A stretch of DNA of 64,000 nt from Rhodoferax sp. GTDB lineage: Bacteria > Pseudomonadota > Gammaproteobacteria > Burkholderiales > Burkholderiaceae_C. The position numbers were made by a program, and so were the translations under genes. Shown piece by piece: positions 1 to 64,000 of the stretch. How positions within the stretch are numbered: position 1 is the first letter of the stretch; each line of letters begins with the position of its first letter. The notes under the pieces are model-generated. The model was not told where the DNA came from, ran no database searches, and saw only the letters and a list, made by a program, of their open reading frames with translations. The stretch is taken from the NCBI RefSeq assembly GCF_030646845.1, contig NZ_JAUSLE010000010.1, positions 18,516 to 82,515 of the forward strand, given 5' to 3'.

Positions 1-507
1 GCGGCCGTCCCGGCCATGGTGGCGCGAAGCGCTGGTGTCAAACACCTTTTGCTGGTCCGCTGTCAGCGTGGCGTAGAAGGCTTTGGTGGCGTCGCCACGT
101 TTGTCCATGGCTGTCGTCATGTCAGCCATGTGCTGGGTGCGCAGGGCCTTCATCTTGTCGATGCGCTCGGGCGTGGACAGCTTGTCCAGCTCGGCGCGAT
201 CCGGGCGTTTCGCCAACAGGTCGGCCGGTGGTTTCATGGCCGCCGTGTAAGTGGTCCAGGCGCCTTCCTGGGCCGGGGTCAGCTTGAGTTGGGCCTTGAG
301 TTCGGAGTTGCGTTTGTCCATCCGGACCTGCATCTTTGCAGGGTCCATTTTGCCCATGCGGTCATGATGGCGCATGCCCTCATGCATGGAGCTGCCGGCC
401 CCCATCATGCCGCCACGCTCGCCGCCAGCCGGGGCTTGCGAAAATGCTGCAAAACCTGCGGTGGCCAGCAAGCCGGCAAGGAGAATGGGTTTGAATACTG
501 ATTTCAT
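1..507 (-). CDS. Spy/CpxP-like periplasmic LTxxQ protein (partial, runs off the left edge)
   Basis: The reading frame starts at the ATG at 505-507 and is still open at base 1, so the C-terminus is missing; about 169 residues are visible. It begins with a signal peptide (MKSVFKPILLAGLLATAG, likely cleavage near FAAFSQA). A Gly/Met/His-rich stretch follows (GGMMGAGSSMHEGMRHHDRM), then a helical region with two LTxxQ-type motifs (LTPAQEGAW and LTADQQKVF). This is the layout of Spy/CpxP periplasmic chaperones, which respond to envelope stress or metals. The His/Met-rich segment could bind metal; that is inference. It is divergent from rdgC. Confidence 0.8.
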   Translation of the reverse strand, partial: MKSVFKPILLAGLLATAGFAAFSQAPAGGERGGMMGAGSSMHEGMRHHDRMGKMDPAKMQVRMDKRNSELKAQLKLTPAQEGAWTTYTAAMKPPADLLAKRPDRAELDKLSTPERIDKMKALRTQHMADMTTAMDKRGDATKAFYATLTADQQKVFDTSASRHHGRDGR

Positions 508-688
508 GTGAGCTTCCTTCGTGGTAGGTCTGACGCTCAGGACTTGGCATCAGGTTGGGAGTCAGTTTGCGCCCGCTCTGTATCTGACGCGTGACGCCCA
601 GATAAGAGTTTGTAAAGTTGCGTTGAAGATTTGCGCGGAAATTTGATGGGATGATTGACCCTGTCGCAGTTAATTCAATCGAAGAAGG

Positions 689-1591
689 GTGCCAGTGTTC
701 AAGAACGTGATCATGTATCGAGTCGGGCCCGGGTGGTCTGCATCCGTGGCGCAGATGGAGGAGGGCCTCGACGCGGCCCGCTTTGTCCCGTGTGGCGCCA
801 GCCAGGAAAAATCCATCGGCTGGGTTGAGCCCCGCGGCGAGGCCCACGGCCCGCTGGTAGAGGCCGTGGGTGGGCAGCTGATCCTCAAACTGATGATCGA
901 GACCCGGGCGCTGCCCAGTTCGGTGGTGAACCGCAAGGCCGAGGAGCGGGTGGCCCATATTGAGGCCACCACCGGGCGCAAACCCGGCAAAAAGGAGACC
1001 CGCGAGATCAAGGACGACATCAAGCTGGAGTTGCTGCCGATGGCGTTTTCCAAGGAATCGTCCGTTTCCGTGTGGCTTGATCCGCAGGCGCGCCTGCTGG
1101 TCATTGATGCGGGCAGCCAGGCCCGCGCCGATGAAGTGGTGACGATGCTGGTGAAGTCACTCCCCGGGCTGGCGGTGGCGCTCATTGACACCAAGGTGTC
1201 GCCGACGGCAGCGATGTCCGAGTGGCTGATCACGCAGGAGCCGCCTGCCGGCTTCACGGTGGACCGTGAGTGCGAGTTGAAAGCTGCCGATGAATCCAAG
1301 GCGGTCGTGCGTTACACCCGTCACCCGCTGGACACCGAAGAGGTCAAGCAATACGTGGAAAGCGGCAAGCTGCCCACCCGCCTGGCGCTCACCTGGGACA
1401 GCCGCGTCTCGTTTGTGCTGACAGAGGGTCTACAGCTCAAGAAACTGGCGTTTCTGGATGTGGTGTTCGAAGGCGCGTCCACGGGCAAGGACGATGGCTT
1501 TGACGCCGACACCGCCATTGCCACCGGCGAGCTGCGCAAACTGTTGCCGGACCTGCTGGAAGCGCTGGGTGGCGAGATGGTGAAACCCTGA
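689..1591 (+). CDS. rdgC: Recombination-associated protein RdgC
   Basis: A 300-residue protein of the normal RdgC length. It starts at GTG (MPVFKNVIMYRVG, matching the FKN-xxxYR opening of the family) and carries the conserved GWVEPRG and KDDIKLELLPMAF segments. RdgC is a ring-shaped, sequence-independent DNA-binding protein that limits RecA loading and acts at the nucleoid. No upstream ATG fits better. The next gene starts 31 bases downstream on the same strand, so co-transcription with the aldehyde reductase is possible, though no functional link is known. Confidence 0.93.
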   Translation: MPVFKNVIMYRVGPGWSASVAQMEEGLDAARFVPCGASQEKSIGWVEPRGEAHGPLVEAVGGQLILKLMIETRALPSSVVNRKAEERVAHIEATTGRKPGKKETREIKDDIKLELLPMAFSKESSVSVWLDPQARLLVIDAGSQARADEVVTMLVKSLPGLAVALIDTKVSPTAAMSEWLITQEPPAGFTVDRECELKAADESKAVVRYTRHPLDTEEVKQYVESGKLPTRLALTWDSRVSFVLTEGLQLKKLAFLDVVFEGASTGKDDGFDADTAIATGELRKLLPDLLEALGGEMVKP

Positions 1592-1622
1592 CGAATCCTC
1601 CTGACAAAACGAAAGAACAACC

Positions 1623-2783
1623 ATGCTCAATTTTGATTTTTACAACCCGACCCAGATTGTTTTCGGCAAGGACCGCATCGCCGATATCGCCAAGCTCGTC
1701 CCCGCCGGGGCGAAGGTGCTGATTCTGGTCGGCGGCGCCAGCGCTGAAAAAACCGGCACCCTGGCCGAGGTGCGCCTGGCCCTGGGCACGCGCGCACACA
1801 GCACATTCGGCGGCATCGAGCCCAACCCGGGCTTTGATACCGCGATGAAAGCCGTGCAACAGGTTCGTGACGAGGGCTTTGACTTTCTGCTGGCCGTCGG
1901 TGGCGGCTCGGTGATCGATGCCGCCAAATTCATCGCCGCGGCAGTACCCTTTGAAGGCGATGCGTGGGACATCCTGCTCAAGGGCGGGCGCAACATCAAG
2001 ACGGCCTTGCCCTTTGGCACGGTGCTGACCTTGCCCGCCACCGGCTCCGAGATGAACAATGGCTCGGTCATCACCCGGCGCGACATCGGCGCCAAACTGC
2101 CGTTTCGCAGCCGCCATCTGTTCCCCCAGTTTTCGGTGCTGGACCCGACCAAGACCTACACCCTGCCACCGCAGCAACTGGCGAACGGCGTCGTGGATGC
2201 CTTCGTGCACACCGTCGAGCAGTACCTGACCTACCCGGTGAACGCGCCGGTGCAGGATCGTTTTGCCGAAAGCCTGCTGCAAACGCTGGTTGACATCGGG
2301 CCGCGTCTGCTGGCCGCAACCGAGCCGGATTATGACGACCGCGCCAGCCTGATGTGGGCGGCCACTCTCGCGCTGAACGGCTTGATCGGGTCGGGTGTGC
2401 CACAAGACTGGGCGACCCACATGATTGGCCACGAACTGACGGCCCTGCACAACATCGACCACGCGCGCACGCTGGCCATCGTGCTGCCGGCCATGCTGGA
2501 CGAGCGCCGTGTTCAAAAGCGCGACAAGCTGCTGCAGTACGGCGAGCGCGTCTGGGGCATTCGCAGTGGCAGCGACGACGAACGCATTACCGCCGCCATT
2601 GATCACACCCGCGACTTCTTCGAGCGCATGGGCATTCCAACCCGTCTCAGTGCCTATGGCCTGGCGGCCGATGCCATTGACGTGGTGATCCGCCAGCTGG
2701 AGGCGCACGGCATGACCAAGCTCAGTGAACGCGGTGACGTGACACCGGCAGTCAGCCGCCGCGTGCTGGAGGCGGCGCTCTAA
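1623..2783 (+). CDS. yqhD: Iron-containing alcohol dehydrogenase, YqhD-like NADPH aldehyde reductase
   Basis: A 386-residue group III metal-dependent alcohol dehydrogenase. The opening FYNPTQIVFGKD and the nucleotide loop VGGGSVIDA (residues 92-100) match E. coli YqhD. Metal ligands are visible as D192 and H196 in GVVDAFVH and the histidines of HMIGHELTALHNIDHAR. These enzymes reduce short-chain and lipid-peroxidation-derived aldehydes with NADPH in the cytoplasm. The length agrees with YqhD (387). The exact substrate cannot be read from the sequence; butanol dehydrogenase is the usual alternative name. Confidence 0.88.
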   Translation: MLNFDFYNPTQIVFGKDRIADIAKLVPAGAKVLILVGGASAEKTGTLAEVRLALGTRAHSTFGGIEPNPGFDTAMKAVQQVRDEGFDFLLAVGGGSVIDAAKFIAAAVPFEGDAWDILLKGGRNIKTALPFGTVLTLPATGSEMNNGSVITRRDIGAKLPFRSRHLFPQFSVLDPTKTYTLPPQQLANGVVDAFVHTVEQYLTYPVNAPVQDRFAESLLQTLVDIGPRLLAATEPDYDDRASLMWAATLALNGLIGSGVPQDWATHMIGHELTALHNIDHARTLAIVLPAMLDERRVQKRDKLLQYGERVWGIRSGSDDERITAAIDHTRDFFERMGIPTRLSAYGLAADAIDVVIRQLEAHGMTKLSERGDVTPAVSRRVLEAAL

Positions 2784-2795
2784 GGGCGCCGTCCC

Positions 2796-2993
2796 TCAGG
2801 TTTTGCTTTTCATCGGGCAGGTGTTCATGCCCAGCAGGGTGTAGGCAGGGCACCAGCCGATCAGGCCGGTGGCCAGCGGCACGATCCCCAGCCAGCCCCA
2901 CCAGCCGATGGTTCCCATGGCCATGAGGCCAAGCAGCACGACACCTGCGACGATGCGCACCACGCGGTCAATACCGCCTTCGTTGGTTTTCAT
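2796..2993 (-). CDS. DUF2892 small inner-membrane protein
   Basis: A 65-residue protein (MKTNEGGIDRVVRIVAGVVLL...) with two hydrophobic helices around residues 12-30 and 33-50 and two cysteines in WCPAYTLLGMNTCP, as in DUF2892/YgaP C-terminal membrane modules. The start is chosen at 2991-2993 because an AGGAG ribosome site precedes it. It lies directly downstream of the Crp/Fnr regulator on the same strand, with a CRP-like palindrome between them, so the regulator probably controls it. The function is unknown; family members sit beside rhodaneses and anaerobic regulators. Confidence 0.8.
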   Translation of the reverse strand: MKTNEGGIDRVVRIVAGVVLLGLMAMGTIGWWGWLGIVPLATGLIGWCPAYTLLGMNTCPMKSKT

Positions 2994-3045
2994 AGGGGAC
3001 TCTCCTGAAGGGTTGTAGATAAGGCGATTAGACGCCTTGTCTTCT

Positions 3046-3738
3046 TCAGCGTATGTGACTGAAGTCACGCAGGGCCGGGCCATTGGTGATTTGTATCTGC
3101 TCACGCCCCAGCGTCACCCAGCCTTCGCGCTCAAAGCGGCGCAGCAGCCGGGTGACGATTTCGCGCACGGTGCCCAGCTCATCGGCCAGGGTCTGGTGGG
3201 TAATGGCCAGCTGCGGGCCATGTCCCAACAGCGCAGCGGCGAGCCGGCGGTCGAGTTTGTGAAAGGCCACGGCATCAATCAGGCTGGTGAGATCGGCCAT
3301 GCGTTCGGCGAACAGGCCCAGCACCTCGTTGCGAAATGCCGGGGTCTCCAGCCAGCGCCTGAAGATGTCGGCCGGAATCAGTATCAGGCTGCTGGGTTTG
3401 GTGGTGATGCCATGGGCTGACAGCGGCTGGGTGCGAAACAGGCTGGCGGATGACACCAGGCACAGCTCACCGGGCACCACACGGTACAGCTCCAGCGAGC
3501 GGCCGTCCTCCGAGCTGCGCGACACCTTGACCTCTCCGTCGAGCACCAGCGGAAAGCCTTGGCAAGGCGCATTTTCACTGAATAAAGCCGTGCCGCTGGG
3601 TACCTGCAGGGGTGCGACCGCCGGACTCAACTCAGCCAGGGAAGGCCGCACCTGCGCCAGCGCGGGGTACAGTGACAGGGGTAGCGCAGCCACGTCCGGC
3701 GTCGGCGGGGCAAATTGCGGATCGGGGTGTGAGTTCAT
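3046..3738 (-). CDS. Crp/Fnr-family transcriptional regulator
   Basis: About 230 residues from the preferred start (MNSHPDPQ). An N-terminal cyclic-nucleotide-binding-like beta barrel (PSGTALFSENAPCQGFPLVLDGEVKVSR...) is followed by a dimerisation helix and a C-terminal winged helix with recognition segment HQTLADELGTVREIVTRLLRRFE. The FNR cysteine cluster needed for a 4Fe-4S sensor is not seen, so this is not a classical FNR. In-frame ATGs at 3762 and 3777 are alternatives, and no start has a strong ribosome site. The genes on both sides suggest local autoregulation together with the DUF2892 gene. Confidence 0.85.
   Translation of the reverse strand: MNSHPDPQFAPPTPDVAALPLSLYPALAQVRPSLAELSPAVAPLQVPSGTALFSENAPCQGFPLVLDGEVKVSRSSEDGRSLELYRVVPGELCLVSSASLFRTQPLSAHGITTKPSSLILIPADIFRRWLETPAFRNEVLGLFAERMADLTSLIDAVAFHKLDRRLAAALLGHGPQLAITHQTLADELGTVREIVTRLLRRFEREGWVTLGREQIQITNGPALRDFSHIR
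3054..3069. promoter_or_regulatory. CRP-like operator palindrome
   Basis: The sequence TGTGACTGAAGTCACG matches the CRP consensus TGTGA-N6-TCACA at nine of ten positions. It lies in the last codons of the Crp/Fnr gene, about 60 bases upstream of the DUF2892 start on the same strand. That is a natural position for a regulator acting on its downstream neighbour. Binding is inferred. Confidence 0.45.
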
Positions 3739-3750
3739 ATCAAAAGTGCC

Positions 3751-3805
3751 GTTAGCCCTCATGGAATATGCATACATAGCTATTATATTGATAGCAATTT
3801 TGACC
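3751..3805 (+). repeat. Dispersed intergenic hairpin repeat, copy 1
   Basis: TAGCCCTCATGGAATATG is followed by the imperfect hairpin TAGCTATTATATTGATAGCA. It matches the copy at 10621 closely and shares the TAGCC...TAGCTA...TAGCA order with the other copies. It lies between the divergent Crp/Fnr and creA genes and overlaps the alternative upstream starts of the regulator. Confidence 0.7.
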
Positions 3806-3909
3806 TGCGTGGCCCGACGCCATTATGATTCACGAAGCGCCGCGCTGGCGCGCACGGAGTGCACTCACCCCGGCCATTTGCCAGCGTTGCCAAACTTGAA
3901 AGTGTTTCG

Positions 3910-4377
3910 ATGAACAAAATGTTTGCCCTCGCTGTTTTGCTGTCTGCAACACTGGGTGCCGTTGCTGAAACCGTAGGTGAGGTCAGCACCACCTTCAAAT
4001 TGCTGAGTCCAAATGACAAGGTCGTGGTCGACGTGTTCGATGATCCTGCCGTCGAGGGCGTCGCCTGTTATTTGTCGCATGCCAAAACCGGCGGCTACAA
4101 GGGTGCGATGGGCCTGGCGGAAGACACGTCTGACGCCGCTGTGGCCTGCCGCCAAGTCGGACCGATCTCCTTCAAGGGCAAGATCGCCGCGCAAGAGGAA
4201 GTATTCAATGCCCGTTCGTCATTCCTGTTCAAGCATGTGCGCGTGGTCCGGATGGTCGACAGCAAACGCAATACGCTGGTCTACCTGGTGTATTCCGACA
4301 AGCTGATCGATGGCAGCCCGAAGAACAGCGTGACGGCAGTGCCGGTGCCAGCCACTCAGCCCATACCGCTGAAATAG
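3910..4377 (+). CDS. creA: CreA family protein
   Basis: A 155-residue secreted protein. The signal peptide MNKMFALAVLLSATLGAVAE precedes the CreA core (GEVSTTFKLLSPNDKVVVDVFDDPAVEGVACYLS), ACRQVGPISF and a final segment with RNTLVYLVYSDKLIDGSPKNS. The length matches E. coli CreA (157). The family is periplasmic and conserved, but its biochemical role is not established. The start at 3910 is chosen because the signal peptide begins exactly there; an in-frame ATG at 3859 would add an unlikely N-terminal extension. Confidence 0.9.
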   Translation: MNKMFALAVLLSATLGAVAETVGEVSTTFKLLSPNDKVVVDVFDDPAVEGVACYLSHAKTGGYKGAMGLAEDTSDAAVACRQVGPISFKGKIAAQEEVFNARSSFLFKHVRVVRMVDSKRNTLVYLVYSDKLIDGSPKNSVTAVPVPATQPIPLK

Positions 4378-4735
4378 CGGATGGCCGTGACCGGCCAGGA
4401 TTTGGCACCTCGCGGACAAGGTTATCGGCTGGCGGGGAGAATCGAAATATTTGAGGCAAGCAAGCTGCTTGATGACCATGCTGGACAAGCGCCGCTTTGT
4501 TGAATCAACCCGTTGGCTTCGGCCCTATATCCGTTGGTCAGCCCGCTTTGCCCTGAACTCGCCGCCGTGGCTTCCCTTGATGGTTCGCAACGCCCCTCTG
4601 CGCTTGTCGTCGTTTGCCCTTCGCTGCTATCACTGGGCCATGCGTTAGCGGGCAGGGCAGCCTGGCCGATGTTCTTGCGCAAGGCCACCGCGGCATCCTG
4701 CATGGCCGTGTCCGGCGCAGCGTTGTGCGCCGGGC
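4378..4735. other. Intergenic stretch without a supported gene
   Basis: About 360 bases between convergent genes. Short open frames exist on both strands (longest about 93 codons on the minus strand), but none has a recognisable domain, a ribosome site or family-like composition. No repeat, tRNA or convincing terminator was seen. Confidence 0.5.
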
Positions 4736-5020
4736 TCAGAACTGGGATTTGAAGTAGTTGAAGGAGTGGGCAATTGCGTCGCGGATCTTCTCCGTTTCAG
4801 TCACCAGGGCCTCCCATTTGTCTTCCCCGGCCGCCTTGATCTCCTCGAGTTTGCCTTTGGCAGCTCTGGATTGCTGACGCAGCTTGGCCATTTCTTCCTT
4901 GTACTTGGCGCGGGCGTCTTCCTTGGCTTCCGTCGCCTTGGCCTCCAGTTTGTCCATCTTGGCATCGAGCTCGTCGAGCTGGAGCTTCACTTTTGCGATG
5001 TACTCGTCTCCTTTTGACAT
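4736..5020 (-). CDS. Small coiled-coil stress-type protein
   Basis: A 94-residue, highly charged, almost entirely helical protein (MSKGDEYIAKVKLQLDELDAK...). Heptad-like Leu/Ala spacing runs through residues 10-70, with AKATEAKEDARAKYKEEMAKL at the centre. It has no cysteine, signal peptide or membrane segment. It resembles the sll1863-type stress-response proteins and small coiled-coil proteins often found beside DUF1508 (YegP) genes, as here. The molecular function is unknown. It is probably co-transcribed with the upstream yegP-like gene, 67 bases away. Confidence 0.75.
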   Translation of the reverse strand: MSKGDEYIAKVKLQLDELDAKMDKLEAKATEAKEDARAKYKEEMAKLRQQSRAAKGKLEEIKAAGEDKWEALVTETEKIRDAIAHSFNYFKSQF

Positions 5021-5087
5021 GGTTGTTCCTTGCTGTTGAAAAGGGACGGTCCGCAGAGCGACGCGTCCGTCAGGCGGTCGCCGAAAG

Positions 5088-5420
5088 TCAGGCGTTGTCT
5101 TTGACCGTCGTGGACGGGCCTTCGGCCTTCACGCGGGCGATGTCGGATTCACGGGCGGCCTCGGTCGCATACATCTGGCTGGTACCGATGACCTGCTGGT
5201 TGGCCGCCTTCAGGTTGAAATAAGCCTTGCCATTGGACGACGTCTTGCGCTCATAGCGTTCATCCAGAAGACTGTTTGCCTGTACCGATGCAATCCCGCC
5301 CTCTGCCGAGCTCTTGGCCTTGTACAGCTCGCTCGTGAGCAGGGTGTCGCCCGTGCCTGTCTTCAGGACGAAACGGAATTGTCCGTCGCTGCTCTTGCTC
5401 AGTTCATACCAGCCAGCCAT
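5088..5420 (-). CDS. yegP: YegP-like DUF1508 protein
   Basis: A 110-residue protein with two tandem DUF1508 repeats. Each has the pattern FxFxLKxxxGxxLLxSExYxxKxxxxxGIxSVxxN: first around residues 3-50 (YELSKSSDGQFRFVLKTGTGD), then 55-100 (GKAYFNLKAANQQVIGTSQMY). The length equals E. coli YegP. The ATG at 5418-5420 gives the family start MAGWYEL, with AGGAG upstream. The family is small and cytoplasmic, with no proven biochemical role. Confidence 0.9.
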   Translation of the reverse strand: MAGWYELSKSSDGQFRFVLKTGTGDTLLTSELYKAKSSAEGGIASVQANSLLDERYERKTSSNGKAYFNLKAANQQVIGTSQMYATEAARESDIARVKAEGPSTTVKDNA

Positions 5421-5587
5421 GTGCATTCTCCTGTTGCGGGACCACAACTGCGCAAAACGCGAAGGGAGCCGCTCCTTGCCTGCCCCCGCTCAGTCTTTGC
5501 ATCCCGTATTCAAGCGTACGCAAAACGAAAGGCGCCCTGTTGCGAAATCTCAATGCTGCAGCGGGCCGGCCGACTCGCCATGCCCCC

Positions 5588-6649
5588 CTATTGGCACAGA
5601 CCAAGAATGCGTTCCTGCTGCGAGCACACCTTCACCGCCCGTGATTTCAGCGGTCTGCCCGCCCTGGTTTCCCCGGCGAGACAGGTGCGGATCTCGCGCG
5701 CCGTCGGCGCATAGTAGAACCATCCGCGTCCGAGATCCGGCAACGCAAGCTCCACCTCGCGCCACTTCGGGTGACCCTTGTCCTGCAGGAGCGGGAGGTT
5801 CTGGCACAGCGAACGCGCCATATGCCGCAGATTGCTTTCCGTGTCCTTCAGCTCGAAATCGTAGGTGACGAGGAACGCCTTGACCGCCAGGCTGGGCAGG
5901 TCGGTCGTGAGCAGGTTGGGGTAGCTGCTGGCGCGCACATTCGCGGGGAAATAAGTCTTGAGAACCGCTTCGCTGGAAGGATGCCCGGGATCAAACTTGA
6001 GCAGTTTGATGAGCTGGCGCGACTCGGGCTTCATGTCGACAAGCAGCTTGGCGGGCTGGCCCGCGACCACGGCAACCACATCAATCGTCTTGTCGGTGAC
6101 CAGTTTGGCCAGCGCCTCCTCGTTGGAGAGGTAGCTCACGCCTGCGTCCGGCATGGGTTCGCCAAACATCAGGCGGTAGAGCGTGGCCGAGGTCAGCGCC
6201 GTGCCGCTTCCCAGCTCGCCGGCATTGAGCTTCGCGTTCCTGATCTCATGGACGTAGTTCCGGTCCGAGTCCGCCCGAACGATGAAGTAGATCTCCTCGT
6301 TGTACAGCGGCAGGATGACGCGCAGCGGCCGGATCATGGTGCCGGCCGCTGCGTTTCCAGCAGCAGCCATGTCGAGGAAGGACTGGTAGACGTCCGACTG
6401 CACCAGGGCCAGTTTCACGCCCGGCTCGTAACGCAGCCGCCGGACGTTCTCGGCCGAGCCGGCCGAAGGTACCGCGTCGAGCTTGATGTTCGCCGCGGGC
6501 GCCACGAACTGGGCAAGATCGCGCCCGATCTTGATGTAGGTCCCGCGTTCCGACGCGGTCACTATCTTGTATTCCACCGCGGCGACCGCCGCCGTACCGT
6601 GCCCGAGCAGCCCGGCCAGCAGCAGGGCGGACAAGACTATCTTTTTCAT
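5588..6649 (-). CDS. TAXI-family TRAP transporter solute-binding protein
   Basis: A 353-residue periplasmic binding protein with signal peptide MKKIVLSALLLAGLLGHGTAAVAA. The TAXI-type fold shows YKIVTASERGTYIKIGRDLAQF at the N-terminus and GELGSGTALTSATLYRLMFG in the middle. TAXI proteins normally deliver substrate to a TRAP permease, but no permease gene lies nearby, so this may be an orphan binding or sensing protein. The C-terminus carries extra cysteines (SLCQ, TCLAG, KVCSQQERILGLCQ). It starts one base after the zinc-ribbon gene stops, so the two are probably translated together. Confidence 0.85.
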   Translation of the reverse strand: MKKIVLSALLLAGLLGHGTAAVAAVEYKIVTASERGTYIKIGRDLAQFVAPAANIKLDAVPSAGSAENVRRLRYEPGVKLALVQSDVYQSFLDMAAAGNAAAGTMIRPLRVILPLYNEEIYFIVRADSDRNYVHEIRNAKLNAGELGSGTALTSATLYRLMFGEPMPDAGVSYLSNEEALAKLVTDKTIDVVAVVAGQPAKLLVDMKPESRQLIKLLKFDPGHPSSEAVLKTYFPANVRASSYPNLLTTDLPSLAVKAFLVTYDFELKDTESNLRHMARSLCQNLPLLQDKGHPKWREVELALPDLGRGWFYYAPTAREIRTCLAGETRAGRPLKSRAVKVCSQQERILGLCQ

Positions 6650-6650
6650 G

Positions 6651-7397
6651 CTATTTCGTCTCCTCTTTGGTAGCGGAACTGCAGAGCCCGAGCGCTGCGA
6701 CGGCGTCCGGGCATTGCGCCAATATCGGCGGCGGCGGGGTGATTGGTTCCGCGTCAGGCGGCGGTGATCGCCGCGCGGTCATTGCAGCGACCGCCTTGGG
6801 CGGTGACGGCGCTGGCGCCTCGCCAGGGCCTGATATCGCCGCTGCAGGCTTTGGCGTGACGCCGGTCGCTGCCGATGCCGGCTCAATGGGCGCGTCAGCG
6901 GTCGCGGGCCCAGCGCTGACGGAATTCAAGGTACCGGAAGCGCCGCTGGCCAGTGGCGCGGCGCCCGGCCTCTTGGCGCTGGGCGCCGACGGGACGAGAA
7001 AGTAATAAACGCCGGCGGCCATTGCCACGAGCACCATCGCTGGCACGGCAAAGTGCACGGTGCGCCGCGATCGGTTCGCCGTCGCCGCACTGGCCGACGA
7101 GACTATTTCATACGCCGGCGCTGATTCAGGGGGAGGGAGAGCGGAATCAACTGGTGCAGACGTGCGCAGCTTTTCGATGCCGGCATCCTGTGGCGCCGAG
7201 TCGGGTTCGGGTGCCGCAGGGAGCGTGAATCCCGCATCGCATTTGTAGCAGTTTCGCGCCGTTCGCTTGTTGATCGCGCCACACCGGTCGCAGGGTTGCA
7301 GGTGCATCTGCGAACCACAGTCGTTGCAAAAGCTTGCACCCGCCGGATTGAGGTGGTTGCAGAAGAGGCACTGGAGCGGTGGGGGTAGTGACGACAT
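6651..7397 (-). CDS. Double zinc-ribbon membrane protein, Pro/Ala-rich
   Basis: A 248-residue protein. Two zinc-ribbon motifs (CLFCNHLNPAGASFCNDC and CDRCGAINKRTARNCYKC, residues about 9-52) are followed by a linker and a single membrane helix (FAVPAMVLVAMAAGVYYFLV, about residues 118-138). A long low-complexity Pro/Ala region follows, and a short tail with two cysteines (AQCPDAVAALGLCSS). The layout suggests a cytoplasmic zinc ribbon and an extracytoplasmic tail. The start at 7397 puts the ribbon first; an upstream ATG at 7436 is possible. It forms an operon with the TAXI gene. Function unknown. Confidence 0.75.
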   Translation of the reverse strand: MSSLPPPLQCLFCNHLNPAGASFCNDCGSQMHLQPCDRCGAINKRTARNCYKCDAGFTLPAAPEPDSAPQDAGIEKLRTSAPVDSALPPPESAPAYEIVSSASAATANRSRRTVHFAVPAMVLVAMAAGVYYFLVPSAPSAKRPGAAPLASGASGTLNSVSAGPATADAPIEPASAATGVTPKPAAAISGPGEAPAPSPPKAVAAMTARRSPPPDAEPITPPPPILAQCPDAVAALGLCSSATKEETK

Positions 7398-7520
7398 CTC
7401 ACGTAGGCGACCTTGTTGCGGCGGGCGAAGCGACATGCGGCTTTTTGACCTTGCCCCCGAAAAACGTCCTCCCTGACTGCGAATTAAATGCAGAGAACGG
7501 AGACCCGCCATTGAGAAAAC

Positions 7521-7994
7521 TCAAAGACGCGGTGTGTTGCCGTGGTTTGTGCCCGCCAGATCATCCAGGATGGGGCAATCGGGCCGCTCGTCCCCATGGC
7601 AGTAGTGCAGCAGGGAGGTCAGGCTTCGCTGCATGGCTTGCATGGCTTCGATGCGTTGCGCCAGGTCATTGACGTGTCTCTGGGCGATGCGCTTGACGCT
7701 GGCACTGGCGCGCTTGCGGTTGTGCCACAGGTCCACCAGTTCCGCGATCTCGGCCATGGAGAAGCCCAGGTCGCGCCCGCGCCTGATGAACTGCAGGGTG
7801 CGCACATCGGCCTCGTTGTACTGGCGGTAGCCACTGTCGGTGCGCGCCACCGGTGCGAGCAGTCCGAGCGACTCATAGTGCCGCACCATCTTGGCCGACA
7901 CATTGGAAAGCCGCGCCGCCGTGCCAATGGCAACCGGCCAGAATGTGTTGTCCAGCGCAGCGGCCTCGTCGGGCACCCGATCGTTGCCTTTCAT
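7521..7994 (-). CDS. cueR: CueR-like copper-responsive MerR regulator
   Basis: A 157-residue MerR-family activator. The winged helix (IGTAARLSNVSAKMVRHYESLGLL, SGYRQYNEADV) is followed by a dimerisation helix and the copper loop CHGDERPDC. This C-x7-C spacing is the Cu(I)/Ag(I) signature of CueR. Family members distort a 19-bp promoter spacer to activate efflux genes. Its start overlaps the copZ stop by three bases (ATGA arrangement), and both lie opposite copA, whose promoter carries a matching operator. Confidence 0.92.
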   Translation of the reverse strand: MKGNDRVPDEAAALDNTFWPVAIGTAARLSNVSAKMVRHYESLGLLAPVARTDSGYRQYNEADVRTLQFIRRGRDLGFSMAEIAELVDLWHNRKRASASVKRIAQRHVNDLAQRIEAMQAMQRSLTSLLHYCHGDERPDCPILDDLAGTNHGNTPRL

Positions 7995-8188
7995 GCTGCG
8001 ACTGCGTAACCTTCTTCGGCAATGGCCTTGGCCAGCAGTTCGCGGGGTTGATCGGATTGCACTTCCACCAGGTTGACAGCGCGGTCGATGGTGACTTCGG
8101 CCTGCGGGTCCACCTGCTTCACGGCGCGCGTCACCGCCTTTTCGCAGTGGCCGCAGGTCATGCCGGTGACGGTGAAGGTCTGGTTCAT
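7991..8188 (-). CDS. copZ: CopZ-like copper chaperone (HMA domain)
   Basis: A 65-residue single heavy-metal-associated domain with the Cu(I) site GMTCGHC at residues 9-15 and the ferredoxin-like fold of Atx1/CopZ proteins. It presumably hands cytoplasmic Cu(I) to the CopA ATPase encoded divergently. The ATG at 8186-8188 has a strong AGGAG site. It is the first gene of the copZ-cueR unit driven from the operator at 8244-8264. Confidence 0.93.
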   Translation of the reverse strand: MNQTFTVTGMTCGHCEKAVTRAVKQVDPQAEVTIDRAVNLVEVQSDQPRELLAKAIAEEGYAVAA

Positions 8189-8243
8189 GGAAAACTCCTG
8201 TGTGTAAAACGGTAAGAATGGCTTGAGACGCAGCATAGCGTGA

Positions 8244-8264
8244 ACCTTGCCACCATGGCAAGGT
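8244..8264 (-). promoter_or_regulatory. CueR-type operator of copZ-cueR
   Basis: A perfect 8-bp inverted repeat, ACCTTGCC-N5-GGCAAGGT, typical of CueR boxes. On the minus strand a TTGACC -35 element overlaps its outer edge (8262-8267). The -10 element is less clear: CACGCT at the 19-bp spacing, TATGCT further on. The site lies 56 bases upstream of the copZ start. Confidence 0.8.
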
Positions 8265-8316
8265 CAAGCGAGCCGGCAACACCACGGTTCGCTGAAGGGT
8301 TTAAATGCAGCCCGTG

Positions 8317-8347
8317 TTGACCTTGCCATCATGGGAAGGATTAGGAT
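8317..8347 (+). promoter_or_regulatory. copA promoter with CueR-type operator
   Basis: TTGACC at 8317-8322 and TAGGAT at 8342-8347 are separated by exactly 19 bases, the overlong spacer that MerR-family activators require. The spacer holds ACCTTGCC-ATCAT-GGGAAGGA (8320-8340), a near copy of the copZ-side operator. The expected transcript start is at about 8354, next to the in-frame ATG at 8355. Confidence 0.8.
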
Positions 8348-8354
8348 GCTGTTC

Positions 8355-10613
8355 ATGAATACTGTTGCCGCCTCCTCGCCCGCCCCCCTGCCACTGGACA
8401 TCGGCATTGGCGGCATGACCTGCGCCTCCTGTGTGGCGCGGGTCGAAAAAGCCCTGAAGAAAGTGCCCGGCGTGCAGGATGCGACGGTCAATCTGGCGAC
8501 CGAATCGGCGCGCATCGTGGTCGCGCCGGGCGAGCAGATGGAGGCCCGGCTGCGCCGCGCCGTGCGCGATGCGGGCTACGAGCCGCGCGCCGCCGATGCC
8601 GCGGTGCTGGCCGAAGATGCCTCGCCCTGGGCGGGCTTCGCGCCCGTCGCGTTTGGACTTGCGCTATCAGCGCCGCTGGTGCTGCCCATGATTGGCGACC
8701 TGTTCGGCATGCACTGGATGCTGCCGCCCTGGATGCAGTTCGCACTGGCCACACCGGTGCAATTCATTCTGGGGGCACATTTTTACAAAGCAGGCTGGCA
8801 CGCCCTCAAGGCGTTCACCGGCAATATGGACCTGTTGGTGTCGATTGGCACCACGGCCGGCTGGGCCCTGTCGATGTGGCTGTGGCTCACCGCCGAGCCG
8901 GGTGCCATGGTGCACCTTTACTTTGAAGGCTCGGCGCTGGTGATCACACTGGTGATGCTGGGCAAATGGCTGGAGGTGCGCGCCAAGCGGCAGACCACCT
9001 CGGCCATCCGCGCCCTACACGCCCTGCGCCCGGACGTGGCGCACCTGATCGGGCTGGATGGGGAAGTGGATGTGCCGGTGGCCGAGGTGCTGGTGGGCGA
9101 CCGGCTGGTGGTCAAGCCCGGTGAGCGCTTTCCGGTGGACGGCGTGCTGCTGGAGGGCCAGACCCAGGTGGATGAATCCATGCTCACCGGCGAGCCGCTG
9201 CCGGTGGAAAAACGCGCGTCCGAACACCCGGATCAGGGCGCGGCCATCGACCCGGCAGCGGCGCTCACCGGAGGGTCCATCAACGGCGAGGGCCGCATCG
9301 TGATGCAGGTGCGCGCCGTGGGCAGCGAGACCGTGCTGTCGCGCATCATCCGTCTGGTGGAAGACGCCCAGGCCGCCAAGGCGCCGATCCAGCGCATGGT
9401 GGACCAGGTGAGCGCGGTGTTTGTGCCGGTGGTGCTGGTGATCGCGCTGGTCACCCTGCTGAGCTGGTGGCTTACAGGCCACCCGTTCGAGCAGGCACTG
9501 ATCTACGCGGTGGCGGTGCTGGTGATCGCCTGCCCCTGCGCCTTGGGGCTGGCCACGCCGGTGGCCATCATGGCGGGCACCGGCGTCGCCGCGCAACACG
9601 GCATTTTGATCAAGGACGCGCAGGCGCTGGAACTGGCGCACAAGGTGGATGTGGTGGCGTTCGACAAGACCGGCACCCTGACGGTAGGCCGCCCCAAATT
9701 GACCGCCTTGCGGGTGGCACCCGGCATCACTGAAGACGAGGTACTGAAGACAGCGGCCAGCCTGCAAAGCGGCAGCGAACACCCGCTGGCGCGCGCCGTT
9801 GTCAGCCGCGCGCAGGAACAGGGTTTGAGTTTTGAGGCGCCCGACAACGTGCGTGCCGTACCCGGACGTGGCAGCGAAGGGGAGGTGGGTGTGCGCAGTT
9901 TTCTGATCGGCAGCCTGCGCTGGATGGACGAACTCAAGGTCGACACCCGCCCCATGGCCGTGGAGGCCGCAGCACTGCAGGCGCAGGGCGCCACCGTCTC
10001 GGCCATGGCCGAGCGCACCACGCAGGGCCTGACCCTGCGCGCCCTGCTGGCCTTCGGCGACGAGCCCAAACCGGGCGCCAAAGAGGCGTTGGCGGCTCTG
10101 CGCGTGCGCGGCATCAAGACCGTGATGATTTCAGGTGATAACCAGGGCGCTGCCGAAGCGATGGCGCACCGCCTGGGCCTGCGCCCGGAAGAGGGCGAAG
10201 TGATGGCCGAGGTGCTGCCCGGCGACAAGGCGGCCAAAGTGATGGCGCTGAAGGAGGGCGGACACACGGTGGCGATGGTCGGTGATGGCGTCAACGACGC
10301 ACCGGCACTGGCGGCCGCCGACGTCGGCATGGCGATGGGCAACGGCACCGATGTCGCCATGCATGCGGCTGGCATCACGCTGATGCGCGGCGACCCGCGG
10401 CTGGTGGCAGCGGCGCTGGAGATTTCCGACCGCACCGTGGCCAAAATCCGGCAGAACCTGTTCTGGGCCTTTGCCTACAACGTGGCCGGTATTCCGCTGG
10501 CGGCGCTGGGCTTTTTGAACCCGGTGGTCGCTGGTGCCGCCATGGCGATGAGCTCGGTCAGCGTGATGAGCAACGCGCTGCTGCTCAAGCGCTGGAAGCC
10601 TGGGAAGGATTGA
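8355..10613 (+). CDS. copA: Copper-exporting P1B-type ATPase CopA
   Basis: A 752-residue heavy-metal ATPase. One N-terminal HMA domain (GMTCASC, C23 and C26) is followed by eight predicted membrane helices, the TGE actuator loop ([11 protein letters not shown]), the Cu(I) transport motif CPC at 393-395, the phosphorylation site DKTGTLT with D437, and GDGVND near 643. It exports Cu(I) or Ag(I) across the inner membrane. The start is set at 8355 because the promoter geometry puts the transcript start there; ATG 8346 falls inside the -10 element, and an earlier in-frame ATG at 8247 lies upstream of the promoter. Confidence 0.93.
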
Positions 10614-10968
10614 AGAAATAGGGCTCTAGCCCACGTGGAATATGCGCATTTAGCTATTATATTTGTAGCGCTTCGAGTGATTTAGTTGCCGCGCCCAAGC
10701 CGTTGGCGCATCGCCCTGAAAGCGGCGGCGGTCAGGACACCACTTCTGAGCACCTCTCTGTGAGGTCGGGAATCCCGTCTCCTCCACCGCGTCGAGTATT
10801 TTTACAGTCGAATTTCCCGCGTTGTCCCCACCGGCGGCCAAGTTGTTGATTAATATGAAGATTGGTCGCCCGTCCCAACGCGGGTAAGAAAATTGCTTGC
10901 TCATGCAAAACTGACCGCCGGTGAATTCTTCACCGCCGATCCACCTTTCATTGAAGTCGGAGGTCCGC
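10614..10968. other. Intergenic region between copA and the PEP-CTERM gene
   Basis: About 355 bases. The first 60 hold a copy of the dispersed hairpin repeat. The remainder has several short imperfect inverted repeats and no recognisable gene or clear promoter; a 106-codon minus-strand frame here has no family resemblance. Confidence 0.5.
10621..10671 (+). repeat. Dispersed intergenic hairpin repeat, copy 2
   Basis: CTCTAGCCCACGTGGAATAT is followed by GCGCATTTAGCTATTATATTTGTAGC. The start GGGCTCTAGCCC is itself a short palindrome just after the copA stop. It is the best example of the CTCTAGCC-first form of the repeat. Confidence 0.75.
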
Positions 10969-12021
10969 ATGCAACGAGCTGTTCTTCTGCGCTTTGGAGT
11001 CGCTGCGATTCTGCTCTCGGGCAGTTTGTCGCAATTGGCGAACGCGACACCTCAGACGGTCTTCTTCGACACTCTCAATGGATCCGTAACCGTCGGACAA
11101 GCAGTCAATGCTGGTGACACCCTGTACGTCGATACGCTTGTCCGTTCCGGATCCGGAGCATTGGCTCAGTCGGCGTCCTTCACGCTTGGCGCCGGGGTCA
11201 CGGGTCTGACCGGCCATGCCGCATGGATGATTGGCGCTGCCGCGGATCCAGGACCTCGTCTCGTGGGTTTCAATGTCGACCTAGTCGACGCTAACACCAA
11301 CGCCCTCGTCACAAGCGATGTGTTCGGCGGCGTCCTGGCTGGATATGCGCATTCCACCTTTGTCGCTGGCATTAGCCCCGGAGATTACCGGTTGGTGGCA
11401 ACGGGAACGGGGGTGCGCGAATCGTTCTTTGATTTGGCGTTGAGCTTTACCGGAACGCCCCCGGTTTCCGTGTCGACCGCGACCGGTGCAATACCGACGC
11501 AAGGACTGATTACCAACGAGCCAACCGCCTTCTTTTCCAAACTGAACGATGCCCGAACGATGGGCGTCGCATTCAAAGCAGGAGAGTCTCTCATCGTCGA
11601 TTCTTTGGTCACTTCGGACACAGGGGCGTTGGAACAACTGGTGACTTTCGCTCTTGAATCCGGGGTGGACAGCCTGACCGGGTTCGCGCAGTGGGATGTC
11701 TCACCCGCTGGCGGCATCGGGGCCCGACTGGTTGGGGTGAATATCGACCTGCTTGATGCAGGCAATACACTGATTGCGTCTGATAGCTTCAGTGGTTTAG
11801 TAGATGACTTTGCTCACTCCACGATCGGGGCTGCACTGGGTCCCGGCACCTACAAGATCAGGGCCACTGGAACGGGTATCCGCGATGCCTCTCTCAATAT
11901 CGCCCTCACCTTCGGTGGGACAACGACAACAAGTGTGCCGGAGCCCTCGGGCATCGCATTGACCCTTACTGCATTGGGTGCAGCAGCATTGGGTGTTCGC
12001 CGTCGCACCCAGCACGCTTGA
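10969..12021 (+). CDS. PEP-CTERM sorting-domain protein with a duplicated domain
   Basis: A 350-residue secreted protein with a signal peptide ending near NATPQ. Two homologous beta-rich repeats of about 135 residues follow (roughly 28-165 and 180-315). Paired segments are RLVGFNVDLVDANTNALV / RLVGVNIDLLDAGNTLIA and YRLVATGTGVR / YKIRATGTGIR. It ends in VPEPSG, a hydrophobic helix and an Arg-rich tail (RRRTQHA), the exosortase-recognised PEP-CTERM signal. It is predicted to be processed at the inner membrane and delivered outside. GGAGG precedes the start. No exosortase gene is in this window. Confidence 0.85.
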   Translation: MQRAVLLRFGVAAILLSGSLSQLANATPQTVFFDTLNGSVTVGQAVNAGDTLYVDTLVRSGSGALAQSASFTLGAGVTGLTGHAAWMIGAAADPGPRLVGFNVDLVDANTNALVTSDVFGGVLAGYAHSTFVAGISPGDYRLVATGTGVRESFFDLALSFTGTPPVSVSTATGAIPTQGLITNEPTAFFSKLNDARTMGVAFKAGESLIVDSLVTSDTGALEQLVTFALESGVDSLTGFAQWDVSPAGGIGARLVGVNIDLLDAGNTLIASDSFSGLVDDFAHSTIGAALGPGTYKIRATGTGIRDASLNIALTFGGTTTTSVPEPSGIALTLTALGAAALGVRRRTQHA

Positions 12022-12046
12022 TTGGATTTCACTTTTTGAGAGTTCA

Positions 12047-12709
12047 ATGCTTCGTCGCCACTTCCTGCTATCCGCCACCTATCTGGCTGGTCACGGATTG
12101 CTGGCCATGGCCCAGACCAGTCCGCTTGACGCTGTTGCGGTCTACGTGGTGCCGCTAGATGATTTTCCTGAAGATCTCGGCGCTTCCCTGGCCCGGCTTC
12201 TGCAGCAGCAACTCGGAATTCGGATCAAGGCATCACTCCGGCTGGCGCCCCTCGGCCTTGGTCCCATGCCAGGAACCAATCAGTACGCGTCGGAAGATAT
12301 CCTGGCGCAAGCGGTCACGGCATCCCGACGCCTGCCCGAGGCGGCAGCCACGACCTATCGCCTGTTCCTGACCACCAAAGACATCAATACACGCTCGGCG
12401 AACTTCCGGTTTCAATTCTCCACTCACAACCGGCAATTGAACAGTTCGGTGCTGTCAATGGCCCGTTTTCTGGAGTACGCCAACGACAAACCGGTCTTTA
12501 CAGAACTCTCGGCTTCCCGACTCGTCAAGATGGCAAAGCGTGCCATTGGCGAGGTGAAACTCGGGTGGACCAGATCCGGTGATTCACGCGACCTCATGTA
12601 CGCGCCAATCATGGGCCTCGAGGACCTGGACCGAATTGGCTATGAGCACAGTCCGAAGGCACCGGACAGCGAATCGCCGAAGCCGCAACCAGCGTCTGGC
12701 AGCGTTTAG
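12047..12709 (+). CDS. Tat-exported archaemetzincin-like protein lacking the zinc site
   Basis: A 220-residue protein starting with a twin-arginine signal (MLRRHFLLSATYLAGHGLLAMA). The rest follows the archaemetzincin (M54) order: VYVVPLDDFPEDL, NQYASEDIL, YRLFLTTKDI, FRFQFST, SSVLSMARF, then SASRLVKMAKRAIGEVKLGW and LMYAPIMGLEDLDRIG. The catalytic HExxHxxGxxHC segment is replaced by RAIGE at residues 165-169, so zinc-peptidase activity is not expected. The homology is recognised by eye and needs a profile search. It lies 25 bases after the PEP-CTERM gene, probably in one operon. Confidence 0.6.
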   Translation: MLRRHFLLSATYLAGHGLLAMAQTSPLDAVAVYVVPLDDFPEDLGASLARLLQQQLGIRIKASLRLAPLGLGPMPGTNQYASEDILAQAVTASRRLPEAAATTYRLFLTTKDINTRSANFRFQFSTHNRQLNSSVLSMARFLEYANDKPVFTELSASRLVKMAKRAIGEVKLGWTRSGDSRDLMYAPIMGLEDLDRIGYEHSPKAPDSESPKPQPASGSV

Positions 12710-12857
12710 CTGCCCGTTTCTTGCTCGAGCGACGAAAAGTACCGGAAATCGCGCCGCTGCATGTTTTATTTCCTGTTCGCAGAGCCAAGTAGCCGGCGAG
12801 GGCCGCTAACGGCCTCAACATACACTTCAATCACGTACTTATTGATGGACGCAGTAA

Positions 12858-13283
12858 ATGAATTTGACAACACAAGGTCTCGAGCGATTTGTCGAGGCGC
12901 AGGACCGGGTTTATGAGTCTGTCTGCAACGAACTAGCGCTGGGAGAAAAAACCAGCCATTGGATGTGGTTCATCTTTCCCCAGCTCAAGGGACTGGGCCG
13001 CAGCCCGATCGCCAAGCACTATGCGATCGAGTCGGGCGCCGAGGCGCTCGCCTTCTGGCAGCATCCCATCCTGGGCAAGCGTCTGAAAGAGTGCACCCAG
13101 CTCGTGCTGGCCCAGCCCAACACGACCGCGCATGATATTTTTGGCTCGCCCGATGACCTGAAATTCAAGTCGTGCATGACGCTGTTCGCGCAGGTCGCCC
13201 CGCAGGAACCGGTGTTCAAACAGGCGCTGGAACGCTTCTTCGGTGGCAAGCCGGACGAGAGCACGCTCAAGCTGCTGTCGTAG
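12858..13283 (+). CDS. DUF1810 family protein
   Basis: A 141-residue protein with the family hallmarks near the N-terminus (FVEAQDRVYESVCNELALGEKTSHWMWFIFPQL) followed by LGRSPIAKHYAI and DIFGSPDDLKFKSCMTLF. DUF1810 proteins are small, soluble and widespread in proteobacteria. The superfamily relates them to NADAR-like folds, but the function here is unproven. It stands alone between the archaemetzincin-like gene and the convergent min operon. Confidence 0.9.
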   Translation: MNLTTQGLERFVEAQDRVYESVCNELALGEKTSHWMWFIFPQLKGLGRSPIAKHYAIESGAEALAFWQHPILGKRLKECTQLVLAQPNTTAHDIFGSPDDLKFKSCMTLFAQVAPQEPVFKQALERFFGGKPDESTLKLLS

Positions 13284-13307
13284 CGTGACCCGCCCGGGGC
13301 CTGCTAT

Positions 13308-13568
13308 TTAGCGGGAATCCGGCAATTCGATCTTGACCTCCAGCACTTCGAGATTGTCCTGGCGCTCCAGGTTCACCTTGATATCTGCCGGGTTGATCTT
13401 GATGTACTTGCTGATCACGGCCACCAGTTCACGCTGCAGGGCCGGCAGGTAATCGGGCTCGGCCGCATTGCGGCCACTACGCTCGTGCGCCAGGATGATT
13501 TGCAGCCGCTCTTTGGCGACGTTGGCAGTTTTCTTTTTTTCACCAACAAAAAAAGAGAGAAATGACAT
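13308..13568 (-). CDS. minE: Cell division topological specificity factor MinE
   Basis: An 86-residue MinE with the MinD-interacting region ([19 protein letters not shown]) and the C-terminal dimerisation domain ([29 protein letters not shown]). MinE drives pole-to-pole oscillation of MinD and confines MinC inhibition to the poles. ATG 13568 gives the family N-terminus MSFLSFF. It starts four bases after minD ends, as the third gene of the minCDE operon. Confidence 0.96.
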
Positions 13569-13572
13569 GGCC

Positions 13573-14388
13573 TTATTTCCCACCGAAGAGTCGTTTCAGA
13601 AGCCCCTGTTTGGGTGCATCGGTAAAGCGCATGGGCTTGTCCTCACCCAAAAAGCGGTCAATCACGTCCTTGTAGGCCTCTGACACGTCGCTGCCCTGCA
13701 TGTGCACCGCCGGCACGCCCTGATTGGAGGCCTGCAGCACCGATTCACTCTCGGGAATGACACCGATGAGCTTGATGCGCAGGATGTCCTGAATATCTTC
13801 CAGCGACAGCATCTGGCCCTGGTTCACCCGCGCCGGGTTGTAGCGGGTAATGAGCAAATGCTCCTTGATCGGGTCCAGCCCTTCAATGGCGCGTTTGGTC
13901 TTGCTGGAGAGCATGCCCAGAATACGGTCCGAATCGCGCACCGAGGACACCTCGGGGTTGGTCACCACCAGCGCTTCGTCGGCAAAGTGCATGGCCATCA
14001 GGGCGCCAGTCTCGATGCCCGCTGGCGAGTCGCACACGATGTACTCAAAATCCATGGCGGCCAGGTCGGTCAACACTTTCTCGACGCCGTCCTGCGACAG
14101 GGCGTCCTTGTCACGCGTTTGCGACGCGGCCAACACGTACAGGTTGTCGCACTGCTTGTCCTTGATCAGAGCCTGGTTAAGGTTGGCTTCACCATGGATG
14201 ACATTGATCAGGTCATACACCACGCGGCGTTCACAACCCATGATCAGGTCCAGGTTGCGCAAACCGACGTCGAAGTCGATCACGGCGGTCTTGTGCCCGC
14301 GCAGGGCCAGACCGGTCGCAAAGCTGGCGCTGGTGGTTGTTTTACCCACACCACCTTTGCCGGAGGTAACCACAATGATTTTTGCCAT
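13573..14388 (-). CDS. minD: Septum site-determining ATPase MinD
   Basis: A 271-residue deviant-Walker ParA/MinD ATPase. The P-loop GKGGVGKTT lies at residues 10-18. The conserved [22 protein letters not shown] is followed by CDSPAGIE, and the C-terminus is an amphipathic membrane-targeting helix ([10 protein letters not shown]). It recruits MinC to the membrane and oscillates under MinE. It lies between minC (26 bases upstream) and minE (4 bases downstream). Confidence 0.97.
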
Positions 14389-14414
14389 GGGTGAAACGTC
14401 TTTCAGATTAAAAA

Positions 14415-15203
14415 TTAGGTTTTCAGGGCTTCGATCAGCAGCTTGTCCTGCCCATCGTTGCTCAAACGCACCTGCGCCGGCTTGCCACGCACGTCAGGCT
14501 CCAGCGGGTTCTCGCTGGTGCGGTACACGCCCGCAATGGAAATCAGCTCGGGCTCCAGGCACAGCGAGAAAATGCGCGCGTTGGTGTTGCCACTGGCGCC
14601 GGCCATGGCCTTGCCGCGCAGGGGCGCATACACATGGATGTTGCCGTCTGCCACCACTTCGGCGCCCTGGTTGACCATGGCCAGAACGACCAGATCAGCG
14701 CCGCGGGCGTAGATTTTTTGCCCGGATCGCAGGGGTTTGTCCACCACCATGGTGAGCTGGCCCGGGATTTCACGCACGATCTCCCTGACCACCTCTTGGA
14801 CCACGTATTCGGTCGGCGCCGTGGCCGCAGCCGCCGGTCGAACCCGCGGCGCATCGACCGGCGCTTCAACCAGACCCAGCGCGAGGGCCGATTGCATCCA
14901 GGCCGTACTGGCACCACGCACCGCCAAAGGCACCAGCCGACAGGACCGCAATACCCTCAACAAGGGCTTCAGATCTTGCAGCGGCGTGTCTGGCGCCAGC
15001 TGCGAAAAATCGATCACCAGGGCGTCATGGTCAAAAAAATCCGGGTTCTCGCCGGCAACACCGTATTGCTTTTCCAGATCAGCTGCCAGCAAGTTCCAGT
15101 CATTGGTCTTGAGCATCAACGCGACCAATGGCAATTGGGCACTTTTTATTTCAAAAGAGGCAGACGTGTGGCCAGGCGAATTGCCTGCGGAAGAAACGGA
15201 CAT
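14415..15203 (-). CDS. minC: Septum site-determining protein MinC
   Basis: A 262-residue FtsZ-assembly inhibitor. The N-terminal FtsZ-interacting domain ([20 protein letters not shown]...) is joined by an Ala/Pro linker (about 118-135) to the C-terminal beta-helix ([44 protein letters not shown]), which binds MinD. ATG 15203 gives a normal length. This is the first gene of the operon, and its promoter must lie in the AT-rich region next to the putative replication origin. Confidence 0.95.
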
Positions 15204-15819
15204 TGGGGAATGAAGAAGCAGTAGAGGACGGTTGAGCTGCGGACAAAAAAAGGACAAACGACTGGAAAGAAACACCAGACGCCGGGACTCAGCAGAGGAC
15301 CGATTTTACTTGATTGCGTCAAGCCAAACCAGAACTCTGCCAGCTTCTTTCACAGGTTTTCGTAAGCAAACGTCTGGCCGGCGTGAGCATATTTTTTTGA
15401 TGCGGGTTTGTTTGCACTTATCTTCTTATTTATCTATTTAAAAGATAGTAGTAGTAGATAGAGTGTTGCGATCTTTGTGGACAAGAAGATTTTATTCATA
15501 CCAATCAATAACTTAGCTATGGTCAATCAATGTGCGCGACCATGCTTTTGTACTGTACCCCGAATCTGGATAACTTCACCCGACTTGATTTTCCTGTGGA
15601 TAACTATGATCTTGTGCCGGAACTATTCACAGGGTTGTTCCTTGACAGATTTTAGTGCGTGGGGGCAATGCCAGACATGGGCTGGTGGCGAGTAAAACCG
15701 GCGTTGCGCCAGAAACAGGGGAGTCAGTGCGTCCTGAACGGGGCTGAAGGGCAGTTGATCTGCATCAAGGCGAGTTGACCCGTCGCATGCCATGCTTGCA
15801 GCAAAGAAGGAGATATGCC
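15204..15819. other. Long intergenic region holding a putative replication origin
   Basis: A 616-base gap between the divergent minC and hemerythrin genes. The middle is strikingly AT-rich for this genome and carries the DnaA-box cluster described separately. The edges (15204-15375 and 15660-15819) hold no recognisable gene; they must contain the minC and hemerythrin promoters. Confidence 0.7.
15410..15632. other. oriC: Candidate chromosomal replication origin (oriC)
   Basis: An AT-rich unwinding element at about 15417-15462 includes TTATCTTCTTATTTATCTAT and a run of TAG triplets (TAGTAGTAGTAG) resembling DnaA-trios. DnaA-box-like 9-mers follow: TGTGGACAA (15476), TCTGGATAA (15565), the perfect TGTGGATAA (15595), and CTATTCACA (15623). 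The CTGTGGATAACTATGATC context resembles E. coli R1. parS sites and parAB lie about 20 kb away, as expected near an origin. dnaA itself is not in the window, which is the main reason for caution. Confidence 0.6.
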
Positions 15820-16404
15820 ATGGCCCATGAAAGCATTCGGATTATTCGCGATGAGCATGCTGCGCTGGCGGCGATGTTGCGTTCGCTCGGCATGATGGTC
15901 GAACGTGGCCCGGTCAATGAGCCTGAGGGTTTTTTTGATGTGTTGCGGGCGATGCTGTTCTACATCGACGAGTTTCCGGAACGCCTGCATCACCCAAAAG
16001 AGTCGGAGTTGCTCTTCCCCCGGGTGGCGCGTCTGGCGCCTGAGACCGTGGAAGTCATTGCCCGGCTGGACCATGACCACGCGAAAGGCGAGTCGGCGGT
16101 GCGGGAGTTACAACACCTGTTGCTGGCCTGGGAACTGGTTGGCGATGCCAGGCGTGAGGCGTTTGACCAGGCCGCGAAGAAGTATCTTGATTTCTATCTG
16201 GAGCACATGCGCCTCGAAGAAACCGTGATTTTGCCCGCAGCACAAAAGGTGCTGAATGAGGCGGACTGGAAAGAACTCGACGCTGCCTTTGCCACCAACT
16301 GCGATCCCCTGACCGGCAAATACCCGCGGGACCCGGCCTATGACCGGCTGTTCACCCGCATCGTGATGCGGGCGCCCGCGCCGATTGGCTTGGGCGAGGG
16401 TTAA
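15820..16404 (+). CDS. Hemerythrin-domain protein
   Basis: A 194-residue four-helix-bundle protein with putative diiron ligands spaced along the helices: H-A-A-L near residue 13, HHPKESELLFPRV (about 57-66), LDHDHAKGE (about 86-94) and EHMRLEETVILP (about 128-139). These match the HHE cation-binding pattern. Such proteins bind oxygen or nitric oxide, or repair iron-sulfur clusters. The start follows a near-ideal AAGGAG site. It stands alone, convergent with the old yellow enzyme gene. Confidence 0.85.
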   Translation: MAHESIRIIRDEHAALAAMLRSLGMMVERGPVNEPEGFFDVLRAMLFYIDEFPERLHHPKESELLFPRVARLAPETVEVIARLDHDHAKGESAVRELQHLLLAWELVGDARREAFDQAAKKYLDFYLEHMRLEETVILPAAQKVLNEADWKELDAAFATNCDPLTGKYPRDPAYDRLFTRIVMRAPAPIGLGEG

Positions 16405-16434
16405 GGCCCGCGCCAGTTCATCCAGGTTCAGGGT

Positions 16435-17553
16435 TCAGGCCAGCGCGGGATAGTCGGTGTAGCCTTTGGCGCCACCGCCGTAAAACGTGCTGCGGTCCGG
16501 GACATTGAGGGCGGCATTTTCGCGCAGGCGGCGCGTGAGGTCGGGGTTGGCGATGAAAGGGCGGCCGAACGCCACCAGATCAGCACCCTCTGCCAGCGCC
16601 TGATTGGCCAGTGGCGTGTCATAGCCGTTGTTCACCATCCAGGCACCCTTGCCGCCGGCATGGCGGTAGGCGGCGCGCAATGCGGCATAGTCGAATGGCT
16701 TGTCGCCCTGGACATGGTCGCGGGGACCACCGGTCGAACCTTCGATGATGTGCACGAAAGCCAGGTTCAGCGGGGTAAGCTGGGCCAGGACGTATTCAAA
16801 CAGCGGCTGGGGGTGCGCGTCCTGCGCATCGTTGGCCGGTGTCACCGGCGACAGGCGCAGGCCGACGCGGTCACCACCGATTTCCTGGGTGACGGCGGTC
16901 ATGACTTGCAGCAGCAAACGGGCCCGGTTTTCAATGCTGCCACCATAAGCGTCAGTGCGGGTGTTGGAGCCTGAGCGCAGGAACTGGTCCAGCAAATAGC
17001 CGTTGGCACCATGGACTTCGACGCCGTCAAAACCGGCTGCGATGGCATTGCGTGCCGCGCGACAATAATCGTCGACGATGCCGGGCAACTCTTCCAGGGC
17101 CAGGGCGCGCGGGGCCGAGGTGTCGACAAATTTGGCGACTCCGTCCTTGATCAGCACCGTCTTGGTTTTGGCCGTGATGGCCGAAGGTGCCACTGGTGCC
17201 TGGCCACCGGGCTGCAGGTCGACGTGCGAGACCCGTCCGACATGCCACAGCTGCATCACGATTTTTCCACCCGCCGCGTGAACGCCGTCTGTGACAGGTT
17301 TCCATGCCGCCACCTGGTCGTCGCTCCAGATGCCGGGGACGTCCGAGTAGCCCTGTGCCTGGTGGCTGATGGCGGTGGCCTCGGTCACGATCAGGCCGGC
17401 GCCATTCCTGGGATCGGCGCGCTGGGTGTAATAGGTGGCCATCAGCGCGGTGGGCGTGGCGCCGGGCGCGCGGTTGCGCGTGAGCGGGGCCATCACCATG
17501 CGGTTGGCAAGATGCAGACGGCCGACTTGAAGGGGATCGAACAGAGAAGTCAT
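16435..17553 (-). CDS. nemA: Old yellow enzyme family alkene reductase (NemA-like)
   Basis: A 372-residue FMN-dependent TIM-barrel ene-reductase. Family marks are LFDPLQVGRLHLANRMVMAPLTRNRA, the GGKIVMQLWHVGRVSH segment, the catalytic HGANGYLLDQFLRSGSNTRTDAYGGS loop and the late VAFGRPFIANPDL. It reduces activated C=C bonds of enones, maleimides or nitro compounds with NADPH. The length fits NemA (365). It is divergent from an MFS transporter gene with only about 90 bases between them. Confidence 0.93.
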   Translation of the reverse strand: MTSLFDPLQVGRLHLANRMVMAPLTRNRAPGATPTALMATYYTQRADPRNGAGLIVTEATAISHQAQGYSDVPGIWSDDQVAAWKPVTDGVHAAGGKIVMQLWHVGRVSHVDLQPGGQAPVAPSAITAKTKTVLIKDGVAKFVDTSAPRALALEELPGIVDDYCRAARNAIAAGFDGVEVHGANGYLLDQFLRSGSNTRTDAYGGSIENRARLLLQVMTAVTQEIGGDRVGLRLSPVTPANDAQDAHPQPLFEYVLAQLTPLNLAFVHIIEGSTGGPRDHVQGDKPFDYAALRAAYRHAGGKGAWMVNNGYDTPLANQALAEGADLVAFGRPFIANPDLTRRLRENAALNVPDRSTFYGGGAKGYTDYPALA

Positions 17554-17641
17554 GGATTACCTGGTTGTCAAAGAGGGATGGGACCACCCCAGCCGGGGTG
17601 ACACATCCGACTGTAGGCTTTCCCGCACAATGCAAGTCTTC

Positions 17642-18847
17642 ATGACGACGACTACCCCCCTTTCTCTGACACCCATGCGACACGTTCTCTGGCTGGCGCT
17701 GGCCCTGTCGATGGGCGCGGCACTGTCTTTGGGCATCACGCGTTTTGCCTATGGCCTGTTGTTGCCCACCATGCGGGCGGACCTGGCCTGGTCCTACACG
17801 CTGGCGGGTGCCATGAACACGGTGAACGCGCTGGGTTACCTGCTGGGCGCGTTGATGACGCCGCGCCTGTTGCAGCGCTTTGGTGCGGTCCCGGTGCTGT
17901 TGGTGGGCGCCGTGCTGGCCAGTGTGTTCATGGGCTTGAGTGGTTTCTTCACGGCCACGGCGCCCTTGCTGGCGCAGCGCCTGCTGGCGGGCGTGGCCAG
18001 TGCCTGGGTGTTCATTGCCGGGGGTCTGCTGGCGGCGCGGCTCGGCGCTTTGCAGCCGGCGCGGGGTGGTTTTTTGATCGGACTGTATTACGGCGGCACC
18101 GGTTTTGGCATCGTGCTGTCGGCGTTGCTGGTGCCGGCCGTGCTGGTTGCGGCAGAGCAGGTGCCTCACGGCTGGGCCTGGGCCTGGTGGGCGCTGGCGC
18201 TGGCCTGTTTCGCCGTCACCGCTGTTCTGCTGTGGCCCGCCAGGGTATTGCTGCATCTGGCACCAATGGCGCCTGCGGGTGCTGTACGTCCGGTCGGATT
18301 CAAGTGGCGGCCGTTTGCCTTTGCACTGGCGGGCTATGCCATGTTTGGCGTCGGCTACATCGGCTACATGACCTTTGTCATTGCCCTGTTGCGCGAGCAG
18401 GGCGCCAGTGGCCCGGCGGTGACGGCCTTCTATGCCCTGCTGGGCGTCGCGGTGCTGGCGTCATCGCGCATCTGGGCTGGTCTGCTGGACCGCTACAAGG
18501 GCGGGCAGGTGCTGGCGCTGTTGAGCGCCTTGCTGGGGCTGGCGACGTTGCTGCCGGCGCTGACCTCGGCGTGGCCGGTGATTCTGGCCTCCGGCTTCCT
18601 GTTTGGCGCGGTGTTTCTTTCGCTGGTGGCATCGACCACGGCGCTGGTGCGGCACAACCTGCCGCAAGCCGCCTGGGCGGGCGGCATCAGCGCCTTCACC
18701 ATCGTGTTTGCGGTCGGGCAGATTGTGGGTCCCACCATCGTGGGCTGGATCGCCGATGGCCCGGGCGGGCTGGCCCGCGGGCTGGTGTTTTCGGCCTTTG
18801 CACTGTGGACCGGGGCCGCGCTGGCCTGGCGCCAGCGGGCCCTGTAG
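17642..18847 (+). CDS. YbfB/YjiJ-family MFS transporter
   Basis: About 401 residues with twelve hydrophobic segments and the YbfB/YjiJ opening LGITRFAYGLLLPTMRADLAWSYTLAGAMNTVNALGYLLGAL. The central loop includes WPARVLLHL, and the second half repeats the MFS pattern. The substrate is unknown; neighbouring enzymes suggest an organic compound, but this is only context. Start choice is uncertain: ATG at 17630 and 17675 are also in frame, and none has a strong ribosome site. Confidence 0.85.
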   Translation: MTTTTPLSLTPMRHVLWLALALSMGAALSLGITRFAYGLLLPTMRADLAWSYTLAGAMNTVNALGYLLGALMTPRLLQRFGAVPVLLVGAVLASVFMGLSGFFTATAPLLAQRLLAGVASAWVFIAGGLLAARLGALQPARGGFLIGLYYGGTGFGIVLSALLVPAVLVAAEQVPHGWAWAWWALALACFAVTAVLLWPARVLLHLAPMAPAGAVRPVGFKWRPFAFALAGYAMFGVGYIGYMTFVIALLREQGASGPAVTAFYALLGVAVLASSRIWAGLLDRYKGGQVLALLSALLGLATLLPALTSAWPVILASGFLFGAVFLSLVASTTALVRHNLPQAAWAGGISAFTIVFAVGQIVGPTIVGWIADGPGGLARGLVFSAFALWTGAALAWRQRAL

Positions 18848-18854
18848 CGGCCAG

Positions 18855-19463
18855 TTACTTGAGCAGGCCTTCGGCGCGCAAGGTGTCCTGCACCGCCGGG
18901 CGGGCGCCAACACGGGCCATGAAGGCACCCAGGTTGGCCAGGCCGGAGATGTCGATGCCGACATGCTTGCTCCAGCCAGCCACCGTGAACAGATAGCCAT
19001 CGGCCACCGTGAAGGCGTCACCCATCACATAGGGCGTCTTGGCCAGTTCACCATCGACCCATTGCAGGCGTGAGGTCAGGCGGGTTTTGGCGATGGTTTT
19101 GGCTTCGTCGGGCATGCCGGGGGTGAACAGCGGCGTAAAGCCTCTGTGCAGCTCGGTGGCGATGAAGTTGAGCCATTCCTGCAGCTTGTAGCGCTCGAAT
19201 GTGCCATTGGCCGGTGCCAGTTGTCTGGCGGGCACCTGGTCGGCGATGTATTGCAGGATGGCCGGGCCTTCACGCAACTGGGCGCCGTTGTCCAGCACCA
19301 GCAGGGGCACGTAGCCGAGCGGGTTGATGGTGTAGTAGTCAGTGCCATCGGGCAGTTTGTGGGTTTTGGTGGGCGCGGCAATGGCTTCAAAAGCCAGACC
19401 GGACTCCTTCAGCGCGATGTGGGGCGACAGTGAGCAGGCACCGGGGGAGTAATAGAGCTTCAT
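18855..19463 (-). CDS. gstA: Glutathione S-transferase, beta-class like
   Basis: A 202-residue GST. The N-terminal thioredoxin-like half opens with MKLYYSPGACSLSPHIALKE, where the cysteine of GACS is typical of bacterial beta-class enzymes. NPLGYVPLLVLDNGAQLREGPAILQYIAD forms the glutathione-binding part. The C-terminal helical half includes DAFTVADGYLFTVAGW. The length equals E. coli GstA (201). It conjugates glutathione to electrophiles or acts in redox protection. It is convergent with the MFS gene and divergent from the AsmA-like gene. Confidence 0.93.
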   Translation of the reverse strand: MKLYYSPGACSLSPHIALKESGLAFEAIAAPTKTHKLPDGTDYYTINPLGYVPLLVLDNGAQLREGPAILQYIADQVPARQLAPANGTFERYKLQEWLNFIATELHRGFTPLFTPGMPDEAKTIAKTRLTSRLQWVDGELAKTPYVMGDAFTVADGYLFTVAGWSKHVGIDISGLANLGAFMARVGARPAVQDTLRAEGLLK

Positions 19464-19572
19464 GGATCGTCCTTGGGCGTGGTTCAGATGAACCGGTTTG
19501 AAAAACTGTTGGAGCGCCGATGCTAGCGGCTGCGGCGAATTCCTGCCGGGCCGGGCCATGCAAAATGGCGGG

Positions 19573-20862
19573 ATGAAACGAATTTTCAAATGGGCCTTGC
19601 TGACAGGGCTGGCGCTGCTGCTGCTGTTGGTGGCAGGCGTGTGGGCCGTGCAGCGCTGGATCGGCACGGACGATTTCAAGGCGCGGGCCGAGCGCGAGGC
19701 CAGTACAACGTTGGGGGTGGGCGTGACGCTCAGCCGCATAGAGGTCGACGTCTGGCCGCTGCCGGCGGTGGCCTTGGCCGGCGTCCAGATTCAAACGCGT
19801 CCGGCGTTGACGCTGGAACGCATTGAGGTGCGGCCAGCCTGGCGCGGTCTGCTGCAGGGCCGTCTGGAGCTGGCCACCGTGCTGGTGCGTCGTGCGTCGC
19901 TGCCGCAGGCGGGCGTGGATGCCCTGTTGCAGGCGCTACAAAAAAAGAAGCACACCACGCCCGTTTCACGGGGGCCAGAGCTGGAAAACACCACAAATCC
20001 TCAATACATCCCGCGGCGTACCGTGCTGGATCACGTGACCTGGGTCAGTGCCAGGGGCGCCAGCATGACGCTGGACGCAGATGCCTTGCTGGACGCGCAG
20101 GGCTTGCCGGATGACGTGTCAATCAAGATGTTGCAGGGGCAGTTGAAGGGCGGAACCGCCCGGCTGCTGCGCCAGGGCAACGACTGGACGGTCGCCATGG
20201 CGGTGGGCGGCGGCACCGTGAAGGGCACGGTTCAGCTGCAGCCCGCGCCCAAAGCGGGTGCGGCGTTCTCGCTCAAGGGCCAACTGGAAACCCGGGCCGT
20301 GGAAGTGGCGGCAGTGGCCAGCACCGCCCCGCCGGTATTGAGCGGGCGCCTGGATGCCACCACCTCGCTGTCAGCGCGCACCGCCAGCCTGGGCGCTTTG
20401 GCGGACGTCTTGCAGACGCAGAGCAAATTCACGGTGCGCAATGCCGTTGTGCATGGCATTGATCTGGAGAAGGCGGTCAAGACAGTGGGCCTGAGCCGGG
20501 GCGGTCAGACGCCGCTGGACACGCTGGCCGGGCAGGTCAACACCCAGGGCCGCACGGTGCATCTCACCAATCTGGTCGCCAGCTCCGGGGTATTGAGTGC
20601 CAGTGGCAACGTGACGGTAGCACCCAGCCGTGCCCTGAATGGGCGCGTCAGCGTGGATCTGGCAGCAGCCGCCCTGGGCAGTGCGGTGGCGGTGCCCCTG
20701 GCCGTGGGCGGCACGCTGGATGCGCCCGAGGTGACCCTGACACGCGGCGCCCTGATTGGTGCCGCCCTTGGCACGGTCGTGATGCCCGGCGTCGGCACCG
20801 GGGCGGGTGCCTCGCTCGGCGACAAGGTGGGCAGCGGTCTCAAGAAGCTTTTTGGCAACTAG
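19573..20862 (+). CDS. AsmA-family-like membrane-anchored protein
   Basis: A 429-residue protein anchored by an N-terminal helix (FKWALLTGLALLLLLVAGVWAV) and followed by a large beta-rich periplasmic region. AsmA-type features are TLGVGVTLSRIEVDVWPLPAVALAGVQI near the start, RNAVVHGIDLEKAVKTVGLSRGGQTPLDTLAGQV, and repeated LSASGNVTV / GRVSVDL strands. AsmA relatives act in outer-membrane or lipid homeostasis. The C-terminus has a glycine-rich stretch. The stop codon TAG is supplied by the downstream repeat. Confidence 0.8.
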   Translation: MKRIFKWALLTGLALLLLLVAGVWAVQRWIGTDDFKARAEREASTTLGVGVTLSRIEVDVWPLPAVALAGVQIQTRPALTLERIEVRPAWRGLLQGRLELATVLVRRASLPQAGVDALLQALQKKKHTTPVSRGPELENTTNPQYIPRRTVLDHVTWVSARGASMTLDADALLDAQGLPDDVSIKMLQGQLKGGTARLLRQGNDWTVAMAVGGGTVKGTVQLQPAPKAGAAFSLKGQLETRAVEVAAVASTAPPVLSGRLDATTSLSARTASLGALADVLQTQSKFTVRNAVVHGIDLEKAVKTVGLSRGGQTPLDTLAGQVNTQGRTVHLTNLVASSGVLSASGNVTVAPSRALNGRVSVDLAAAALGSAVAVPLAVGGTLDAPEVTLTRGALIGAALGTVVMPGVGTGAGASLGDKVGSGLKKLFGN

Positions 20863-20907
20863 CCCCCGTCCCCTATGCCTTGATAGCTATCAATACGATA
20901 GCAAAAT
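20859..20907 (+). repeat. Dispersed intergenic hairpin repeat, copy 3
   Basis: CTAGCCCCCGT and TATGCCT are followed by TAGCTATCAATACGATAGCA. The first bases provide the TAG stop of the AsmA-like gene, and the repeat lies between that gene and the convergent GMC oxidoreductase gene. Confidence 0.65.
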
Positions 20908-20914
20908 GTCTTTG

Positions 20915-22525
20915 TCAGACGGCCGTGGCCCGAATCAGGTCGGCGGCTTTTTCCGCGATCATGATGGTCGGCGCGTTGGTGTTGCCCGACACCAGCTGCG
21001 GCATGATGGACGCATCGACCACGCGCAGGTTCTGAATACCGTGCACGCGCAATTCCGCGTCCACCACCGCCATGGGGTCGCTGGCCGGGCCCATTTTGCA
21101 GGTGCCGCAGGGGTGGTACTCGGTGTCGGAATGGTCGCGCAGGAACTGTTCGATCTGCGCCGGATTGTCGCGCTCCAGCGGGTACAGCATCGCGCCGCGG
21201 TAGGGGGCAAACGCCTTGCTCTGCATGATGTCATGGCCAATTTGCGTGCCCTTGATCAGGGTGGCCATGTCGCGCGGGTCGGACAAGAACGCGGGGTCGA
21301 TCAGCGGGGCGTTTTTGGCATTGGCACTTTGCAGCGTGACGGTGCCCCGGCTTTTGGGCCGCACCAGCGTGACGTGCAGCGTGTAGCCATGGCCCCGGTG
21401 GTTCTTGCGGGTGTGGTCGTCCACGATGCCGGTGCACAGCGCCAGCTGGATGTCGGGCGAGGGCTCGCTCTTGTCTGCAAACAGGAAAGCCTGCGATTCG
21501 GCGACGTTGCTGGTGATCATGCCGGTGCGCTGGTTGCGCCACTGGAAGATGCCGCGCACGATGGCCGCCAGCCCGGACAGCGACAGCCCGAAGGTGGCGT
21601 CCTTGCGCTGGGTGCGGTAGATCAGCACCGTCGTGATGTGGTCATGCAGGTTCTGGCCGACACCGGGCAGGTCGTGCACCACGGCAATGCCGTGCTGCTG
21701 CAGATGCGCCGCCGGGCCGATGCCGGAGAGCATCAGCAACTGGGGCGAGCCAAACGCTCCGCCCGACAGAATCACCTCGCGCCGGGCCCGCACCTGGCGG
21801 GTTTGCCCCGCCTGCTGGAACTCGGCCCCCACCGCGCGTTGGCCTTCCAGGACGATGCGCTGGGTGTGCGCCTGCGTGATGACGGTGAGGTTGGGCCGCG
21901 CCCGATGCGGCGTGAGGTAGCCCTTGGCGGCGCTCCAGCGTTCGCCATTTTTCTGCGTGACCTGGGCCGGGGCGCAGCCGAACTGGGAGGCGCCGTTGTA
22001 GTCCTTCGTGACGGGCACGCCCTGTTCGGTGCACGCGTCCAGAAACGCCTGGTTGATGACGCTGGGGCTGCGCAGGTAGCTGACATTGAGCGGGCCACCG
22101 GTGCCACGGTAATCGTCGGCGCCAAAGCATTCGTTGTTCTCTGATCGCTTGAAGAGCGGCAGCACGTCGGCATAGGACCAGCCGGGGTTGCCCTGCGCCG
22201 CCCAGTGGTCGTAGTCCAGCCGGTTGCCCCGGGTGTAGACCATGGCGTTGATGGAACTGCTGCCACCGAGCACCTTGCCGCGCGGCTGGAAACCGCGCCG
22301 ACCGTTCAGGCCCGGCTGCGGCACGGTCTGGTAGTTCCAGTTGTGAATGCCGAGTGCGGCGGTGGCGGCAAAACCCAATGGCGCGTGGATGAAAACAGAG
22401 GTGTCGGGTCCACCGGCTTCGAGCAGGCAGACGGAAACCGCCGGGTCTTCGGACAAGCGGCTGGCCACCACACAACCGCCTGCGCCGCCGCCGATCACGA
22501 CGTAATCAAATTCCTGAATTTGCAC
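20915..22525 (-). CDS. GMC-family FAD-dependent alcohol/choline dehydrogenase
   Basis: A 536-residue flavoprotein starting at GTG. The FAD Rossmann motif (FDYVVIGGGAGGCVVASRLSED) is followed by the GMC signature GKVLGGSSSINAMVY, the second signature GAFGSPQLLMLSGIGP and the C-terminal catalytic region HPCGTCKMG with VVDASIMP. These enzymes oxidise primary alcohols to aldehydes with a membrane or quinone acceptor (choline, alkanol, polyethylene glycol or aromatic alcohols). It sits 34 bases downstream of the coniferyl-aldehyde-dehydrogenase-like gene on the same strand, so successive oxidation of an alcohol and its aldehyde is plausible. Confidence 0.88.
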   Translation of the reverse strand: MQIQEFDYVVIGGGAGGCVVASRLSEDPAVSVCLLEAGGPDTSVFIHAPLGFAATAALGIHNWNYQTVPQPGLNGRRGFQPRGKVLGGSSSINAMVYTRGNRLDYDHWAAQGNPGWSYADVLPLFKRSENNECFGADDYRGTGGPLNVSYLRSPSVINQAFLDACTEQGVPVTKDYNGASQFGCAPAQVTQKNGERWSAAKGYLTPHRARPNLTVITQAHTQRIVLEGQRAVGAEFQQAGQTRQVRARREVILSGGAFGSPQLLMLSGIGPAAHLQQHGIAVVHDLPGVGQNLHDHITTVLIYRTQRKDATFGLSLSGLAAIVRGIFQWRNQRTGMITSNVAESQAFLFADKSEPSPDIQLALCTGIVDDHTRKNHRGHGYTLHVTLVRPKSRGTVTLQSANAKNAPLIDPAFLSDPRDMATLIKGTQIGHDIMQSKAFAPYRGAMLYPLERDNPAQIEQFLRDHSDTEYHPCGTCKMGPASDPMAVVDAELRVHGIQNLRVVDASIMPQLVSGNTNAPTIMIAEKAADLIRATAV

Positions 22526-22559
22526 TTGGGGCTACCTCATTGAATGAATTGAAAATGGG

Positions 22560-24002
22560 CTACTTGGTGAGGAAATCCAGGTACTTGGTCGCAAATTTCC
22601 CGTACGGCGGCCACATGAATTTGATCGCGCTGAACGGCGCCTGATAGAACACCGGGCGCATCTTGGAAAAGGTGACGAAACCTTCGTGACCGTGGTAGTG
22701 CCCCATGCCGCTGTCGCCCACGCCGCCAAAAGGCAGGTCATGCTGGCCGACATGAAACAAGCCGTCGTTGACGCTGACGCCACCTGACATGACGTGGTGC
22801 AGCAGGCGGTGCACCAGCGCCTTGTCATTGCTGAAGGGGTAGAGCGCCAGCGGACGGGGCCCGTCATTGATGGCCTGGATGGGTTCTTCAATGGCGTTGT
22901 AGGCAATGACCGGCAGCACCGGGCCAAAGATTTCCCGGGTGCGCAAGGCGCAGTCGGCGGGTGCATTGAGCACGATGTGCGGCGCAATCTTGCGGGTGAT
23001 GGCGTCCCAGGCAGCGCCGGGCACGAGTTGCACCAGGGTGGCGCCGCGCGCCTGTGCTTCTTCCAGCGCGGCGACCACGCGGTTGAAGGAGCGCTCGTCA
23101 ATCATGGAGGTGTAGTCGGGCGTGTCCAGGCGCGGGTAGCGCTCGGCCACGATGCCCTTTGCCATGGCGGTGAATTCGCTGACCTTGCCCGCGGGGATGT
23201 AGACGTGGTCCACCGTGGTGCAAATCTGCCCGGCGTTGAAGTACTTGACGAACAGCAGGCGCTCGGCCGCCTTGCGCAGGGGATAGTCCTCGCAAATGAT
23301 GGCGGGCGACTTGCCCCCCAGTTCCAACGTGACCGGGCACAGGTTGGGGGCCGCGGCGGCCATGACGGCGCGCCCGGTGACCCCGGAGCCGGTGAACAGC
23401 AGGTGGTCAAACTTCAGCTTGGAGAACTCGATGCCGACGCCGCCGGTTTCATCGAAGAAGGCCAGCTTGTCCCGGGGAAAATAGCTGGGGCATTTTTCAA
23501 TCAGGAGTTGAGCCAGGCGGCGGGAGTTTTCCGACATCTTCACCATCGAGCGGTTGCCGGCAGCAAAGGTGGCGATCAGGCCGCTGAAGGCGAGGTTGAT
23601 CGGAAAATTCCAGGGCACGATGGCCCCGACGATGCCCAGGGGCTGCGGGATGATGCGGTTGCTGGCGCCCAGGAAGTTCTTCAGGTCGACGCCGCGGCGC
23701 TGCGGCTTCATCCATTTCTTCAGGTGCTTGAGGGTGTGGTCCACGCCGTCTACGACACTGAAAATCTCGGCAAACAGGGTTTCGTGGCGCGAGCGGTTGC
23801 CGTAGTCGGCGCTGATGGCGTCCACGATGGCATCGCGGTTGTCGCGGATGAAGGCCTTCAGCTTGAGCAGGTCGGTGCGGCGCTCGTCAAAGCTGGGGTA
23901 GGGGTGGGCAAAGTAGGCCGCACGCTGGAGCTTGAGGGTATCTTCGAGCGTGTTGCGGATGACATCGACCGGGGTGACGGAATGCAGGGGAGTGGCGGAC
24001 AT
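22560..24002 (-). CDS. calB: Coniferyl aldehyde dehydrogenase-like enzyme
   Basis: A 480-residue aldehyde dehydrogenase of the hydrophobic-aldehyde clade. The catalytic glutamate lies in LELGGKSPAII, and the cysteine lies in NAGQICTTVDHVYIP, a clade-typical sequence. IGAIVPWNFPINL and FTGSGVTGRAVMAAAA are also conserved. The C-terminus MGHYHGHEGFVTFSK with PPYGK fits CalB and AlkH-like enzymes. It oxidises hydrophobic or phenylpropanoid aldehydes with NAD(P)+. It belongs to the minus-strand cluster with the GMC oxidoreductase and class II aldolase. The exact substrate is inferred. Confidence 0.82.
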   Translation of the reverse strand: MSATPLHSVTPVDVIRNTLEDTLKLQRAAYFAHPYPSFDERRTDLLKLKAFIRDNRDAIVDAISADYGNRSRHETLFAEIFSVVDGVDHTLKHLKKWMKPQRRGVDLKNFLGASNRIIPQPLGIVGAIVPWNFPINLAFSGLIATFAAGNRSMVKMSENSRRLAQLLIEKCPSYFPRDKLAFFDETGGVGIEFSKLKFDHLLFTGSGVTGRAVMAAAAPNLCPVTLELGGKSPAIICEDYPLRKAAERLLFVKYFNAGQICTTVDHVYIPAGKVSEFTAMAKGIVAERYPRLDTPDYTSMIDERSFNRVVAALEEAQARGATLVQLVPGAAWDAITRKIAPHIVLNAPADCALRTREIFGPVLPVIAYNAIEEPIQAINDGPRPLALYPFSNDKALVHRLLHHVMSGGVSVNDGLFHVGQHDLPFGGVGDSGMGHYHGHEGFVTFSKMRPVFYQAPFSAIKFMWPPYGKFATKYLDFLTK

Positions 24003-24071
24003 GGGGTACCTCTTTTTGAATATGGCTGAATTGTTCGCGGGGTCGCAAAACCGTGGCTGACCGGGCTGGTC

Positions 24072-24827
24072 TCAGGTCCGGTAGCCGGGGTCCATGCGGT
24101 CGAGCTTGCGCAACAGGGCCGGCCAGGCCAGCGCGGCGCCCATGCCAGCCGTGGCCACCTTCATGACGCTGGCGATGCCGGCCACGATCTGCGGGTTCAC
24201 CAGGGTCAGTTCCCCACCGGCCTGGGCGTCGATCTGGATGCGGCAGGTATTCTCGAACGTGTACATGGCCAGGAACGCGTCGGGAATAGTCTTGCCGACG
24301 GTGAGCAGGCCGTGGTTGCGCAACATCAAGTAGTTGGCATTGCCCAGGTCGGCCTGCAGGCGTGGTTTTTCCTCGTCGCGCAGCGCCACGCCTTCGTAGG
24401 CATGGTAGGCCAGTGAGCCCAGAACAAAGGTGGATTGCTGGCTGATCGGCAGCACGCCGCATTTCTGCGCGCTCACGGCCACACCGGCGCGGGTGTGGGT
24501 GTGCAGCACGCAGCCGGCGTCTTCACGCACCTGGTGGATGCAGCTGTGGATGGTGAAGCCGGCCGGGTTCACCGGATAGGGCGAGTCGCTGAGTTTGTTG
24601 CAGTGCTGGTCGATCTTGACCAGGCTCGAGGCCGTGATTTCGTCAAACATCATGCCGTAGGGATTGATCAGGAAGTGGTGTTCCGGGCCGGGAATGCGGG
24701 CCGATACGTGGGTGAACACCAGGTCGCTCCAGCCATAGGCGGCCACCAGCCGGTAACAGGCGGCGAGGTCGCAACGCAGCTGCCATTCTTCGGCGCTGAC
24801 AACTTCTTTGAGTGAGGGGATGTGCAT
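24072..24827 (-). CDS. Class II aldolase/adducin-domain protein
   Basis: A 251-residue zinc-dependent aldolase-fold protein. Metal-site histidines are visible in CVLHTHTRAGVAVSA, and a third lies in MLRNHGLLTVG. The start at 24827 follows GGAG and gives MHIPSLKEVV. The family includes fuculose-phosphate aldolases, but the group with YGWSDLVFTHVSARIP occurs next to aromatic or hydroxy-acid catabolic genes, and its reaction is often unknown. It is the first gene of the aldolase-calB-GMC group transcribed towards 20.9 kb. Confidence 0.85.
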   Translation of the reverse strand: MHIPSLKEVVSAEEWQLRCDLAACYRLVAAYGWSDLVFTHVSARIPGPEHHFLINPYGMMFDEITASSLVKIDQHCNKLSDSPYPVNPAGFTIHSCIHQVREDAGCVLHTHTRAGVAVSAQKCGVLPISQQSTFVLGSLAYHAYEGVALRDEEKPRLQADLGNANYLMLRNHGLLTVGKTIPDAFLAMYTFENTCRIQIDAQAGGELTLVNPQIVAGIASVMKVATAGMGAALAWPALLRKLDRMDPGYRT

Positions 24828-25051
24828 GGGGGCTCCGATAGGGGTGTTTTGCACCCTGTTGAATGGTCAGGGGACGAAGGGTATGCGCGGTCTGGAGGTT
24901 CAACTGTCCAGAATTTGACAATCAAGGGTAATCACTAGCAGGAAATGGGGAGGGCATTCCAAAATCGACGCCCCTTGCGCCATGTCGGCCAGGCCCTGGA
25001 TCAGTGGCGTGCCGGGGCCCGACCCTGCGGCTTGCCAGCCTGCCGTCCTGC

Positions 25052-26032
25052 TCAGTGGGTGAGTTGGCGGTCCGCGTTGTGGGCGCCCGCTGCCAACCTG
25101 AATTCGCTGGGACTGCAGCCGGTGTGCTCGCGAAAGACCCGGCTGAAGTGGGACAGGTTGTTGAAGCCCCAGGACAGCGCAATGTCGGTAATGGGCCGTG
25201 CCTGCGGCCCGGTTTGCTGCAGCTCGCGAATGCAGGCCTCGAGCCGCAGGCGCAGGATGTGGCTGGCCAGCGTGTCGTCGTCCCCCGCAAAGGCATTGTG
25301 CAGGTGGCGCTTGCTGCAATTGAGGGCGTGGGCGATGTGCTCCACCGACAGGGCCGGGTCGCGCAGGTTCAGGGCGATGTAACCCCGAATGCGGTCTTTC
25401 AACACCTCACGTTGCGTCAGCGCGGTTTGCTGGCCCGACAGTTCGATCAGCGAGAGCCGCACCAGCTGGGCGATCAGTTCACCGGCACCCCGCGCCGCGT
25501 CGGCGCTCATGTGGGGCAATTCCTGGTAGGTGCTGCGCATGGTCGCCAGTGCCACCCGGGAGATGCCGCTGGCGCCACCCACGTAACGCGCCATCAGATT
25601 GTCCAGACGCAGGCCGCGCTCCATGATCTGGGCCTTGGGCAACATCACGATCAGGTGCTCCACCCGTTCGGGGTTGTGCACCTCATAAGAGCCCGTGGTG
25701 TCGTAAATGGTCCAGGCACCGGGGCTGACCCAGGCCTGGCGTCCGAGTTGCTCAACGCCGGCACGTCCATGCAGCGGGGCCACGATTTTCAGATAGCCGG
25801 CATCGCTGGCGCGCACCATGTCCTGCGTGCGGACCACGCGGTGGCGATTGGCCTCCAGTTTGGTCAGGATGACATCCCCGGCATTCACGGACGCCATGTG
25901 GCCATCGAATTCGGTGTCGCCATAGAGGTCGGATTCCAGGCCACCGAAGTGCTTCCAGATCCATTCACGCCACACCGGCGCCCGCTCGCGTGGGGCGATA
26001 TGGTCGGTCGTGACGACAAGCGAAGCGGGCAT
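25052..26032 (-). CDS. AraC-family activator with FeaR-like sensor domain
   Basis: A 326-residue regulator. The N-terminal AraC-binding-like domain (about 1-200) contains DTEFDGHMASVNAGDVILTKLEANRHRVVRTQ. The C-terminal double helix-turn-helix (about 220-320) contains LSVEHIAHALNCSKRHLHNAF and PITDIALSWGFNNLSHFSRVFREHTGCSPSEFR. FeaR-type proteins sense aromatic aldehydes or amines. It is divergent from the Liv importer and ALDH operon and precedes the aldolase-calB-GMC group on its own strand, so it is the best candidate controller of both. Start set at ATG 26032. Confidence 0.87.
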   Translation of the reverse strand: MPASLVVTTDHIAPRERAPVWREWIWKHFGGLESDLYGDTEFDGHMASVNAGDVILTKLEANRHRVVRTQDMVRASDAGYLKIVAPLHGRAGVEQLGRQAWVSPGAWTIYDTTGSYEVHNPERVEHLIVMLPKAQIMERGLRLDNLMARYVGGASGISRVALATMRSTYQELPHMSADAARGAGELIAQLVRLSLIELSGQQTALTQREVLKDRIRGYIALNLRDPALSVEHIAHALNCSKRHLHNAFAGDDDTLASHILRLRLEACIRELQQTGPQARPITDIALSWGFNNLSHFSRVFREHTGCSPSEFRLAAGAHNADRQLTH

Positions 26033-26236
26033 GTGGTTCTGCGTGAGTGGGGGGTTGCGGTGCTTCCGAATTATGGGCTGTGTGCCCCGTTTTGTCCCGG
26101 AGCGGAATTCAGGGTTAACCCGTGGCGCTGTGCGCGATTGATCAAGTGGATATTGCGCGCTGAGCAAAGCGCCTGTGGATCGGGTCTCCTACTATCTGTG
26201 CTCCAAGCCCCGGGGTGGGCCTACAAAGGAGACATC

Positions 26237-27436
26237 ATGGTTCAACAATCCAAACGCACCTTGCTCAAGGGCGCGGCTGCCGCAGTCGGGGCGGCTACTT
26301 TTGCCCCCCAGCTATTTGCCCAGGAAAAGCCCGTGCGAATCGGCTACGCCATCGCGCGCACCGGCCCGTGGACGGGCGGTGCCCAGATCAGCCAGGAGCC
26401 CAATTACCTGTTGTGGGCCGAGCAGCAGAACGCGGCGGGTGGCCTGAATGTCAAGGGCGTCAAACGCCCGATCGAGCTGATCAGTTCCGACGACCGCAGT
26501 GACATCGAAACCTGTGTTCGCTCTTACGAGAAACTGATGGGCAGCGACAAGGTCGACCTGATCCTGCCGCCCTGGGGCTCGAACGCCAATTTCGCCGTGG
26601 CGCCTCTCGCCAATCGCATGGGCTACCCCGTGCTGGCGCCCACCGCGCTGTCGCGCAAGCTGGTCGAGATGAAGTTGCCCAATTTCTTTTTGCTGCTGCA
26701 GCAGCCGGACCGCATGGTCGGTGCCCTGGTGGACATGCTGGTGGCCAATGGCGTCAAGACGCTGGCGGTGATCTACGTCGATGACCTGTTCGGCCTTGAG
26801 AATTATGCGGCGCTGAAGATTGCGCTCAGGGGCACCGGCATCCAGATCGTGGAAGAGAAAAGTTACCCCGGCGACATCAAGGACCTGTCGCCCGTGCTGC
26901 GCTCCATCAAGGACAAGAACCCCGATGCGTTCGTCGGTCTGAGCTACCCGCCCGACACCATTCTGGCCAGCAAGCAGTCCAAGGAGAGCGGCTTCAATCA
27001 GAAGTTTTACTACGCTTCGGTGGGCACGGCATTCCAGCTGTATCGCAACGTGATGACGCCCGCCGGGGCCGAAGGCGTGCTCGGCATGGGTTCCTGGAAC
27101 AGCAAGACCAGCCCGGCTGCCAAGGCCTATTTCGATGCCCATACCAAGAAATTCGGCGGCAAGGAGCCGGATCGCTGGGCCAGCGGCCACTGCTGGGCGG
27201 GCCTTGAGATCATGCAGGCGGCCGTCGCCAAGGTGGGTCTGGACCGCAAGGCGATCCGCGACTACGTGGCCGCAACGACGCACAAGACCATCATTGGCGA
27301 TGTCAAGTTCACCGGCAGCGAAAACACCGCCACGCCGGGCACCGTGGGCCAGTGGCAGAACGGCGAGTTTGAGGTGGTCTGGCCGGCAAAAATCGCCACG
27401 GCCAAGCTCAACCCGAACAAGCCGGCCTGGAAATAA
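26237..27436 (+). CDS. Branched-chain amino-acid type ABC substrate-binding protein
   Basis: A 399-residue periplasmic binding protein of the LivJ/K superfamily. The N-terminal export signal has a Tat-like KR motif (MVQQSKRTLLKGAAAAVGAATFAPQLFAQ). The core contains VRIGYAIARTGPWTGG and DDRSDIETCVRSYEKLM. AGGAG precedes the ATG. It captures the substrate for the LivHMGF-type complex encoded immediately downstream. Given the adjacent aldehyde dehydrogenases and FeaR-like regulator, the ligand may be an aromatic acid or related compound rather than an amino acid (inference). Confidence 0.9.
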   Translation: MVQQSKRTLLKGAAAAVGAATFAPQLFAQEKPVRIGYAIARTGPWTGGAQISQEPNYLLWAEQQNAAGGLNVKGVKRPIELISSDDRSDIETCVRSYEKLMGSDKVDLILPPWGSNANFAVAPLANRMGYPVLAPTALSRKLVEMKLPNFFLLLQQPDRMVGALVDMLVANGVKTLAVIYVDDLFGLENYAALKIALRGTGIQIVEEKSYPGDIKDLSPVLRSIKDKNPDAFVGLSYPPDTILASKQSKESGFNQKFYYASVGTAFQLYRNVMTPAGAEGVLGMGSWNSKTSPAAKAYFDAHTKKFGGKEPDRWASGHCWAGLEIMQAAVAKVGLDRKAIRDYVAATTHKTIIGDVKFTGSENTATPGTVGQWQNGEFEVVWPAKIATAKLNPNKPAWK

Positions 27437-27437
27437 G

Positions 27438-28313
27438 TTGTCGGTTACTGCCTGGCTTGAACTGATTGCCTCCGGTCTCATCACCGGTGGCATCTACGCG
27501 CTCGTCGCGCTCGGACTCAATTTGCAGTACGGGCTGATGCGCATCCTGAACATTGCCCATGGTGAATTCCTGATGGTGGGCGCTTACCTGACTTGGATGG
27601 CGCAGAGCACGCTGGGACTTTCGCCGCTGTTGATGGTGCCGGTGTCTTTTGGGGTGATGATGGCGCTGGGCGTGGTGATTCACTGGCTCACCTTTCGCCG
27701 CCTTACCGCCACCTCGCCGAACCTCGACATTTTTGAGGCGCGCGGCCTGATGGTGGCGTTCGGCCTGATGTTCCTGGTGCAGAACTTCGCCTCCTACATG
27801 TGGGGTGGCGACCTGCGCGGCTACGACTACCTGACCGACCCGGTGAAGCTGGGCGATGCCCAGTTTGCCGGCAACAAGCTGCTGGTGTTTGGTCTGGCCC
27901 TGCTGTTCAGCGGCGCCCTGATTGTGCTGTTGCGCTACACGCTGCTGGGCAAGGGCGTGCGGGCGCTGATGCAGTCGCCGGTGGGCGCGCAACTGGTCGG
28001 CATCGACACCAAACGCCTGCACCCGCTGATGTTCGGCATCGGTCTGGGCCTGTCCGGCGTGGCCGGTTGCCTGCTGTCCATGGCCTACACCATCACCCCA
28101 TCCATGGGTGAGCCTTACACCGTCACCGCGCTGATCGTCATCACGCTGGGCGGCTTTGGCAGCATGAGCGGCGCGCTCGCGGGCGGCCTGCTGCTGGGTG
28201 TGATTGAAGCGCTGGGCATGCATTTCAGCAACCCGTCGCTCAAGGCTTTGCTGTCCTACAGCGTGTTCATTGCCGTGCTGTTGTTGCGGCCGCGTGGCTT
28301 GTTTGCAAAATAA
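27438..28313 (+). CDS. livH: Branched-chain type ABC permease LivH-like
   Basis: A 291-residue membrane protein with about eight helices and the LivH signature GLITGGIYALVALGLNLQYGLMRILNIAHGEFLMVGAY. The ligand-loop equivalent GVRALMQSPVGAQLVGIDTKRL is followed by TVTALIVITLGGFGSMSGALAGGLLLG. The start is TTG at 27438, one base after the binding-protein stop, which implies translational coupling. It forms half of the transmembrane channel with LivM. Confidence 0.9.
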   Translation: MSVTAWLELIASGLITGGIYALVALGLNLQYGLMRILNIAHGEFLMVGAYLTWMAQSTLGLSPLLMVPVSFGVMMALGVVIHWLTFRRLTATSPNLDIFEARGLMVAFGLMFLVQNFASYMWGGDLRGYDYLTDPVKLGDAQFAGNKLLVFGLALLFSGALIVLLRYTLLGKGVRALMQSPVGAQLVGIDTKRLHPLMFGIGLGLSGVAGCLLSMAYTITPSMGEPYTVTALIVITLGGFGSMSGALAGGLLLGVIEALGMHFSNPSLKALLSYSVFIAVLLLRPRGLFAK

Positions 28314-28329
28314 GAAGAAGAAAAAGAAG

Positions 28330-29307
28330 ATGACCAATCGCCAGATTCTTGTGCGCGACCTGCTGGTCCTGCTGGCCTTTGCCGGCTGGGCCATGGCGCT
28401 GCCGCATTACGGCAGCGAGTTCGTGGTGTCGATGGCGCTCACCTGTCTGATGTACGTGGCGCTGTCGTCGAGTTGGGGACTGTTCTGTGGCAGCACGCGC
28501 TACCTGTCGCTGGCCACCTCGGCCTTCTTCGGCATTGGCGCCTACACCAGCGCCCTGGCGCTGGAAAGCCTGTCGTGGCTTGAATCCATTGCGCTGGGCG
28601 CTGGGCTGGCCACCGCGGTGGCTGTGGTCATGGGGGCGGCGGTGCTGCATTTGCGCGGCACCTACTTCGCGGTGCTGACTTTCGGCATGACCGAGTTGAT
28701 CCGCCACGCCGTGACTTATTTCGAGAAGAAGGTCACGGGCACCGTGGGTCGGGTGCTGACCGTGATCCCGGACCGCGACACGATCTACCTCACGGTGCTG
28801 GCACTGGCGGTGCTGGCGGTGCTGGTGTCCATCATCGTGCGCCGCAGCCGCTTCGGTCTGGCGCTCATGGGCATTGGGGCCGATGAGCAGCGCGCCCAGA
28901 CGCTGGGCGTGAACACCCGCCTGATCAAGATCATGGGTTTTGCCATCACGGCGGCCTTTGCCGGTGCCGTCGGCGCCGCCATGGCGGTGCGCTGGACCTA
29001 CATCGATCCGCACACGGTGTTCAACCCGTTCATCGGTTTTCAAACCGTGCTGATTGCCCTGATTGGGGGCGCGATGACGCTGTGGGGGCCGCTGATTGCC
29101 GCGATCGTGTTCAGCGTGCTGGCCGAGACGCTGCGCCTGCAGGCACCGCAGATCTACATGATGTCGCTGGGCCTGTTGCTGATTCTGAGCGTGCTGTACC
29201 TGCCGGGCGGCCTGGCCTCGCTGCGCTGGAGCACCTTTGGCGGCTGGTGGCGTGGCAGCCGTCAGTGGGTGCGTGAGGCAAGCGCGCGGGAGCGCAAGAA
29301 TGTCTGA
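28330..29307 (+). CDS. livM: Branched-chain type ABC permease LivM-like
   Basis: A 325-residue permease with the LivM pattern: WGLFCGSTRYLSLATSAFFGIGAYTSALA, LRGTYFAVLTFGMTELIRHAVTYFEKKVTG, and the conserved loop LALMGIGADEQRAQTLGVNT. Instead of a standard ribosome site, a run of AAGAAG repeats (28314-28329) precedes the ATG. It overlaps livG by eight bases. With LivH it forms the channel of the importer. Confidence 0.9.
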   Translation: MTNRQILVRDLLVLLAFAGWAMALPHYGSEFVVSMALTCLMYVALSSSWGLFCGSTRYLSLATSAFFGIGAYTSALALESLSWLESIALGAGLATAVAVVMGAAVLHLRGTYFAVLTFGMTELIRHAVTYFEKKVTGTVGRVLTVIPDRDTIYLTVLALAVLAVLVSIIVRRSRFGLALMGIGADEQRAQTLGVNTRLIKIMGFAITAAFAGAVGAAMAVRWTYIDPHTVFNPFIGFQTVLIALIGGAMTLWGPLIAAIVFSVLAETLRLQAPQIYMMSLGLLLILSVLYLPGGLASLRWSTFGGWWRGSRQWVREASARERKNV

Positions 29308-30046
29308 AGTATTACTCGACGCCCGTGACATCACGGTGCGCTTTGACGGCCTGACGGCGGTGGATGCGGTCAGTGCCACCTTTCGCACGGGCGAGCTGGT
29401 GGGCATCATCGGGCCGAACGGCGCCGGCAAGACCACGTTCTTCAACGCGATCTCGGGCGTGATCGCGCCGACCTCGGGCCAGCTGATCACGGGCGGGCGC
29501 AATCTGAGTGGCAAGGGCCCGCACCGCTATGCGTCGGCCGGCATTGCACGCACCTTCCAGACGCCGCGCGTGTTTCCTGACATGCCGGTGGTGGCCAACA
29601 TCGACTTCGGCCTGAAGTTTGCCGGGCGCCATCGCAAGGGTTCCTGGCATTTGCGCGATGCGTTGAGCATTGTGGAACTGATCGGCCTGAGCCATCTGGC
29701 CGACCTGCCGGCGGGCGCCATCACCCCATCGCAACAGCGCCTGCTGGAGATTGGCATGGCGCTGGCGACGCGGCCGCGCCTGCTGCTGCTCGATGAGGTG
29801 GCGGCCGGTCTGACCGAGGCCGAGGTGGAGGCCATGGCGCAGCTGATCCGCCGCATGCGCGATGAGCTGGACCTGACGGTGGTGTGGATCGAGCACGCGG
29901 TGACGACGCTGTTGCGCCACGTGGAGCGCGTGATCGTGCTGCACCAGGGCCGCAGAATAGCTGACGGCACGCCCGCGGAAGTGGTGCGCAATGCCGAGGT
30001 CATCGAAGCCTATCTGGGCGACGAGATGGTGGAGGCCGCAGCATGA
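29300..30046 (+). CDS. livG: ABC importer ATPase LivG-like, with atypical signature motif
   Basis: A 248-residue ATP-binding subunit. Walker A is GPNGAGKT (about residues 37-44) and Walker B is LLLLDEVAAGL with the catalytic glutamate. ARTFQTPRVFPDMPVVANI and the H-loop IEHAV are LivG-typical. The ABC signature reads TPSQQRLLEIGMAL, whereas LivG proteins usually have YGQQRRLEIARAL; the Gly and Tyr are replaced. It overlaps livM by eight bases and livF by four. Confidence 0.9.
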   Translation: MSEVLLDARDITVRFDGLTAVDAVSATFRTGELVGIIGPNGAGKTTFFNAISGVIAPTSGQLITGGRNLSGKGPHRYASAGIARTFQTPRVFPDMPVVANIDFGLKFAGRHRKGSWHLRDALSIVELIGLSHLADLPAGAITPSQQRLLEIGMALATRPRLLLLDEVAAGLTEAEVEAMAQLIRRMRDELDLTVVWIEHAVTTLLRHVERVIVLHQGRRIADGTPAEVVRNAEVIEAYLGDEMVEAAA

Positions 30047-30858
30047 TGTGGTTCGAACCCACCCCCTTCGTGCTGGGCGGATCAAAGCGCGCGCATCTCA
30101 AGGTCAATGGCTTGAGTGCCGGCTATGGCCCCTTTCTGGTGCTGCGCGACCTCAAGCTTGAAGTCAAGCCCGGCCTGACGGTCATCCTGGGCCCCAATGG
30201 CGCCGGCAAGACCACCTTGCTCAAGGCGCTGGCCGGCCTGATTGGGCGCGGCGGCGAGGTGCTGCTGGACGAGAAAAAGCTGCCGGAAAAGACCAACGAG
30301 ATTGTGAAATCCGGCATGGCGCTGGTCGCCGAGGGCCGCCAGCTGTTCCCGCAAATGACGGTCACCGAGAACCTGGAACTTGGTGGCTGGCTGGTGAACA
30401 AAGCAGAACGTGCCAGCCGGCTGGAGCAGGCGCTCACTGACTTTCCAAAATTGCGCGAACGCGCCCAGCAACTGGCCGGCACCATGAGTGGCGGCGAGCA
30501 GCAGATGGTGGCCGTGGCGCGCGCCATGATGAGCGCGCCGCGCTTGTTGATGCTGGACGAGCCATCACTCGGCCTGGCGCCGAAGATGGTGGACGAATTG
30601 CTGGCGATCGTTCGGCGCATTGCCGATGCCGGCACCACCGTGCTGATGGTGGAGCAGAACGTCAAGAAGGCACTGGCGGTGGCCGACCGCGGCTATGTGA
30701 TGGAGCGCGGCATGCTGCTGGCCAGTGGGCCGGCCGCGTTGCTGGCGCGCTCCAGCGTGATCCGGGAGGCCTACCTGGGTGTGGATACGGCAGGCAAGAC
30801 GGCTGCATCAGGGGCGGGTGACGCCGCCAGCCGCCGGGCGGTTTCCGCCACGGCTTGA
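30043..30858 (+). CDS. livF: ABC importer ATPase LivF-like
   Basis: A 271-residue ATPase. Walker A is GPNGAGKTTLLKALAGL, the signature TMSGGEQQMVAVARAMM is canonical, and Walker B is LLMLDEPSLGLAP. LVAEGRQLFPQMTVTENLELG is typical of LivF. Both ends are longer than usual: an N-terminal stretch of about 17 residues (MMWFEPTPFVLGGSKRA) and an Ala-rich C-terminal tail. The start overlaps livG in an ATGA arrangement. It completes the importer. Confidence 0.92.
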   Translation: MMWFEPTPFVLGGSKRAHLKVNGLSAGYGPFLVLRDLKLEVKPGLTVILGPNGAGKTTLLKALAGLIGRGGEVLLDEKKLPEKTNEIVKSGMALVAEGRQLFPQMTVTENLELGGWLVNKAERASRLEQALTDFPKLRERAQQLAGTMSGGEQQMVAVARAMMSAPRLLMLDEPSLGLAPKMVDELLAIVRRIADAGTTVLMVEQNVKKALAVADRGYVMERGMLLASGPAALLARSSVIREAYLGVDTAGKTAASGAGDAASRRAVSATA

Positions 30859-30892
30859 ACAATTTATCAATTTTTACCCAAGGAGATCCATC

Positions 30893-32347
30893 ATGTCTGA
30901 CATGTCCATGCTCATCAATGGCCTGAAGGTCACGGCCGAAAAAGGCGCCACATTCGAGCGCCGCAATCCGCTGGACGGCAGCGTGGCCACCCGTGCCCCC
31001 GCCGCGTCCCCGGCGGATGCCGTGATGGCCGTCGAAGCTGCTGCCGAAGCCTTCAAGACCTGGAGCCAGACGGGGCCCAGCGAGCGCCGCATGCTGCTGC
31101 TCAAGGCCGCTGACGCGCTGGAAGCCAAGACGCCGCAGTTCATCGAGGCCGTAGCGGCCGAGACTGGCGCTTCGGGCATGTGGGCCGGATTCAACGTGCA
31201 CCTAGCCGCCGGCATGATCCGCGAGGCGGCCTCTCTGACCACGCAGATCAGCGGCGAGGTAATCCCGTCCGATGTGCCGGGTTCACTGGCGATGGGGGTG
31301 CGCCAGCCCGCCGGTGTGGTGCTGGGCATTGCGCCCTGGAACGCGCCCATCATTCTCGGCGTGCGCGCCATCGCCACACCGCTGGCCTGTGGCAACACGG
31401 TGATTTTCAAGGGCTCGGAAAACTGCCCGCACACCCACCAGCTGATTGTGGAAGCCTTCTCGGACGCCGGTTTTCCACCCGGCGTGCTGAACTACATCAC
31501 CAACGCCCCGGCCGACGCCGGTGCTGTGGTCGAGGCGATCGTGGCGCATCCGGCGGTGCGCCGCATCAACTTCACGGGCTCTACCAAAGTGGGCAAGATC
31601 ATCGCCATGACCTGCGCCAAATACCTCAAGCCGGTGGTGCTGGAGCTTGGCGGCAAGGCGCCGCTGGTGATCCTGGACGACGCCAACATCGAGGACGCCG
31701 TCAATGGCGCCGCGTTCGGCTGCTTTGCCAACAGCGGCCAGATCTGCATGTCGACCGAGCGCATCATCGTGGACCAGAAAATTGCCAACGAGTTCGTCAA
31801 GAAATTCGCCGCCAAGGCCAGTGCCTTGCCGCTGGGCGACCCGCGCAAGCCCGAGCCGGTGGTGCTGGGCTCGGTCATCGGCATGAGCACGGTGGAGCAC
31901 TGCAACGCGCTGATTGATGACGCGCTGGCGAAGGGCGCCAAGCTGCTGTGCGGCGGCAAAGCCACCAACACGCTGATGCCCGCCACGGTGCTGGACCATG
32001 TGACGCCGGCGATGAAGATCTACCATGAGGAAACCTTCGGTCCGGTCAAGTGCGTCGTGCGCGTCAACGGGGTGGAAGAAGCCGTGGCCTGCGCCAACGA
32101 CAACGAGTACGGTCTGTCAGCGGCCGTGTTTGGCGGTGACATCGCCCGGGCTTTCAACGTGGCGCGCCGCATTGACTCCGGCATCTGCCACGTCAACGGT
32201 CCCACCGTGCACGACGAAGCGCAGATGCCGTTTGGCGGTGTCAAGGGCAGCGGCATCGGCCGCTTTGGCGGCAAGGCCGGCGTGGCCGAGTTCACCGAGC
32301 TGCGCTGGATCACGATCCAGACGACGCCCCGGCATTACCCGTTCTGA
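30893..32347 (+). CDS. NAD(P)+ aldehyde dehydrogenase, vanillin/salicylaldehyde dehydrogenase type
   Basis: A 484-residue ALDH. VLGIAPWNAPIILGVRAIATPLACGN is typical of the salicylaldehyde and vanillin dehydrogenase group. FTGSTKVGKIIA binds the cofactor, the catalytic Glu lies in LELGGKAPLVIL and the nucleophile Cys in NSGQICMSTERIIV. The C-terminal part has GPTVHDEAQMPFGGVKGSGIGRFGG. AGGAG precedes the ATG. It follows livF by 34 bases, probably as the last gene of the importer operon, suggesting that the imported compound is, or becomes, an aldehyde. Confidence 0.88.
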   Translation: MSDMSMLINGLKVTAEKGATFERRNPLDGSVATRAPAASPADAVMAVEAAAEAFKTWSQTGPSERRMLLLKAADALEAKTPQFIEAVAAETGASGMWAGFNVHLAAGMIREAASLTTQISGEVIPSDVPGSLAMGVRQPAGVVLGIAPWNAPIILGVRAIATPLACGNTVIFKGSENCPHTHQLIVEAFSDAGFPPGVLNYITNAPADAGAVVEAIVAHPAVRRINFTGSTKVGKIIAMTCAKYLKPVVLELGGKAPLVILDDANIEDAVNGAAFGCFANSGQICMSTERIIVDQKIANEFVKKFAAKASALPLGDPRKPEPVVLGSVIGMSTVEHCNALIDDALAKGAKLLCGGKATNTLMPATVLDHVTPAMKIYHEETFGPVKCVVRVNGVEEAVACANDNEYGLSAAVFGGDIARAFNVARRIDSGICHVNGPTVHDEAQMPFGGVKGSGIGRFGGKAGVAEFTELRWITIQTTPRHYPF

Positions 32348-32394
32348 TAGCTGGCGGGGGCAGATGACCGCGCCGTTGTTGCCGGACCGCTGCC

Positions 32395-32652
32395 TCAGCC
32401 GGGTTGCGTTGCCAGCTCCAGCTGGGTCAGCCAGGCCAGCGCCCCGACGGCGCTGGCACCGCACATCTCGGCCGACGGCATCAGTTGGCTGCAGACGGCG
32501 GGGCGTTCCGGCTGACCGAAGATGCGGCAGCCATTGGCGTCGTCGAGTTGCACGCAGCGCACTCCCGCGGGCTTGCCGTGCGGCATGCCGGGAATCGCGG
32601 AGCTGATGGAGGGGGCGATGCAGCAGGCACCACAGCCAAGCCGGCACTTCAT
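32395..32652 (-). CDS. YkgJ-family cysteine-cluster protein
   Basis: An 85-residue protein with the Fe/Zn-binding cluster near the start ([17 protein letters not shown]) and later cysteines in [28 protein letters not shown] and SAEMCGAS, the standard YkgJ/UPF0153 layout. The second in-frame ATG (32652) matches the family start; ATG 32664 would add four residues and abuts the repeat at 32664-32712. The role is unknown. It lies alone, convergent with the ALDH gene. Confidence 0.87.
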
Positions 32653-32663
32653 GTCAAGTTTCA

Positions 32664-32712
32664 TTTGCTATATAAATCGTAGCTAAAGACGCAATGGGGA
32701 CGTGGGCTAGAG
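32664..32712 (-). repeat. Dispersed intergenic hairpin repeat, copy 4
   Basis: On the minus strand it reads CTCTAGCCCACGTCCCCAT, then GCGTCTTTAGCTACGATTTATATAGCA, the same order as the copy at 10621. It lies between the ykgJ-like gene and the upstream region of mnmG. Confidence 0.7.
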
Positions 32713-32948
32713 TGCTTTTTTTGGTATGAAACCATTGGTTCGCCCGCAGCACCGGATTGACAGCATCTGGCACGCACGGGCGGTGAGCTTTGCGCTGCCA
32801 CACGCCGTCGGCGTCGAATGCCTGCAAAGGCCAGAAGCTTCATGCCCCTGATTGTCCCCATATTTGGGAGCAGCCGGTAAAATCGCGTGTTGCCCACCGG
32901 GCGCAGGGCGCGCCTCTTTCTTCCCCGCCCACACTCAGACCCATAGCC

Positions 32949-35006
32949 ATGCTTTATCCACAGAATTTCGACGTCATCGTTGTTGGCGGCGGTCACGCCG
33001 GTACCGAGGCGGCCCTGGCCGCCGCCCGCATGGGCTGCAAGACCCTGCTGCTCAGCCACAACATCGAAACCCTGGGCCAGATGAGCTGCAACCCGTCGAT
33101 TGGCGGCATCGGCAAGGGCCATCTGGTCAAGGAAGTGGACGCCATGGGTGGCGCCATGGCGGCGGCGACCGATGAAAGTGGCATCCAGTTTCGCATTCTC
33201 AATTCCAGCAAGGGGCCGGCCGTGCGCGCCACCCGCGCCCAGGCAGATCGCGTGCTGTACAAGGCGGCCATTCGCCACCGGCTGGAAAACCAGCCCAACC
33301 TCTGGCTGTTCCAGCAGGCGGTGGACGACCTGATGGTGGAGGGCGACCGGGTGGTGGGGGCGGTAACCCAAGTGGGCATCAAGTTTCGCGCCAAGACCGT
33401 GGTGCTGACGGCCGGGACTTTTCTGGATGGCAAGATCCATGTGGGCCTGAACAATTATGCGGCCGGCCGGGCCGGGGACCCGCCAGCGGTTTCCCTGAGT
33501 GCGCGCTTGAAAGAGCTGAAGCTGCCGCAGGGCCGGCTGAAAACCGGCACACCGCCGCGGCTCGATGGCCGCTCGATTGACTTCAGCAAGTGCATTGAGC
33601 AGCCCGGTGACGGCATGCCCGGCGGCATGAGCGCGGCCATGCCGGTGTTCAGCTTCATGGGCCGCGCCGAGCAGCACCCGGCGCAAATGTCATGCTGGAT
33701 GACCCATACCAATGAGCGCACCCACGACATCATCCGCAGCGGCTTTGACCGCAGCCCCATGTTCACCGGCAAGATCGAGGGCGTCGGCCCGCGCTATTGC
33801 CCGAGTGTCGAAGACAAGATCAACCGCTTTGCCGACAAGGACAGCCACCAGATTTTTCTGGAACCCGAAGGCCTGACGACGAACGAGTATTACCCGAACG
33901 GCATCAGCACCAGTCTGCCCTTTGACATTCAGTACGAACTCGTGCGCTCGATGGCCGGCCTGGAGAACGCCCACATCCTGCGCCCGGGCTACGCCATTGA
34001 GTACGACTACTTCGATCCGCAGCAGCTCAAAAGCAGTTTCGAGACGCGGGCCATTGGCGGCCTGTTCTTTGCTGGCCAGATCAATGGCACGACCGGCTAC
34101 GAAGAGGCCGCTGCCCAGGGCATGTTCGCCGGTATCAATGCCGCGTTGCAGGCCGGTGCCAAAACCGCGTGGCAGCAGGACACCTGGGTGCCGGGTCGGG
34201 ACGAGGCCTACCTGGGTGTGCTGGTGGATGACCTTATTACCAAGGGCGTGACCGAGCCCTACCGCATGTTCACCAGCCGCGCCGAGTACCGCCTGCAACT
34301 GCGCGAAGACAACGCCGACGTGCGTTTGACCGAAGTAGGGCGGCAGCTGGGTTTGGTGGATGATGCCCGTTGGGATGCTTTCAGCCGCAAACGCGATGCT
34401 GTTTCACGTGAAACAGAGCGGCTTAAATCAATCTGGATCAGCCCTAAAAATGTGTCTGCACCAGAAGCTGAGCGTGTTTTTGGCAAGGCCTTGGAGCATG
34501 AGTACAACCTGCTCGAATTGTTGCGCCGCCCCGATGTGGACTACGCGGCGCTGATGAGTCTGGAGTCGGCCAAGTTTGCGAACCCTGTTGTTATTGCCCT
34601 TGTCCCGATGGATGTTTCACGTGAAACATCAGTTGATTCGAGCGCTTTGTTTCAAACCGAACAAGCCAGAGCGGTGATTGAGCAGATCGAAATCGTCGCT
34701 AAATACTCCGGCTACATTGACCGTCAACACGCGGAAGTGGAGCGGGCGCTGCACTTTGAAAGCTTCAAATTGCCGCCGGATATGGACTACGCCCAGGTGA
34801 CCGCACTCAGCATCGAGGCGCGCCAGACCCTCGCCAAACACAAGCCGCAGACGCTGGGTTTGGCGTCGCGCATCTCGGGCGTCACGCCTGCGACGGTGTC
34901 TTTGCTCTTGGTCTACCTGAAAAAGAATGGCTATAAAGGGTTTTCTGGCAAGGGAGTAGAGGTCGAAGCTTTGGTGGCTGTCGCTATAGAGGTGGCGGCA
35001 GAATGA
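32949..35006 (+). CDS. mnmG: tRNA uridine-5-carboxymethylaminomethyl modification enzyme MnmG (GidA)
   Basis: A 685-residue FAD enzyme that with MnmE modifies the wobble uridine of certain tRNAs. The FAD motif is [21 protein letters not shown], followed by [18 protein letters not shown] and the [16 protein letters not shown] region. It is longer than E. coli MnmG (629). Part of the excess is an insertion after [17 protein letters not shown] that is encoded around a parS site. Two perfect parS sites lie in the gene, each read as V-S-R-E-T. Its stop overlaps the rsmG start (ATGA). Confidence 0.97.
34400..34415. promoter_or_regulatory. parS: parS centromere site 1 (perfect)
   Basis: TGTTTCACGTGAAACA is an exact match to the conserved 16-bp ParB-binding palindrome. 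It lies inside mnmG, where the frame reads it as V-S-R-E-T within a segment otherwise alignable to other MnmG proteins. Confidence 0.97.
34613..34628. promoter_or_regulatory. parS: parS centromere site 2 (perfect)
   Basis: A second exact TGTTTCACGTGAAACA, 213 bases from the first. It is again read as V-S-R-E-T, within what looks like an extra loop of MnmG. Confidence 0.97.
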
Positions 35007-35686
35007 CGCAATCAGTGACAGGAGTGATCTCATCCAATCCGTATGAGTCAACGTTAAGGCAGGGCGCCAACGCGCTGGGTTTGAGTCTCAACGACCGCCA
35101 AATCGCCCAGCTCTTGGGCTACCATGCCCTGATTCAAAAGTGGAACAAGGTCTACAACCTGACGGCGGTACGCGACCCGGCGGAGATGTTGACGCATCAT
35201 TTGCTGGACAGCTTGGCGATTGTTACTCCGCTCATTCGTCAAACGGCTGGTGCGTCCATCAATATGCTTGATGTGGGGGCAGGGGCCGGCCTGCCCGGCG
35301 TGGTGGTGGCGATCTGCTGCCCACAGGTGTCGGTCACCTGTGTCGATGCCGTGGCCAAGAAGATGGCGTTTGTGCAGCAGGTGGCGACCGAGTTGAAATT
35401 GCCGAATCTCAAGGCACTGCATTCCCGCGTCGAGGTATTGACGCAGAAGTTTGATCTGATCACGTCACGGGCCTTTGCGACGCTGGCGGATTTTGTGACC
35501 GGATCGCGGGCGGCGTTGAAGCCTGGTACGGGCGTGTGGCTGGCGATGAAGGGCAGGGATACGTCGGCTGAAGTGGCTGCTTTGCCGGCTGATGTGACCG
35601 TGTTTCACGTGGAACAATTGACGGTTCCAGGCTTGGATGCGGAGCGGCGCATCGTTTGGATGAAGATGGCTATATCTGCCGGATAA
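35003..35686 (+). CDS. rsmG: 16S rRNA (guanine-527-N7)-methyltransferase RsmG (GidB)
   Basis: A 227-residue class I methyltransferase. The SAM-binding loop [16 protein letters not shown] is followed by [19 protein letters not shown], and [10 protein letters not shown] and the [21 protein letters not shown] region are both RsmG-specific. It methylates G527 of 16S rRNA. The start overlaps the mnmG stop. A near-perfect parS site lies near its 3' end. Confidence 0.96.
35601..35616. promoter_or_regulatory. parS: parS-like site 3 (one mismatch)
   Basis: TGTTTCACGTGGAACA differs from the parS consensus at one base. It lies inside rsmG in a different reading phase from the mnmG sites (F-H-V-E-Q). 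Confidence 0.85.
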
Positions 35687-35776
35687 ATCAGAACCTGGCG
35701 CAATAAAGCTACTTTCTGCCTGCCGAATGTCGCGTAAACTCAACCCTTACGATTTACGTGCGGGAGTTACGCAAAA

Positions 35777-36403
35777 ATGTTTGGAAATGTGTTCGGTATC
35801 GCAGATTACAGCGCCTTCATCATCGCCATCATCATTTTTTTGGCCATTCCCGGCCCGGGCAATCTGGCCCTGATCACCTCGACCAGCAAGGGCGGGATCC
35901 TCGGTGGTTTGGCTGCCACACTGGGTGTCATCGCCGGTGACCAGGTGCTGATGTGGCTGGCGGTTGCTGGTGTGGCGGCCTTGCTCAGCGCCTATCCGAC
36001 GGCTTTCAATGCGGTGCAGTGGTTGGGCGCGGCCTATCTGGCCTGGCTGGGCTTCAAGCTGCTGACCGTCAAACCCGGTGACAAGCCGGTGCTCAACATC
36101 CAGCCGCGTCACTATTTCAAGCAAGCCATGATGATCACCTTGCTCAACCCCAAGGCGATTGTGTTTTACATGGCTTTCTTCCCGCTGTTTGTCGATCCGG
36201 TCAAGCAACAAGGCTTGCTGACATATGCGGTCATGGCGGCGACGATTGCCGCACTGACCTTTGCCTATGGTCTGACGGCGACCTTGATTTCACACTTCAT
36301 GGCCGAGCGCATTCGCGCCAACCCGCGAGCTACCAGCGTGCTGCACAAGTTGGCGGGTATCTTTCTCATCGGCTTTGGCGTTAAATTGGCCCTCTCTAAA
36401 TGA
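35777..36403 (+). CDS. LysE-family amino-acid/metabolite exporter
   Basis: A 208-residue inner-membrane protein with about six helices and the LysE/RhtB signature near the N-terminus (FIIAIIIFLAIPGPGNLALITSTSKGG). The central helix contains GAAYLAWLGFKLL, and MITLLNPKAIVFYMAFFPLFV is also conserved. Members export amino acids or related metabolites; the substrate is not readable. GGAG precedes the ATG. It lies between rsmG and parA, a position that varies between genomes. Confidence 0.9.
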   Translation: MFGNVFGIADYSAFIIAIIIFLAIPGPGNLALITSTSKGGILGGLAATLGVIAGDQVLMWLAVAGVAALLSAYPTAFNAVQWLGAAYLAWLGFKLLTVKPGDKPVLNIQPRHYFKQAMMITLLNPKAIVFYMAFFPLFVDPVKQQGLLTYAVMAATIAALTFAYGLTATLISHFMAERIRANPRATSVLHKLAGIFLIGFGVKLALSK

Positions 36404-36439
36404 ATATAAAACATAAATATACGCACGAAATACAATTTT

Positions 36440-36512
36440 CCGACGGGCCGCCCCTAGGGAAATTAGTCCCCTTGGGGGGCAGCGCAGTACGCGAAGCGAC
36501 AAGCGTGGGGGT
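36440..36512 (+). repeat. GC-rich intergenic repeat-like element upstream of parA
   Basis: CGACGGGCCGCCCCTAGGG, then AAATTAGTCCCCTTGGGG and CGCGAAGCGACAAGCGTGGGGG. Similar CCCCTTGGGG plus GCGAAGCG strings are familiar from Comamonadaceae intergenic regions (my recollection). The last GGGGG lies nine bases before the parA ATG and could serve as its ribosome site. No second copy was seen in this window. Confidence 0.5.
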
Positions 36513-36521
36513 ACATTTCTA

Positions 36522-37307
36522 ATGGCCAAAATCTTCTGTGTCGCCAATCAAAAAGGTGGCGTCGGCAAAACCACCACCACGGTCAATCTGGCGGCGGGCT
36601 TGGCCAAAATCGGCCAGCGGGTGCTGATGATTGACCTCGACCCGCAGGGCAACGCCACCATGGGTTCGGGTGTCGACAAGCGCCAGCTGGAGCTGACGAT
36701 CTATGACGTGCTGCTGGAGAACGCCACGATCACCGAGGCGCGCGTGAAAAGTGACAAGCTCATCACCGCCGGCTGCAGCTACGACGTGCTGGGCGCCAAC
36801 CGCGAACTGGCAGGCGCCGAGGTGGAATTGGTCGATGTTGAGCGCCGCGAACGCCGCATCAAAACGGCCATAGCTGCCGTTGAAAGCGAGTACGACTTTG
36901 TCTTGATCGACTGTCCGCCCAGCCTGTCCATGCTCACCCTCAATGGCCTGTGCTGCGCCAACGGCGTGATTGTGCCCATGCAGTGCGAGTATTTTGCGCT
37001 GGAGGGCCTCACTGATCTGGTCAACACCATCAAGCAGGTCCACGCCAATTTGAATCCGGACTTGCAAATCATCGGCCTGCTGCGCGTCATGTTCGACCCC
37101 CGCATCACCTTGCAGCAACAGGTCAGCGAGCAGCTCAAAAACCATTTTGGCAACAAAGTCTTCAACACCGTCATCCCGCGCAACGTGCGCCTGGCCGAAG
37201 CGCCCAGCTACGGCCTGCCCGGCGTGGTGTTTGACCCGTCCGCGCGCGGCAGCATCGCCTTTGTCGAGTTTGCCAACGAGATGGTGGAACGCATCAAAAC
37301 CATGTAA
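36522..37307 (+). CDS. parA: Chromosome-partitioning ATPase ParA (Soj)
   Basis: A 261-residue deviant-Walker ATPase. The P-loop [18 protein letters not shown] lies at residues 11-28. DLDPQGNATMGSGVDK follows, then DCPPSLSMLTLN and the FDPRITLQQQVSEQLKNHFG region. It forms ATP-dependent gradients on the nucleoid that pull ParB-parS complexes. It lies downstream of mnmG-rsmG, as is usual, but a LysE gene and a repeat intervene. Confidence 0.97.
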   Translation: MAKIFCVANQKGGVGKTTTTVNLAAGLAKIGQRVLMIDLDPQGNATMGSGVDKRQLELTIYDVLLENATITEARVKSDKLITAGCSYDVLGANRELAGAEVELVDVERRERRIKTAIAAVESEYDFVLIDCPPSLSMLTLNGLCCANGVIVPMQCEYFALEGLTDLVNTIKQVHANLNPDLQIIGLLRVMFDPRITLQQQVSEQLKNHFGNKVFNTVIPRNVRLAEAPSYGLPGVVFDPSARGSIAFVEFANEMVERIKTM

Positions 37308-37343
37308 ACGGGGTGGAAACACGCCAAACCATGAATTTAAGTG

Positions 37344-37404
37344 CCAAATTGACCTCTAGCCGGCGTATTTATTGCCTAAACAGCTATTAAATATATAGCA
37401 ATTT
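37344..37404 (-). repeat. Dispersed intergenic hairpin repeat, copy 5
   Basis: CCTCTAGCCGGCGTATTTAT, then TGCCTAAACAGCTATTAAATATATAGCA on the plus strand. Read on the minus strand it is the hairpin followed by AATAAATACGCCGGCTAGAG, matching copies at 54050, 57000 and 59306. It lies between parA and the hydrolase gene. Confidence 0.75.
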
Positions 37405-37435
37405 AAATCCATATAGCCTTGACCGTCTCATTGTA

Positions 37436-37996
37436 ATGATGCAAACGCCACTCGTTTTCACCCTCCCAGGCTGGCAAGGCAGCGGTGCCGCGCATTGGCA
37501 AAGCCATTGGGAAGCCGCATTTGGCGACGTTCGCGTAGAGCAGCACGACTGGCAGCAGCCCCTGCGCGGCGACTGGATCACGCGGCTGGAAGACGCCGTG
37601 CAAGAGCACCTGAAACAGCATCCGACGCAGCCCGTCGTGTTCGCTGCGCACAGCCTCGGTTGCCATCTGGTTGCCGCGTGGGCGGCTTTGTCCCCCAACG
37701 TGCAGCACGTCGCTGGTGCACTGCTGGTGGCGCCGCCCGACCCGCTGCAGCCCCATTTTCCGCCGCAGTTGCACAGCTGGAGCAAACCGGTGTTGAACAA
37801 GTTGCCGTTCAAAACCACGCTGGCCGCCTCCACCAACGACCCTTTTTGCCACTTCCATATCGCCACGGGCTTGGCAGGACATTGGGGCAGCGAGCTTGTC
37901 AGCGTCGGCGAACGCGGTCACATCAACGCCGAATCGGGACTGGGCGACTGGCCCGCGGGGCGAGCCATGCTGATGCAACTGGCTCAATCGGCCTGA
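37436..37996 (+). CDS. RBBP9/YdeN-family alpha/beta hydrolase
   Basis: A 186-residue small serine hydrolase. The opening FTLPGWQGSGAAHWQSHWE is typical of the RBBP9/YdeN group. The nucleophile elbow is AHSLGCHLVAAW, the acid lies in STNDPFC, and the final histidine in GERGHINAESGLGDWPAG. The substrate is unknown. It interrupts the parA-parB pair, which usually adjoin; it has only 65 bases before parB, so it may be co-transcribed with it. Confidence 0.88.
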   Translation: MMQTPLVFTLPGWQGSGAAHWQSHWEAAFGDVRVEQHDWQQPLRGDWITRLEDAVQEHLKQHPTQPVVFAAHSLGCHLVAAWAALSPNVQHVAGALLVAPPDPLQPHFPPQLHSWSKPVLNKLPFKTTLAASTNDPFCHFHIATGLAGHWGSELVSVGERGHINAESGLGDWPAGRAMLMQLAQSA

Positions 37997-38061
37997 ACGC
38001 GACCCGTGCTTTATTGCTTATTTATTTATTTATAAAACCTAAAAAATCAACGGAAAACAAC

Positions 38062-38991
38062 ATGGCAACCAAACGACCCAAAGGCCTAGGACGCGGCCTG
38101 GAAGCACTGCTCGGCCCCACATTTGACGAAAATGCCGCCACGAACAGCGGAGTTCTCGCCAACACGGGCACGCCGTCCAGCTTGCTGTTGACTGATCTGG
38201 TCGCCGGCCAGTACCAGCCGCGCACCCGCATGGACGAGGGCGCTTTGTACGAGCTGGCCGAGTCCATCAAGGCGCAGGGCATCATGCAGCCGATCCTGGT
38301 GCGTCGCCTGACCAGCGGTGCGAATGACGGCAAATACGAGATCATCGCCGGCGAGCGCCGCTTCCGCGCCGCCAAAATCGCCGGACTGGACCACGTGCCG
38401 GTGCTGGTGCGCGACGTGCCTGACGAGGCCGCCGCCGCCATGTCGCTGATTGAAAACATCCAGCGCGAAGACCTCAACCCACTGGAAGAAGCCCAGGGTT
38501 TACAACGCCTGGTGCGAGAGTTTGCGCTCACTCACGAACAAGCCGCGCAGGCCGTGGGCCGCTCCCGCAGTGCTGCCAGCAACCTGCTCCGGCTCCTGAA
38601 TCTGGCCGACCCGGTGCAAACCATGCTGATGGCCGGCGACCTTGACATGGGCCACGCCCGCGCCCTGTTGTCGCTCGACCGCGCCACCCAGATCACGGCA
38701 GCCAGCCAGATCAGCGCCAGGAAAATGTCGGTCCGCGAGGCCGAGAGCCTGGTCAAAAAGCTCAGCGCCGAGTTCAACCTGGTGGCCACCAAGCCCAAAA
38801 AAGAGAAATCCCGCGACCTCAAACGCGTGGAAGAAGAGCTCTCCGACCTGCTCACCGCGCAGGTCGAGATCCGCGTCAAAAAGCGCGTGAAACGCCACGG
38901 CAAGTTTGAGGAGATGGGCGAGCTGGCGATCCAGTTTGGCTCGATGGAAGAGTTGAACGGGTTGATCGACCGGCTGCGGGGCGAGGCGTGA
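38062..38991 (+). CDS. parB: Chromosome-partitioning protein ParB (Spo0J)
   Basis: A 309-residue CTPase-type ParB. The N-terminal ParA-stimulating peptide is RPKGLGRGLEALLG. The conserved box I/II parts are QYQPRTRMDE and GERRFRAAKIAG, with ENIQREDLNPLEEAQG, and the helix-turn-helix is LTHEQAAQAVGRSRSAASNLLRLL. The C-terminal dimerisation region is basic and helical. It binds the parS sites in mnmG and rsmG and spreads along DNA as a clamp. Confidence 0.97.
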   Translation: MATKRPKGLGRGLEALLGPTFDENAATNSGVLANTGTPSSLLLTDLVAGQYQPRTRMDEGALYELAESIKAQGIMQPILVRRLTSGANDGKYEIIAGERRFRAAKIAGLDHVPVLVRDVPDEAAAAMSLIENIQREDLNPLEEAQGLQRLVREFALTHEQAAQAVGRSRSAASNLLRLLNLADPVQTMLMAGDLDMGHARALLSLDRATQITAASQISARKMSVREAESLVKKLSAEFNLVATKPKKEKSRDLKRVEEELSDLLTAQVEIRVKKRVKRHGKFEEMGELAIQFGSMEELNGLIDRLRGEA

Positions 38992-38992
38992 G

Positions 38993-39022
38993 CCCGAGGC
39001 GTTGTCCGCCCTTGGGTTTTTT
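38993..39022 (+). terminator. Rho-independent terminator after parB
   Basis: CCCGAGGCG, a short loop and CGCCCTTGGG form a nine-pair stem with one bulged C, followed directly by TTTTTT. It lies two bases after the parB stop. Confidence 0.55.
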
Positions 39023-39054
39023 GCTTTGCATGATTTTTGGTGGCCAACTTGAGC

Positions 39055-40329
39055 TTATTTGCCCAACCACGCCACCAATTGCCGCGTCACCTCCGGGCTG
39101 CTGAGCAGCCCCAGATGGTTCATGCGGTAGGCAATCCACTGCGCTGATTTTTTGAAGCCCAGATGGCGCTGCGGGTCGTCATGCTGCCCGAGCGCGCTGT
39201 GCAGGGGCACGAGGCCGTCGCCAACCAGGCGGTCGGCCAGGTGGCTGCGCTTGGCGGCGGTGGTGGCGGCGATGGTGAAGCAGGCCACGTTGGTGGGCAG
39301 GGGTACGACCTGGCGCTTGTCGGGTTGGCGGCGAAAGCGATCGTGGCCCAGCCAGTCCTCATCCAGCACATGGCCAAAGCGCAGGTCGGTGATACCTGCG
39401 CTGCGCAGTTGGGCCAGTTTGGCAAAAGGGGCGGTAAAGGACGTGCTGCCCAGCAGGACGTCAATCCAGTTGCCGGCCCGCTCCAGGGGTGCACCGTGAT
39501 GCGGGGTGCCCAGAAACACCATGTTTTTCAGCAGCGCCGGCCAGCGCGGGGCGTCCTGAGCGGCCACCTGCTGGGCAGTGTAAAGCGCGCTGCGCATGAC
39601 CAGGCCACCCATGCTGTGCGCCACCACGCTGAGTTCAAGCACGGGCACCGGCCAGTGCGCGACCAATTGCTCCAGCTGGGCGCTGAGTTCGCGCCCGTTC
39701 TCGGAGGTGTGCAGGCCGGTGTTGTAGCGCACGCAGACGGGGGTGTAGCCCAGTTCGGTGGCGAGTGTGCTGCCGTGGTCCACCACTTGCCCTTTGTGCT
39801 CGGTTCGCCACTGCAAATCGTTCATGCACAGGCCGTGAATCAGCAGCACCAGCTTGCCGGTCAGCTCCGCGGGTGGCGGCAGGGCGCGCCAGTTCAGTAC
39901 CTGACCCTGATACCGCAGCGTCATGGGCGTGGCAAAGGGGTTGTGGCTGGCCGCCAGGCGGTCGCCCATCACGCCATTGAGCGCGGCCAGCACCGCTTCG
40001 CGCTGGGGCGACTCAGCCGGCGCGGCTTCGGCCCACTCCAGCAGCGGCTGCAGCCGGGCCAGTACCTTGTCCACACCCGCGCCCAGCAGTTGCGTGACGC
40101 TGCGCAAACTCTTGTAAATCAAGCCTGTAAGGCCCCGAGCCTCTCCCGGCTCCTTGCCACCGGGCACGCCCAGAGCGTTCCAGACCGATTGATGCACGCC
40201 TTCGGCAATGTGCGTCATGCCTTGCGTGGCTTGGGTGGCGAGCTGGACGACGGCGCGTGCGTCAGAGGCACGCAGGTGTTTGAGTGCCGGCGTGGTTTTC
40301 TTTGGCGGGGCAGACGATGGGGGGGTCAT
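39055..40329 (-). CDS. PGAP1/triacylglycerol-lipase-like alpha/beta hydrolase
   Basis: A 424-residue protein. An N-terminal helical part of about 150 residues precedes a lipase-like hydrolase domain. LVLLIHGLCMNDLQW holds the oxyanion region, and VVAHSMGGLVMRSA the GxSxG-like nucleophile elbow. LGTPHHGAPLERAGNW is a lipase/PGAP1 hallmark, and a late histidine lies in SALGQHDDPQRHLGF. No clear signal peptide. It probably acts on lipid or ester substrates. Start at ATG 40329; convergent with parB and divergent from the TetR gene. Confidence 0.82.
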   Translation of the reverse strand: MTPPSSAPPKKTTPALKHLRASDARAVVQLATQATQGMTHIAEGVHQSVWNALGVPGGKEPGEARGLTGLIYKSLRSVTQLLGAGVDKVLARLQPLLEWAEAAPAESPQREAVLAALNGVMGDRLAASHNPFATPMTLRYQGQVLNWRALPPPAELTGKLVLLIHGLCMNDLQWRTEHKGQVVDHGSTLATELGYTPVCVRYNTGLHTSENGRELSAQLEQLVAHWPVPVLELSVVAHSMGGLVMRSALYTAQQVAAQDAPRWPALLKNMVFLGTPHHGAPLERAGNWIDVLLGSTSFTAPFAKLAQLRSAGITDLRFGHVLDEDWLGHDRFRRQPDKRQVVPLPTNVACFTIAATTAAKRSHLADRLVGDGLVPLHSALGQHDDPQRHLGFKKSAQWIAYRMNHLGLLSSPEVTRQLVAWLGK

Positions 40330-40400
40330 GGTGGGCTGGCCGGATGAAAAATCGCGACGAACCACGCATTGTGATTTGACTCACCAAGAAATGCAGTATA

Positions 40401-40432
40401 AACTTGGTAAGTAATTAATAACTTACCAAGTT
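40401..40432. promoter_or_regulatory. Long palindromic operator for the TetR regulator
   Basis: AACTTGGTAAGT and ACTTACCAAGTT are perfect 12-bp inverted arms separated by AATTAATA. A TTGACA hexamer overlaps the right end (40431-40436). It lies 24 bases upstream of the tetR-like start and fits autoregulation of the exporter operon. Confidence 0.75.
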
Positions 40433-40455
40433 GACAATCCATTCAGAGACACTTT

Positions 40456-41064
40456 ATGCAACTCACAGCTACCCGTTTACCCACTGAAGCGCGCCAAGCC
40501 GAGATTGTGGCCGCCGCCTTGCGTTTGGCGCAAGACAGCAGTCCTGCAAGCATCACCACCACCGACCTGGCCGGTGCGGTGGGTGTGAGCCAGGGGGCGT
40601 TGTTCAAGCATTTCTCGTCAAAAGAGGCCATCTGGCTGGCCGTCATGGCTTGGGTCACTGAGCACTTGCTGCGCTCGCTCCATGAAGCGGCAGAGCAGGC
40701 TCCTACGCCCACAGAAGCGTTGCGTCGCGTTTTTGATGCGCATGTGCGCTTTGTGGTGGCCCACCCCGGCGTACCGCGCGTGATCTTTCATGAATTGCAG
40801 CAGCCGGAGGATTCGCCGCTTAAACAGCAGGTACGCAGCCTCATGCAGGGCTACCGTCAACTGCTGCTGGGTCTGCTGGGGGCATCTGTGCAGCGCGGTG
40901 ACGCGGCGCTTGATCTGGACGTGTCGGCAGCTGCCACCCTGTTTGTGGGCATCGTACAGGGCCTGGTGATGCAGTCCATGCTGAGCGGGCAGATGGCCAA
41001 TATGAGTACGCAAGCCTCAAGCGTTTTCGACCTTTACCTGCGCGGTATCCGCACACCATCATGA
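40456..41064 (+). CDS. TetR-family repressor of the exporter operon
   Basis: A 202-residue regulator. The N-terminal helix-turn-helix (residues about 12-58) reads RQAEIVAAALRLAQ then TTDLAGAVGVSQGALFKHFSSKEAIW. The helical ligand-binding domain continues to the end. It heads a four-gene operon, overlapping the HlyD gene by four bases, with the palindromic operator just upstream. The inducer is unknown. Confidence 0.9.
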   Translation: MQLTATRLPTEARQAEIVAAALRLAQDSSPASITTTDLAGAVGVSQGALFKHFSSKEAIWLAVMAWVTEHLLRSLHEAAEQAPTPTEALRRVFDAHVRFVVAHPGVPRVIFHELQQPEDSPLKQQVRSLMQGYRQLLLGLLGASVQRGDAALDLDVSAAATLFVGIVQGLVMQSMLSGQMANMSTQASSVFDLYLRGIRTPS

Positions 41065-42266
41065 AACTCAAATCGCCTTCCTCCAAAGTGCTTGTGCTCG
41101 GCTTGTTGGCCGTGTTGCTGCTGGTCGCCGTCGTTTTTGTCTTCCGGCGCGCTGGACCGCTGGCGCCCGTGCGCGTGACGGTGGCGCAAGCCGCCGAGGG
41201 TTCACTCACGCCCGCGCTCTACGGCATTGGCACGGTGGAGGCGCGTCGCAGTTACCTCATCGGTCCGACCGTCGCAGGCCGCGTGCTGCGCGTGCTGGTG
41301 GATGCGGGAGATACGGTGAAAGCGGGACAATTGCTGGCTGAAATGGATCCGGTGGATCTGGACAACCGGCTGGTGGCGCTGGACGCCTCGATGGCACGGG
41401 GTGCCAGCGCGATTGCAGCTGCCGACGCGCAGACGGCCGATGCAGCCGCGCGCCGGGAGCTGGCCGCAGTCAACGCGCGCCGCTACGTGGAGCTGGGACA
41501 GCAAAACTTCATGAGCTCCGGTGCGGTAGAGGCGAAAGTGCAGGAGCAGACCTCAGCCGAGGCCGGGGCGCGTGCGGCGCAGGCCAATCTGTCAGCGGCG
41601 CGGCAGGATCTCGTGCGTCTGAAAGCCGAGCGTGCCGCCTTGGCGCAGCAGCGCCAGAACGTGCGCCTGGTGGCAACGCAGGATGGTGTGGTGATGTCGC
41701 GTGACGCCGAGCCGGGTTCCACCGTGGTGGCAGGGCAGGCCGTGCTCAAACTCATTGAACCCGGCAGCCTGTGGGTGAAGGCGCGCTTTGACCAGGGCCG
41801 CTCGGCTGGTCTGGTGCCTGGCCTGGCCGCAGATATTGTGATGCGCTCCCGTGCCGCCACCGTGCTGCCTGGCAAAGTCGCCCGCGTGGAACTGCAGGGT
41901 GACAACGTGACGGAGGAGCGCGTGGCGCAAATCTCGTTTGACACGCTGCCCGCAGGTGTTTCCATCGGCGAACTGGCCGAGGTCACGCTCAGGCTGCCAG
42001 CCACGCCGCGCTCCCTGTTGTTGCCCAATGCCGCCATCAAGCGTCAAGGCGGGCAGACCGGTGTCTGGCTGCTGGAAGACGGCAGCCTGCGGTTCGCGCC
42101 GCTGCGCCTGGGTCAGACAGGCCTGGATGGACAGGTGCAGGTGCTGGACGGTTTGAAGGCCGGCAACCAGGTCGTGGTGTACAGCGAAAAGGACGTCGAT
42201 GCACACAGCCGCATTCAGGTGGTGCAAAGTCTGACAGGGCAAAAAGAAACACAGGGCACGCCATGA
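41061..42266 (+). CDS. HlyD/MacA-type periplasmic adaptor
   Basis: A 401-residue membrane-fusion protein. An N-terminal anchor helix (VLVLGLLAVLLLVAVVFVF) precedes a biotinyl-lipoyl half (GPTVAGRVLRVLVDAGDTVKAGQLLAEMDP), a long helical hairpin (about 105-195, Ala/Gln rich) and the second lipoyl half (LVATQDGVVMSRDAEPGSTVVAGQAVLKLIE). A beta-barrel and membrane-proximal part follow. It links the ABC exporter encoded downstream to an outer-membrane channel. Overlaps both neighbours by four bases. Confidence 0.9.
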   Translation: MKLKSPSSKVLVLGLLAVLLLVAVVFVFRRAGPLAPVRVTVAQAAEGSLTPALYGIGTVEARRSYLIGPTVAGRVLRVLVDAGDTVKAGQLLAEMDPVDLDNRLVALDASMARGASAIAAADAQTADAAARRELAAVNARRYVELGQQNFMSSGAVEAKVQEQTSAEAGARAAQANLSAARQDLVRLKAERAALAQQRQNVRLVATQDGVVMSRDAEPGSTVVAGQAVLKLIEPGSLWVKARFDQGRSAGLVPGLAADIVMRSRAATVLPGKVARVELQGDNVTEERVAQISFDTLPAGVSIGELAEVTLRLPATPRSLLLPNAAIKRQGGQTGVWLLEDGSLRFAPLRLGQTGLDGQVQVLDGLKAGNQVVVYSEKDVDAHSRIQVVQSLTGQKETQGTP

Positions 42267-43453
42267 TCAGTCTGGCTGGCCGCGACATTCTGCATTCGTG
42301 GAGCAAGTTCGTCTTCACGGGCATTGGCCTGGGCCTGCTGATTGGTGTCACGCTGACCATGGCCGGCGTGTACAGGGGCATGGTGGACGATGCGCGGATG
42401 CTGTTGACCAACAGCCGGGCCGACCTCTGGGTGGTGCAAAAAGACACACAGGGCCCGTACGCCGAAGCCTCCAGCCTGCGCGATGACGCGTATCGATCCC
42501 TGTTGGGCATGCCGGGCGTGGCGCGGGCCGCCAATGTGACCTATCTCACCATGCAGGTGCGCCGCGAGAGCACCGATGTGCGGGCCATGGTCGTGGGGTT
42601 CGAGCCTGACCAGCCGGGTGAGCCGGGCTACCTGATTGCGGGCCGCCATATCACACGCAACCACTACGAGGCCGTGGCCGATGTGAAAACCGGCTTCCAG
42701 GTGGGTGATCTCATCAAGATTCGCCGCCACGAGTACAGCGTGGTGGGCCTCACGCAGCGCATGGTGTCGTCTGGCGGCGACCCGATGGTCTTTATTCCGC
42801 TGGCTGATGCGCAGGAGGCGCAGTTTCTGAAGGACAACGACGCCATCGTCAACGAGCGTGCCCGCACTGCCGCCAACCCCGCGCTCAATCGCCCTGGCGT
42901 GCCGGGTCTGCTGGAGGCCATCCAGGCCTCGCAGAGCAGCAACCACAATGTCAACGCCGTGCTGGTGCAAATCCAGCCCGGGCTGGATGCCGAGCAGGTG
43001 GCCGAACCGATTCGCCGCTGGAAGCACCTGCAGGTGTTCACGCGCGAGCAGATGGAAGACATTCTGGTGGCCAAGTTGATTGCCACATCTGCCAAGCAGA
43101 TCGGCATGTTCCTGGTGATCCTGGCCATCGTGAGCGCGGCCATCGTGGCCTTCATCATCTACACCATGACACTGGGCAAGCTGCGCGAGATTGCGGTGCT
43201 CAAGCTCATCGGTACGCGCGACCGCACGATTGCCAGCATGATCCTGCAGCAAGCCATGGGCCTCGGCGTCATTGGCTTCATTGTTGGCAAGGTGGCCGCG
43301 ACCATCTGGGCACCCGTCTTTCCCAAGTACGTGCTGCTGGAAACAGGCGACGCCGTGCAGGGTTTTATCGCGGTGATGATCATCTGCGCGCTGGCTAGCA
43401 CGCTCGCCATCCGCGTGGCGCTGCGCGTGGACCCGGCTGCGGCCATAGGATGA
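42263..43453 (+). CDS. FtsX/DevC-type ABC exporter permease
   Basis: A 396-residue permease with the MacB/FtsX arrangement. The first helix is at residues about 15-35, a large periplasmic domain spans about 45-270, and three C-terminal helices follow (MFLVILAIVSAAIVAFIIYTM, QQAMGLGVIGFIVGKVAATI, AVMIICALASTLAIRVAL) around LGKLREIAVLKLIGTRDR. The adaptor-permease-ATPase order is that of DevBCA exporters. The substrate is unknown. Confidence 0.88.
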   Translation: MISLAGRDILHSWSKFVFTGIGLGLLIGVTLTMAGVYRGMVDDARMLLTNSRADLWVVQKDTQGPYAEASSLRDDAYRSLLGMPGVARAANVTYLTMQVRRESTDVRAMVVGFEPDQPGEPGYLIAGRHITRNHYEAVADVKTGFQVGDLIKIRRHEYSVVGLTQRMVSSGGDPMVFIPLADAQEAQFLKDNDAIVNERARTAANPALNRPGVPGLLEAIQASQSSNHNVNAVLVQIQPGLDAEQVAEPIRRWKHLQVFTREQMEDILVAKLIATSAKQIGMFLVILAIVSAAIVAFIIYTMTLGKLREIAVLKLIGTRDRTIASMILQQAMGLGVIGFIVGKVAATIWAPVFPKYVLLETGDAVQGFIAVMIICALASTLAIRVALRVDPAAAIG

Positions 43454-43462
43454 AAGCGCAAC

Positions 43463-44179
43463 ATGACTGAATTAGTTGAATTGGGGATCCGCATCGAAGG
43501 TTTGAGCAAACGCTATGGCGAAGGTGAGGCCGCCGTGGATGCGCTCAAGGACGTGAACATGAGCGTCGCCCCGGGCGAGGTGGTTGGCCTGATCGGCCCC
43601 TCAGGCTCGGGCAAGAGCACGCTGCTCAAGTGTCTGGGCGCGGTGATCGAACCCACCTCGGGACGCATGATTCTAGGCAACCAGACCATCTACGACCAGG
43701 GCTGGAAACTGTCTGACTTGCGCGCTTTGCGACGCGACAGCATCGGCTTTGTGTTTCAGGCACCGTACCTCATCCCGTTTCTGGATGTAACCGACAACGT
43801 GGCCCTGCTGCCCATGCTGGCCGGCCAGCCCAACGCGAAGGCCCGCATCCGCGCCCGTGAACTGCTCGATGCGCTCGAAGTGGGGCACCGCGCCAAAGCC
43901 GAGCCCTCACAACTTTCGGGTGGTGAGCAGCAGCGTGTGGCCATCGCGCGCGCACTGGCCAACCAGCCGCCCGTGATCCTGGCCGACGAGCCCACGGCAC
44001 CGCTGGACAGCGAACGCGCACTCGGTGTGATGCGCATCCTCAACCAGATGGCGCAGCAGTACCGCACCGCCATCATCGTGGTCACGCACGACGAAAAAAT
44101 CATCCCGACCTTCAAGCGCATTTATCACATTCGTGATGGGCGCACGTATGAAGAAGCCGGCCAGGGCCTGAGCCTCTAG
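43463..44179 (+). CDS. ABC exporter ATPase, LolD/MacB/DevA type
   Basis: A 238-residue ATPase. Walker A is [15 protein letters not shown], the Q-loop [14 protein letters not shown], the signature [16 protein letters not shown], Walker [14 protein letters not shown] and the switch histidine VVTHDEK. This canonical sequence drives the FtsX-type permease encoded nine bases upstream. TAPLDS replaces the more common TGNLDS of this family. Confidence 0.92.
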
Positions 44180-44227
44180 CGGCCAGGTTTCCAACTTCCA
44201 ACTCCCCCCATTTTGAAAGGATCTCGC

Positions 44228-44632
44228 ATGACAACCCAACGCATTCTCAAAGTTTTGGCCATCATCGCGATTGTCTTTGGCGCACTCACGGTCTTCAGCG
44301 GTGGCCACGCACTGTTCGGCGATGCACAGGCGCGCGCCAGCGTCGGCAACGCGGTGGGCTTTGTGCTGTGGTTCAACTTCTGTGCGGGCTTTGCCTATGT
44401 GCTGACCGGCGTCGGGTTATGGCAAGACCGGCGCTGGGCTGCTGGAGCCGCCAGCCTGCTGGCCTTGGCCACGGCGCTCGTGACCGCTGCCTTTGGCTGG
44501 CATGTCATGGGTGGCGGTGCCTATGAGATGCGCACCGTGGGGGCGCTGGTGCTCAGGCTGGTGTTCTGGGTGGGCGTGGCTGCGCTGGCGCTTCATGCAT
44601 CGAAGCTGGCGAAAATGCCGCATCTCACATAA
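44228..44632 (+). CDS. Hypothetical four-helix membrane protein
   Basis: A 134-residue protein with four hydrophobic segments (about 9-25, 42-62, 72-92, 104-122), for example ILKVLAIIAIVFGALTVFSGGHALFG. AAGGA precedes the ATG at 44228. I do not recognise a characterised family. It may belong to the exporter operon, 48 bases downstream of the ATPase gene. Confidence 0.7.
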   Translation: MTTQRILKVLAIIAIVFGALTVFSGGHALFGDAQARASVGNAVGFVLWFNFCAGFAYVLTGVGLWQDRRWAAGAASLLALATALVTAAFGWHVMGGGAYEMRTVGALVLRLVFWVGVAALALHASKLAKMPHLT

Positions 44633-44641
44633 AATACCAAG

Positions 44642-44974
44642 ATGGACTGGCTCACCAAACTGCCCGGCTTTCAGCGCACACCGTATGGGTTTGAGTGGCG
44701 CTTGCTGCGCCTGATGCCCACCGTGCTGCTGGCGGGCACCTTGCTACCGGCGCTGATGGCGCTGGCGGGTCGATTCTTCATCACCGCCAGCAACGCCGCC
44801 GAGCTGGCGCGGCACATCCAGCTGTTTGATTACGTGATGATCGGTCTGGTGATCTTCATCTGGACCGCCGTACTGACGGTGACGATTGGCTGTGTCATCG
44901 TCTGGCTGATGAAAGGTCCGGCCTACGTGGCCGACGGCTTTGAGGTCTCGCACAGCGACCTGCCCAAACCTTGA
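44642..44974 (+). CDS. Hypothetical small membrane protein
   Basis: A 110-residue protein with two hydrophobic helices (LMPTVLLAGTLLPALMALAG, about 24-43, and YVMIGLVIFIWTAVLTVTIGCVIVW, about 64-88). It starts nine bases after the previous gene ends. The family is not recognised; close spacing suggests it shares that gene's transcript. Confidence 0.65.
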   Translation: MDWLTKLPGFQRTPYGFEWRLLRLMPTVLLAGTLLPALMALAGRFFITASNAAELARHIQLFDYVMIGLVIFIWTAVLTVTIGCVIVWLMKGPAYVADGFEVSHSDLPKP

Positions 44975-45007
44975 CGCCAAGCCATTTTTTGCCTTGGCCA
45001 GTCGCGC

Positions 45008-45352
45008 TCATGGCGCCATGCTGTCCCAGGCCTTGAGCGCTTCGGCGGTATACATCAGCGCAGGCCCGCCGCCCATGTAGATGCACACGCTGAGCATTTC
45101 TTCGAGTTCAGCGCGCGTGCATTGCAGTTTGTGCAGCGCTTTGACGTGAAAGCCAATACAGCCCGAGCAGTGCTGCGTGATGCCAATGGCCAGCGCCATC
45201 AGCTCCTTGTGTTTGGCGCTGACAACGCCCTCTGCCATGGCACTTTTGGCCAATTGCCCAAAAGCAGCCATCGCTTCGGGTTGCGCTTTGCGAAACGGGG
45301 CCAGGTTTTCGTTGATGTTGTGGATCAGTTCGATGTGATTAAAAGTGCTCAT
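45008..45352 (-). CDS. Carboxymuconolactone decarboxylase/AhpD-like protein
   Basis: A 114-residue all-helical protein with the AhpD active-site pattern HCSGCIGFHVKAL (CxxC plus histidine) and surrounding KHKELMALAIGITQ and CIYMGGGPALMYTAEAL. The intact CxxC suggests alkylhydroperoxidase-type thiol chemistry rather than lactone decarboxylation. It lies just downstream of the periplasmic helical protein on the same strand, with 26 bases between. Confidence 0.88.
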   Translation of the reverse strand: MSTFNHIELIHNINENLAPFRKAQPEAMAAFGQLAKSAMAEGVVSAKHKELMALAIGITQHCSGCIGFHVKALHKLQCTRAELEEMLSVCIYMGGGPALMYTAEALKAWDSMAP

Positions 45353-45378
45353 GGTTCTTCTTTATCCTATATCCTTGA

Positions 45379-46104
45379 TTAACCAAATTTCAAAAACAAC
45401 TTGCTGTACGGCCCTTTGATTTTGCCCATCGCTTCTTTCACGGCAACGGCATTCTGTGCAAACAAGGCCGCCTGCAAGTCAGCCACCGACCTGTCAACCG
45501 CTTGCACCAAGCCCGTGAACTCGGCATTACCGGTATAGCTTGCGGGCGCTTCACTGCTCAGTTTTTTGCTCAGATAGGTCAGCACACCGGCTTGCGCCGT
45601 CAGTTGCTGCATGCCATTGGGCTGCGCCAGGGTTTTAGCGCCGTCAATGAGCACATGCTCCATCTCGCTGTGGTACGCATTCATGTGGTCGCTGTAGACG
45701 ATAACCTGGTTGCGGTGTCGCATCTGGGCCATGATGTCGCGGGCCGCTTCCAGTGTTTCATGAGCCGCCGTGAGCTGGTTGGCCGCCACTTGTTCAGTCG
45801 CTTTGGTGTACACCCTGGATACTTCAGCCAAAGACGTCCCAAAAGCGCCGTCACGGTCATAGGGCGCAGGTGGTTTGGCGCCAAATTGGGCGGCCAGCTT
45901 GCCCCAGGACTGCTGCGCCTGGGTCATCGCCTGCTGCGCTTCTGTCTGGGAGTTGCTGTTGGTTTTGAAAAGCGCCACGCGGTAGGGACCATAAGCCTCT
46001 TGCATCGCGTCCGTCACGGCGTCGGCAGCCAGTGTTGGGAGCGCGGCGCAGGTGCTGAGCACCAAAAGTGCGGCTCGGGCGCGAAGCCTGGATCGAATAG
46101 TCAT
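45379..46104 (-). CDS. Periplasmic helical protein of unknown function
   Basis: A 241-residue exported protein; signal peptide MTIRSRLRARAALLVLSTCAALPTLAADA. The mature part is helical and charged, with MRHRNQVIVYSDHMNAYHSEMEHVL placing several His and Glu residues that could bind metal, reminiscent of four-helix cytochrome c' or imelysin-like folds. No CxxCH haem motif exists. It pairs with the AhpD-like gene and has an FNR-like box about 60 bases upstream. Confidence 0.65.
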   Translation of the reverse strand: MTIRSRLRARAALLVLSTCAALPTLAADAVTDAMQEAYGPYRVALFKTNSNSQTEAQQAMTQAQQSWGKLAAQFGAKPPAPYDRDGAFGTSLAEVSRVYTKATEQVAANQLTAAHETLEAARDIMAQMRHRNQVIVYSDHMNAYHSEMEHVLIDGAKTLAQPNGMQQLTAQAGVLTYLSKKLSSEAPASYTGNAEFTGLVQAVDRSVADLQAALFAQNAVAVKEAMGKIKGPYSKLFLKFG

Positions 46105-46163
46105 GTTGATATCCTTGAGTGTTTCATACAGGGGGTAGTATGTATGCGCCGCAAGAAAGCAAC

Positions 46164-46177
46164 ATGATCTAGGTCAA
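46164..46177 (-). promoter_or_regulatory. FNR/DNR-like box upstream of the periplasmic helical protein
   Basis: On the minus strand it reads TTGACCTAGATCAT, matching TTGAT-N4-ATCAA at eight of ten positions. Sixty bases upstream of the gene start is a plausible activator position for a Crp/Fnr regulator. A sibling TTGACCTAGAACAA occurs at 54707-54720. Confidence 0.4.
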
Positions 46178-46207
46178 CCAATAGGCGGATTTACCAGTCT
46201 CTGTCTT

Positions 46208-47155
46208 TTAGAAGCGCTCATGCGGTGCCAGATAGCGCCATTGCCCCAGCGGCAGGTTGCCCAGTACGATGTTACCGATGCGCACCCGCTTCAGGCCCAC
46301 CACCTTGAGGCCGACCTGCTCGCACATGCGGCGGATCTGGCGTTTCTTGCCTTCGGTCAACACAAAACGCAGTTGCTCCGGGTTTTGCCAGTCGACCTTG
46401 GCGCGTTTCAGCGGCTGGCCGTCCAGACTCAGACCAAAGCGCAACTTGGCGAGGAGGGCGGGCGGGAAGGCGCTTTGCACGTCCAGGGTGACCGGTTTTG
46501 ACGTCGACACATTGGCCAAATTGCCGTCGGCGTAATACTCCACCCGCACCAGGTATTCTTTCTCCATGTTGGAGTCTTCGCCGATCAGCTGGCGGGCGAT
46601 GCGGCCGTCCTGCGTCATCACCAGCATGCCGATCGAGTCGATGTCCAGCCGCCCGCACGGGGCCAAACCCACCAGCTGGGAGTGGTTCCAGAAGAAGCGG
46701 GCGTTGTCGTCCATCCAGCGGTTTTGCGGGGTGAACAGCGTCACGGCGGGTTCGTGGCCGTCTTCGGCCTGCGAGCTCACAAAGCCCATGGGTTTGTTGA
46801 TCAAAATCGTCACCTGATTCGCCTGCTTGCCCTTGGCAGCGCGGTCGACCTCGATTTTGTCGGTCGGCAGCACCTGCAAACCCATTTCGGCCACCACGCC
46901 ATTGACCTTGACCCAGCCGTGCTCGACCCAGTCATCCGCCTCGCGGCGCGAACACATGCCCAGCTCGGCCATGCGCTTGTTCAGGCGGCTGGTGGCCTTA
47001 GCTGGTGCAGCCGGCGGCGCACCGGGTGCCGGCTTGGCACCGCCAGCGGCCGCTTTGGCTGCACCGGGTGACAGCGCACGACGGAAAACGGGCGCAGCAG
47101 GCGGCGTTTGGGCGGATGAAGTGGGCGAGGGCGGGGTTTTTAAAGGATCGGTCAT
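46208..47155 (-). CDS. RluF/RsuA-type pseudouridine synthase
   Basis: A 315-residue enzyme. A Pro/Ala-rich N-terminal extension (about 1-55) precedes the S4 domain (SRLNKRMAELGMCSRREADDWVEHGWVKVNGVV). The catalytic domain has LAPCGRLDIDSIGMLVMTQDG, containing the active-site aspartate, and TEGKKRQIRRMCEQVGLKVVGLKRVRIG. RluF modifies U2604 of 23S rRNA; the GKKRQIRRMCE motif and length favour RluF over RsuA, but the target base is inferred. Confidence 0.9.
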   Translation of the reverse strand: MTDPLKTPPSPTSSAQTPPAAPVFRRALSPGAAKAAAGGAKPAPGAPPAAPAKATSRLNKRMAELGMCSRREADDWVEHGWVKVNGVVAEMGLQVLPTDKIEVDRAAKGKQANQVTILINKPMGFVSSQAEDGHEPAVTLFTPQNRWMDDNARFFWNHSQLVGLAPCGRLDIDSIGMLVMTQDGRIARQLIGEDSNMEKEYLVRVEYYADGNLANVSTSKPVTLDVQSAFPPALLAKLRFGLSLDGQPLKRAKVDWQNPEQLRFVLTEGKKRQIRRMCEQVGLKVVGLKRVRIGNIVLGNLPLGQWRYLAPHERF

Positions 47156-47296
47156 GACGCCTTTAGTGTATTACGCAACTAAGGTTATGCCTACAAAGTC
47201 CGAGCGATCACCCCAGCGGCCAAGGCCAAATCGGGGGAAGCGGCTAAAATAGCGGGTTAATCCTTACTTTTTGCCCTCTTTTGGGCACACTCCCCC

Positions 47297-48073
47297 ATGG
47301 CTGCCTTCGAAACTGAAAAAGTGCTCTCCGTTCACCACTGGAACGACACGCTGTTCTCCTTCACCACCACCCGCGGCCCCAGCCTGCGCTTTGAAAGCGG
47401 TCATTTTGTGATGGTTGGCCTGGAAGTGAACGGCAAACCGCTGATGCGCGCCTACAGCATCGCCAGCGCGCACTACGCCGAGCATCTGGAGTTTTTCAGC
47501 ATCAAGGTGGAAAGCGGTCCGCTGACTTCCCGTTTGCAGCATCTGAAAGTCGGCGACCCGGTGCTGATTGGCCGCAAGCCGACCGGCACCCTGGTCTTGT
47601 CCGACCTGCTGCCCGGCCGCAACTTGTATCTGTTTGCCACCGGCACCGGCCTGGCGCCTTTCATGAGCATCATCCGCGACCCTGATACCTACGAACGCTT
47701 TGAAAAAGTGGTGTTGGTGCATGGCGTGCGCTTCGTCAGCGAGCTGGCGTATGACAAGTTCATTACCGAAGAGCTGCCCAAAGACGAGTTTTTGGGTGAA
47801 GAAGTGACCAAAAAGCTGATCTACTACCCCGCCGTCACCCGTGAAGCCTTTCGCAACACCGGCCGCCTGCCGGCCTTGATTGAAACCGGCAAGATGTGCA
47901 GCGATATCGGCCTGCCCCAGCTCAACCCCGCCACTGACCGCGCCATGATCTGCGGCGGCCCCGCGATGCTGAAAGACCTGCGTGTGGTGCTCGACACCCT
48001 CGGTTTTAAAATCTCCGCTGGTATTGGTCAGGCGGGTGATTACGTGATTGAGCGGGCCTTTGTGGAGAAGTGA
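47297..48073 (+). CDS. fpr: Ferredoxin-NADP+ reductase
   Basis: A 258-residue bacterial-type FNR. FAD binding is shown by RAYSIASAHY, NADP binding by GTGLAPFMSIIRDPDTYERF and MICGGPAML, and the C-terminus GDYVIERAFVEK is typical of subclass I/II bacterial Fpr. It passes electrons between NADPH and ferredoxin or flavodoxin, for oxidative-stress defence or oxygenases. The length matches E. coli Fpr (248). It is divergent from the pseudouridine synthase gene. Confidence 0.95.
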   Translation: MAAFETEKVLSVHHWNDTLFSFTTTRGPSLRFESGHFVMVGLEVNGKPLMRAYSIASAHYAEHLEFFSIKVESGPLTSRLQHLKVGDPVLIGRKPTGTLVLSDLLPGRNLYLFATGTGLAPFMSIIRDPDTYERFEKVVLVHGVRFVSELAYDKFITEELPKDEFLGEEVTKKLIYYPAVTREAFRNTGRLPALIETGKMCSDIGLPQLNPATDRAMICGGPAMLKDLRVVLDTLGFKISAGIGQAGDYVIERAFVEK

Positions 48074-48090
48074 TTTTCGGTTGCAGTTAA

Positions 48091-48155
48091 CTATTTGCTA
48101 TATAATTTATAGCAAATTAAGTAATAAATACAACAGCTACGGCCGAATTTGACAC
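48091..48155 (+). repeat. Dispersed intergenic hairpin repeat, copy 6
   Basis: TTGCTATATAATTTATAGCAA is a strong hairpin, followed by AATAAATACAACAGCTACGG and CGAATTTGACAC. It lies between the convergent fpr and yeiH-like genes and could act as a bidirectional transcript end. Its tail is the most divergent of the family. Confidence 0.65.
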
Positions 48156-48163
48156 TGATCTCG

Positions 48164-49174
48164 TCAAAACAGGCTGTGTTGGCGGCTGTACAAGGAGAGC
48201 ACACTTGCAATGAGTGCGGCCAAAAAGATGGTTTCGCCAAGCATCAGTAAAATCGGCTTGAACCCCACGGTGGTGAGTTCCTGCAGCTGTGTTTTGATGC
48301 CGATGGCTGAAATGGCGATCACCAGACACCAGCGTGACAACTCGTTGCCGCCGGTTTGAACCACTTTGGGAACCCAGTCCATGCTGCCCAGCAGCATCAG
48401 AGCCACAAAAGCGGTCACAAACCAAGGCAAGAGCACGGCTTTGGGCTCGTCGGCTGAGCGGTGTTTGCGATTGACGGCGGCGATGACAACGATGACCGGC
48501 ATCAGCATGGCCACCCGCATCAACTTCACCACGGTGGCGGTGTCACCGGTCGAAGTGGATACGCCGTAACCCGCACCCACCACCTGCGCAACGTCATGGA
48601 TGGTGGCACCCAGAAAAATACCCGCATCGTGGTTGTTCAGCCCTAGCCACTGAGACAACAGGGGGTAGACCACCATCGCCAGTGTCGACAGCGCACTCAC
48701 GCCAATCACGGTGAACAGCGTCGCCCGCTCGCGCAAAGGGTGGCTGGGCAAGACCGTGGAGATGGCCAGCGCGGCAGACGCGCCGCAAATAGCGACGGAG
48801 CCACCCGTCAGCACGCCAAAAGAGGCTTTAAACCCCGCCAATTTGGCAAAAAGCAGGCCCACCGCCATGGTTGCGATGACCGAGCCCATGACCAGCAAGA
48901 CCGGGAACCAACCCAGTTCGGCGATCTGCCCCAGGGTGATGCGTAAACCCAGCAAAGCCACGCCCAGCCGCAGCAGGTGCTTGGCCGCCAGCTCAATACC
49001 GGGCAGGCAGGGCCCGCCCTGCGACAGGAAGTTCATGGCCATGCCCAGCAACAGCGCAAACAGCATGACCGGTGCGCCGTAGTGTTGCGACAGAAAGGTC
49101 GCCGCTGCGGCGACCGTTGCGCTGGCCATCAGGCCGGGAAACAGGGCGCGGGCCTGCATCATGTGACCGTTCAT
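48164..49174 (-). CDS. YeiH/UPF0324-type putative sulfate/sulfite exporter
   Basis: A 336-residue membrane protein with about nine to ten helices and the UPF0324 marks LFALLLGMAMNFL, LLRLGVALLGLRITLGQI, SVAICGASAALAIS and GIFLGATIHDVAQVVGAGYGVS. Family members are annotated as putative sulfate exporters and turn up beside sulfonate genes. ATG 49174 overlaps the Rieske gene's stop by four bases, making it the last gene of the six-gene operon starting at 52929. Confidence 0.88.
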   Translation of the reverse strand: MNGHMMQARALFPGLMASATVAAAATFLSQHYGAPVMLFALLLGMAMNFLSQGGPCLPGIELAAKHLLRLGVALLGLRITLGQIAELGWFPVLLVMGSVIATMAVGLLFAKLAGFKASFGVLTGGSVAICGASAALAISTVLPSHPLRERATLFTVIGVSALSTLAMVVYPLLSQWLGLNNHDAGIFLGATIHDVAQVVGAGYGVSTSTGDTATVVKLMRVAMLMPVIVVIAAVNRKHRSADEPKAVLLPWFVTAFVALMLLGSMDWVPKVVQTGGNELSRWCLVIAISAIGIKTQLQELTTVGFKPILLMLGETIFLAALIASVLSLYSRQHSLF

Positions 49175-49524
49175 GTCAGTTCCGAGAGGATGGATTCGGG
49201 GGTGACGGTGTTGGGGTCGAGCATGACCATGCCATCGACCACGCTCACGGCATGTTTTTTGGCCTCCAGCGCTGGGGTGCTGCCCGCACAACTGTGACCC
49301 AGTTCAAAGCGTAAACCGTGTGCGGGACAGATCACTTTTTGGCCGTCGAGTTTTCCGCTGGAGAGCGAGGCACCGGCGTGAGGGCAGCTGTCGTCAATGG
49401 CAAACACCGCATCACCGACTTTGAACACGGCCAAGTCCAACCCGGCGGTGCAGACGCGCCGACCACGGTGTGCGGGCAAAGCGCTGAATTCAATCAGGGG
49501 TATTTGTGGCATCAGCTCGGCCAT
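49171..49524 (-). CDS. Rieske [2Fe-2S] ferredoxin-like protein
   Basis: A 117-residue single Rieske domain. Cluster ligands are clear in SCPHAGASLSSG (C-x-H) and VICPAHGLRFEL (C-x2-H). No signal peptide. It likely feeds electrons to an oxygenase or reductase, but no oxygenase partner is encoded in this operon. Its ATG overlaps the SDR stop (TGATG) and its stop overlaps the exporter start. An ATG at 49512 is an alternative. Confidence 0.9.
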   Translation of the reverse strand: MAELMPQIPLIEFSALPAHRGRRVCTAGLDLAVFKVGDAVFAIDDSCPHAGASLSSGKLDGQKVICPAHGLRFELGHSCAGSTPALEAKKHAVSVVDGMVMLDPNTVTPESILSELT

Positions 49525-50363
49525 CAAATCACCACGCCGCCATTGGGGCTGATCACCTGACCCACCAGGTAATGCGGGCCCGCCAGGTACAGCACCATGG
49601 ACGCGTATTCCTCTAGGGTGCCCAAACGCCCCAGGGGAATCATTTGCCACAGGCGGTTGCGCTGCTCTTCGGTGGCGTTGGCCAAAAAGGCCTCAAACGT
49701 CGGCGTTTGCACGCCACCGGGTGCCATGGCGTTGACAAAAATATTCGCACCCGCCACTTCGGCAGCCACCGCTTTGGTGAAGGCGATGACGGCACCCTTG
49801 GTAGCGCTGTAGTGCGGGCTGTGGGCGCTCATGGCCGAGATGCCGGCCACCGAGGCGATGTTGATGATCTTGCCGTCGCGCTGCGGCTCCATCAGGCGCA
49901 GGGCTTCGCGGGTGCAGTAAAAAACGCCGTGGACGTTGACGTGCCAGTAACGGTGCCACTCTGCATCAGTCATCTGGCTGGTGAATGCCAGCGACTGCCT
50001 TGGCTGGGGTGTGGTGAGGTAGCCGTAATGTTTGTTGCGCCGCACATCGTCCGGCGGACGGTCAGGCACCAGCGCGGCGTTGTTCACCAGAATGTGCACG
50101 GTGCCAAAAGTGGCTTTTGCCTTGGCAAACAGGGCGGTCACTGCCGCGCTGTCGGACACATCGCAGGGCAGGCACAGGTGACTGGTGCCAAGGCGGTCTA
50201 ACTCCGCCGCCAGGTCGGCCAGGCCCTGGGTGTTCACATCGCAGGCCACCACGCGGGCTCCTTGGGCGGCAAATGCCAGGGCGATAGCGCGACCCAAGCC
50301 CCCGGCGGCACCGGTGACCAAGACGACTCTATCGGCGACCGGGCTGGCGGTCGCAGCGCTCAT
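49524..50363 (-). CDS. Short-chain dehydrogenase/reductase
   Basis: A 279-residue classical SDR. The cofactor loop VLVTGAAGGLGRAIALAFA is followed by NNAALVP, the catalytic serine in INIASVAG, and Tyr/Lys in HYSATKGAV. GRLGTLEEYASMVLYLAGP and QVISPNGGVVI close the fold. The CDVNTQ after the second strand suggests NAD+. A longer-than-usual segment between the NNAA motif and the active site (PDRPPDDVRRNKHYGYL...) may shape the substrate pocket. Translationally coupled on both sides. Confidence 0.9.
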   Translation of the reverse strand: MSAATASPVADRVVLVTGAAGGLGRAIALAFAAQGARVVACDVNTQGLADLAAELDRLGTSHLCLPCDVSDSAAVTALFAKAKATFGTVHILVNNAALVPDRPPDDVRRNKHYGYLTTPQPRQSLAFTSQMTDAEWHRYWHVNVHGVFYCTREALRLMEPQRDGKIINIASVAGISAMSAHSPHYSATKGAVIAFTKAVAAEVAGANIFVNAMAPGGVQTPTFEAFLANATEEQRNRLWQMIPLGRLGTLEEYASMVLYLAGPHYLVGQVISPNGGVVI

Positions 50364-51352
50364 TCGGGTTTGAAACCGATGGCTTTGAGTTGCGCTGCCT
50401 GACGGTCAAAGGCCACGCGCAAGCCACGGATGAGTTCGTCAGGCGTGGCGTTGCTCCCCGGCTCCAGCCCCAAACCTGCAAACCGCTCGCGTGTCGCGGG
50501 CAGTTGCAAGACCTTCATCACCGCATCGCGCAGCTTGGTTTGGGCGGCGGCGGGCACGTCTGGCGTGACCCACAGCCCCATCCACACCACCTCCGTCAAA
50601 TCCTTGTAGCCCAGCTCCGCAAAGGTGGGCACATCGGGCAAGGCCTTCATGCGGGTGGGGGCGGTGGTGGCAAACACCTTGATTTTTCCGCCTTTGATCA
50701 TGGGGATGGAGGTGGCTGGCCCGTCGAACATGAAGGCGACATGGCCACCGGCCACATCGGTCAACGCCGGTGGCGAGCCTTTGTAGCCCACATGCAGCAT
50801 GTCGGTGCCGGCAAGCTTGTTGAACTCCAACCCGATGGTGTGCGACATCGTGCCCGTGCTGTACGACGCATAGCTCACCTTGCCCGGGTTGGCTTTGATG
50901 TAGGCGATGGCTTCCTTCACATTCGTGGCGCTCAATTGCGGAGAGCCCACCATCAGCAAACCAGTTCGGCCCAGTTCCGCCAAGGGGCGCAGCTCTTTGA
51001 GGGGATCCACCGGCATTTTCACCACGTGGGGGATTTCAGAGACCAAACCGTTGACGGCGATCATCAGCGTGTGACCGTCTCGGGGTGACTTCAAGAGTTC
51101 CTGCAGGCCCAGTATGCCGGCAGCACCGGGCTTGTTGTCCACGATCACAGGCTGGCCCAGCTGGGCGGACAGTCCTTCAGCCAGGACGCGACCCAGGATG
51201 TCGGCCGTGCCGCCCGCAGGGGCGCCGACCACAATACGCATGGGTTTGTCGGGGAAGGTCTGGGCGATGCTGTAACCCGCAGCCAAAGCGGCGGCGCTGG
51301 CCACCAATGCGGTTTGGAAAAAACGGCGTGAAAGACGGCGTGAAAAAGTCAT
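50360..51352 (-). CDS. TctC/Bug-family periplasmic substrate-binding protein
   Basis: A 330-residue Bug-family receptor. The signal is RRLSRRFFQTALVASAAALAAGYSIAQ, possibly Tat-dependent. The Bug core has FPDKPMRIVVGAPAGGTADILGRVLAEGLSAQLGQPVIVDNKPGAAGILG and VSYASYSTGTMSHTIGLEFNKLAGTDMLHVGYKGSPPALTDV. Bug receptors bind carboxylates. TctA/TctB membrane partners are not nearby, so it may use a distant permease or act as a sensor. It overlaps the SDR gene by four bases. Confidence 0.92.
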   Translation of the reverse strand: MTFSRRLSRRFFQTALVASAAALAAGYSIAQTFPDKPMRIVVGAPAGGTADILGRVLAEGLSAQLGQPVIVDNKPGAAGILGLQELLKSPRDGHTLMIAVNGLVSEIPHVVKMPVDPLKELRPLAELGRTGLLMVGSPQLSATNVKEAIAYIKANPGKVSYASYSTGTMSHTIGLEFNKLAGTDMLHVGYKGSPPALTDVAGGHVAFMFDGPATSIPMIKGGKIKVFATTAPTRMKALPDVPTFAELGYKDLTEVVWMGLWVTPDVPAAAQTKLRDAVMKVLQLPATRERFAGLGLEPGSNATPDELIRGLRVAFDRQAAQLKAIGFKPE

Positions 51353-51406
51353 GGTTGTCTCCTGATGATGAATGCTGGCTTATGGTTATGAAAGATGTCA
51401 ATGGCT

Positions 51407-52462
51407 TCAGGCGGCCAGGCGCATGGGCACGCCCCGTTGCCCGGTCACGCGGTTGGGTGCATAGCCCACCTTGGCGAGGGTTTCTTCGGTGCTGTTGTAG
51501 TGCTCGCCAATGCGGTAGATGGCTTTGGCCTGGGCACCGGTCGCCACTTCACGGTGCAACTCGCGGGAAATGCGCACCAGCTGTTCGATCTGCTTGACCG
51601 AGCTTATCAACTCGCCCTTTTTGCCCCACAGGTTGTCCTCAATGCCGCAGCGCACATGCAGGCCCATGGCGATGGCCATGGTGTTGAGCGGCAGCACATT
51701 GCGCATCAGCGCTTCGATGGACAAGACCGCACCTTCGGGGCAACGGTTGATGAATTCCATCATGTTGCGCGGGTTGGGGCCGTCCTGGCCGCCGCCAATC
51801 GCCACCCAGTTCAGCACCACCGGGCCGCTGTAGTGACCACGGCGGATGTAGCGCTCGACGGTTTCGAGCTGACCCACGTCGCCCAGCATGAAATGCGGCT
51901 GGATGCCGTTGGCCTGCAGGCGCTTGAGATGCTCTTCCACAAAGGCGGGGCCGGCGGGGATGGTCATCTCCTTGTAGGCAGCAAAGTAGGCGGGCTGACC
52001 CAGGGTGGTGTCGCCGCAGTCATCGGCTGTCAACAGCTCGGTCACATTCATCTGGTTGGTGTTGATGGCAATCGTGACCTGGTCAGGCTTCGGATTCAGT
52101 TCCGCCAGCATGTGGCGGGTGTCGTCGCTCAGCCATTTGGCTTCTGCGCCTTCGCCTTCAGGAGCGAAGGAGATGGACCCACCCACTTGCAACAGCATGT
52201 CAGGCACCGCTGCGCGCAGGCGGGACAGCATCTCGTTGAACATGGACACGCGCTTGCTGCCCTTGCCGTCGGCTTCGCGCACATGCACGTGCAGCACGGT
52301 GGCACCGGCGTTGTAGCAGTCCACCGCCTTCTGGATTTGCTGGTCCATCGTCACCGGAATATCGTCCGAGTCGCTGGGCAGAAACTGGGGGCCGTACGGG
52401 GCGACCTGGATGACCAGCGGTTGCTGGTTTTCGGGCAACAGGGAGTCGTCGAAGAATTGCAT
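51407..52462 (-). CDS. BKACE-family beta-keto acid cleavage enzyme
   Basis: A 351-residue TIM-barrel enzyme. The zinc site near the start is TVLHVHVRE (HxH), followed by LLQVGGS, FMLGDVGQLETVERYIRRGHYSGP and the late zinc-site region IAMGLHVRCGIEDNLWGKKGEL. BKACE enzymes cleave beta-keto acids with acetyl-CoA. The length exceeds the roughly 270-310 of Kce-type members, with extra sequence mostly at the N- and C-termini. The substrate cannot be read; the operon suggests a carboxylate made by SDR oxidation. Confidence 0.88.
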   Translation of the reverse strand: MQFFDDSLLPENQQPLVIQVAPYGPQFLPSDSDDIPVTMDQQIQKAVDCYNAGATVLHVHVREADGKGSKRVSMFNEMLSRLRAAVPDMLLQVGGSISFAPEGEGAEAKWLSDDTRHMLAELNPKPDQVTIAINTNQMNVTELLTADDCGDTTLGQPAYFAAYKEMTIPAGPAFVEEHLKRLQANGIQPHFMLGDVGQLETVERYIRRGHYSGPVVLNWVAIGGGQDGPNPRNMMEFINRCPEGAVLSIEALMRNVLPLNTMAIAMGLHVRCGIEDNLWGKKGELISSVKQIEQLVRISRELHREVATGAQAKAIYRIGEHYNSTEETLAKVGYAPNRVTGQRGVPMRLAA

Positions 52463-52515
52463 GATGTTCCTTGCTTTCTATGCTGAGATGATGACGTGGT
52501 GTGATTAAAAAAAAC

Positions 52516-52929
52516 CTAGTCGGCTGCGCCCGCGCGCACCTTGCCGGCAGCCAGCTCTTCCTGAAGAATCGGCGCACCCAGGCTCATGGTGTGGATGCCC
52601 AGCACGCTGGTGAGCTGCAGCACGGCGGTGATCTCTTCTTTGCTGGCACCGAGTTCCAGCGCCTTGCGGATATGCCGTCGCACGCCGGGCGCGTACATGT
52701 GGGTGCAGGAGGCGTCGACCGCGATGGCGATGAACTCGATCGTTTTGGCATCGAGCACGCCAGACAGCATCGGCTTCATCGCCATGGCCATGAATTTTTC
52801 GGTCCAGTCGGCATCGAGCTCGGCAAACGGGGTCCAGTTCGGGTTCCACTGGCCCTGGCTGCGCAGCTGGTCGCTGATGGGCGTTGCTGGCGTTGCAGAT
52901 GCTTGGGTCGGGGTATCAACGGCTTTCAT
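52516..52929 (-). CDS. Carboxymuconolactone decarboxylase-like protein without CxxC
   Basis: A 137-residue helical protein: FMAMAMKPMLSGVLDAKTIEFIAIAVDASCTHMYAPGVRRHIRKALELGASKEEITAVLQLTSVLGIHTM. The fold is that of the CMD/AhpD family, but the active region reads DASCTHMYAPGVRRH with only one cysteine, so AhpD peroxidase chemistry is unlikely and a decarboxylase or isomerase-like role is more plausible. First gene of the operon, divergent from the AraC regulator. Confidence 0.82.
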   Translation of the reverse strand: MKAVDTPTQASATPATPISDQLRSQGQWNPNWTPFAELDADWTEKFMAMAMKPMLSGVLDAKTIEFIAIAVDASCTHMYAPGVRRHIRKALELGASKEEITAVLQLTSVLGIHTMSLGAPILQEELAAGKVRAGAAD

Positions 52930-52988
52930 GGCGGTTCCTGCGGTGTGTATAGGGCGAATTCTAGGAGCGGCGGGTAAGTTCTGCTTGA

Positions 52989-53021
52989 CATTTCGGGACA
53001 GCGATTTACCATTTCGGGACA
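52989..53021. promoter_or_regulatory. AraC-type direct-repeat operator
   Basis: CATTTCGGGACA occurs twice as an exact 12-bp direct repeat (52989-53000 and 53010-53021) with a 21-bp period, two helical turns. It lies between the divergent CMD-like gene and the AraC gene, 18 bases before the AraC start. This is the classical geometry for an AraC-family dimer; binding is inferred. Confidence 0.65.
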
Positions 53022-53038
53022 CATTCGTGGAAACCCCT

Positions 53039-54040
53039 ATGACCGATCTTGTCCGCAGCGCCGTGCTGAGCAACTACACCGAAGTGGCCCGCAGCGTGGG
53101 TCTGGATCCCTATGCCATGGTGAAGTCGGTGGGCCTGAGCCAGGGCTGTCTGGTCGAGCGCGACATGAAGATTCCCACCTCAGCCGTGCGCCGCTTGCTG
53201 GAAGATTCTGCAGCACTTTCGGGCGCTGAAAATTTTGGCCTGCGCATGGCCGAGACGCGTCGCCTGTCCATCCTGGGTCAGTTGGGCATGGTGGCACGCG
53301 AGGCACCCACCCTGCGCCACGTGCTCGACATCATCGTCCAGCACATGCGCCTGCACAACGAGTCGCTGCTGCTGCACATGGAAGACAGCGGTGGCCTGGT
53401 CACCATCCGCCAGGACCTGCTGGTCAGGGAGCGCGGTGCCATGCGCCAATCGGTGGAGTTGTCGCTGGGCGCGCTGATGCGTATCCTGCGCATCTTCCTG
53501 GGCAGCGACTGGTCGCCGCGCCGCGTGTGCTTTGTGCACCAAAGCCCGGTCGACCTGGGCCTGCACCGGCGGATGTTCGGCGCCGCATTGGAGTTTGGCT
53601 GCGAGTTTGACGGCATCATCTGCAAAAGCAGCGACCTGGACACCCCCATCGCCTCCTCGGACCCCGTGATGGCCAGCTACGCCCGCAGGCAAATCGAGGC
53701 GTCCATCAGCCCCGACAGCAAGGCCACAGAGCATGAGGTCCAGCAGCTGGTGCTCATTCTGCTGCCGACCGGCCGCTGCAATATCGCCCAAGTGGCTCGG
53801 CATTTGAATCTGGACCGCCGAACCCTGCACCGCCATCTGGGCAAAGAGGGCACCACCTTCACCCAGCTCGTCAACAGCACGCGGATGGATCTGTCCGAGC
53901 GCTATCTGGCGCACCCCAACCGCAAACTGGCCGACATTGCGGAACTGCTGGGCTTTTCAGGCTTGAGCGCATTTTCACGCTGGTACAGCATGCAGTTCAA
54001 AACCACACCGTCCAAAAGGCAGGTGGCGTTGCAGTTGTAG
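53039..54040 (+). CDS. AraC-family regulator with ArgR/OruR-like sensor domain
   Basis: A 333-residue regulator. The N-terminal domain (about 1-200) has the Arabinose_bd pattern VARSVGLDPYAMVKSVGLSQGCLVERDMKIPTSAVRRLLEDSA. The C-terminal helix-turn-helix domain has CNIAQVARHLNLDRRTLHRHLGKEGTTF and LADIAELLGFSGLSAFSRWYSMQF. The start is ATG 53039; GTG 53027 is an alternative. It faces the six-gene BKACE operon and probably controls it through the direct repeat. Confidence 0.9.
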   Translation: MTDLVRSAVLSNYTEVARSVGLDPYAMVKSVGLSQGCLVERDMKIPTSAVRRLLEDSAALSGAENFGLRMAETRRLSILGQLGMVAREAPTLRHVLDIIVQHMRLHNESLLLHMEDSGGLVTIRQDLLVRERGAMRQSVELSLGALMRILRIFLGSDWSPRRVCFVHQSPVDLGLHRRMFGAALEFGCEFDGIICKSSDLDTPIASSDPVMASYARRQIEASISPDSKATEHEVQQLVLILLPTGRCNIAQVARHLNLDRRTLHRHLGKEGTTFTQLVNSTRMDLSERYLAHPNRKLADIAELLGFSGLSAFSRWYSMQFKTTPSKRQVALQL

Positions 54041-54049
54041 CGATGCAAC

Positions 54050-54117
54050 TAAATTGCTATGTATTTAATAGCTAATAAAGAAATAAATACGCCGGTTACA
54101 GCCATATTTGACCCCTA
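54050..54117 (+). repeat. Dispersed intergenic hairpin repeat, copy 7
   Basis: TTGCTATGTATTTAATAGCTA is followed by AATAAATACGCCGGTTACAG and ATATTTGACCCC. The hairpin-first form of the family; it lies between convergent AraC and hemerythrin genes. Confidence 0.75.
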
Positions 54118-54125
54118 TTTCGGGT

Positions 54126-54632
54126 TTAAGCAATCGCCGCAGCCTCTACGGCTAGGTTTTCAGTCTCCGAGCAGCTCCCGCCGCAGCCGTGGATCATCTC
54201 TTTGGACAGCGCCTCGGGTTTGCGCACCAAGCCGGTGACCGGGTCAAAGTCCACCCGGCGCATGTGCAGCGCGAGCGAGGCATCCATCGCCTGCGCGTGC
54301 TGCGGAAACCACAGCGCCAGCTCGCCTGCCATCAGGCGGATCATTTTCAAATCACCGTTTTGACCGTGCTGCAGCCCTTCGCGCATCACCTGCAGCACCA
54401 CCTTGTGCTGCATGGAGTGGCAGTTGCCCGAGGCAAACTGGGTGCTGAGCATCCACGCGTCCTCCCTGCCAAAATGGTCGTCGGTGTGGTCGATCAAGGC
54501 CGCCCAGTGGCGCAAAAGCGTGTCGTCCGGCGCGTTGTGCACCTCGGCCAGCAAGTCGACAAACTCGCGGTGGGTGTCGTCCATCAGCGGAAAATCCAGC
54601 GCCAAAGCGCCTGACCATTCGAGTTGTTTCAT
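54126..54632 (-). CDS. Bacteriohemerythrin
   Basis: A 168-residue protein with hemerythrin diiron ligands: MDDTHREFVDLL, LIDHTDDHFGREDAWM, NCHSMQHKVVLQV and the late FPQHAQAMDASLALH. It reversibly binds oxygen or senses it. The extended C-terminus (MIHGCGGSCSETEN) adds two cysteines not usual for the family. ATG 54632 begins MKQLEWSGAL, the common start. An FNR-like box lies about 75 bases upstream. Confidence 0.9.
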   Translation of the reverse strand: MKQLEWSGALALDFPLMDDTHREFVDLLAEVHNAPDDTLLRHWAALIDHTDDHFGREDAWMLSTQFASGNCHSMQHKVVLQVMREGLQHGQNGDLKMIRLMAGELALWFPQHAQAMDASLALHMRRVDFDPVTGLVRKPEALSKEMIHGCGGSCSETENLAVEAAAIA

Positions 54633-54706
54633 ATCAAAATCCTGAAAAAATGCTGAGAAATACGCCAATGAGGGCGCAAGCATAAGTTTCCGGGCTGGTT
54701 TTGACT

Positions 54707-54720
54707 TTGTTCTAGGTCAA
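54707..54720 (-). promoter_or_regulatory. FNR/DNR-like box upstream of bacteriohemerythrin
   Basis: On the minus strand it reads TTGACCTAGAACAA, eight of ten matches to the FNR consensus and identical to the 46164 site over TTGACCTAGA. It overlaps the stop codon of the upstream LysR gene and fits oxygen-responsive control of the hemerythrin. Confidence 0.4.
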
Positions 54721-55646
54721 GAAAGGGGCTCGGTCTGGGTCAATGCCGGTGCCACCACGGCTTCCAGCTCGGCCCGCAGCCAGCGGTGCGCCGGGTCATG
54801 CTGGTGGCGCAGGTGCCAGATCAGGTACATCGGCATGCTGGGGCAGGGCAGCGGCACAACTGCGCTGGCCAGGCCGCGCAGCAGGTGCGCTTGCAGCAGC
54901 CCCGGCGCGGTCGCGAGCAACTGGCTGCCGCGAATAAACGAGGGCAGACCCGCAAAACCGGGCACCAGCACCCTGAAGTTACGCTGCACCCCGCGTGTCA
55001 GCAGCCATTGGTCCAAATCCAGCGCGCGGCGCGGCTCATACACCACGGTGATGTGTTCGGCGGCCAGATACTCGGCCTTGGTTTGCGGCGCTGCGCGCTG
55101 CTCGGGGTCGTAAAACACCCGGTAGCTGTCCTCAAACAGGCGTTTTTGCAGAATATCCGCCCCGTCCGGCGGGCGCGGGCTGATGACCAGCTGGCAATGC
55201 TCATTGCGCAGCATCTCCAGACTCGGAATATCGGACGGAATCACCCGCAGCACCACGCCCGGCGCGTGGGCACGGAGCCTTGCCATCAGCGGCGGCAGCA
55301 GCACATCGCGCTGGAAATCATTGGCGGCGATGGTGAAGGTGGTCTGCCAGCGCGCCGGCTCAAAGTCGCCAGCTCCTCCCCATCGCGCAAACCGTTCCAT
55401 GCTCGCCAGCAGCTCCCGCGCCTGCACCGCCAGTTCCTCAGCCCGCTGGGTCGCCACAATGCCGCGCCCGGATTTGACAAACAGCGGGTCGCCGGTGATG
55501 CCGCGCAGCTTGTCCAGCAGGTGGCTCACCGCGGATTGCGTCACCCCCAGCCGCTGCGCCGCGCCCGTCACCGAGCCCGCTTCCACGACGGCCAGCAGCA
55601 GTTGCAGCAGGCGGCCATCCAAGTCCAAATAATCGAATTTGCTCAT
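54717..55646 (-). CDS. LysR-family regulator, NahR-like, divergent from ligAB
   Basis: About 309 residues. The winged helix (residues about 8-65) contains LLQLLLAVVEAGSVTGAAQRLGVTQSAVSHLLDKLRGITGDPLFV, and the effector domain follows with FTIAANDFQRDVLLPPLMARLRA, the opening typical of NahR/NodD-like proteins. It faces ligAB with under 100 bases between and is the likely controller of the dioxygenase. In-frame ATGs at 55655 and 55658 are alternatives; 55646 has the better ribosome-site spacing. Confidence 0.87.
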   Translation of the reverse strand: MSKFDYLDLDGRLLQLLLAVVEAGSVTGAAQRLGVTQSAVSHLLDKLRGITGDPLFVKSGRGIVATQRAEELAVQARELLASMERFARWGGAGDFEPARWQTTFTIAANDFQRDVLLPPLMARLRAHAPGVVLRVIPSDIPSLEMLRNEHCQLVISPRPPDGADILQKRLFEDSYRVFYDPEQRAAPQTKAEYLAAEHITVVYEPRRALDLDQWLLTRGVQRNFRVLVPGFAGLPSFIRGSQLLATAPGLLQAHLLRGLASAVVPLPCPSMPMYLIWHLRHQHDPAHRWLRAELEAVVAPALTQTEPLS

Positions 55647-55742
55647 GTATTCCATCATGATTCATGTCTTTATCTTTGGCAATGGACGCGGGATACTTCG
55701 GCTTGACCTAACGCAAACATTGTCAAATTCAGGAGATACATC

Positions 55743-56105
55743 ATGGCTTCCAGCGACAAATTGCCCCCACTTCCAGCCATACCGGGCACCACGCCCTTTG
55801 ACGGCGAGCAGGCCAAAAAAGGCTACGCGCTCAACAAAATGTGCTTTTCCTTCAACACCGCCGAGAACCGCGCCGAGTTCCTGAAGGACGAGGAAGCCTA
55901 CATGCGCAAGTACAGCCTGACCGAGCCGCAAGCCGCCGCCATCCGCGCCAAAAACGTGCTGCAGCTCATCGCCGCCGGTGGCAACGCCTACTACCTGGCC
56001 AAGTTTGCCGGCATTTTTGGCCTGGATATGCAGGACATCGGCGCCCAGCAAACCGGTGTGACCAAAGAAGCATTCCGCGCCAAGCTGGTCGCGGCTGGAA
56101 AATAA
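55743..56105 (+). CDS. ligA: Protocatechuate 4,5-dioxygenase alpha subunit
   Basis: A 120-residue LigA-type small subunit (IPGTTPFDGEQAKKGYALNKMCFSFN... RAEFLKDEEAYMRKYSLTEPQAAAIRAKNVLQLIAAGGNAYYLAKFAGIFGLDMQDIG). It completes the active site of the extradiol ring-cleavage enzyme that opens protocatechuate between C4 and C5. AGGAG precedes the ATG. It is followed after 43 bases by the catalytic beta-subunit gene. Gallate is a possible alternative substrate. Confidence 0.93.
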   Translation: MASSDKLPPLPAIPGTTPFDGEQAKKGYALNKMCFSFNTAENRAEFLKDEEAYMRKYSLTEPQAAAIRAKNVLQLIAAGGNAYYLAKFAGIFGLDMQDIGAQQTGVTKEAFRAKLVAAGK

Positions 56106-56148
56106 GCCAAGTAAATCAACAACATTTCATAAATTCAGGAGAACATCC

Positions 56149-57000
56149 ATGGCCAAACTCATCGGCTGCATCGGCACCTCGCACATCCCCGCCATCGGCG
56201 GCGCCATCCACAAAGGCATGCAGCAAGAGCCGTACTGGAAACCCTTTTTTGACGGCTTCCCGCCCGTGCGTGAGTGGCTGGGCAAAGCCAAACCCGACGT
56301 CGTCGTGATCTTCTACAACGACCACGGCCTGAACTTCTTCCTCGACAAAATGCCCACCTTCGCTGTCGGTGCCGCCGCCCAGTACAACAACGCCGACGAA
56401 GGCTGGGGCATCCCCACCTTGCCGCCGTTCAAAGGCGAGGTCGATTTGTCCTGGCAGATCATCAACACGCTGGTCGAAAAAGAGTTCGACGTCGTCACCT
56501 GCCAGGAAATGCTGGTCGACCACGCCTGCACCCTGCCGCTCAAACTGCTCTGGCCCGAAGGCGATTGCCCCGTCACCGTCGTGCCCATCTGCATCAACAC
56601 CGTGCAGTTTCCCCTGCCCAAAGCCAGCCGCGTCTACGCCATGGGCAAGGCGGTCGGCGAGGCGATCGCCGCGTGGGACAGCACCAAAACCGTCGCCGTC
56701 ATCGGCTCCGGCGGCCTGAGCCACCAGCTCGACGGCGAGCGGGCTGGGCACATCAACAAGGAATTTGACCTGCAGTTCATGGACAGCCTGCTGACCAACC
56801 CCGAGTGGGCGACGCAGTTCAGCATCCATGAGCTGGTCGAGAAAGCGGGGACGCAGGGCGTTGAGCTGCTGATGTGGCTGGCGATGCGGGCGGCGCTCAC
56901 AACCGGCGCGGGCGCGGGGGTGCGCAAGGTGCACAGCAACTACCACATACCTATTTCCAACACCGCTACGGGTTTGCTGGCGTTGGAGAAGATCGCCTGA
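56149..57000 (+). CDS. ligB: Protocatechuate 4,5-dioxygenase beta subunit
   Basis: A 283-residue catalytic subunit of type II extradiol dioxygenases. Iron ligands are predicted as H12 in GTSHIPAIGG, H59 in YNDHGLNFF and the later glutamate (FSIHELVEKAGTQGVELLMW); the catalytic base histidine lies in GSGGLSHQLDGER. The product, 4-carboxy-2-hydroxymuconate semialdehyde, needs LigC/I/J/K enzymes that are not in this window. AGGAG precedes the ATG. Confidence 0.95.
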   Translation: MAKLIGCIGTSHIPAIGGAIHKGMQQEPYWKPFFDGFPPVREWLGKAKPDVVVIFYNDHGLNFFLDKMPTFAVGAAAQYNNADEGWGIPTLPPFKGEVDLSWQIINTLVEKEFDVVTCQEMLVDHACTLPLKLLWPEGDCPVTVVPICINTVQFPLPKASRVYAMGKAVGEAIAAWDSTKTVAVIGSGGLSHQLDGERAGHINKEFDLQFMDSLLTNPEWATQFSIHELVEKAGTQGVELLMWLAMRAALTTGAGAGVRKVHSNYHIPISNTATGLLALEKIA

Positions 57001-57062
57001 TTGCTATTAAATATGTAGCTGGTTAGACAATAAATACGCCGGCTAGAGGCATATTTGAGGGG
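57000..57062 (+). repeat. Dispersed intergenic hairpin repeat, copy 8
   Basis: TTGCTATTAAATATGTAGCTG is followed by AATAAATACGCCGGCTAGAGG and ATATTTGAGG. It begins at the last base of ligB (the A of its TGA) and precedes the terminator. Confidence 0.75.
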
Positions 57063-57063
57063 T

Positions 57064-57099
57064 AAAAACCAGTTTTCCTTGCGGAGGACTGGTTTTTTT
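57064..57099. terminator. Bidirectional Rho-independent terminator between ligB and the LysR gene
   Basis: AAAAACCAGT (57064-57073) pairs with ACTGGTTTTT (57088-57097), with further inner pairing of TCCT and AGGA, and both sides end in A/T runs. It can stop ligAB transcription and, on the other strand, overlaps the end of the LysR gene. Confidence 0.8.
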
Positions 57100-58018
57100 A
57101 CGTGCTGTCGGCGACCTGCCACAAGGCCTCCGCCGGCGCAGACAACGCAGCGCGTGGGCGGTACAGACGAATATCCACCGGAATATGCCAGCGCAGGCTA
57201 CCCGCGGCGACGAGGGTGCCTGAACGCAGGTCGTCCTTGATCAGGCTTTGCGGCAGCCAGGCAATGCCTCGTCCCTCCTTGGCCATGGTCTTGAGCAAGA
57301 CCGCGTGATGCGCCGTAAACACGGTGGTGAAGGGCGCTTCTTCCAGGGCCGAGGGCATCAGGGCGCGCATGATGCGGCCCAGGCCGGAGTCCTGGCCGTA
57401 GGCCAGCACAGGCACCGGTTTTTGCGGGGCGTCGTCTATCCAATGCTGGGCTTGCCCGTCGGCCAAGGGGGCGGTCACGGGCAGCAGCACGTCATGGCTG
57501 ACGCGGGTGAAGGTGAACTGCACGTCGTCCAGACGGCTGGCCACGGACGAGTGACCGTGGCACAGCAAAAACTGGATGCGCCGCTGCAGCATCAGTTCTT
57601 CACAGGCGACCAGGTTGTCCGAGATGATCTGGATGGGACCCAGCCGCAACTGCGCCTCAATGCCGCTGAGCCAGCTGGGAAAAAAGCTCAGGGACAGAAC
57701 ATGGGTTGCTGCAAACCGCAGGCTCATCGCTTCCTGCTCATGCGCCGCCCTGGCCTTGAGACGCGAGGTCTCCAGGCGTTGCAGCAGCTCGTCCACTGAG
57801 GGGTGAAAACGCTTGCCAGCCTCGGTCAGTGTCACCGGTTGGACGCTGCGGTTGAACAGATCCACGCCGACCCATTCTTCCAGCGACTTGATGTGCCGGC
57901 TGAAGGCGGGCTGGGCGATGGCGCGCGCCTGCGCGGCGCGGGAGAAGTTGCCGCTGTCGGCCAGCGCCAAAAAGTCTTCCAGCCATGCCAGGTCAAGCGG
58001 TCGGTTACCAGGGCCCAT
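57098..58018 (-). CDS. LysR-family regulator divergent from the tartrate-dehydratase-like gene
   Basis: A 306-residue regulator. The helix-turn-helix (LAWLEDFLALADSGNFSRAAQARAIAQPAFSRHIKSLEEWVGVDLF) is followed by an effector domain with MSLRFAATHVLSLSFFPSWLSGIE. The opening resembles the ArgP/HypT-like LysR group. It is divergent from the enolase-superfamily gene at 58119 with 100 bases between, so it probably controls that gene. It terminates within the bidirectional terminator. Confidence 0.88.
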   Translation of the reverse strand: MGPGNRPLDLAWLEDFLALADSGNFSRAAQARAIAQPAFSRHIKSLEEWVGVDLFNRSVQPVTLTEAGKRFHPSVDELLQRLETSRLKARAAHEQEAMSLRFAATHVLSLSFFPSWLSGIEAQLRLGPIQIISDNLVACEELMLQRRIQFLLCHGHSSVASRLDDVQFTFTRVSHDVLLPVTAPLADGQAQHWIDDAPQKPVPVLAYGQDSGLGRIMRALMPSALEEAPFTTVFTAHHAVLLKTMAKEGRGIAWLPQSLIKDDLRSGTLVAAGSLRWHIPVDIRLYRPRAALSAPAEALWQVADST

Positions 58019-58118
58019 GTTTGAATAGTTCTATGCGTTTCGAGTATTGGACGGGTCGGGCGGGGTGGGGGATCATGCCTTATCAACCGCTAATTATCGA
58101 CGTTAAGGAATATTACCC

Positions 58119-59285
58119 ATGAAAATTGTTGACATCATCGAATCGACCCGCCCCATCAAGTCGGACATCCGCAACGCCTACATCGACTTCTCCAAAATGA
58201 CGCTCAGCCTGGTGGCGGTGGTCACCGACGTCATCCGCGACGGCAAACCCGTCATCGGCTATGGCTTCAACTCCAACGGCCGCTACGGCCAGGGCAGCCT
58301 GATCCGCGAACGTTTCCGCCCCCGCGTGCTGGAGGCGGCTGCCGCCACGCTGCTCAATGAAGCCGGCGACAATATCGACCCGCACAAGGTGTGGAGCTGC
58401 ATGATGTCCAACGAAAAACCAGGCGGCCATGGCGAGCGCTCGGTGGCCGTGGGCACCATCGACATGGCGGTGTGGGACGCGGTCGCCAAGATCGAACAAA
58501 AACCGCTCTATGAATTGCTGGCGCAGCGCTACGGCAATGGCACAGCCAACCCGCGCGTGTTCGTTTATGCCGCCGGCGGCTACTACCACCCCGGCAAAGG
58601 GCTGGACGGCCTGCGCCGCGAGATGAGCAGTTATCTGGAACGCGGCTACTCGGTCGTCAAGATGAAGATCGGCGGCGCTTCGATGGCGGATGACATGGAA
58701 CGCATCGAGGCGGTGCTCAAGCTGCTGCAACCCGGGCAGCAACTCGCGGTCGATGCCAATGGCCGCTTCGATTTGAAGACGGCTATTGACTACGGCAAGG
58801 CCATGTCCGCCTACCCGCTGTTCTGGTACGAGGAGGCCGGCGACCCGCTGGACTACGAGCTGCAGGCCAAACTGGGCGAGGTCTACCAGGGCAGCCTGGC
58901 CACCGGGGAGAACCTGTTCTCGATGCAGGATGCGCGCAACCTGATCCGCCATGGCGGCATGCGCCCCGACCGGGACTGGCTGCAGTTCGACTGCGCCCTG
59001 AGCTACGGCCTGGTGGAATACCTGCGCACGCTGGACATGCTCAAAGAGCACGGCTGGTCTCCCAGCCGCTGCATCCCGCACGGCGGCCACCAGATGTCGC
59101 TGGCCATTGCGGCCGGTCTGGGGCTGGGCGGCAACGAGTCCTACCCCGACCTGTTTCAGCCCTATGGTGGCTTCCCGGACGGCGTCAAGGTGCAGAACGG
59201 CTATGTCACCCTGCCGGCCCTGCCGGGTATCGGGTTTGAAGGCAAGGCGGATCTGTATGCGGAGATGAGGCTGCTCGCCAGCTGA
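58119..59285 (+). CDS. tarD: D-tartrate dehydratase-like enolase-superfamily enzyme
   Basis: A 388-residue mandelate-racemase-type enzyme. Metal ligands are D212 (AVDANGRFD), E238 (WYEEAGDP) and E264 (ATGENLFS). The catalytic lysine is K183 in VVKMKIGG and the histidine is H321 in CIPHGGHQM. Each lies one position from the counterpart known for Bradyrhizobium D-tartrate dehydratase (389 residues), a strong match. It would dehydrate D-tartrate to oxaloacetate. AAGGA precedes the ATG. Confidence 0.88.
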   Translation: MKIVDIIESTRPIKSDIRNAYIDFSKMTLSLVAVVTDVIRDGKPVIGYGFNSNGRYGQGSLIRERFRPRVLEAAAATLLNEAGDNIDPHKVWSCMMSNEKPGGHGERSVAVGTIDMAVWDAVAKIEQKPLYELLAQRYGNGTANPRVFVYAAGGYYHPGKGLDGLRREMSSYLERGYSVVKMKIGGASMADDMERIEAVLKLLQPGQQLAVDANGRFDLKTAIDYGKAMSAYPLFWYEEAGDPLDYELQAKLGEVYQGSLATGENLFSMQDARNLIRHGGMRPDRDWLQFDCALSYGLVEYLRTLDMLKEHGWSPSRCIPHGGHQMSLAIAAGLGLGGNESYPDLFQPYGGFPDGVKVQNGYVTLPALPGIGFEGKADLYAEMRLLAS

Positions 59286-59305
59286 TTGGCTGCAACGTCG
59301 ATCTT

Positions 59306-59386
59306 GTAATCAATAGCGTAAAGCGCTATTGATTACGTAGCGCATCATGCAATAAACACGCCGGCTAGAGGTCAAAATTACCCCTA
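59306..59386 (+). repeat. Dispersed intergenic hairpin repeat, copy 9, with a 13-bp stem
   Basis: GTAATCAATAGCG (59306-59318) pairs perfectly with CGCTATTGATTAC (59324-59336) around a 5-base loop, then AATAAACACGCCGGCTAGAG follows. It lies between convergent tarD-like and ACD-GNAT genes, where it may also help end transcription. The stem is the longest in the family and differs from the usual TAGCTA core. Confidence 0.75.
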
Positions 59387-59407
59387 AACCGGCACAAAAA
59401 CCCAATA

Positions 59408-62104
59408 TCACAACAAAAACGATACCAGCTTGAAATCCGGGTCCTCGGCATACGGCTTCACGGTAAACCCAAGCCCCTTCATCAACTTCAGCATCCCCGG
59501 ATTGTTCGCCAAAACCAAGCCGTCAATCTCATCCAGCCCCTTCTCCCGCGCCACTTCCATGATGCTGAGCATGAGCCGCGAGCCGAGGCCACGGCCGCCA
59601 AAGTCGTCGGCGACGACCAGGGAGAACTCGCAACTCGCCCGGTCCGGGTTGGTGATGTAGCGGGAGACGCCGACGATGCGTTCGGACTCGACCATCTCGC
59701 CCTTTTCGCTTCCTGCGCCCGGTTTGCGCTCTTTGTAGACCGCCACCAGCGCCATTTCGCGGTCATAGTCGATCAGGGTGAAGCGCGACAGCAGGGACGG
59801 CGGCAGCTCCATCATGGACGACACAAAGCGGTAATACCGGCTTTGCGTCGACAGGCTGCGCACCAGGTCCTGCAGCATCTGGGCATCGTCCGGGTGGATC
59901 GGCCGCACCGTGTACATGCCGCCGCCGCGCAGCGGCCAGGTTTGTTCGTACTGCGCGGGGTAGGGCAGGATGGCCAGGTGGTTGTAGCGGCCGCCGCCGG
60001 TGCTGGCCTGCGGGGCGTTGTCGATCACGATGCGGGCGTCGACCGCCACCGCGCCGGATTCGTCCACGATGATGGGGTTGATGTCCATCTCGCGTAGCTG
60101 CGGCAGCTCGCACACCATTTCCGAGACGCGCAGCAGCACATGCTCCAGCGCCTCCATGTCCACGGCACTGGCACCGCGCCAGTCGCCCAGGGTTTCGGCC
60201 ACGCGGGCGCGGTCGATCAGGCGGCGGGCCAGAAACTGGTTCAGCGGCGGCAGCTCCATGGCGCGGTCGTCGATCAGTTCGATCATGGTGCCGCCCGCGC
60301 CGAAGGCGATGACGGGGCCGAACGGGTCGTCGGTCACCAGGCCGATGTAGATCTCGCGGCCGCGCTTGTGGCGTGCCATGTTCTGCACCGTCACGCCGTT
60401 GATGTGGGCGTTGGGCTGCTGGCGCGTGACCGACTGCATCATGTCGTTGTAGGTGTCGCGCACGCCGACGGCGTTCATGATGTTGAGCGCCACGCCGTTG
60501 ACGTCGGACTTGTGGCTGATGTCGGGCGAGTCGATCTTCAGCGCCACCGGGTAGCCCAGCTGGGTGGCGATCATCATCGCCTCATTGGCGCTGCGGGCCA
60601 GGATGGTCTGCGTGACGGGGATGTGGAAGGCCGCCAGCAGCGCTTTCGACTCCATCTCGGTCAGGATGTTGCGGCGCTCGGCCAGCACGCTTTCAATCAA
60701 GAGGCGTGCACCTTCAATGTCGGGCTTGGCCAGCGCAGACAGGGGCGGCGGCGTTTGCTGCAGCAGCTGCTGGTTTTGGTAGAACGAGGCGATGTTGCCA
60801 AAAGCGCCGACCGCCGCCTCCGGCGTGCGGAAGGTGGGAATGGCCGCGGCATTTAGCAGCACGCGCGCCTCGCGCACCGAGGCTTCGCCCATCCAGCAGG
60901 TCAAGAGCGGCTTGCTCATGTTGGGTTTGTAGTCGGACAGCGCTTTGGCCACGGCTGCCGCATCGCAGCCGGCTTTGGGTGAGTGGATCACCAGCACACC
61001 GTCGATGTCGGCCTCGGTGCTGGCTGCCTCGATCGCAGCCCGGTAATGCTCGGGCTTGGCTTCTTCGGACAAATCGATCAAATCGCACAGCGAGGCCAGC
61101 GGCGGCAGGGCGGGTTTGAGTTTGGCCGCGTTCGCGGGTGACAGCGTGCCGAGTTGCAGCTTGATCTCGCTGATCCAGTCGGCTGCCAGCACGCCGGGGC
61201 CGCCGCCATTGGTGACGATGCACAGCCGCTTGCCCACCGGCCGGTAGCGCGAGGCCAGGCATTTGGCGGCGGAAAACAGCTGCACAAACGAGCGCACCCG
61301 CACCGCGCCGGCGCGGCGCAGGGCGGCGTCAAACACGTCGTCGCTGCCCACAATCGCACCCGAATGGGTTTGGGCGGCCTTGTTGCCGGCCGGTTTGCGG
61401 CCCGCTTTGAGCACGACCACCGGCTTGGCGTTGGCCGCCGCCCGCAGCGCGCTCATGAAGCGGCGCGCGTTGGAAATGCCTTCTAAATACACCACAATGC
61501 TGTGGGTTTGCGGGTCGGAGGCCAGAAAGTCCAGCACCTGCGCCACATCCACGGCGGTGTTGGGGCCCAGCGACACCACGGTGGAAAAACCGACCGCGTT
61601 CTGGCTCGCCCAGTCCAGAATCGATGCCGTCAGCGCCCCCGACTGCGACACCAGTGCCAGCGGCCCCGCCGCGGCCAAGTCTCCCGCCACGCTGGCGTTG
61701 AGTCCGCTGCGGGGACGCTGAAACCCGAGACAGTTGGGTCCCAGCAGATGGATGCCCTGACGCCGCGCCACGCGGTGCAGTTCGGCTGCCAGTGCGGCGT
61801 TGATGCCGCTGGAGATCACCGTGGCTGCGCGGCACTTGATGCGGCCGGCCACTTCCAGCGCGGCGGCGACCTCCTCGGGCGGCAGCGCGATGATGGCCAG
61901 GTCGGCCCGCGTTTGGGCCAGGTCCGCCAGCGTGCCGGTGGTGTGGGTGTCCATAAACGTCAGCGTGCCGGTGAAGGGCTGCCCCTTCAAGGCGGTGATG
62001 AGCGCCTGAGCTTGGGCGGTTTGCGCCTCGGGCTCGTCCATCTTGCCAGCAAAGACCACGATGGATTCGGGCGAGAAAAGAGGGGTAAGGTAGTGTTTGT
62101 CCAT
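59408..62104 (-). CDS. Acyl-CoA synthetase (NDP-forming)/GNAT acetyltransferase fusion, Pat-like
   Basis: An 898-residue three-part protein. A CoA-binding/ligase alpha region (about 1-460) carries the putative phospho-histidine H247 in QTHSGAIVGSDD. An ATP-grasp beta region (about 480-700) contains ALKIDSPDISHKSDVNGV and FGAGGTMIELIDDRAMELPPLN. A C-terminal GNAT domain (about 725-898) has VRPIHPDDAQMLQDLV, CEFSLVVADDFGGRGLGSRLM and LVLANNPGMLKLMKGLGF. The layout is that of Pat protein-lysine acetyltransferases, where the synthetase-like part is often regulatory. It follows a deacetylase-like gene by 36 bases. Confidence 0.9.
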   Translation of the reverse strand: MDKHYLTPLFSPESIVVFAGKMDEPEAQTAQAQALITALKGQPFTGTLTFMDTHTTGTLADLAQTRADLAIIALPPEEVAAALEVAGRIKCRAATVISSGINAALAAELHRVARRQGIHLLGPNCLGFQRPRSGLNASVAGDLAAAGPLALVSQSGALTASILDWASQNAVGFSTVVSLGPNTAVDVAQVLDFLASDPQTHSIVVYLEGISNARRFMSALRAAANAKPVVVLKAGRKPAGNKAAQTHSGAIVGSDDVFDAALRRAGAVRVRSFVQLFSAAKCLASRYRPVGKRLCIVTNGGGPGVLAADWISEIKLQLGTLSPANAAKLKPALPPLASLCDLIDLSEEAKPEHYRAAIEAASTEADIDGVLVIHSPKAGCDAAAVAKALSDYKPNMSKPLLTCWMGEASVREARVLLNAAAIPTFRTPEAAVGAFGNIASFYQNQQLLQQTPPPLSALAKPDIEGARLLIESVLAERRNILTEMESKALLAAFHIPVTQTILARSANEAMMIATQLGYPVALKIDSPDISHKSDVNGVALNIMNAVGVRDTYNDMMQSVTRQQPNAHINGVTVQNMARHKRGREIYIGLVTDDPFGPVIAFGAGGTMIELIDDRAMELPPLNQFLARRLIDRARVAETLGDWRGASAVDMEALEHVLLRVSEMVCELPQLREMDINPIIVDESGAVAVDARIVIDNAPQASTGGGRYNHLAILPYPAQYEQTWPLRGGGMYTVRPIHPDDAQMLQDLVRSLSTQSRYYRFVSSMMELPPSLLSRFTLIDYDREMALVAVYKERKPGAGSEKGEMVESERIVGVSRYITNPDRASCEFSLVVADDFGGRGLGSRLMLSIMEVAREKGLDEIDGLVLANNPGMLKLMKGLGFTVKPYAEDPDFKLVSFLL

Positions 62105-62140
62105 GGTTTTCTTGTTGTTATTCAGGTATTTAAACAGTGC

Positions 62141-63067
62141 TTAGTCTGCGCCAATCAGCACCTTGACATGCGCGGCCACGCTGCGGGCCAGCGAGCTCAG
62201 GTCATAGCCGCCTTCCAGGCAGGAAATGATGTGGCCCTGACAGTGGCGCTTGGCCACCGCCATGAGTTGCTGGGTGACCCAGGCGTAGTCGGCCTCGAGC
62301 AGACCCAGGTTGCCCATGTCGTCCTCCCGGTGGCCGTCAAAACCCGCCGAGATGTAGATCAATTGTGGCTTGAACGCCTCCAGCCGGGGCAGCCAGTGCT
62401 TGGTCACGGCTTCGCGGAATTGGTTGCTGCCCGAGCGGCTGGGCAGACCGACATTGACCATGTTCGGGCCCACCGCGTTGTCGCCGGTGAACGGGTAAAT
62501 CCCCTGCTCAAAAATAGAGCACATCAGCACCCGCTCGTCACCGCGAAAAATGTCCTCGCTGCCATTGCCATGGTGCACGTCAAAGTCAATCAGCGCCACC
62601 CGCTGCAAGCAGTACACGTCCAGCGCATGGTTGATGCCGACCGCCACGTTGTTGAAAAAGCAGAACCCCATGCCCGCCGCACGTTCCGCATGGTGACCCG
62701 GCGGCCGCACGCTGCAAAAAGCGGTCGGTGCCTGGCCGGTCAGCACCAGATCCGTCGCCTGCACCACCGCCCCCGCCGCGCGCATCGCGGCCATGACGGT
62801 GAAGGCATTCATGCACGTGTCCGGGTCGACCCGGTGGTAGCCTTCGGCCGGCGAGGCCGCAATGATGTCGTACACATAGTCCAGATCATGCGCCCGCCCC
62901 AGCTGCGCCTCGGTCGCCATGGGCGCCTCAACGGGCTGCATGTAGTCCAGCAAGCCCTTGACGAGCAGCATGTCCTTGATGGCCCCCAGCCGTTCCGGGC
63001 ATTCAGGGTGATCCGGCCCCATCTCGTGGCGCGCGCAATCGGGGTGGGTGATAAAGGCGGACAGCAA
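62141..63067 (-). CDS. Histone-deacetylase-superfamily deacetylase
   Basis: A 308-residue class II HDAC-like enzyme. Active-site residues are intact: RPPGHHAERAAGMGFCFFNN (tandem His), DFDVHHGNG (zinc Asp and His), AGFDGHREDDMG (zinc Asp) and LEGGYDLSSLA (catalytic Tyr). It starts at TTG, supported by AAGGAG eight bases upstream. Relatives remove acetyl groups from proteins, polyamines or small molecules. Being first in an operon with the Pat-like fusion suggests reversal of acetylation. Confidence 0.9.
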   Translation of the reverse strand: MLSAFITHPDCARHEMGPDHPECPERLGAIKDMLLVKGLLDYMQPVEAPMATEAQLGRAHDLDYVYDIIAASPAEGYHRVDPDTCMNAFTVMAAMRAAGAVVQATDLVLTGQAPTAFCSVRPPGHHAERAAGMGFCFFNNVAVGINHALDVYCLQRVALIDFDVHHGNGSEDIFRGDERVLMCSIFEQGIYPFTGDNAVGPNMVNVGLPSRSGSNQFREAVTKHWLPRLEAFKPQLIYISAGFDGHREDDMGNLGLLEADYAWVTQQLMAVAKRHCQGHIISCLEGGYDLSSLARSVAAHVKVLIGAD

Positions 63068-63272
63068 GAGCAGACTCCTTCGGCAAGATAAGTAGTAACC
63101 CTTATTTTGACCAGCTCACCTTTCGGGATATTGACCTGACGCAAGTGTTGGTGGGTTTTAGGGAGAACCGCCGCAGCCGCTGGAGATAAATCGACTAAAT
63201 TTTGGATAAGCAATCGCTTTCTGTTCGGTGACTAACCGCACTGGCCCTAGAATGGCTGGCAAAGGGAGAGGC

Positions 63273-64000
63273 ATGACGCCAGAACAAAAAGCCAGAGTCA
63301 GCATTGACGCCTTACTCACACAGGCCGGTTGGCACGTCTGCCACATGGCAGATGCCAACATCCACGCGTCGCGCGGCGTGGCCCTGCGCGAATTCCCCCT
63401 CAACCCCGGTTTTGGCTTTGCCGACTACCTGCTCTACATCGACGGCAAAGCCGCTGGCGTGATCGAGGCCAAAAAAGAAGGTGCCACCCTGACGGGTGTG
63501 GAAGTGCAGTCCGCCCGCTACGCGCAAGGCCTGCCCGCCACACTGCCCGCCTGGCGCAGACCCTTGCCCTTCAGTTACGAATCCACGGGCATTGAGACCC
63601 ACTTCACCCAGGGGCTGGACCCGCAGCCCCGCGCCAGAGCCGTGTTTGCGTTTCATCGCCCCGAGACTTTAGCCGTGTTTTTGAAAGACCTGCCCGCCAA
63701 AGGCTGGGAATCTTCCGCCGCTGTGCATACCGGGACTGCCACCCCAGCTACTGCCAACGACGCTAACGCCGGTTTTGCCACCGCCACATCTACCGCTCCC
63801 ACATTCCTTGGCCGCCTGCAAGCCATGCCGCCGCTGATAGAAGACGGCCTGTGGCCCGCCCAGAAAATCGCCGTCCGCAACGTCGAAGCCTCCCTCAAAG
63901 CCAACAAGCCCCGTGCCTTGGTCCAGATGGCCACCGGCAGCGGCAAGACCTTTACCAGCATCAGCTTCATCTACCGCCTGATCAAGTTCGCCGGCGCCAA
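63273..64000 (+). CDS. hsdR: Type I restriction HsdR-like helicase-nuclease, N-terminal part (cut by window end)
   Basis: The first 242 residues of a larger protein, open at base 64000. The N-terminal nuclease domain shows the PD-(D/E)xK residues D51 and E65-A-K67 (GFADYLLYIDGKAAGVIEAKKEG). A Thr/Ala-rich linker follows (about 165-190), then LWPAQKIAVRNVEASL and Walker A ATGSGKT at 220-226. The start is ATG 63273, after GGGAGAG; ATG 63252 is in frame too. No hsdM or hsdS lies upstream. Confidence 0.87.
   Translation, partial: MTPEQKARVSIDALLTQAGWHVCHMADANIHASRGVALREFPLNPGFGFADYLLYIDGKAAGVIEAKKEGATLTGVEVQSARYAQGLPATLPAWRRPLPFSYESTGIETHFTQGLDPQPRARAVFAFHRPETLAVFLKDLPAKGWESSAAVHTGTATPATANDANAGFATATSTAPTFLGRLQAMPPLIEDGLWPAQKIAVRNVEASLKANKPRALVQMATGSGKTFTSISFIYRLIKFAGA

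Follow-up and report, generated by a model that had tools for sequence, protein, structure and literature searches.

Bacterial chromosomes are held to have one origin of replication, usually beside dnaA. In Escherichia coli, the single copy of oriC lies away from dnaA, as does the element described here. Cupriavidus and Ralstonia are both members of the Burkholderiales, and each includes a genome with an unusual predicted origin. On chromosome 1 of Cupriavidus metallidurans CH34, the excerpt of PMC2864759 used here places a skew transition approximately 90 kb from dnaA, by three perfect DnaA boxes, while Ralstonia pickettii 12D has two putative origins 291 kb apart in a report that considers bacteria with such double origins to be very few (PMC4403523). 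The same report describes two autonomously replicating origin fragments in Pseudomonas aeruginosa, only one of which is essential in laboratory growth. That the origin is not always near dnaA is also stated in the excerpted text of PMC10225481. At the level of individual motifs, IHF has a positive action at E. coli oriC (PMC4285127, in excerpt), and a basal unwinding system has been described in which a DnaA box lies beside a repeat of the trinucleotide 3'-GAT-5', with a search rule that allows a box-trio spacer of up to 16 bases and a peak at 10-13 (PMC8287927, in excerpt). Displaced origins in Cupriavidus and double ones in Ralstonia have therefore been predicted before, as single-genome predictions from skew and boxes, without a shared element model, and they are compared here by description. 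Among the papers listed by a literature search that included few subscription papers, with DoriC outside its scope, no earlier report was found of family-wide displacement and multiplicity, or of Comamonadaceae origins beside minC or in multiple copies.

The stretch of DNA analysed, 64,000 nucleotides in full and referred to below as the window, contains an element at 15426-15636 that is very probably the chromosomal oriC of a Rhodoferax-like Comamonadaceae genome, predicted from sequence to have relocated from dnaA-dnaN to the side of minC. We infer both that replication fires at 15426-15636 and that the direction of the move was from dnaA-dnaN to minC. The features of the locus, with the nearest genes and the more distant parS sites, are as follows:

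13308..13568, reverse strand: minE (Pfam PF03776)
13573..14388, reverse strand: minD (Pfam CbiA/ParA-type ATPase, between minC and minE)
14415..15203, reverse strand: minC, neighbour on the trio side (Pfam PF03775 and PF05209)
15391..15450, forward strand: AT-rich stretch on the minC side, predicted duplex-unwinding element (25% GC across 60 bases)
15426..15636, forward strand: predicted oriC core element (whole match to model R1, of which the window is one of the 20 rows; 133.5 bits, E 2e-40, filters off)
15446..15457, forward strand: four TAG repeats, predicted DnaA-trios (the sole run of at least three TAG in the window; conserved in alignment A1)
15476..15484, reverse strand: DnaA box 1, with one mismatch, 30 bases along from where the TAG run starts
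15503..15515, forward strand: predicted site for IHF, 27 bases past the start of box 1 (matches WATCAANNNNTTR perfectly)
15565..15573, reverse strand: DnaA box with one mismatch to the strict TTATCCACA
15595..15603, reverse strand: perfect DnaA box (TTATCCACA), 119 bases from box 1
15623..15631, forward strand: inverted weaker DnaA box, two mismatches to the strict TTATCCACA, closing the element
15820..16404, forward strand: hemerythrin gene, neighbour on the box side (Pfam PF01814)
34400-34415 and 34613-34628, forward strand: two perfect parS sites (motif search)
35601-35616: parS site with one mismatch (motif search)

The AT-rich element, the TAG run, the perfect box and the neighbouring genes reported in an initial annotation of this DNA are all present where it had located them, with MinC, MinE and hemerythrin recognised by Pfam and MinD, as a MinD/ParA-type ATPase, between the first two. 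Its count of three one-mismatch boxes becomes two by the strict 9-mer TTATCCACA and four by the looser TTWTNCACA; a further box with two mismatches to the strict form lies at 15492-15500. The region 15381-15660 is the densest cluster in the window of DnaA boxes with at most one mismatch, and three or more such boxes in this region occurred in 0 of 2000 dinucleotide shuffles (mean 0.086). The looser pattern over the whole window gave 57 matches against 50.9 expected, showing no excess over chance. The lowest GC content of any 250-base stretch in the window is likewise found here, at 15407-15656 (0.368 versus 0.621 for the whole window). The IHF site, which the initial annotation had not noted, was assigned by its match to WATCAANNNNTTR, which we take to be the IHF consensus. 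The runner-up to the R1 match in the window scores 6.7 bits only, and Rfam models at their gathering scores had no match anywhere in the window.

The element is shared widely among related genomes. A nucleotide search recovered it in 16 of 60 relatives, while R1, a sequence-only model from the 20 aligned copies of alignment A1, identified it in 33 of 36 genomes of the same genus, with no match in the other three. When R1 was applied to 24 genomes of other families, six matched (G038, G048, G052, G042, G039 and G056), the matches being full in G038, G048 and G052 and partial in G039 and G056. An exact-pattern scan of named genomes, which selects copies with trios and both boxes, found at least 118 stretches; among the matches listed, nearly all titles are Comamonadaceae or Burkholderiales, with some odd labels on metagenome bins, and the genera include Rhodoferax, Limnohabitans, Ramlibacter, Hydrogenophaga, Malikia, Giesbergeria, Polaromonas and others. 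The pattern also matches between dnaA and dnaN of an Oscillospiraceae bin (L210:835-988), far outside the proteobacteria.

A second model, R2, was built from 103 elements at 98 loci, comprising 79 named loci of the pattern scan and 19 further loci that include other-family elements (one from G038 and two from G042); the Oscillospiraceae locus L210 was excluded. At E values up to 1e-5, R2 identifies the element in 380 of 397 family genomes, representing 125 of 126 genera, and has no match in the remaining 17 genomes. As a null, 84 stretches (1.68 Mb) from three genomes were searched, giving five matches of 55-128 bits that were all already-known elements and, beyond these, no score above 12.8 bits. 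Of the 103 elements, 102 have two TAG trios, 94 a first box with at most one mismatch and 102 a distal box of the same quality; the first-to-distal distance is 118-119 bases in 81, and 89 end in an inverted box that has no more than two mismatches, although the trio and box counts are partly built in because 79 of the 98 loci were chosen by a pattern demanding trios and boxes. The IHF count is not built in because the scan pattern did not require IHF; the consensus, with at most one mismatch, is found at the same 27-base offset after box 1 in 73 of 103 elements, and anywhere in the element in 18% of shuffles.

R2 also matches the oriC of E. coli K-12 (30.9 bits, E 2.4e-10 in 2 kb), covering 191 of the 232 annotated bases (NC_000913.3, 3925744-3925975) from 41 bases inside the annotated origin to 15 bases beyond it. 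Four of the five E. coli boxes align to the model, such that the TGTGGATAA first box, the ATCAA region, a weak box, the distal TGGATAACT and the closing inverted TTATCCACA all have counterparts in R2, while the fifth box (TTATACACA) lies at an insertion relative to it. The model column of window box 1 aligns with the first E. coli box, which we take to be the box called R1, and that of the closing inverted box with the last, presumably R4. The two differ in that the ATCAA region of E. coli is more than one mismatch from the IHF consensus used here, and in their neighbours, which are mnmG and mioC in E. coli as opposed to minC in the window. Four features of an E. coli-type oriC, namely a box cluster, an AT-rich stretch by box 1, an IHF site between the first and distal boxes and a match to a proven origin, are found, and by this sequence comparison the element is very probably an E. 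coli-type origin. Sites of the datA and DARS type contain DnaA boxes and an IHF site as well, and the position of the element upstream of minC would suit a DnaA-titrating or reloading site of that kind, or a DnaA-responsive control region of minC, with the true origin elsewhere. We regard this as very improbable, given that the model matches E. coli oriC itself and that the AT-rich tract and the TAG trios by box 1 are kept across the 20 aligned copies.

Similar to the basal unwinding system, as far as the excerpt of PMC8287927 describes it, the window has a box beside a 3'-GAT-5' repeat; however, the spacer between the end of the TAG run (15457) and the start of box 1 (15476) is 18 bases, beyond the 16 of that search rule. 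By the rule as excerpted the element is not a member of this system, yet it may work alike. By analogy with E. coli and with the trio studies (PMC8287927, in excerpt), DnaA would bind the perfect and near-perfect boxes of the element, and IHF would introduce a bend into the DNA that links box 1 to the distal boxes, as it does at E. coli oriC. Starting at box 1, DnaA would next form a filament over the TAG trios, and this would open the AT-rich stretch at 15391..15450 on the minC side, where the helicase would load and two forks would start.

The draft genome from which the window derives (G000, estimated contamination 6.5%) carries a single copy of the element when the whole draft is searched with R1 at E values up to 0.001. 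The 20 kb around its dnaA had no R1 match at E values up to 0.01, and the gap between dnaA and dnaN is approximately 100 bases. The window copy, beside minC, differs in place from copies of the same element that lie between dnaA and dnaN. The dnaA promoter of G000 (L073:7873-7930) contains two inverted DnaA boxes 49 bases apart, and a like pair is found just before dnaA at L079, L083 and L086, with spacings of 49-51 bases over the four genus members in all; these paired boxes have a probable role in dnaA autoregulation. An origin still at dnaA in G000, with the minC element as an extra or retired copy, could call on this box pair and on the relative G010, which has copies both upstream of dnaA and at minC and a skew minimum at dnaA. 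This reading is less probable still than a titration or control site, and we give it scarcely any weight, as the lone copy in the draft, the blank around dnaA and the short dnaA-dnaN gap all oppose it, and the box pair, which has no trios, is equally what autoregulation of dnaA requires.

The preferred reading, an oriC that has left dnaA, is informed by where the element lies in other genomes. In G038, G048 and G052, all of other families, it fills the dnaA-dnaN gap, and therefore the likely ancestral place is between dnaA and dnaN; this probable assignment rests on three genomes because other-family matches are few, with the two of G042 at 48 kb from dnaA and those of G039 and G056 partial. 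That other lineages carry this element in the dnaA-dnaN gap is also at odds with a titration or control site. Placement was surveyed in 40 of the 46 single-contig family genomes (G319, G323, G331, G363, G417 and G429 were left out), all 40 of which carry the element. A copy lies within 2.5 kb of dnaA in 13, while in the other 27 every copy is approximately 17-300 kb away, the distance for G292 (about 230 kb) being based on a rounded genome length. The 13 include six in which the element is shown between dnaA and dnaN (G132, G289, G148, G307, G216 and G214, that of G289 adjoining dnaN at the record end), six more with the same distance behind dnaA, in which dnaN was not located, and G010, in which it is upstream of dnaA. 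The initial annotation had described Burkholderiales origins as usually next to dnaA-dnaN, which agrees with the three other-family genomes and these 13, but within the family a position away from dnaA is the commoner state. A DnaA tree built for 30 of these genomes, unrooted and weakly resolved, requires 6 changes of the near or away state versus 10.1 for shuffled labels, and at least three of the changes are forced by well supported branches. If the copies are active, methods that equate the origin with dnaA would be off by tens to hundreds of kilobases across much of the Comamonadaceae, which would affect growth-rate estimates from read depth.

The adjacency to minCDE, from which a link between origin and division-site genes had been proposed, does not extend through the family. 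Within the genus, the element adjoins minC in 12 of the 15 genomes with MinC located; the element and MinC are on separate contigs in G006 and G018, and a MinC fragment lies 1.3 kb from the element in G002. Among the complete family genomes, however, it is beside minC in just 5 of 40 (MinC was located in 37), a count that also argues against a control region for minC. Of 83 elements among the exact-pattern matches listed, 28 are no more than 1.5 kb from minC and 16 lie between dnaA and dnaN, one of the latter being the Oscillospiraceae record; these counts are not frequencies. A special tie between the origin and minCDE was thus rejected, as in the family survey minC is one neighbour among several.

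Strand composition was examined through a GC-skew step test at those 61 of the 79 named loci whose flanks each reach 1 kb or more. Of 48 elements that do not adjoin dnaA, 38 have greater skew to their right than to their left (mean step 0.036, sign p 3e-5, with this and the following p values optimistic because the tested loci are related), and the same holds for 12 of 13 dnaA-dnaN elements, while random control points have a positive step in 135 of 260 (mean 0.003). Flanks of 3-10 kb were available for 17 places from 15 genomes, of which 13 have a positive step (mean 0.041) versus 45 of 74 controls (mean 0.0125). Separated by gene setting, the step is positive at 10 of 11 elements between divergent genes (p 0.0014 against layout-matched controls), at 28 of 38 between co-directional genes (p 0.00014, likewise) and at 10 of 12 between convergent genes, a setting without a matched control. 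Such a step above controls would not be expected of a titration or control site.

Individual genomes give a more varied picture. In G010, 16 of 21 skew samples from one half of the chromosome are positive and 19 of 21 from the other half are negative, with sign changes near position 0 and near 2.47 Mb; the local skew minimum (+416) is 0.6 kb from the dnaA-side copy, and the minC-side copy has no positive step at 10 kb. In G267, skew over 650-690 kb reaches its lowest point 2.3 kb away from the minC-side element, though wide samples are weak, and dnaA, 300 kb off, is inside a positive-skew stretch. Skew samples from G124 and G392, in which the elements are far from dnaA, are noisy and place no origin. 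For the window's own genome, a GC-skew minimum at about 15.5 kb had been proposed as a test, and cumulative skew of the 82.5-kb contig has no clean minimum at the element, an outcome that would also fit a titration or control site. Skew on this contig is mildly positive to the left of the element too, though clearly more so to the right (right flank 0.101 versus left 0.015), and all eight of its 10-kb pieces are called positive by a k-mer classifier of strand that had been trained on G010, with 19 of 21 left-out samples correct. Counts of KOPS and Chi motifs were too few or too mixed for origin placement. The initial proposal of a candidate origin away from dnaA is nonetheless supported by the spread of the element through the family, the match to E. 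coli oriC and the single own copy with none near dnaA, and is further backed by the strand step in related loci and the skew switch at the two-copy region of G010.

Copy number is a further respect in which these genomes depart from the view of one origin beside dnaA. The 40 complete family genomes carry one copy in 18 cases, two in 18 and three in 4; together with the six left-out genomes, which have a single match each, two or three copies are present in 22 of 46. In the wider sample, at least two copies are found in 124 of 397 family genomes, a count read by hand from the R2 result table under stricter search filters. The copies of one complete genome are all within 30 kb, and in 9 of the 22 multi-copy genomes they are less than 1 kb apart. 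These are near full-length elements, as 64 of 66 copies cover 190 or more of the 210 positions in the model and the remaining two cover 187 and 179. P. aeruginosa also has two origin-like elements per chromosome, but here two or three near full-length predicted copies recur across many genera.

Within the genus, two copies each are found in G004, G010, G014 and G032. The pairs are 75% identical in G010, 71% in G032 and 76% in G004, and each of these copies has its partner as its closest or equal-closest relative; in G014 the two, carried by separate small contigs from a bin with 6% contamination, are only 60% identical. In G010, one copy is 220 bases before dnaA and the other beside minC, 15 kb apart, and Limnohabitans sp. 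2KL-1 has two facing copies approximately 5 kb apart, one of them beside minC, whereas the copies of Rhodoferax sp. U11-2br are in tandem. Genes identified by eye between gyrB and the minC-side copy of G010 (L075:5714-13504) are those of a recombinase-transposase pair and of an imuA-imuB-dnaE2-like cassette, so mobile DNA lies between its two origin copies. At L198 and L237, facing origin copies approximately 5 kb apart enclose a copper-ATPase-like gene. Displacement and doubling also extend beyond one family: the single contig of G042, which belongs to another family, carries two copies approximately 400 bases apart at 48 kb from dnaA (L157:3116-3712).

The multi-copy genomes make plausible a relocation by duplication and later loss, in which a second copy would arise nearby and the old copy would subsequently be lost, so that no cell would ever be without an origin. 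The two- and three-copy relatives, including the one with dnaA-upstream and minC copies, look like intermediates of such a process. A bolder proposal, which we put forward tentatively and consider rather doubtful, is that Comamonadaceae naturally run two to three complete active oriC copies within approximately 30 kb, and that the origin walks, repeatedly leaving dnaA through duplication and loss, with minC as a favoured stop. If the copies are active, they would offer natural material for asking whether a single bacterial chromosome can be served by several origins, and would capture stages in the relocation of an essential element.

Elsewhere in the window, the parS sites that had been reported about 20 kb away were confirmed, the three listed above lying approximately 19-20 kb from the element, which favours the origin reading. 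With up to three mismatches to the parS motif allowed, these are the three window matches, versus 0.2 expected. A row of genes at 32790-38991 comprises mnmG, rsmG, a LysE-like gene, parA and parB (named by eye from translations), with the parS sites inside mnmG and rsmG and the cluster 17-23 kb from the element; this is an origin-region gene cluster separated here from both dnaA and oriC. A perfect DnaA box at 32954-32962 falls in the first mnmG codons (MLYPQ) and is probably a coding coincidence. An origin relic near mnmG, suggested by this box and the 6.7-bit match at 32661, was rejected because that match is at chance level (E 0.3) and the box is within mnmG codons. Near a contig end of the same draft, a 269-aa open frame with a DnaA-type ATPase domain (L002; G000:C78:278-583) possibly encodes Hda.
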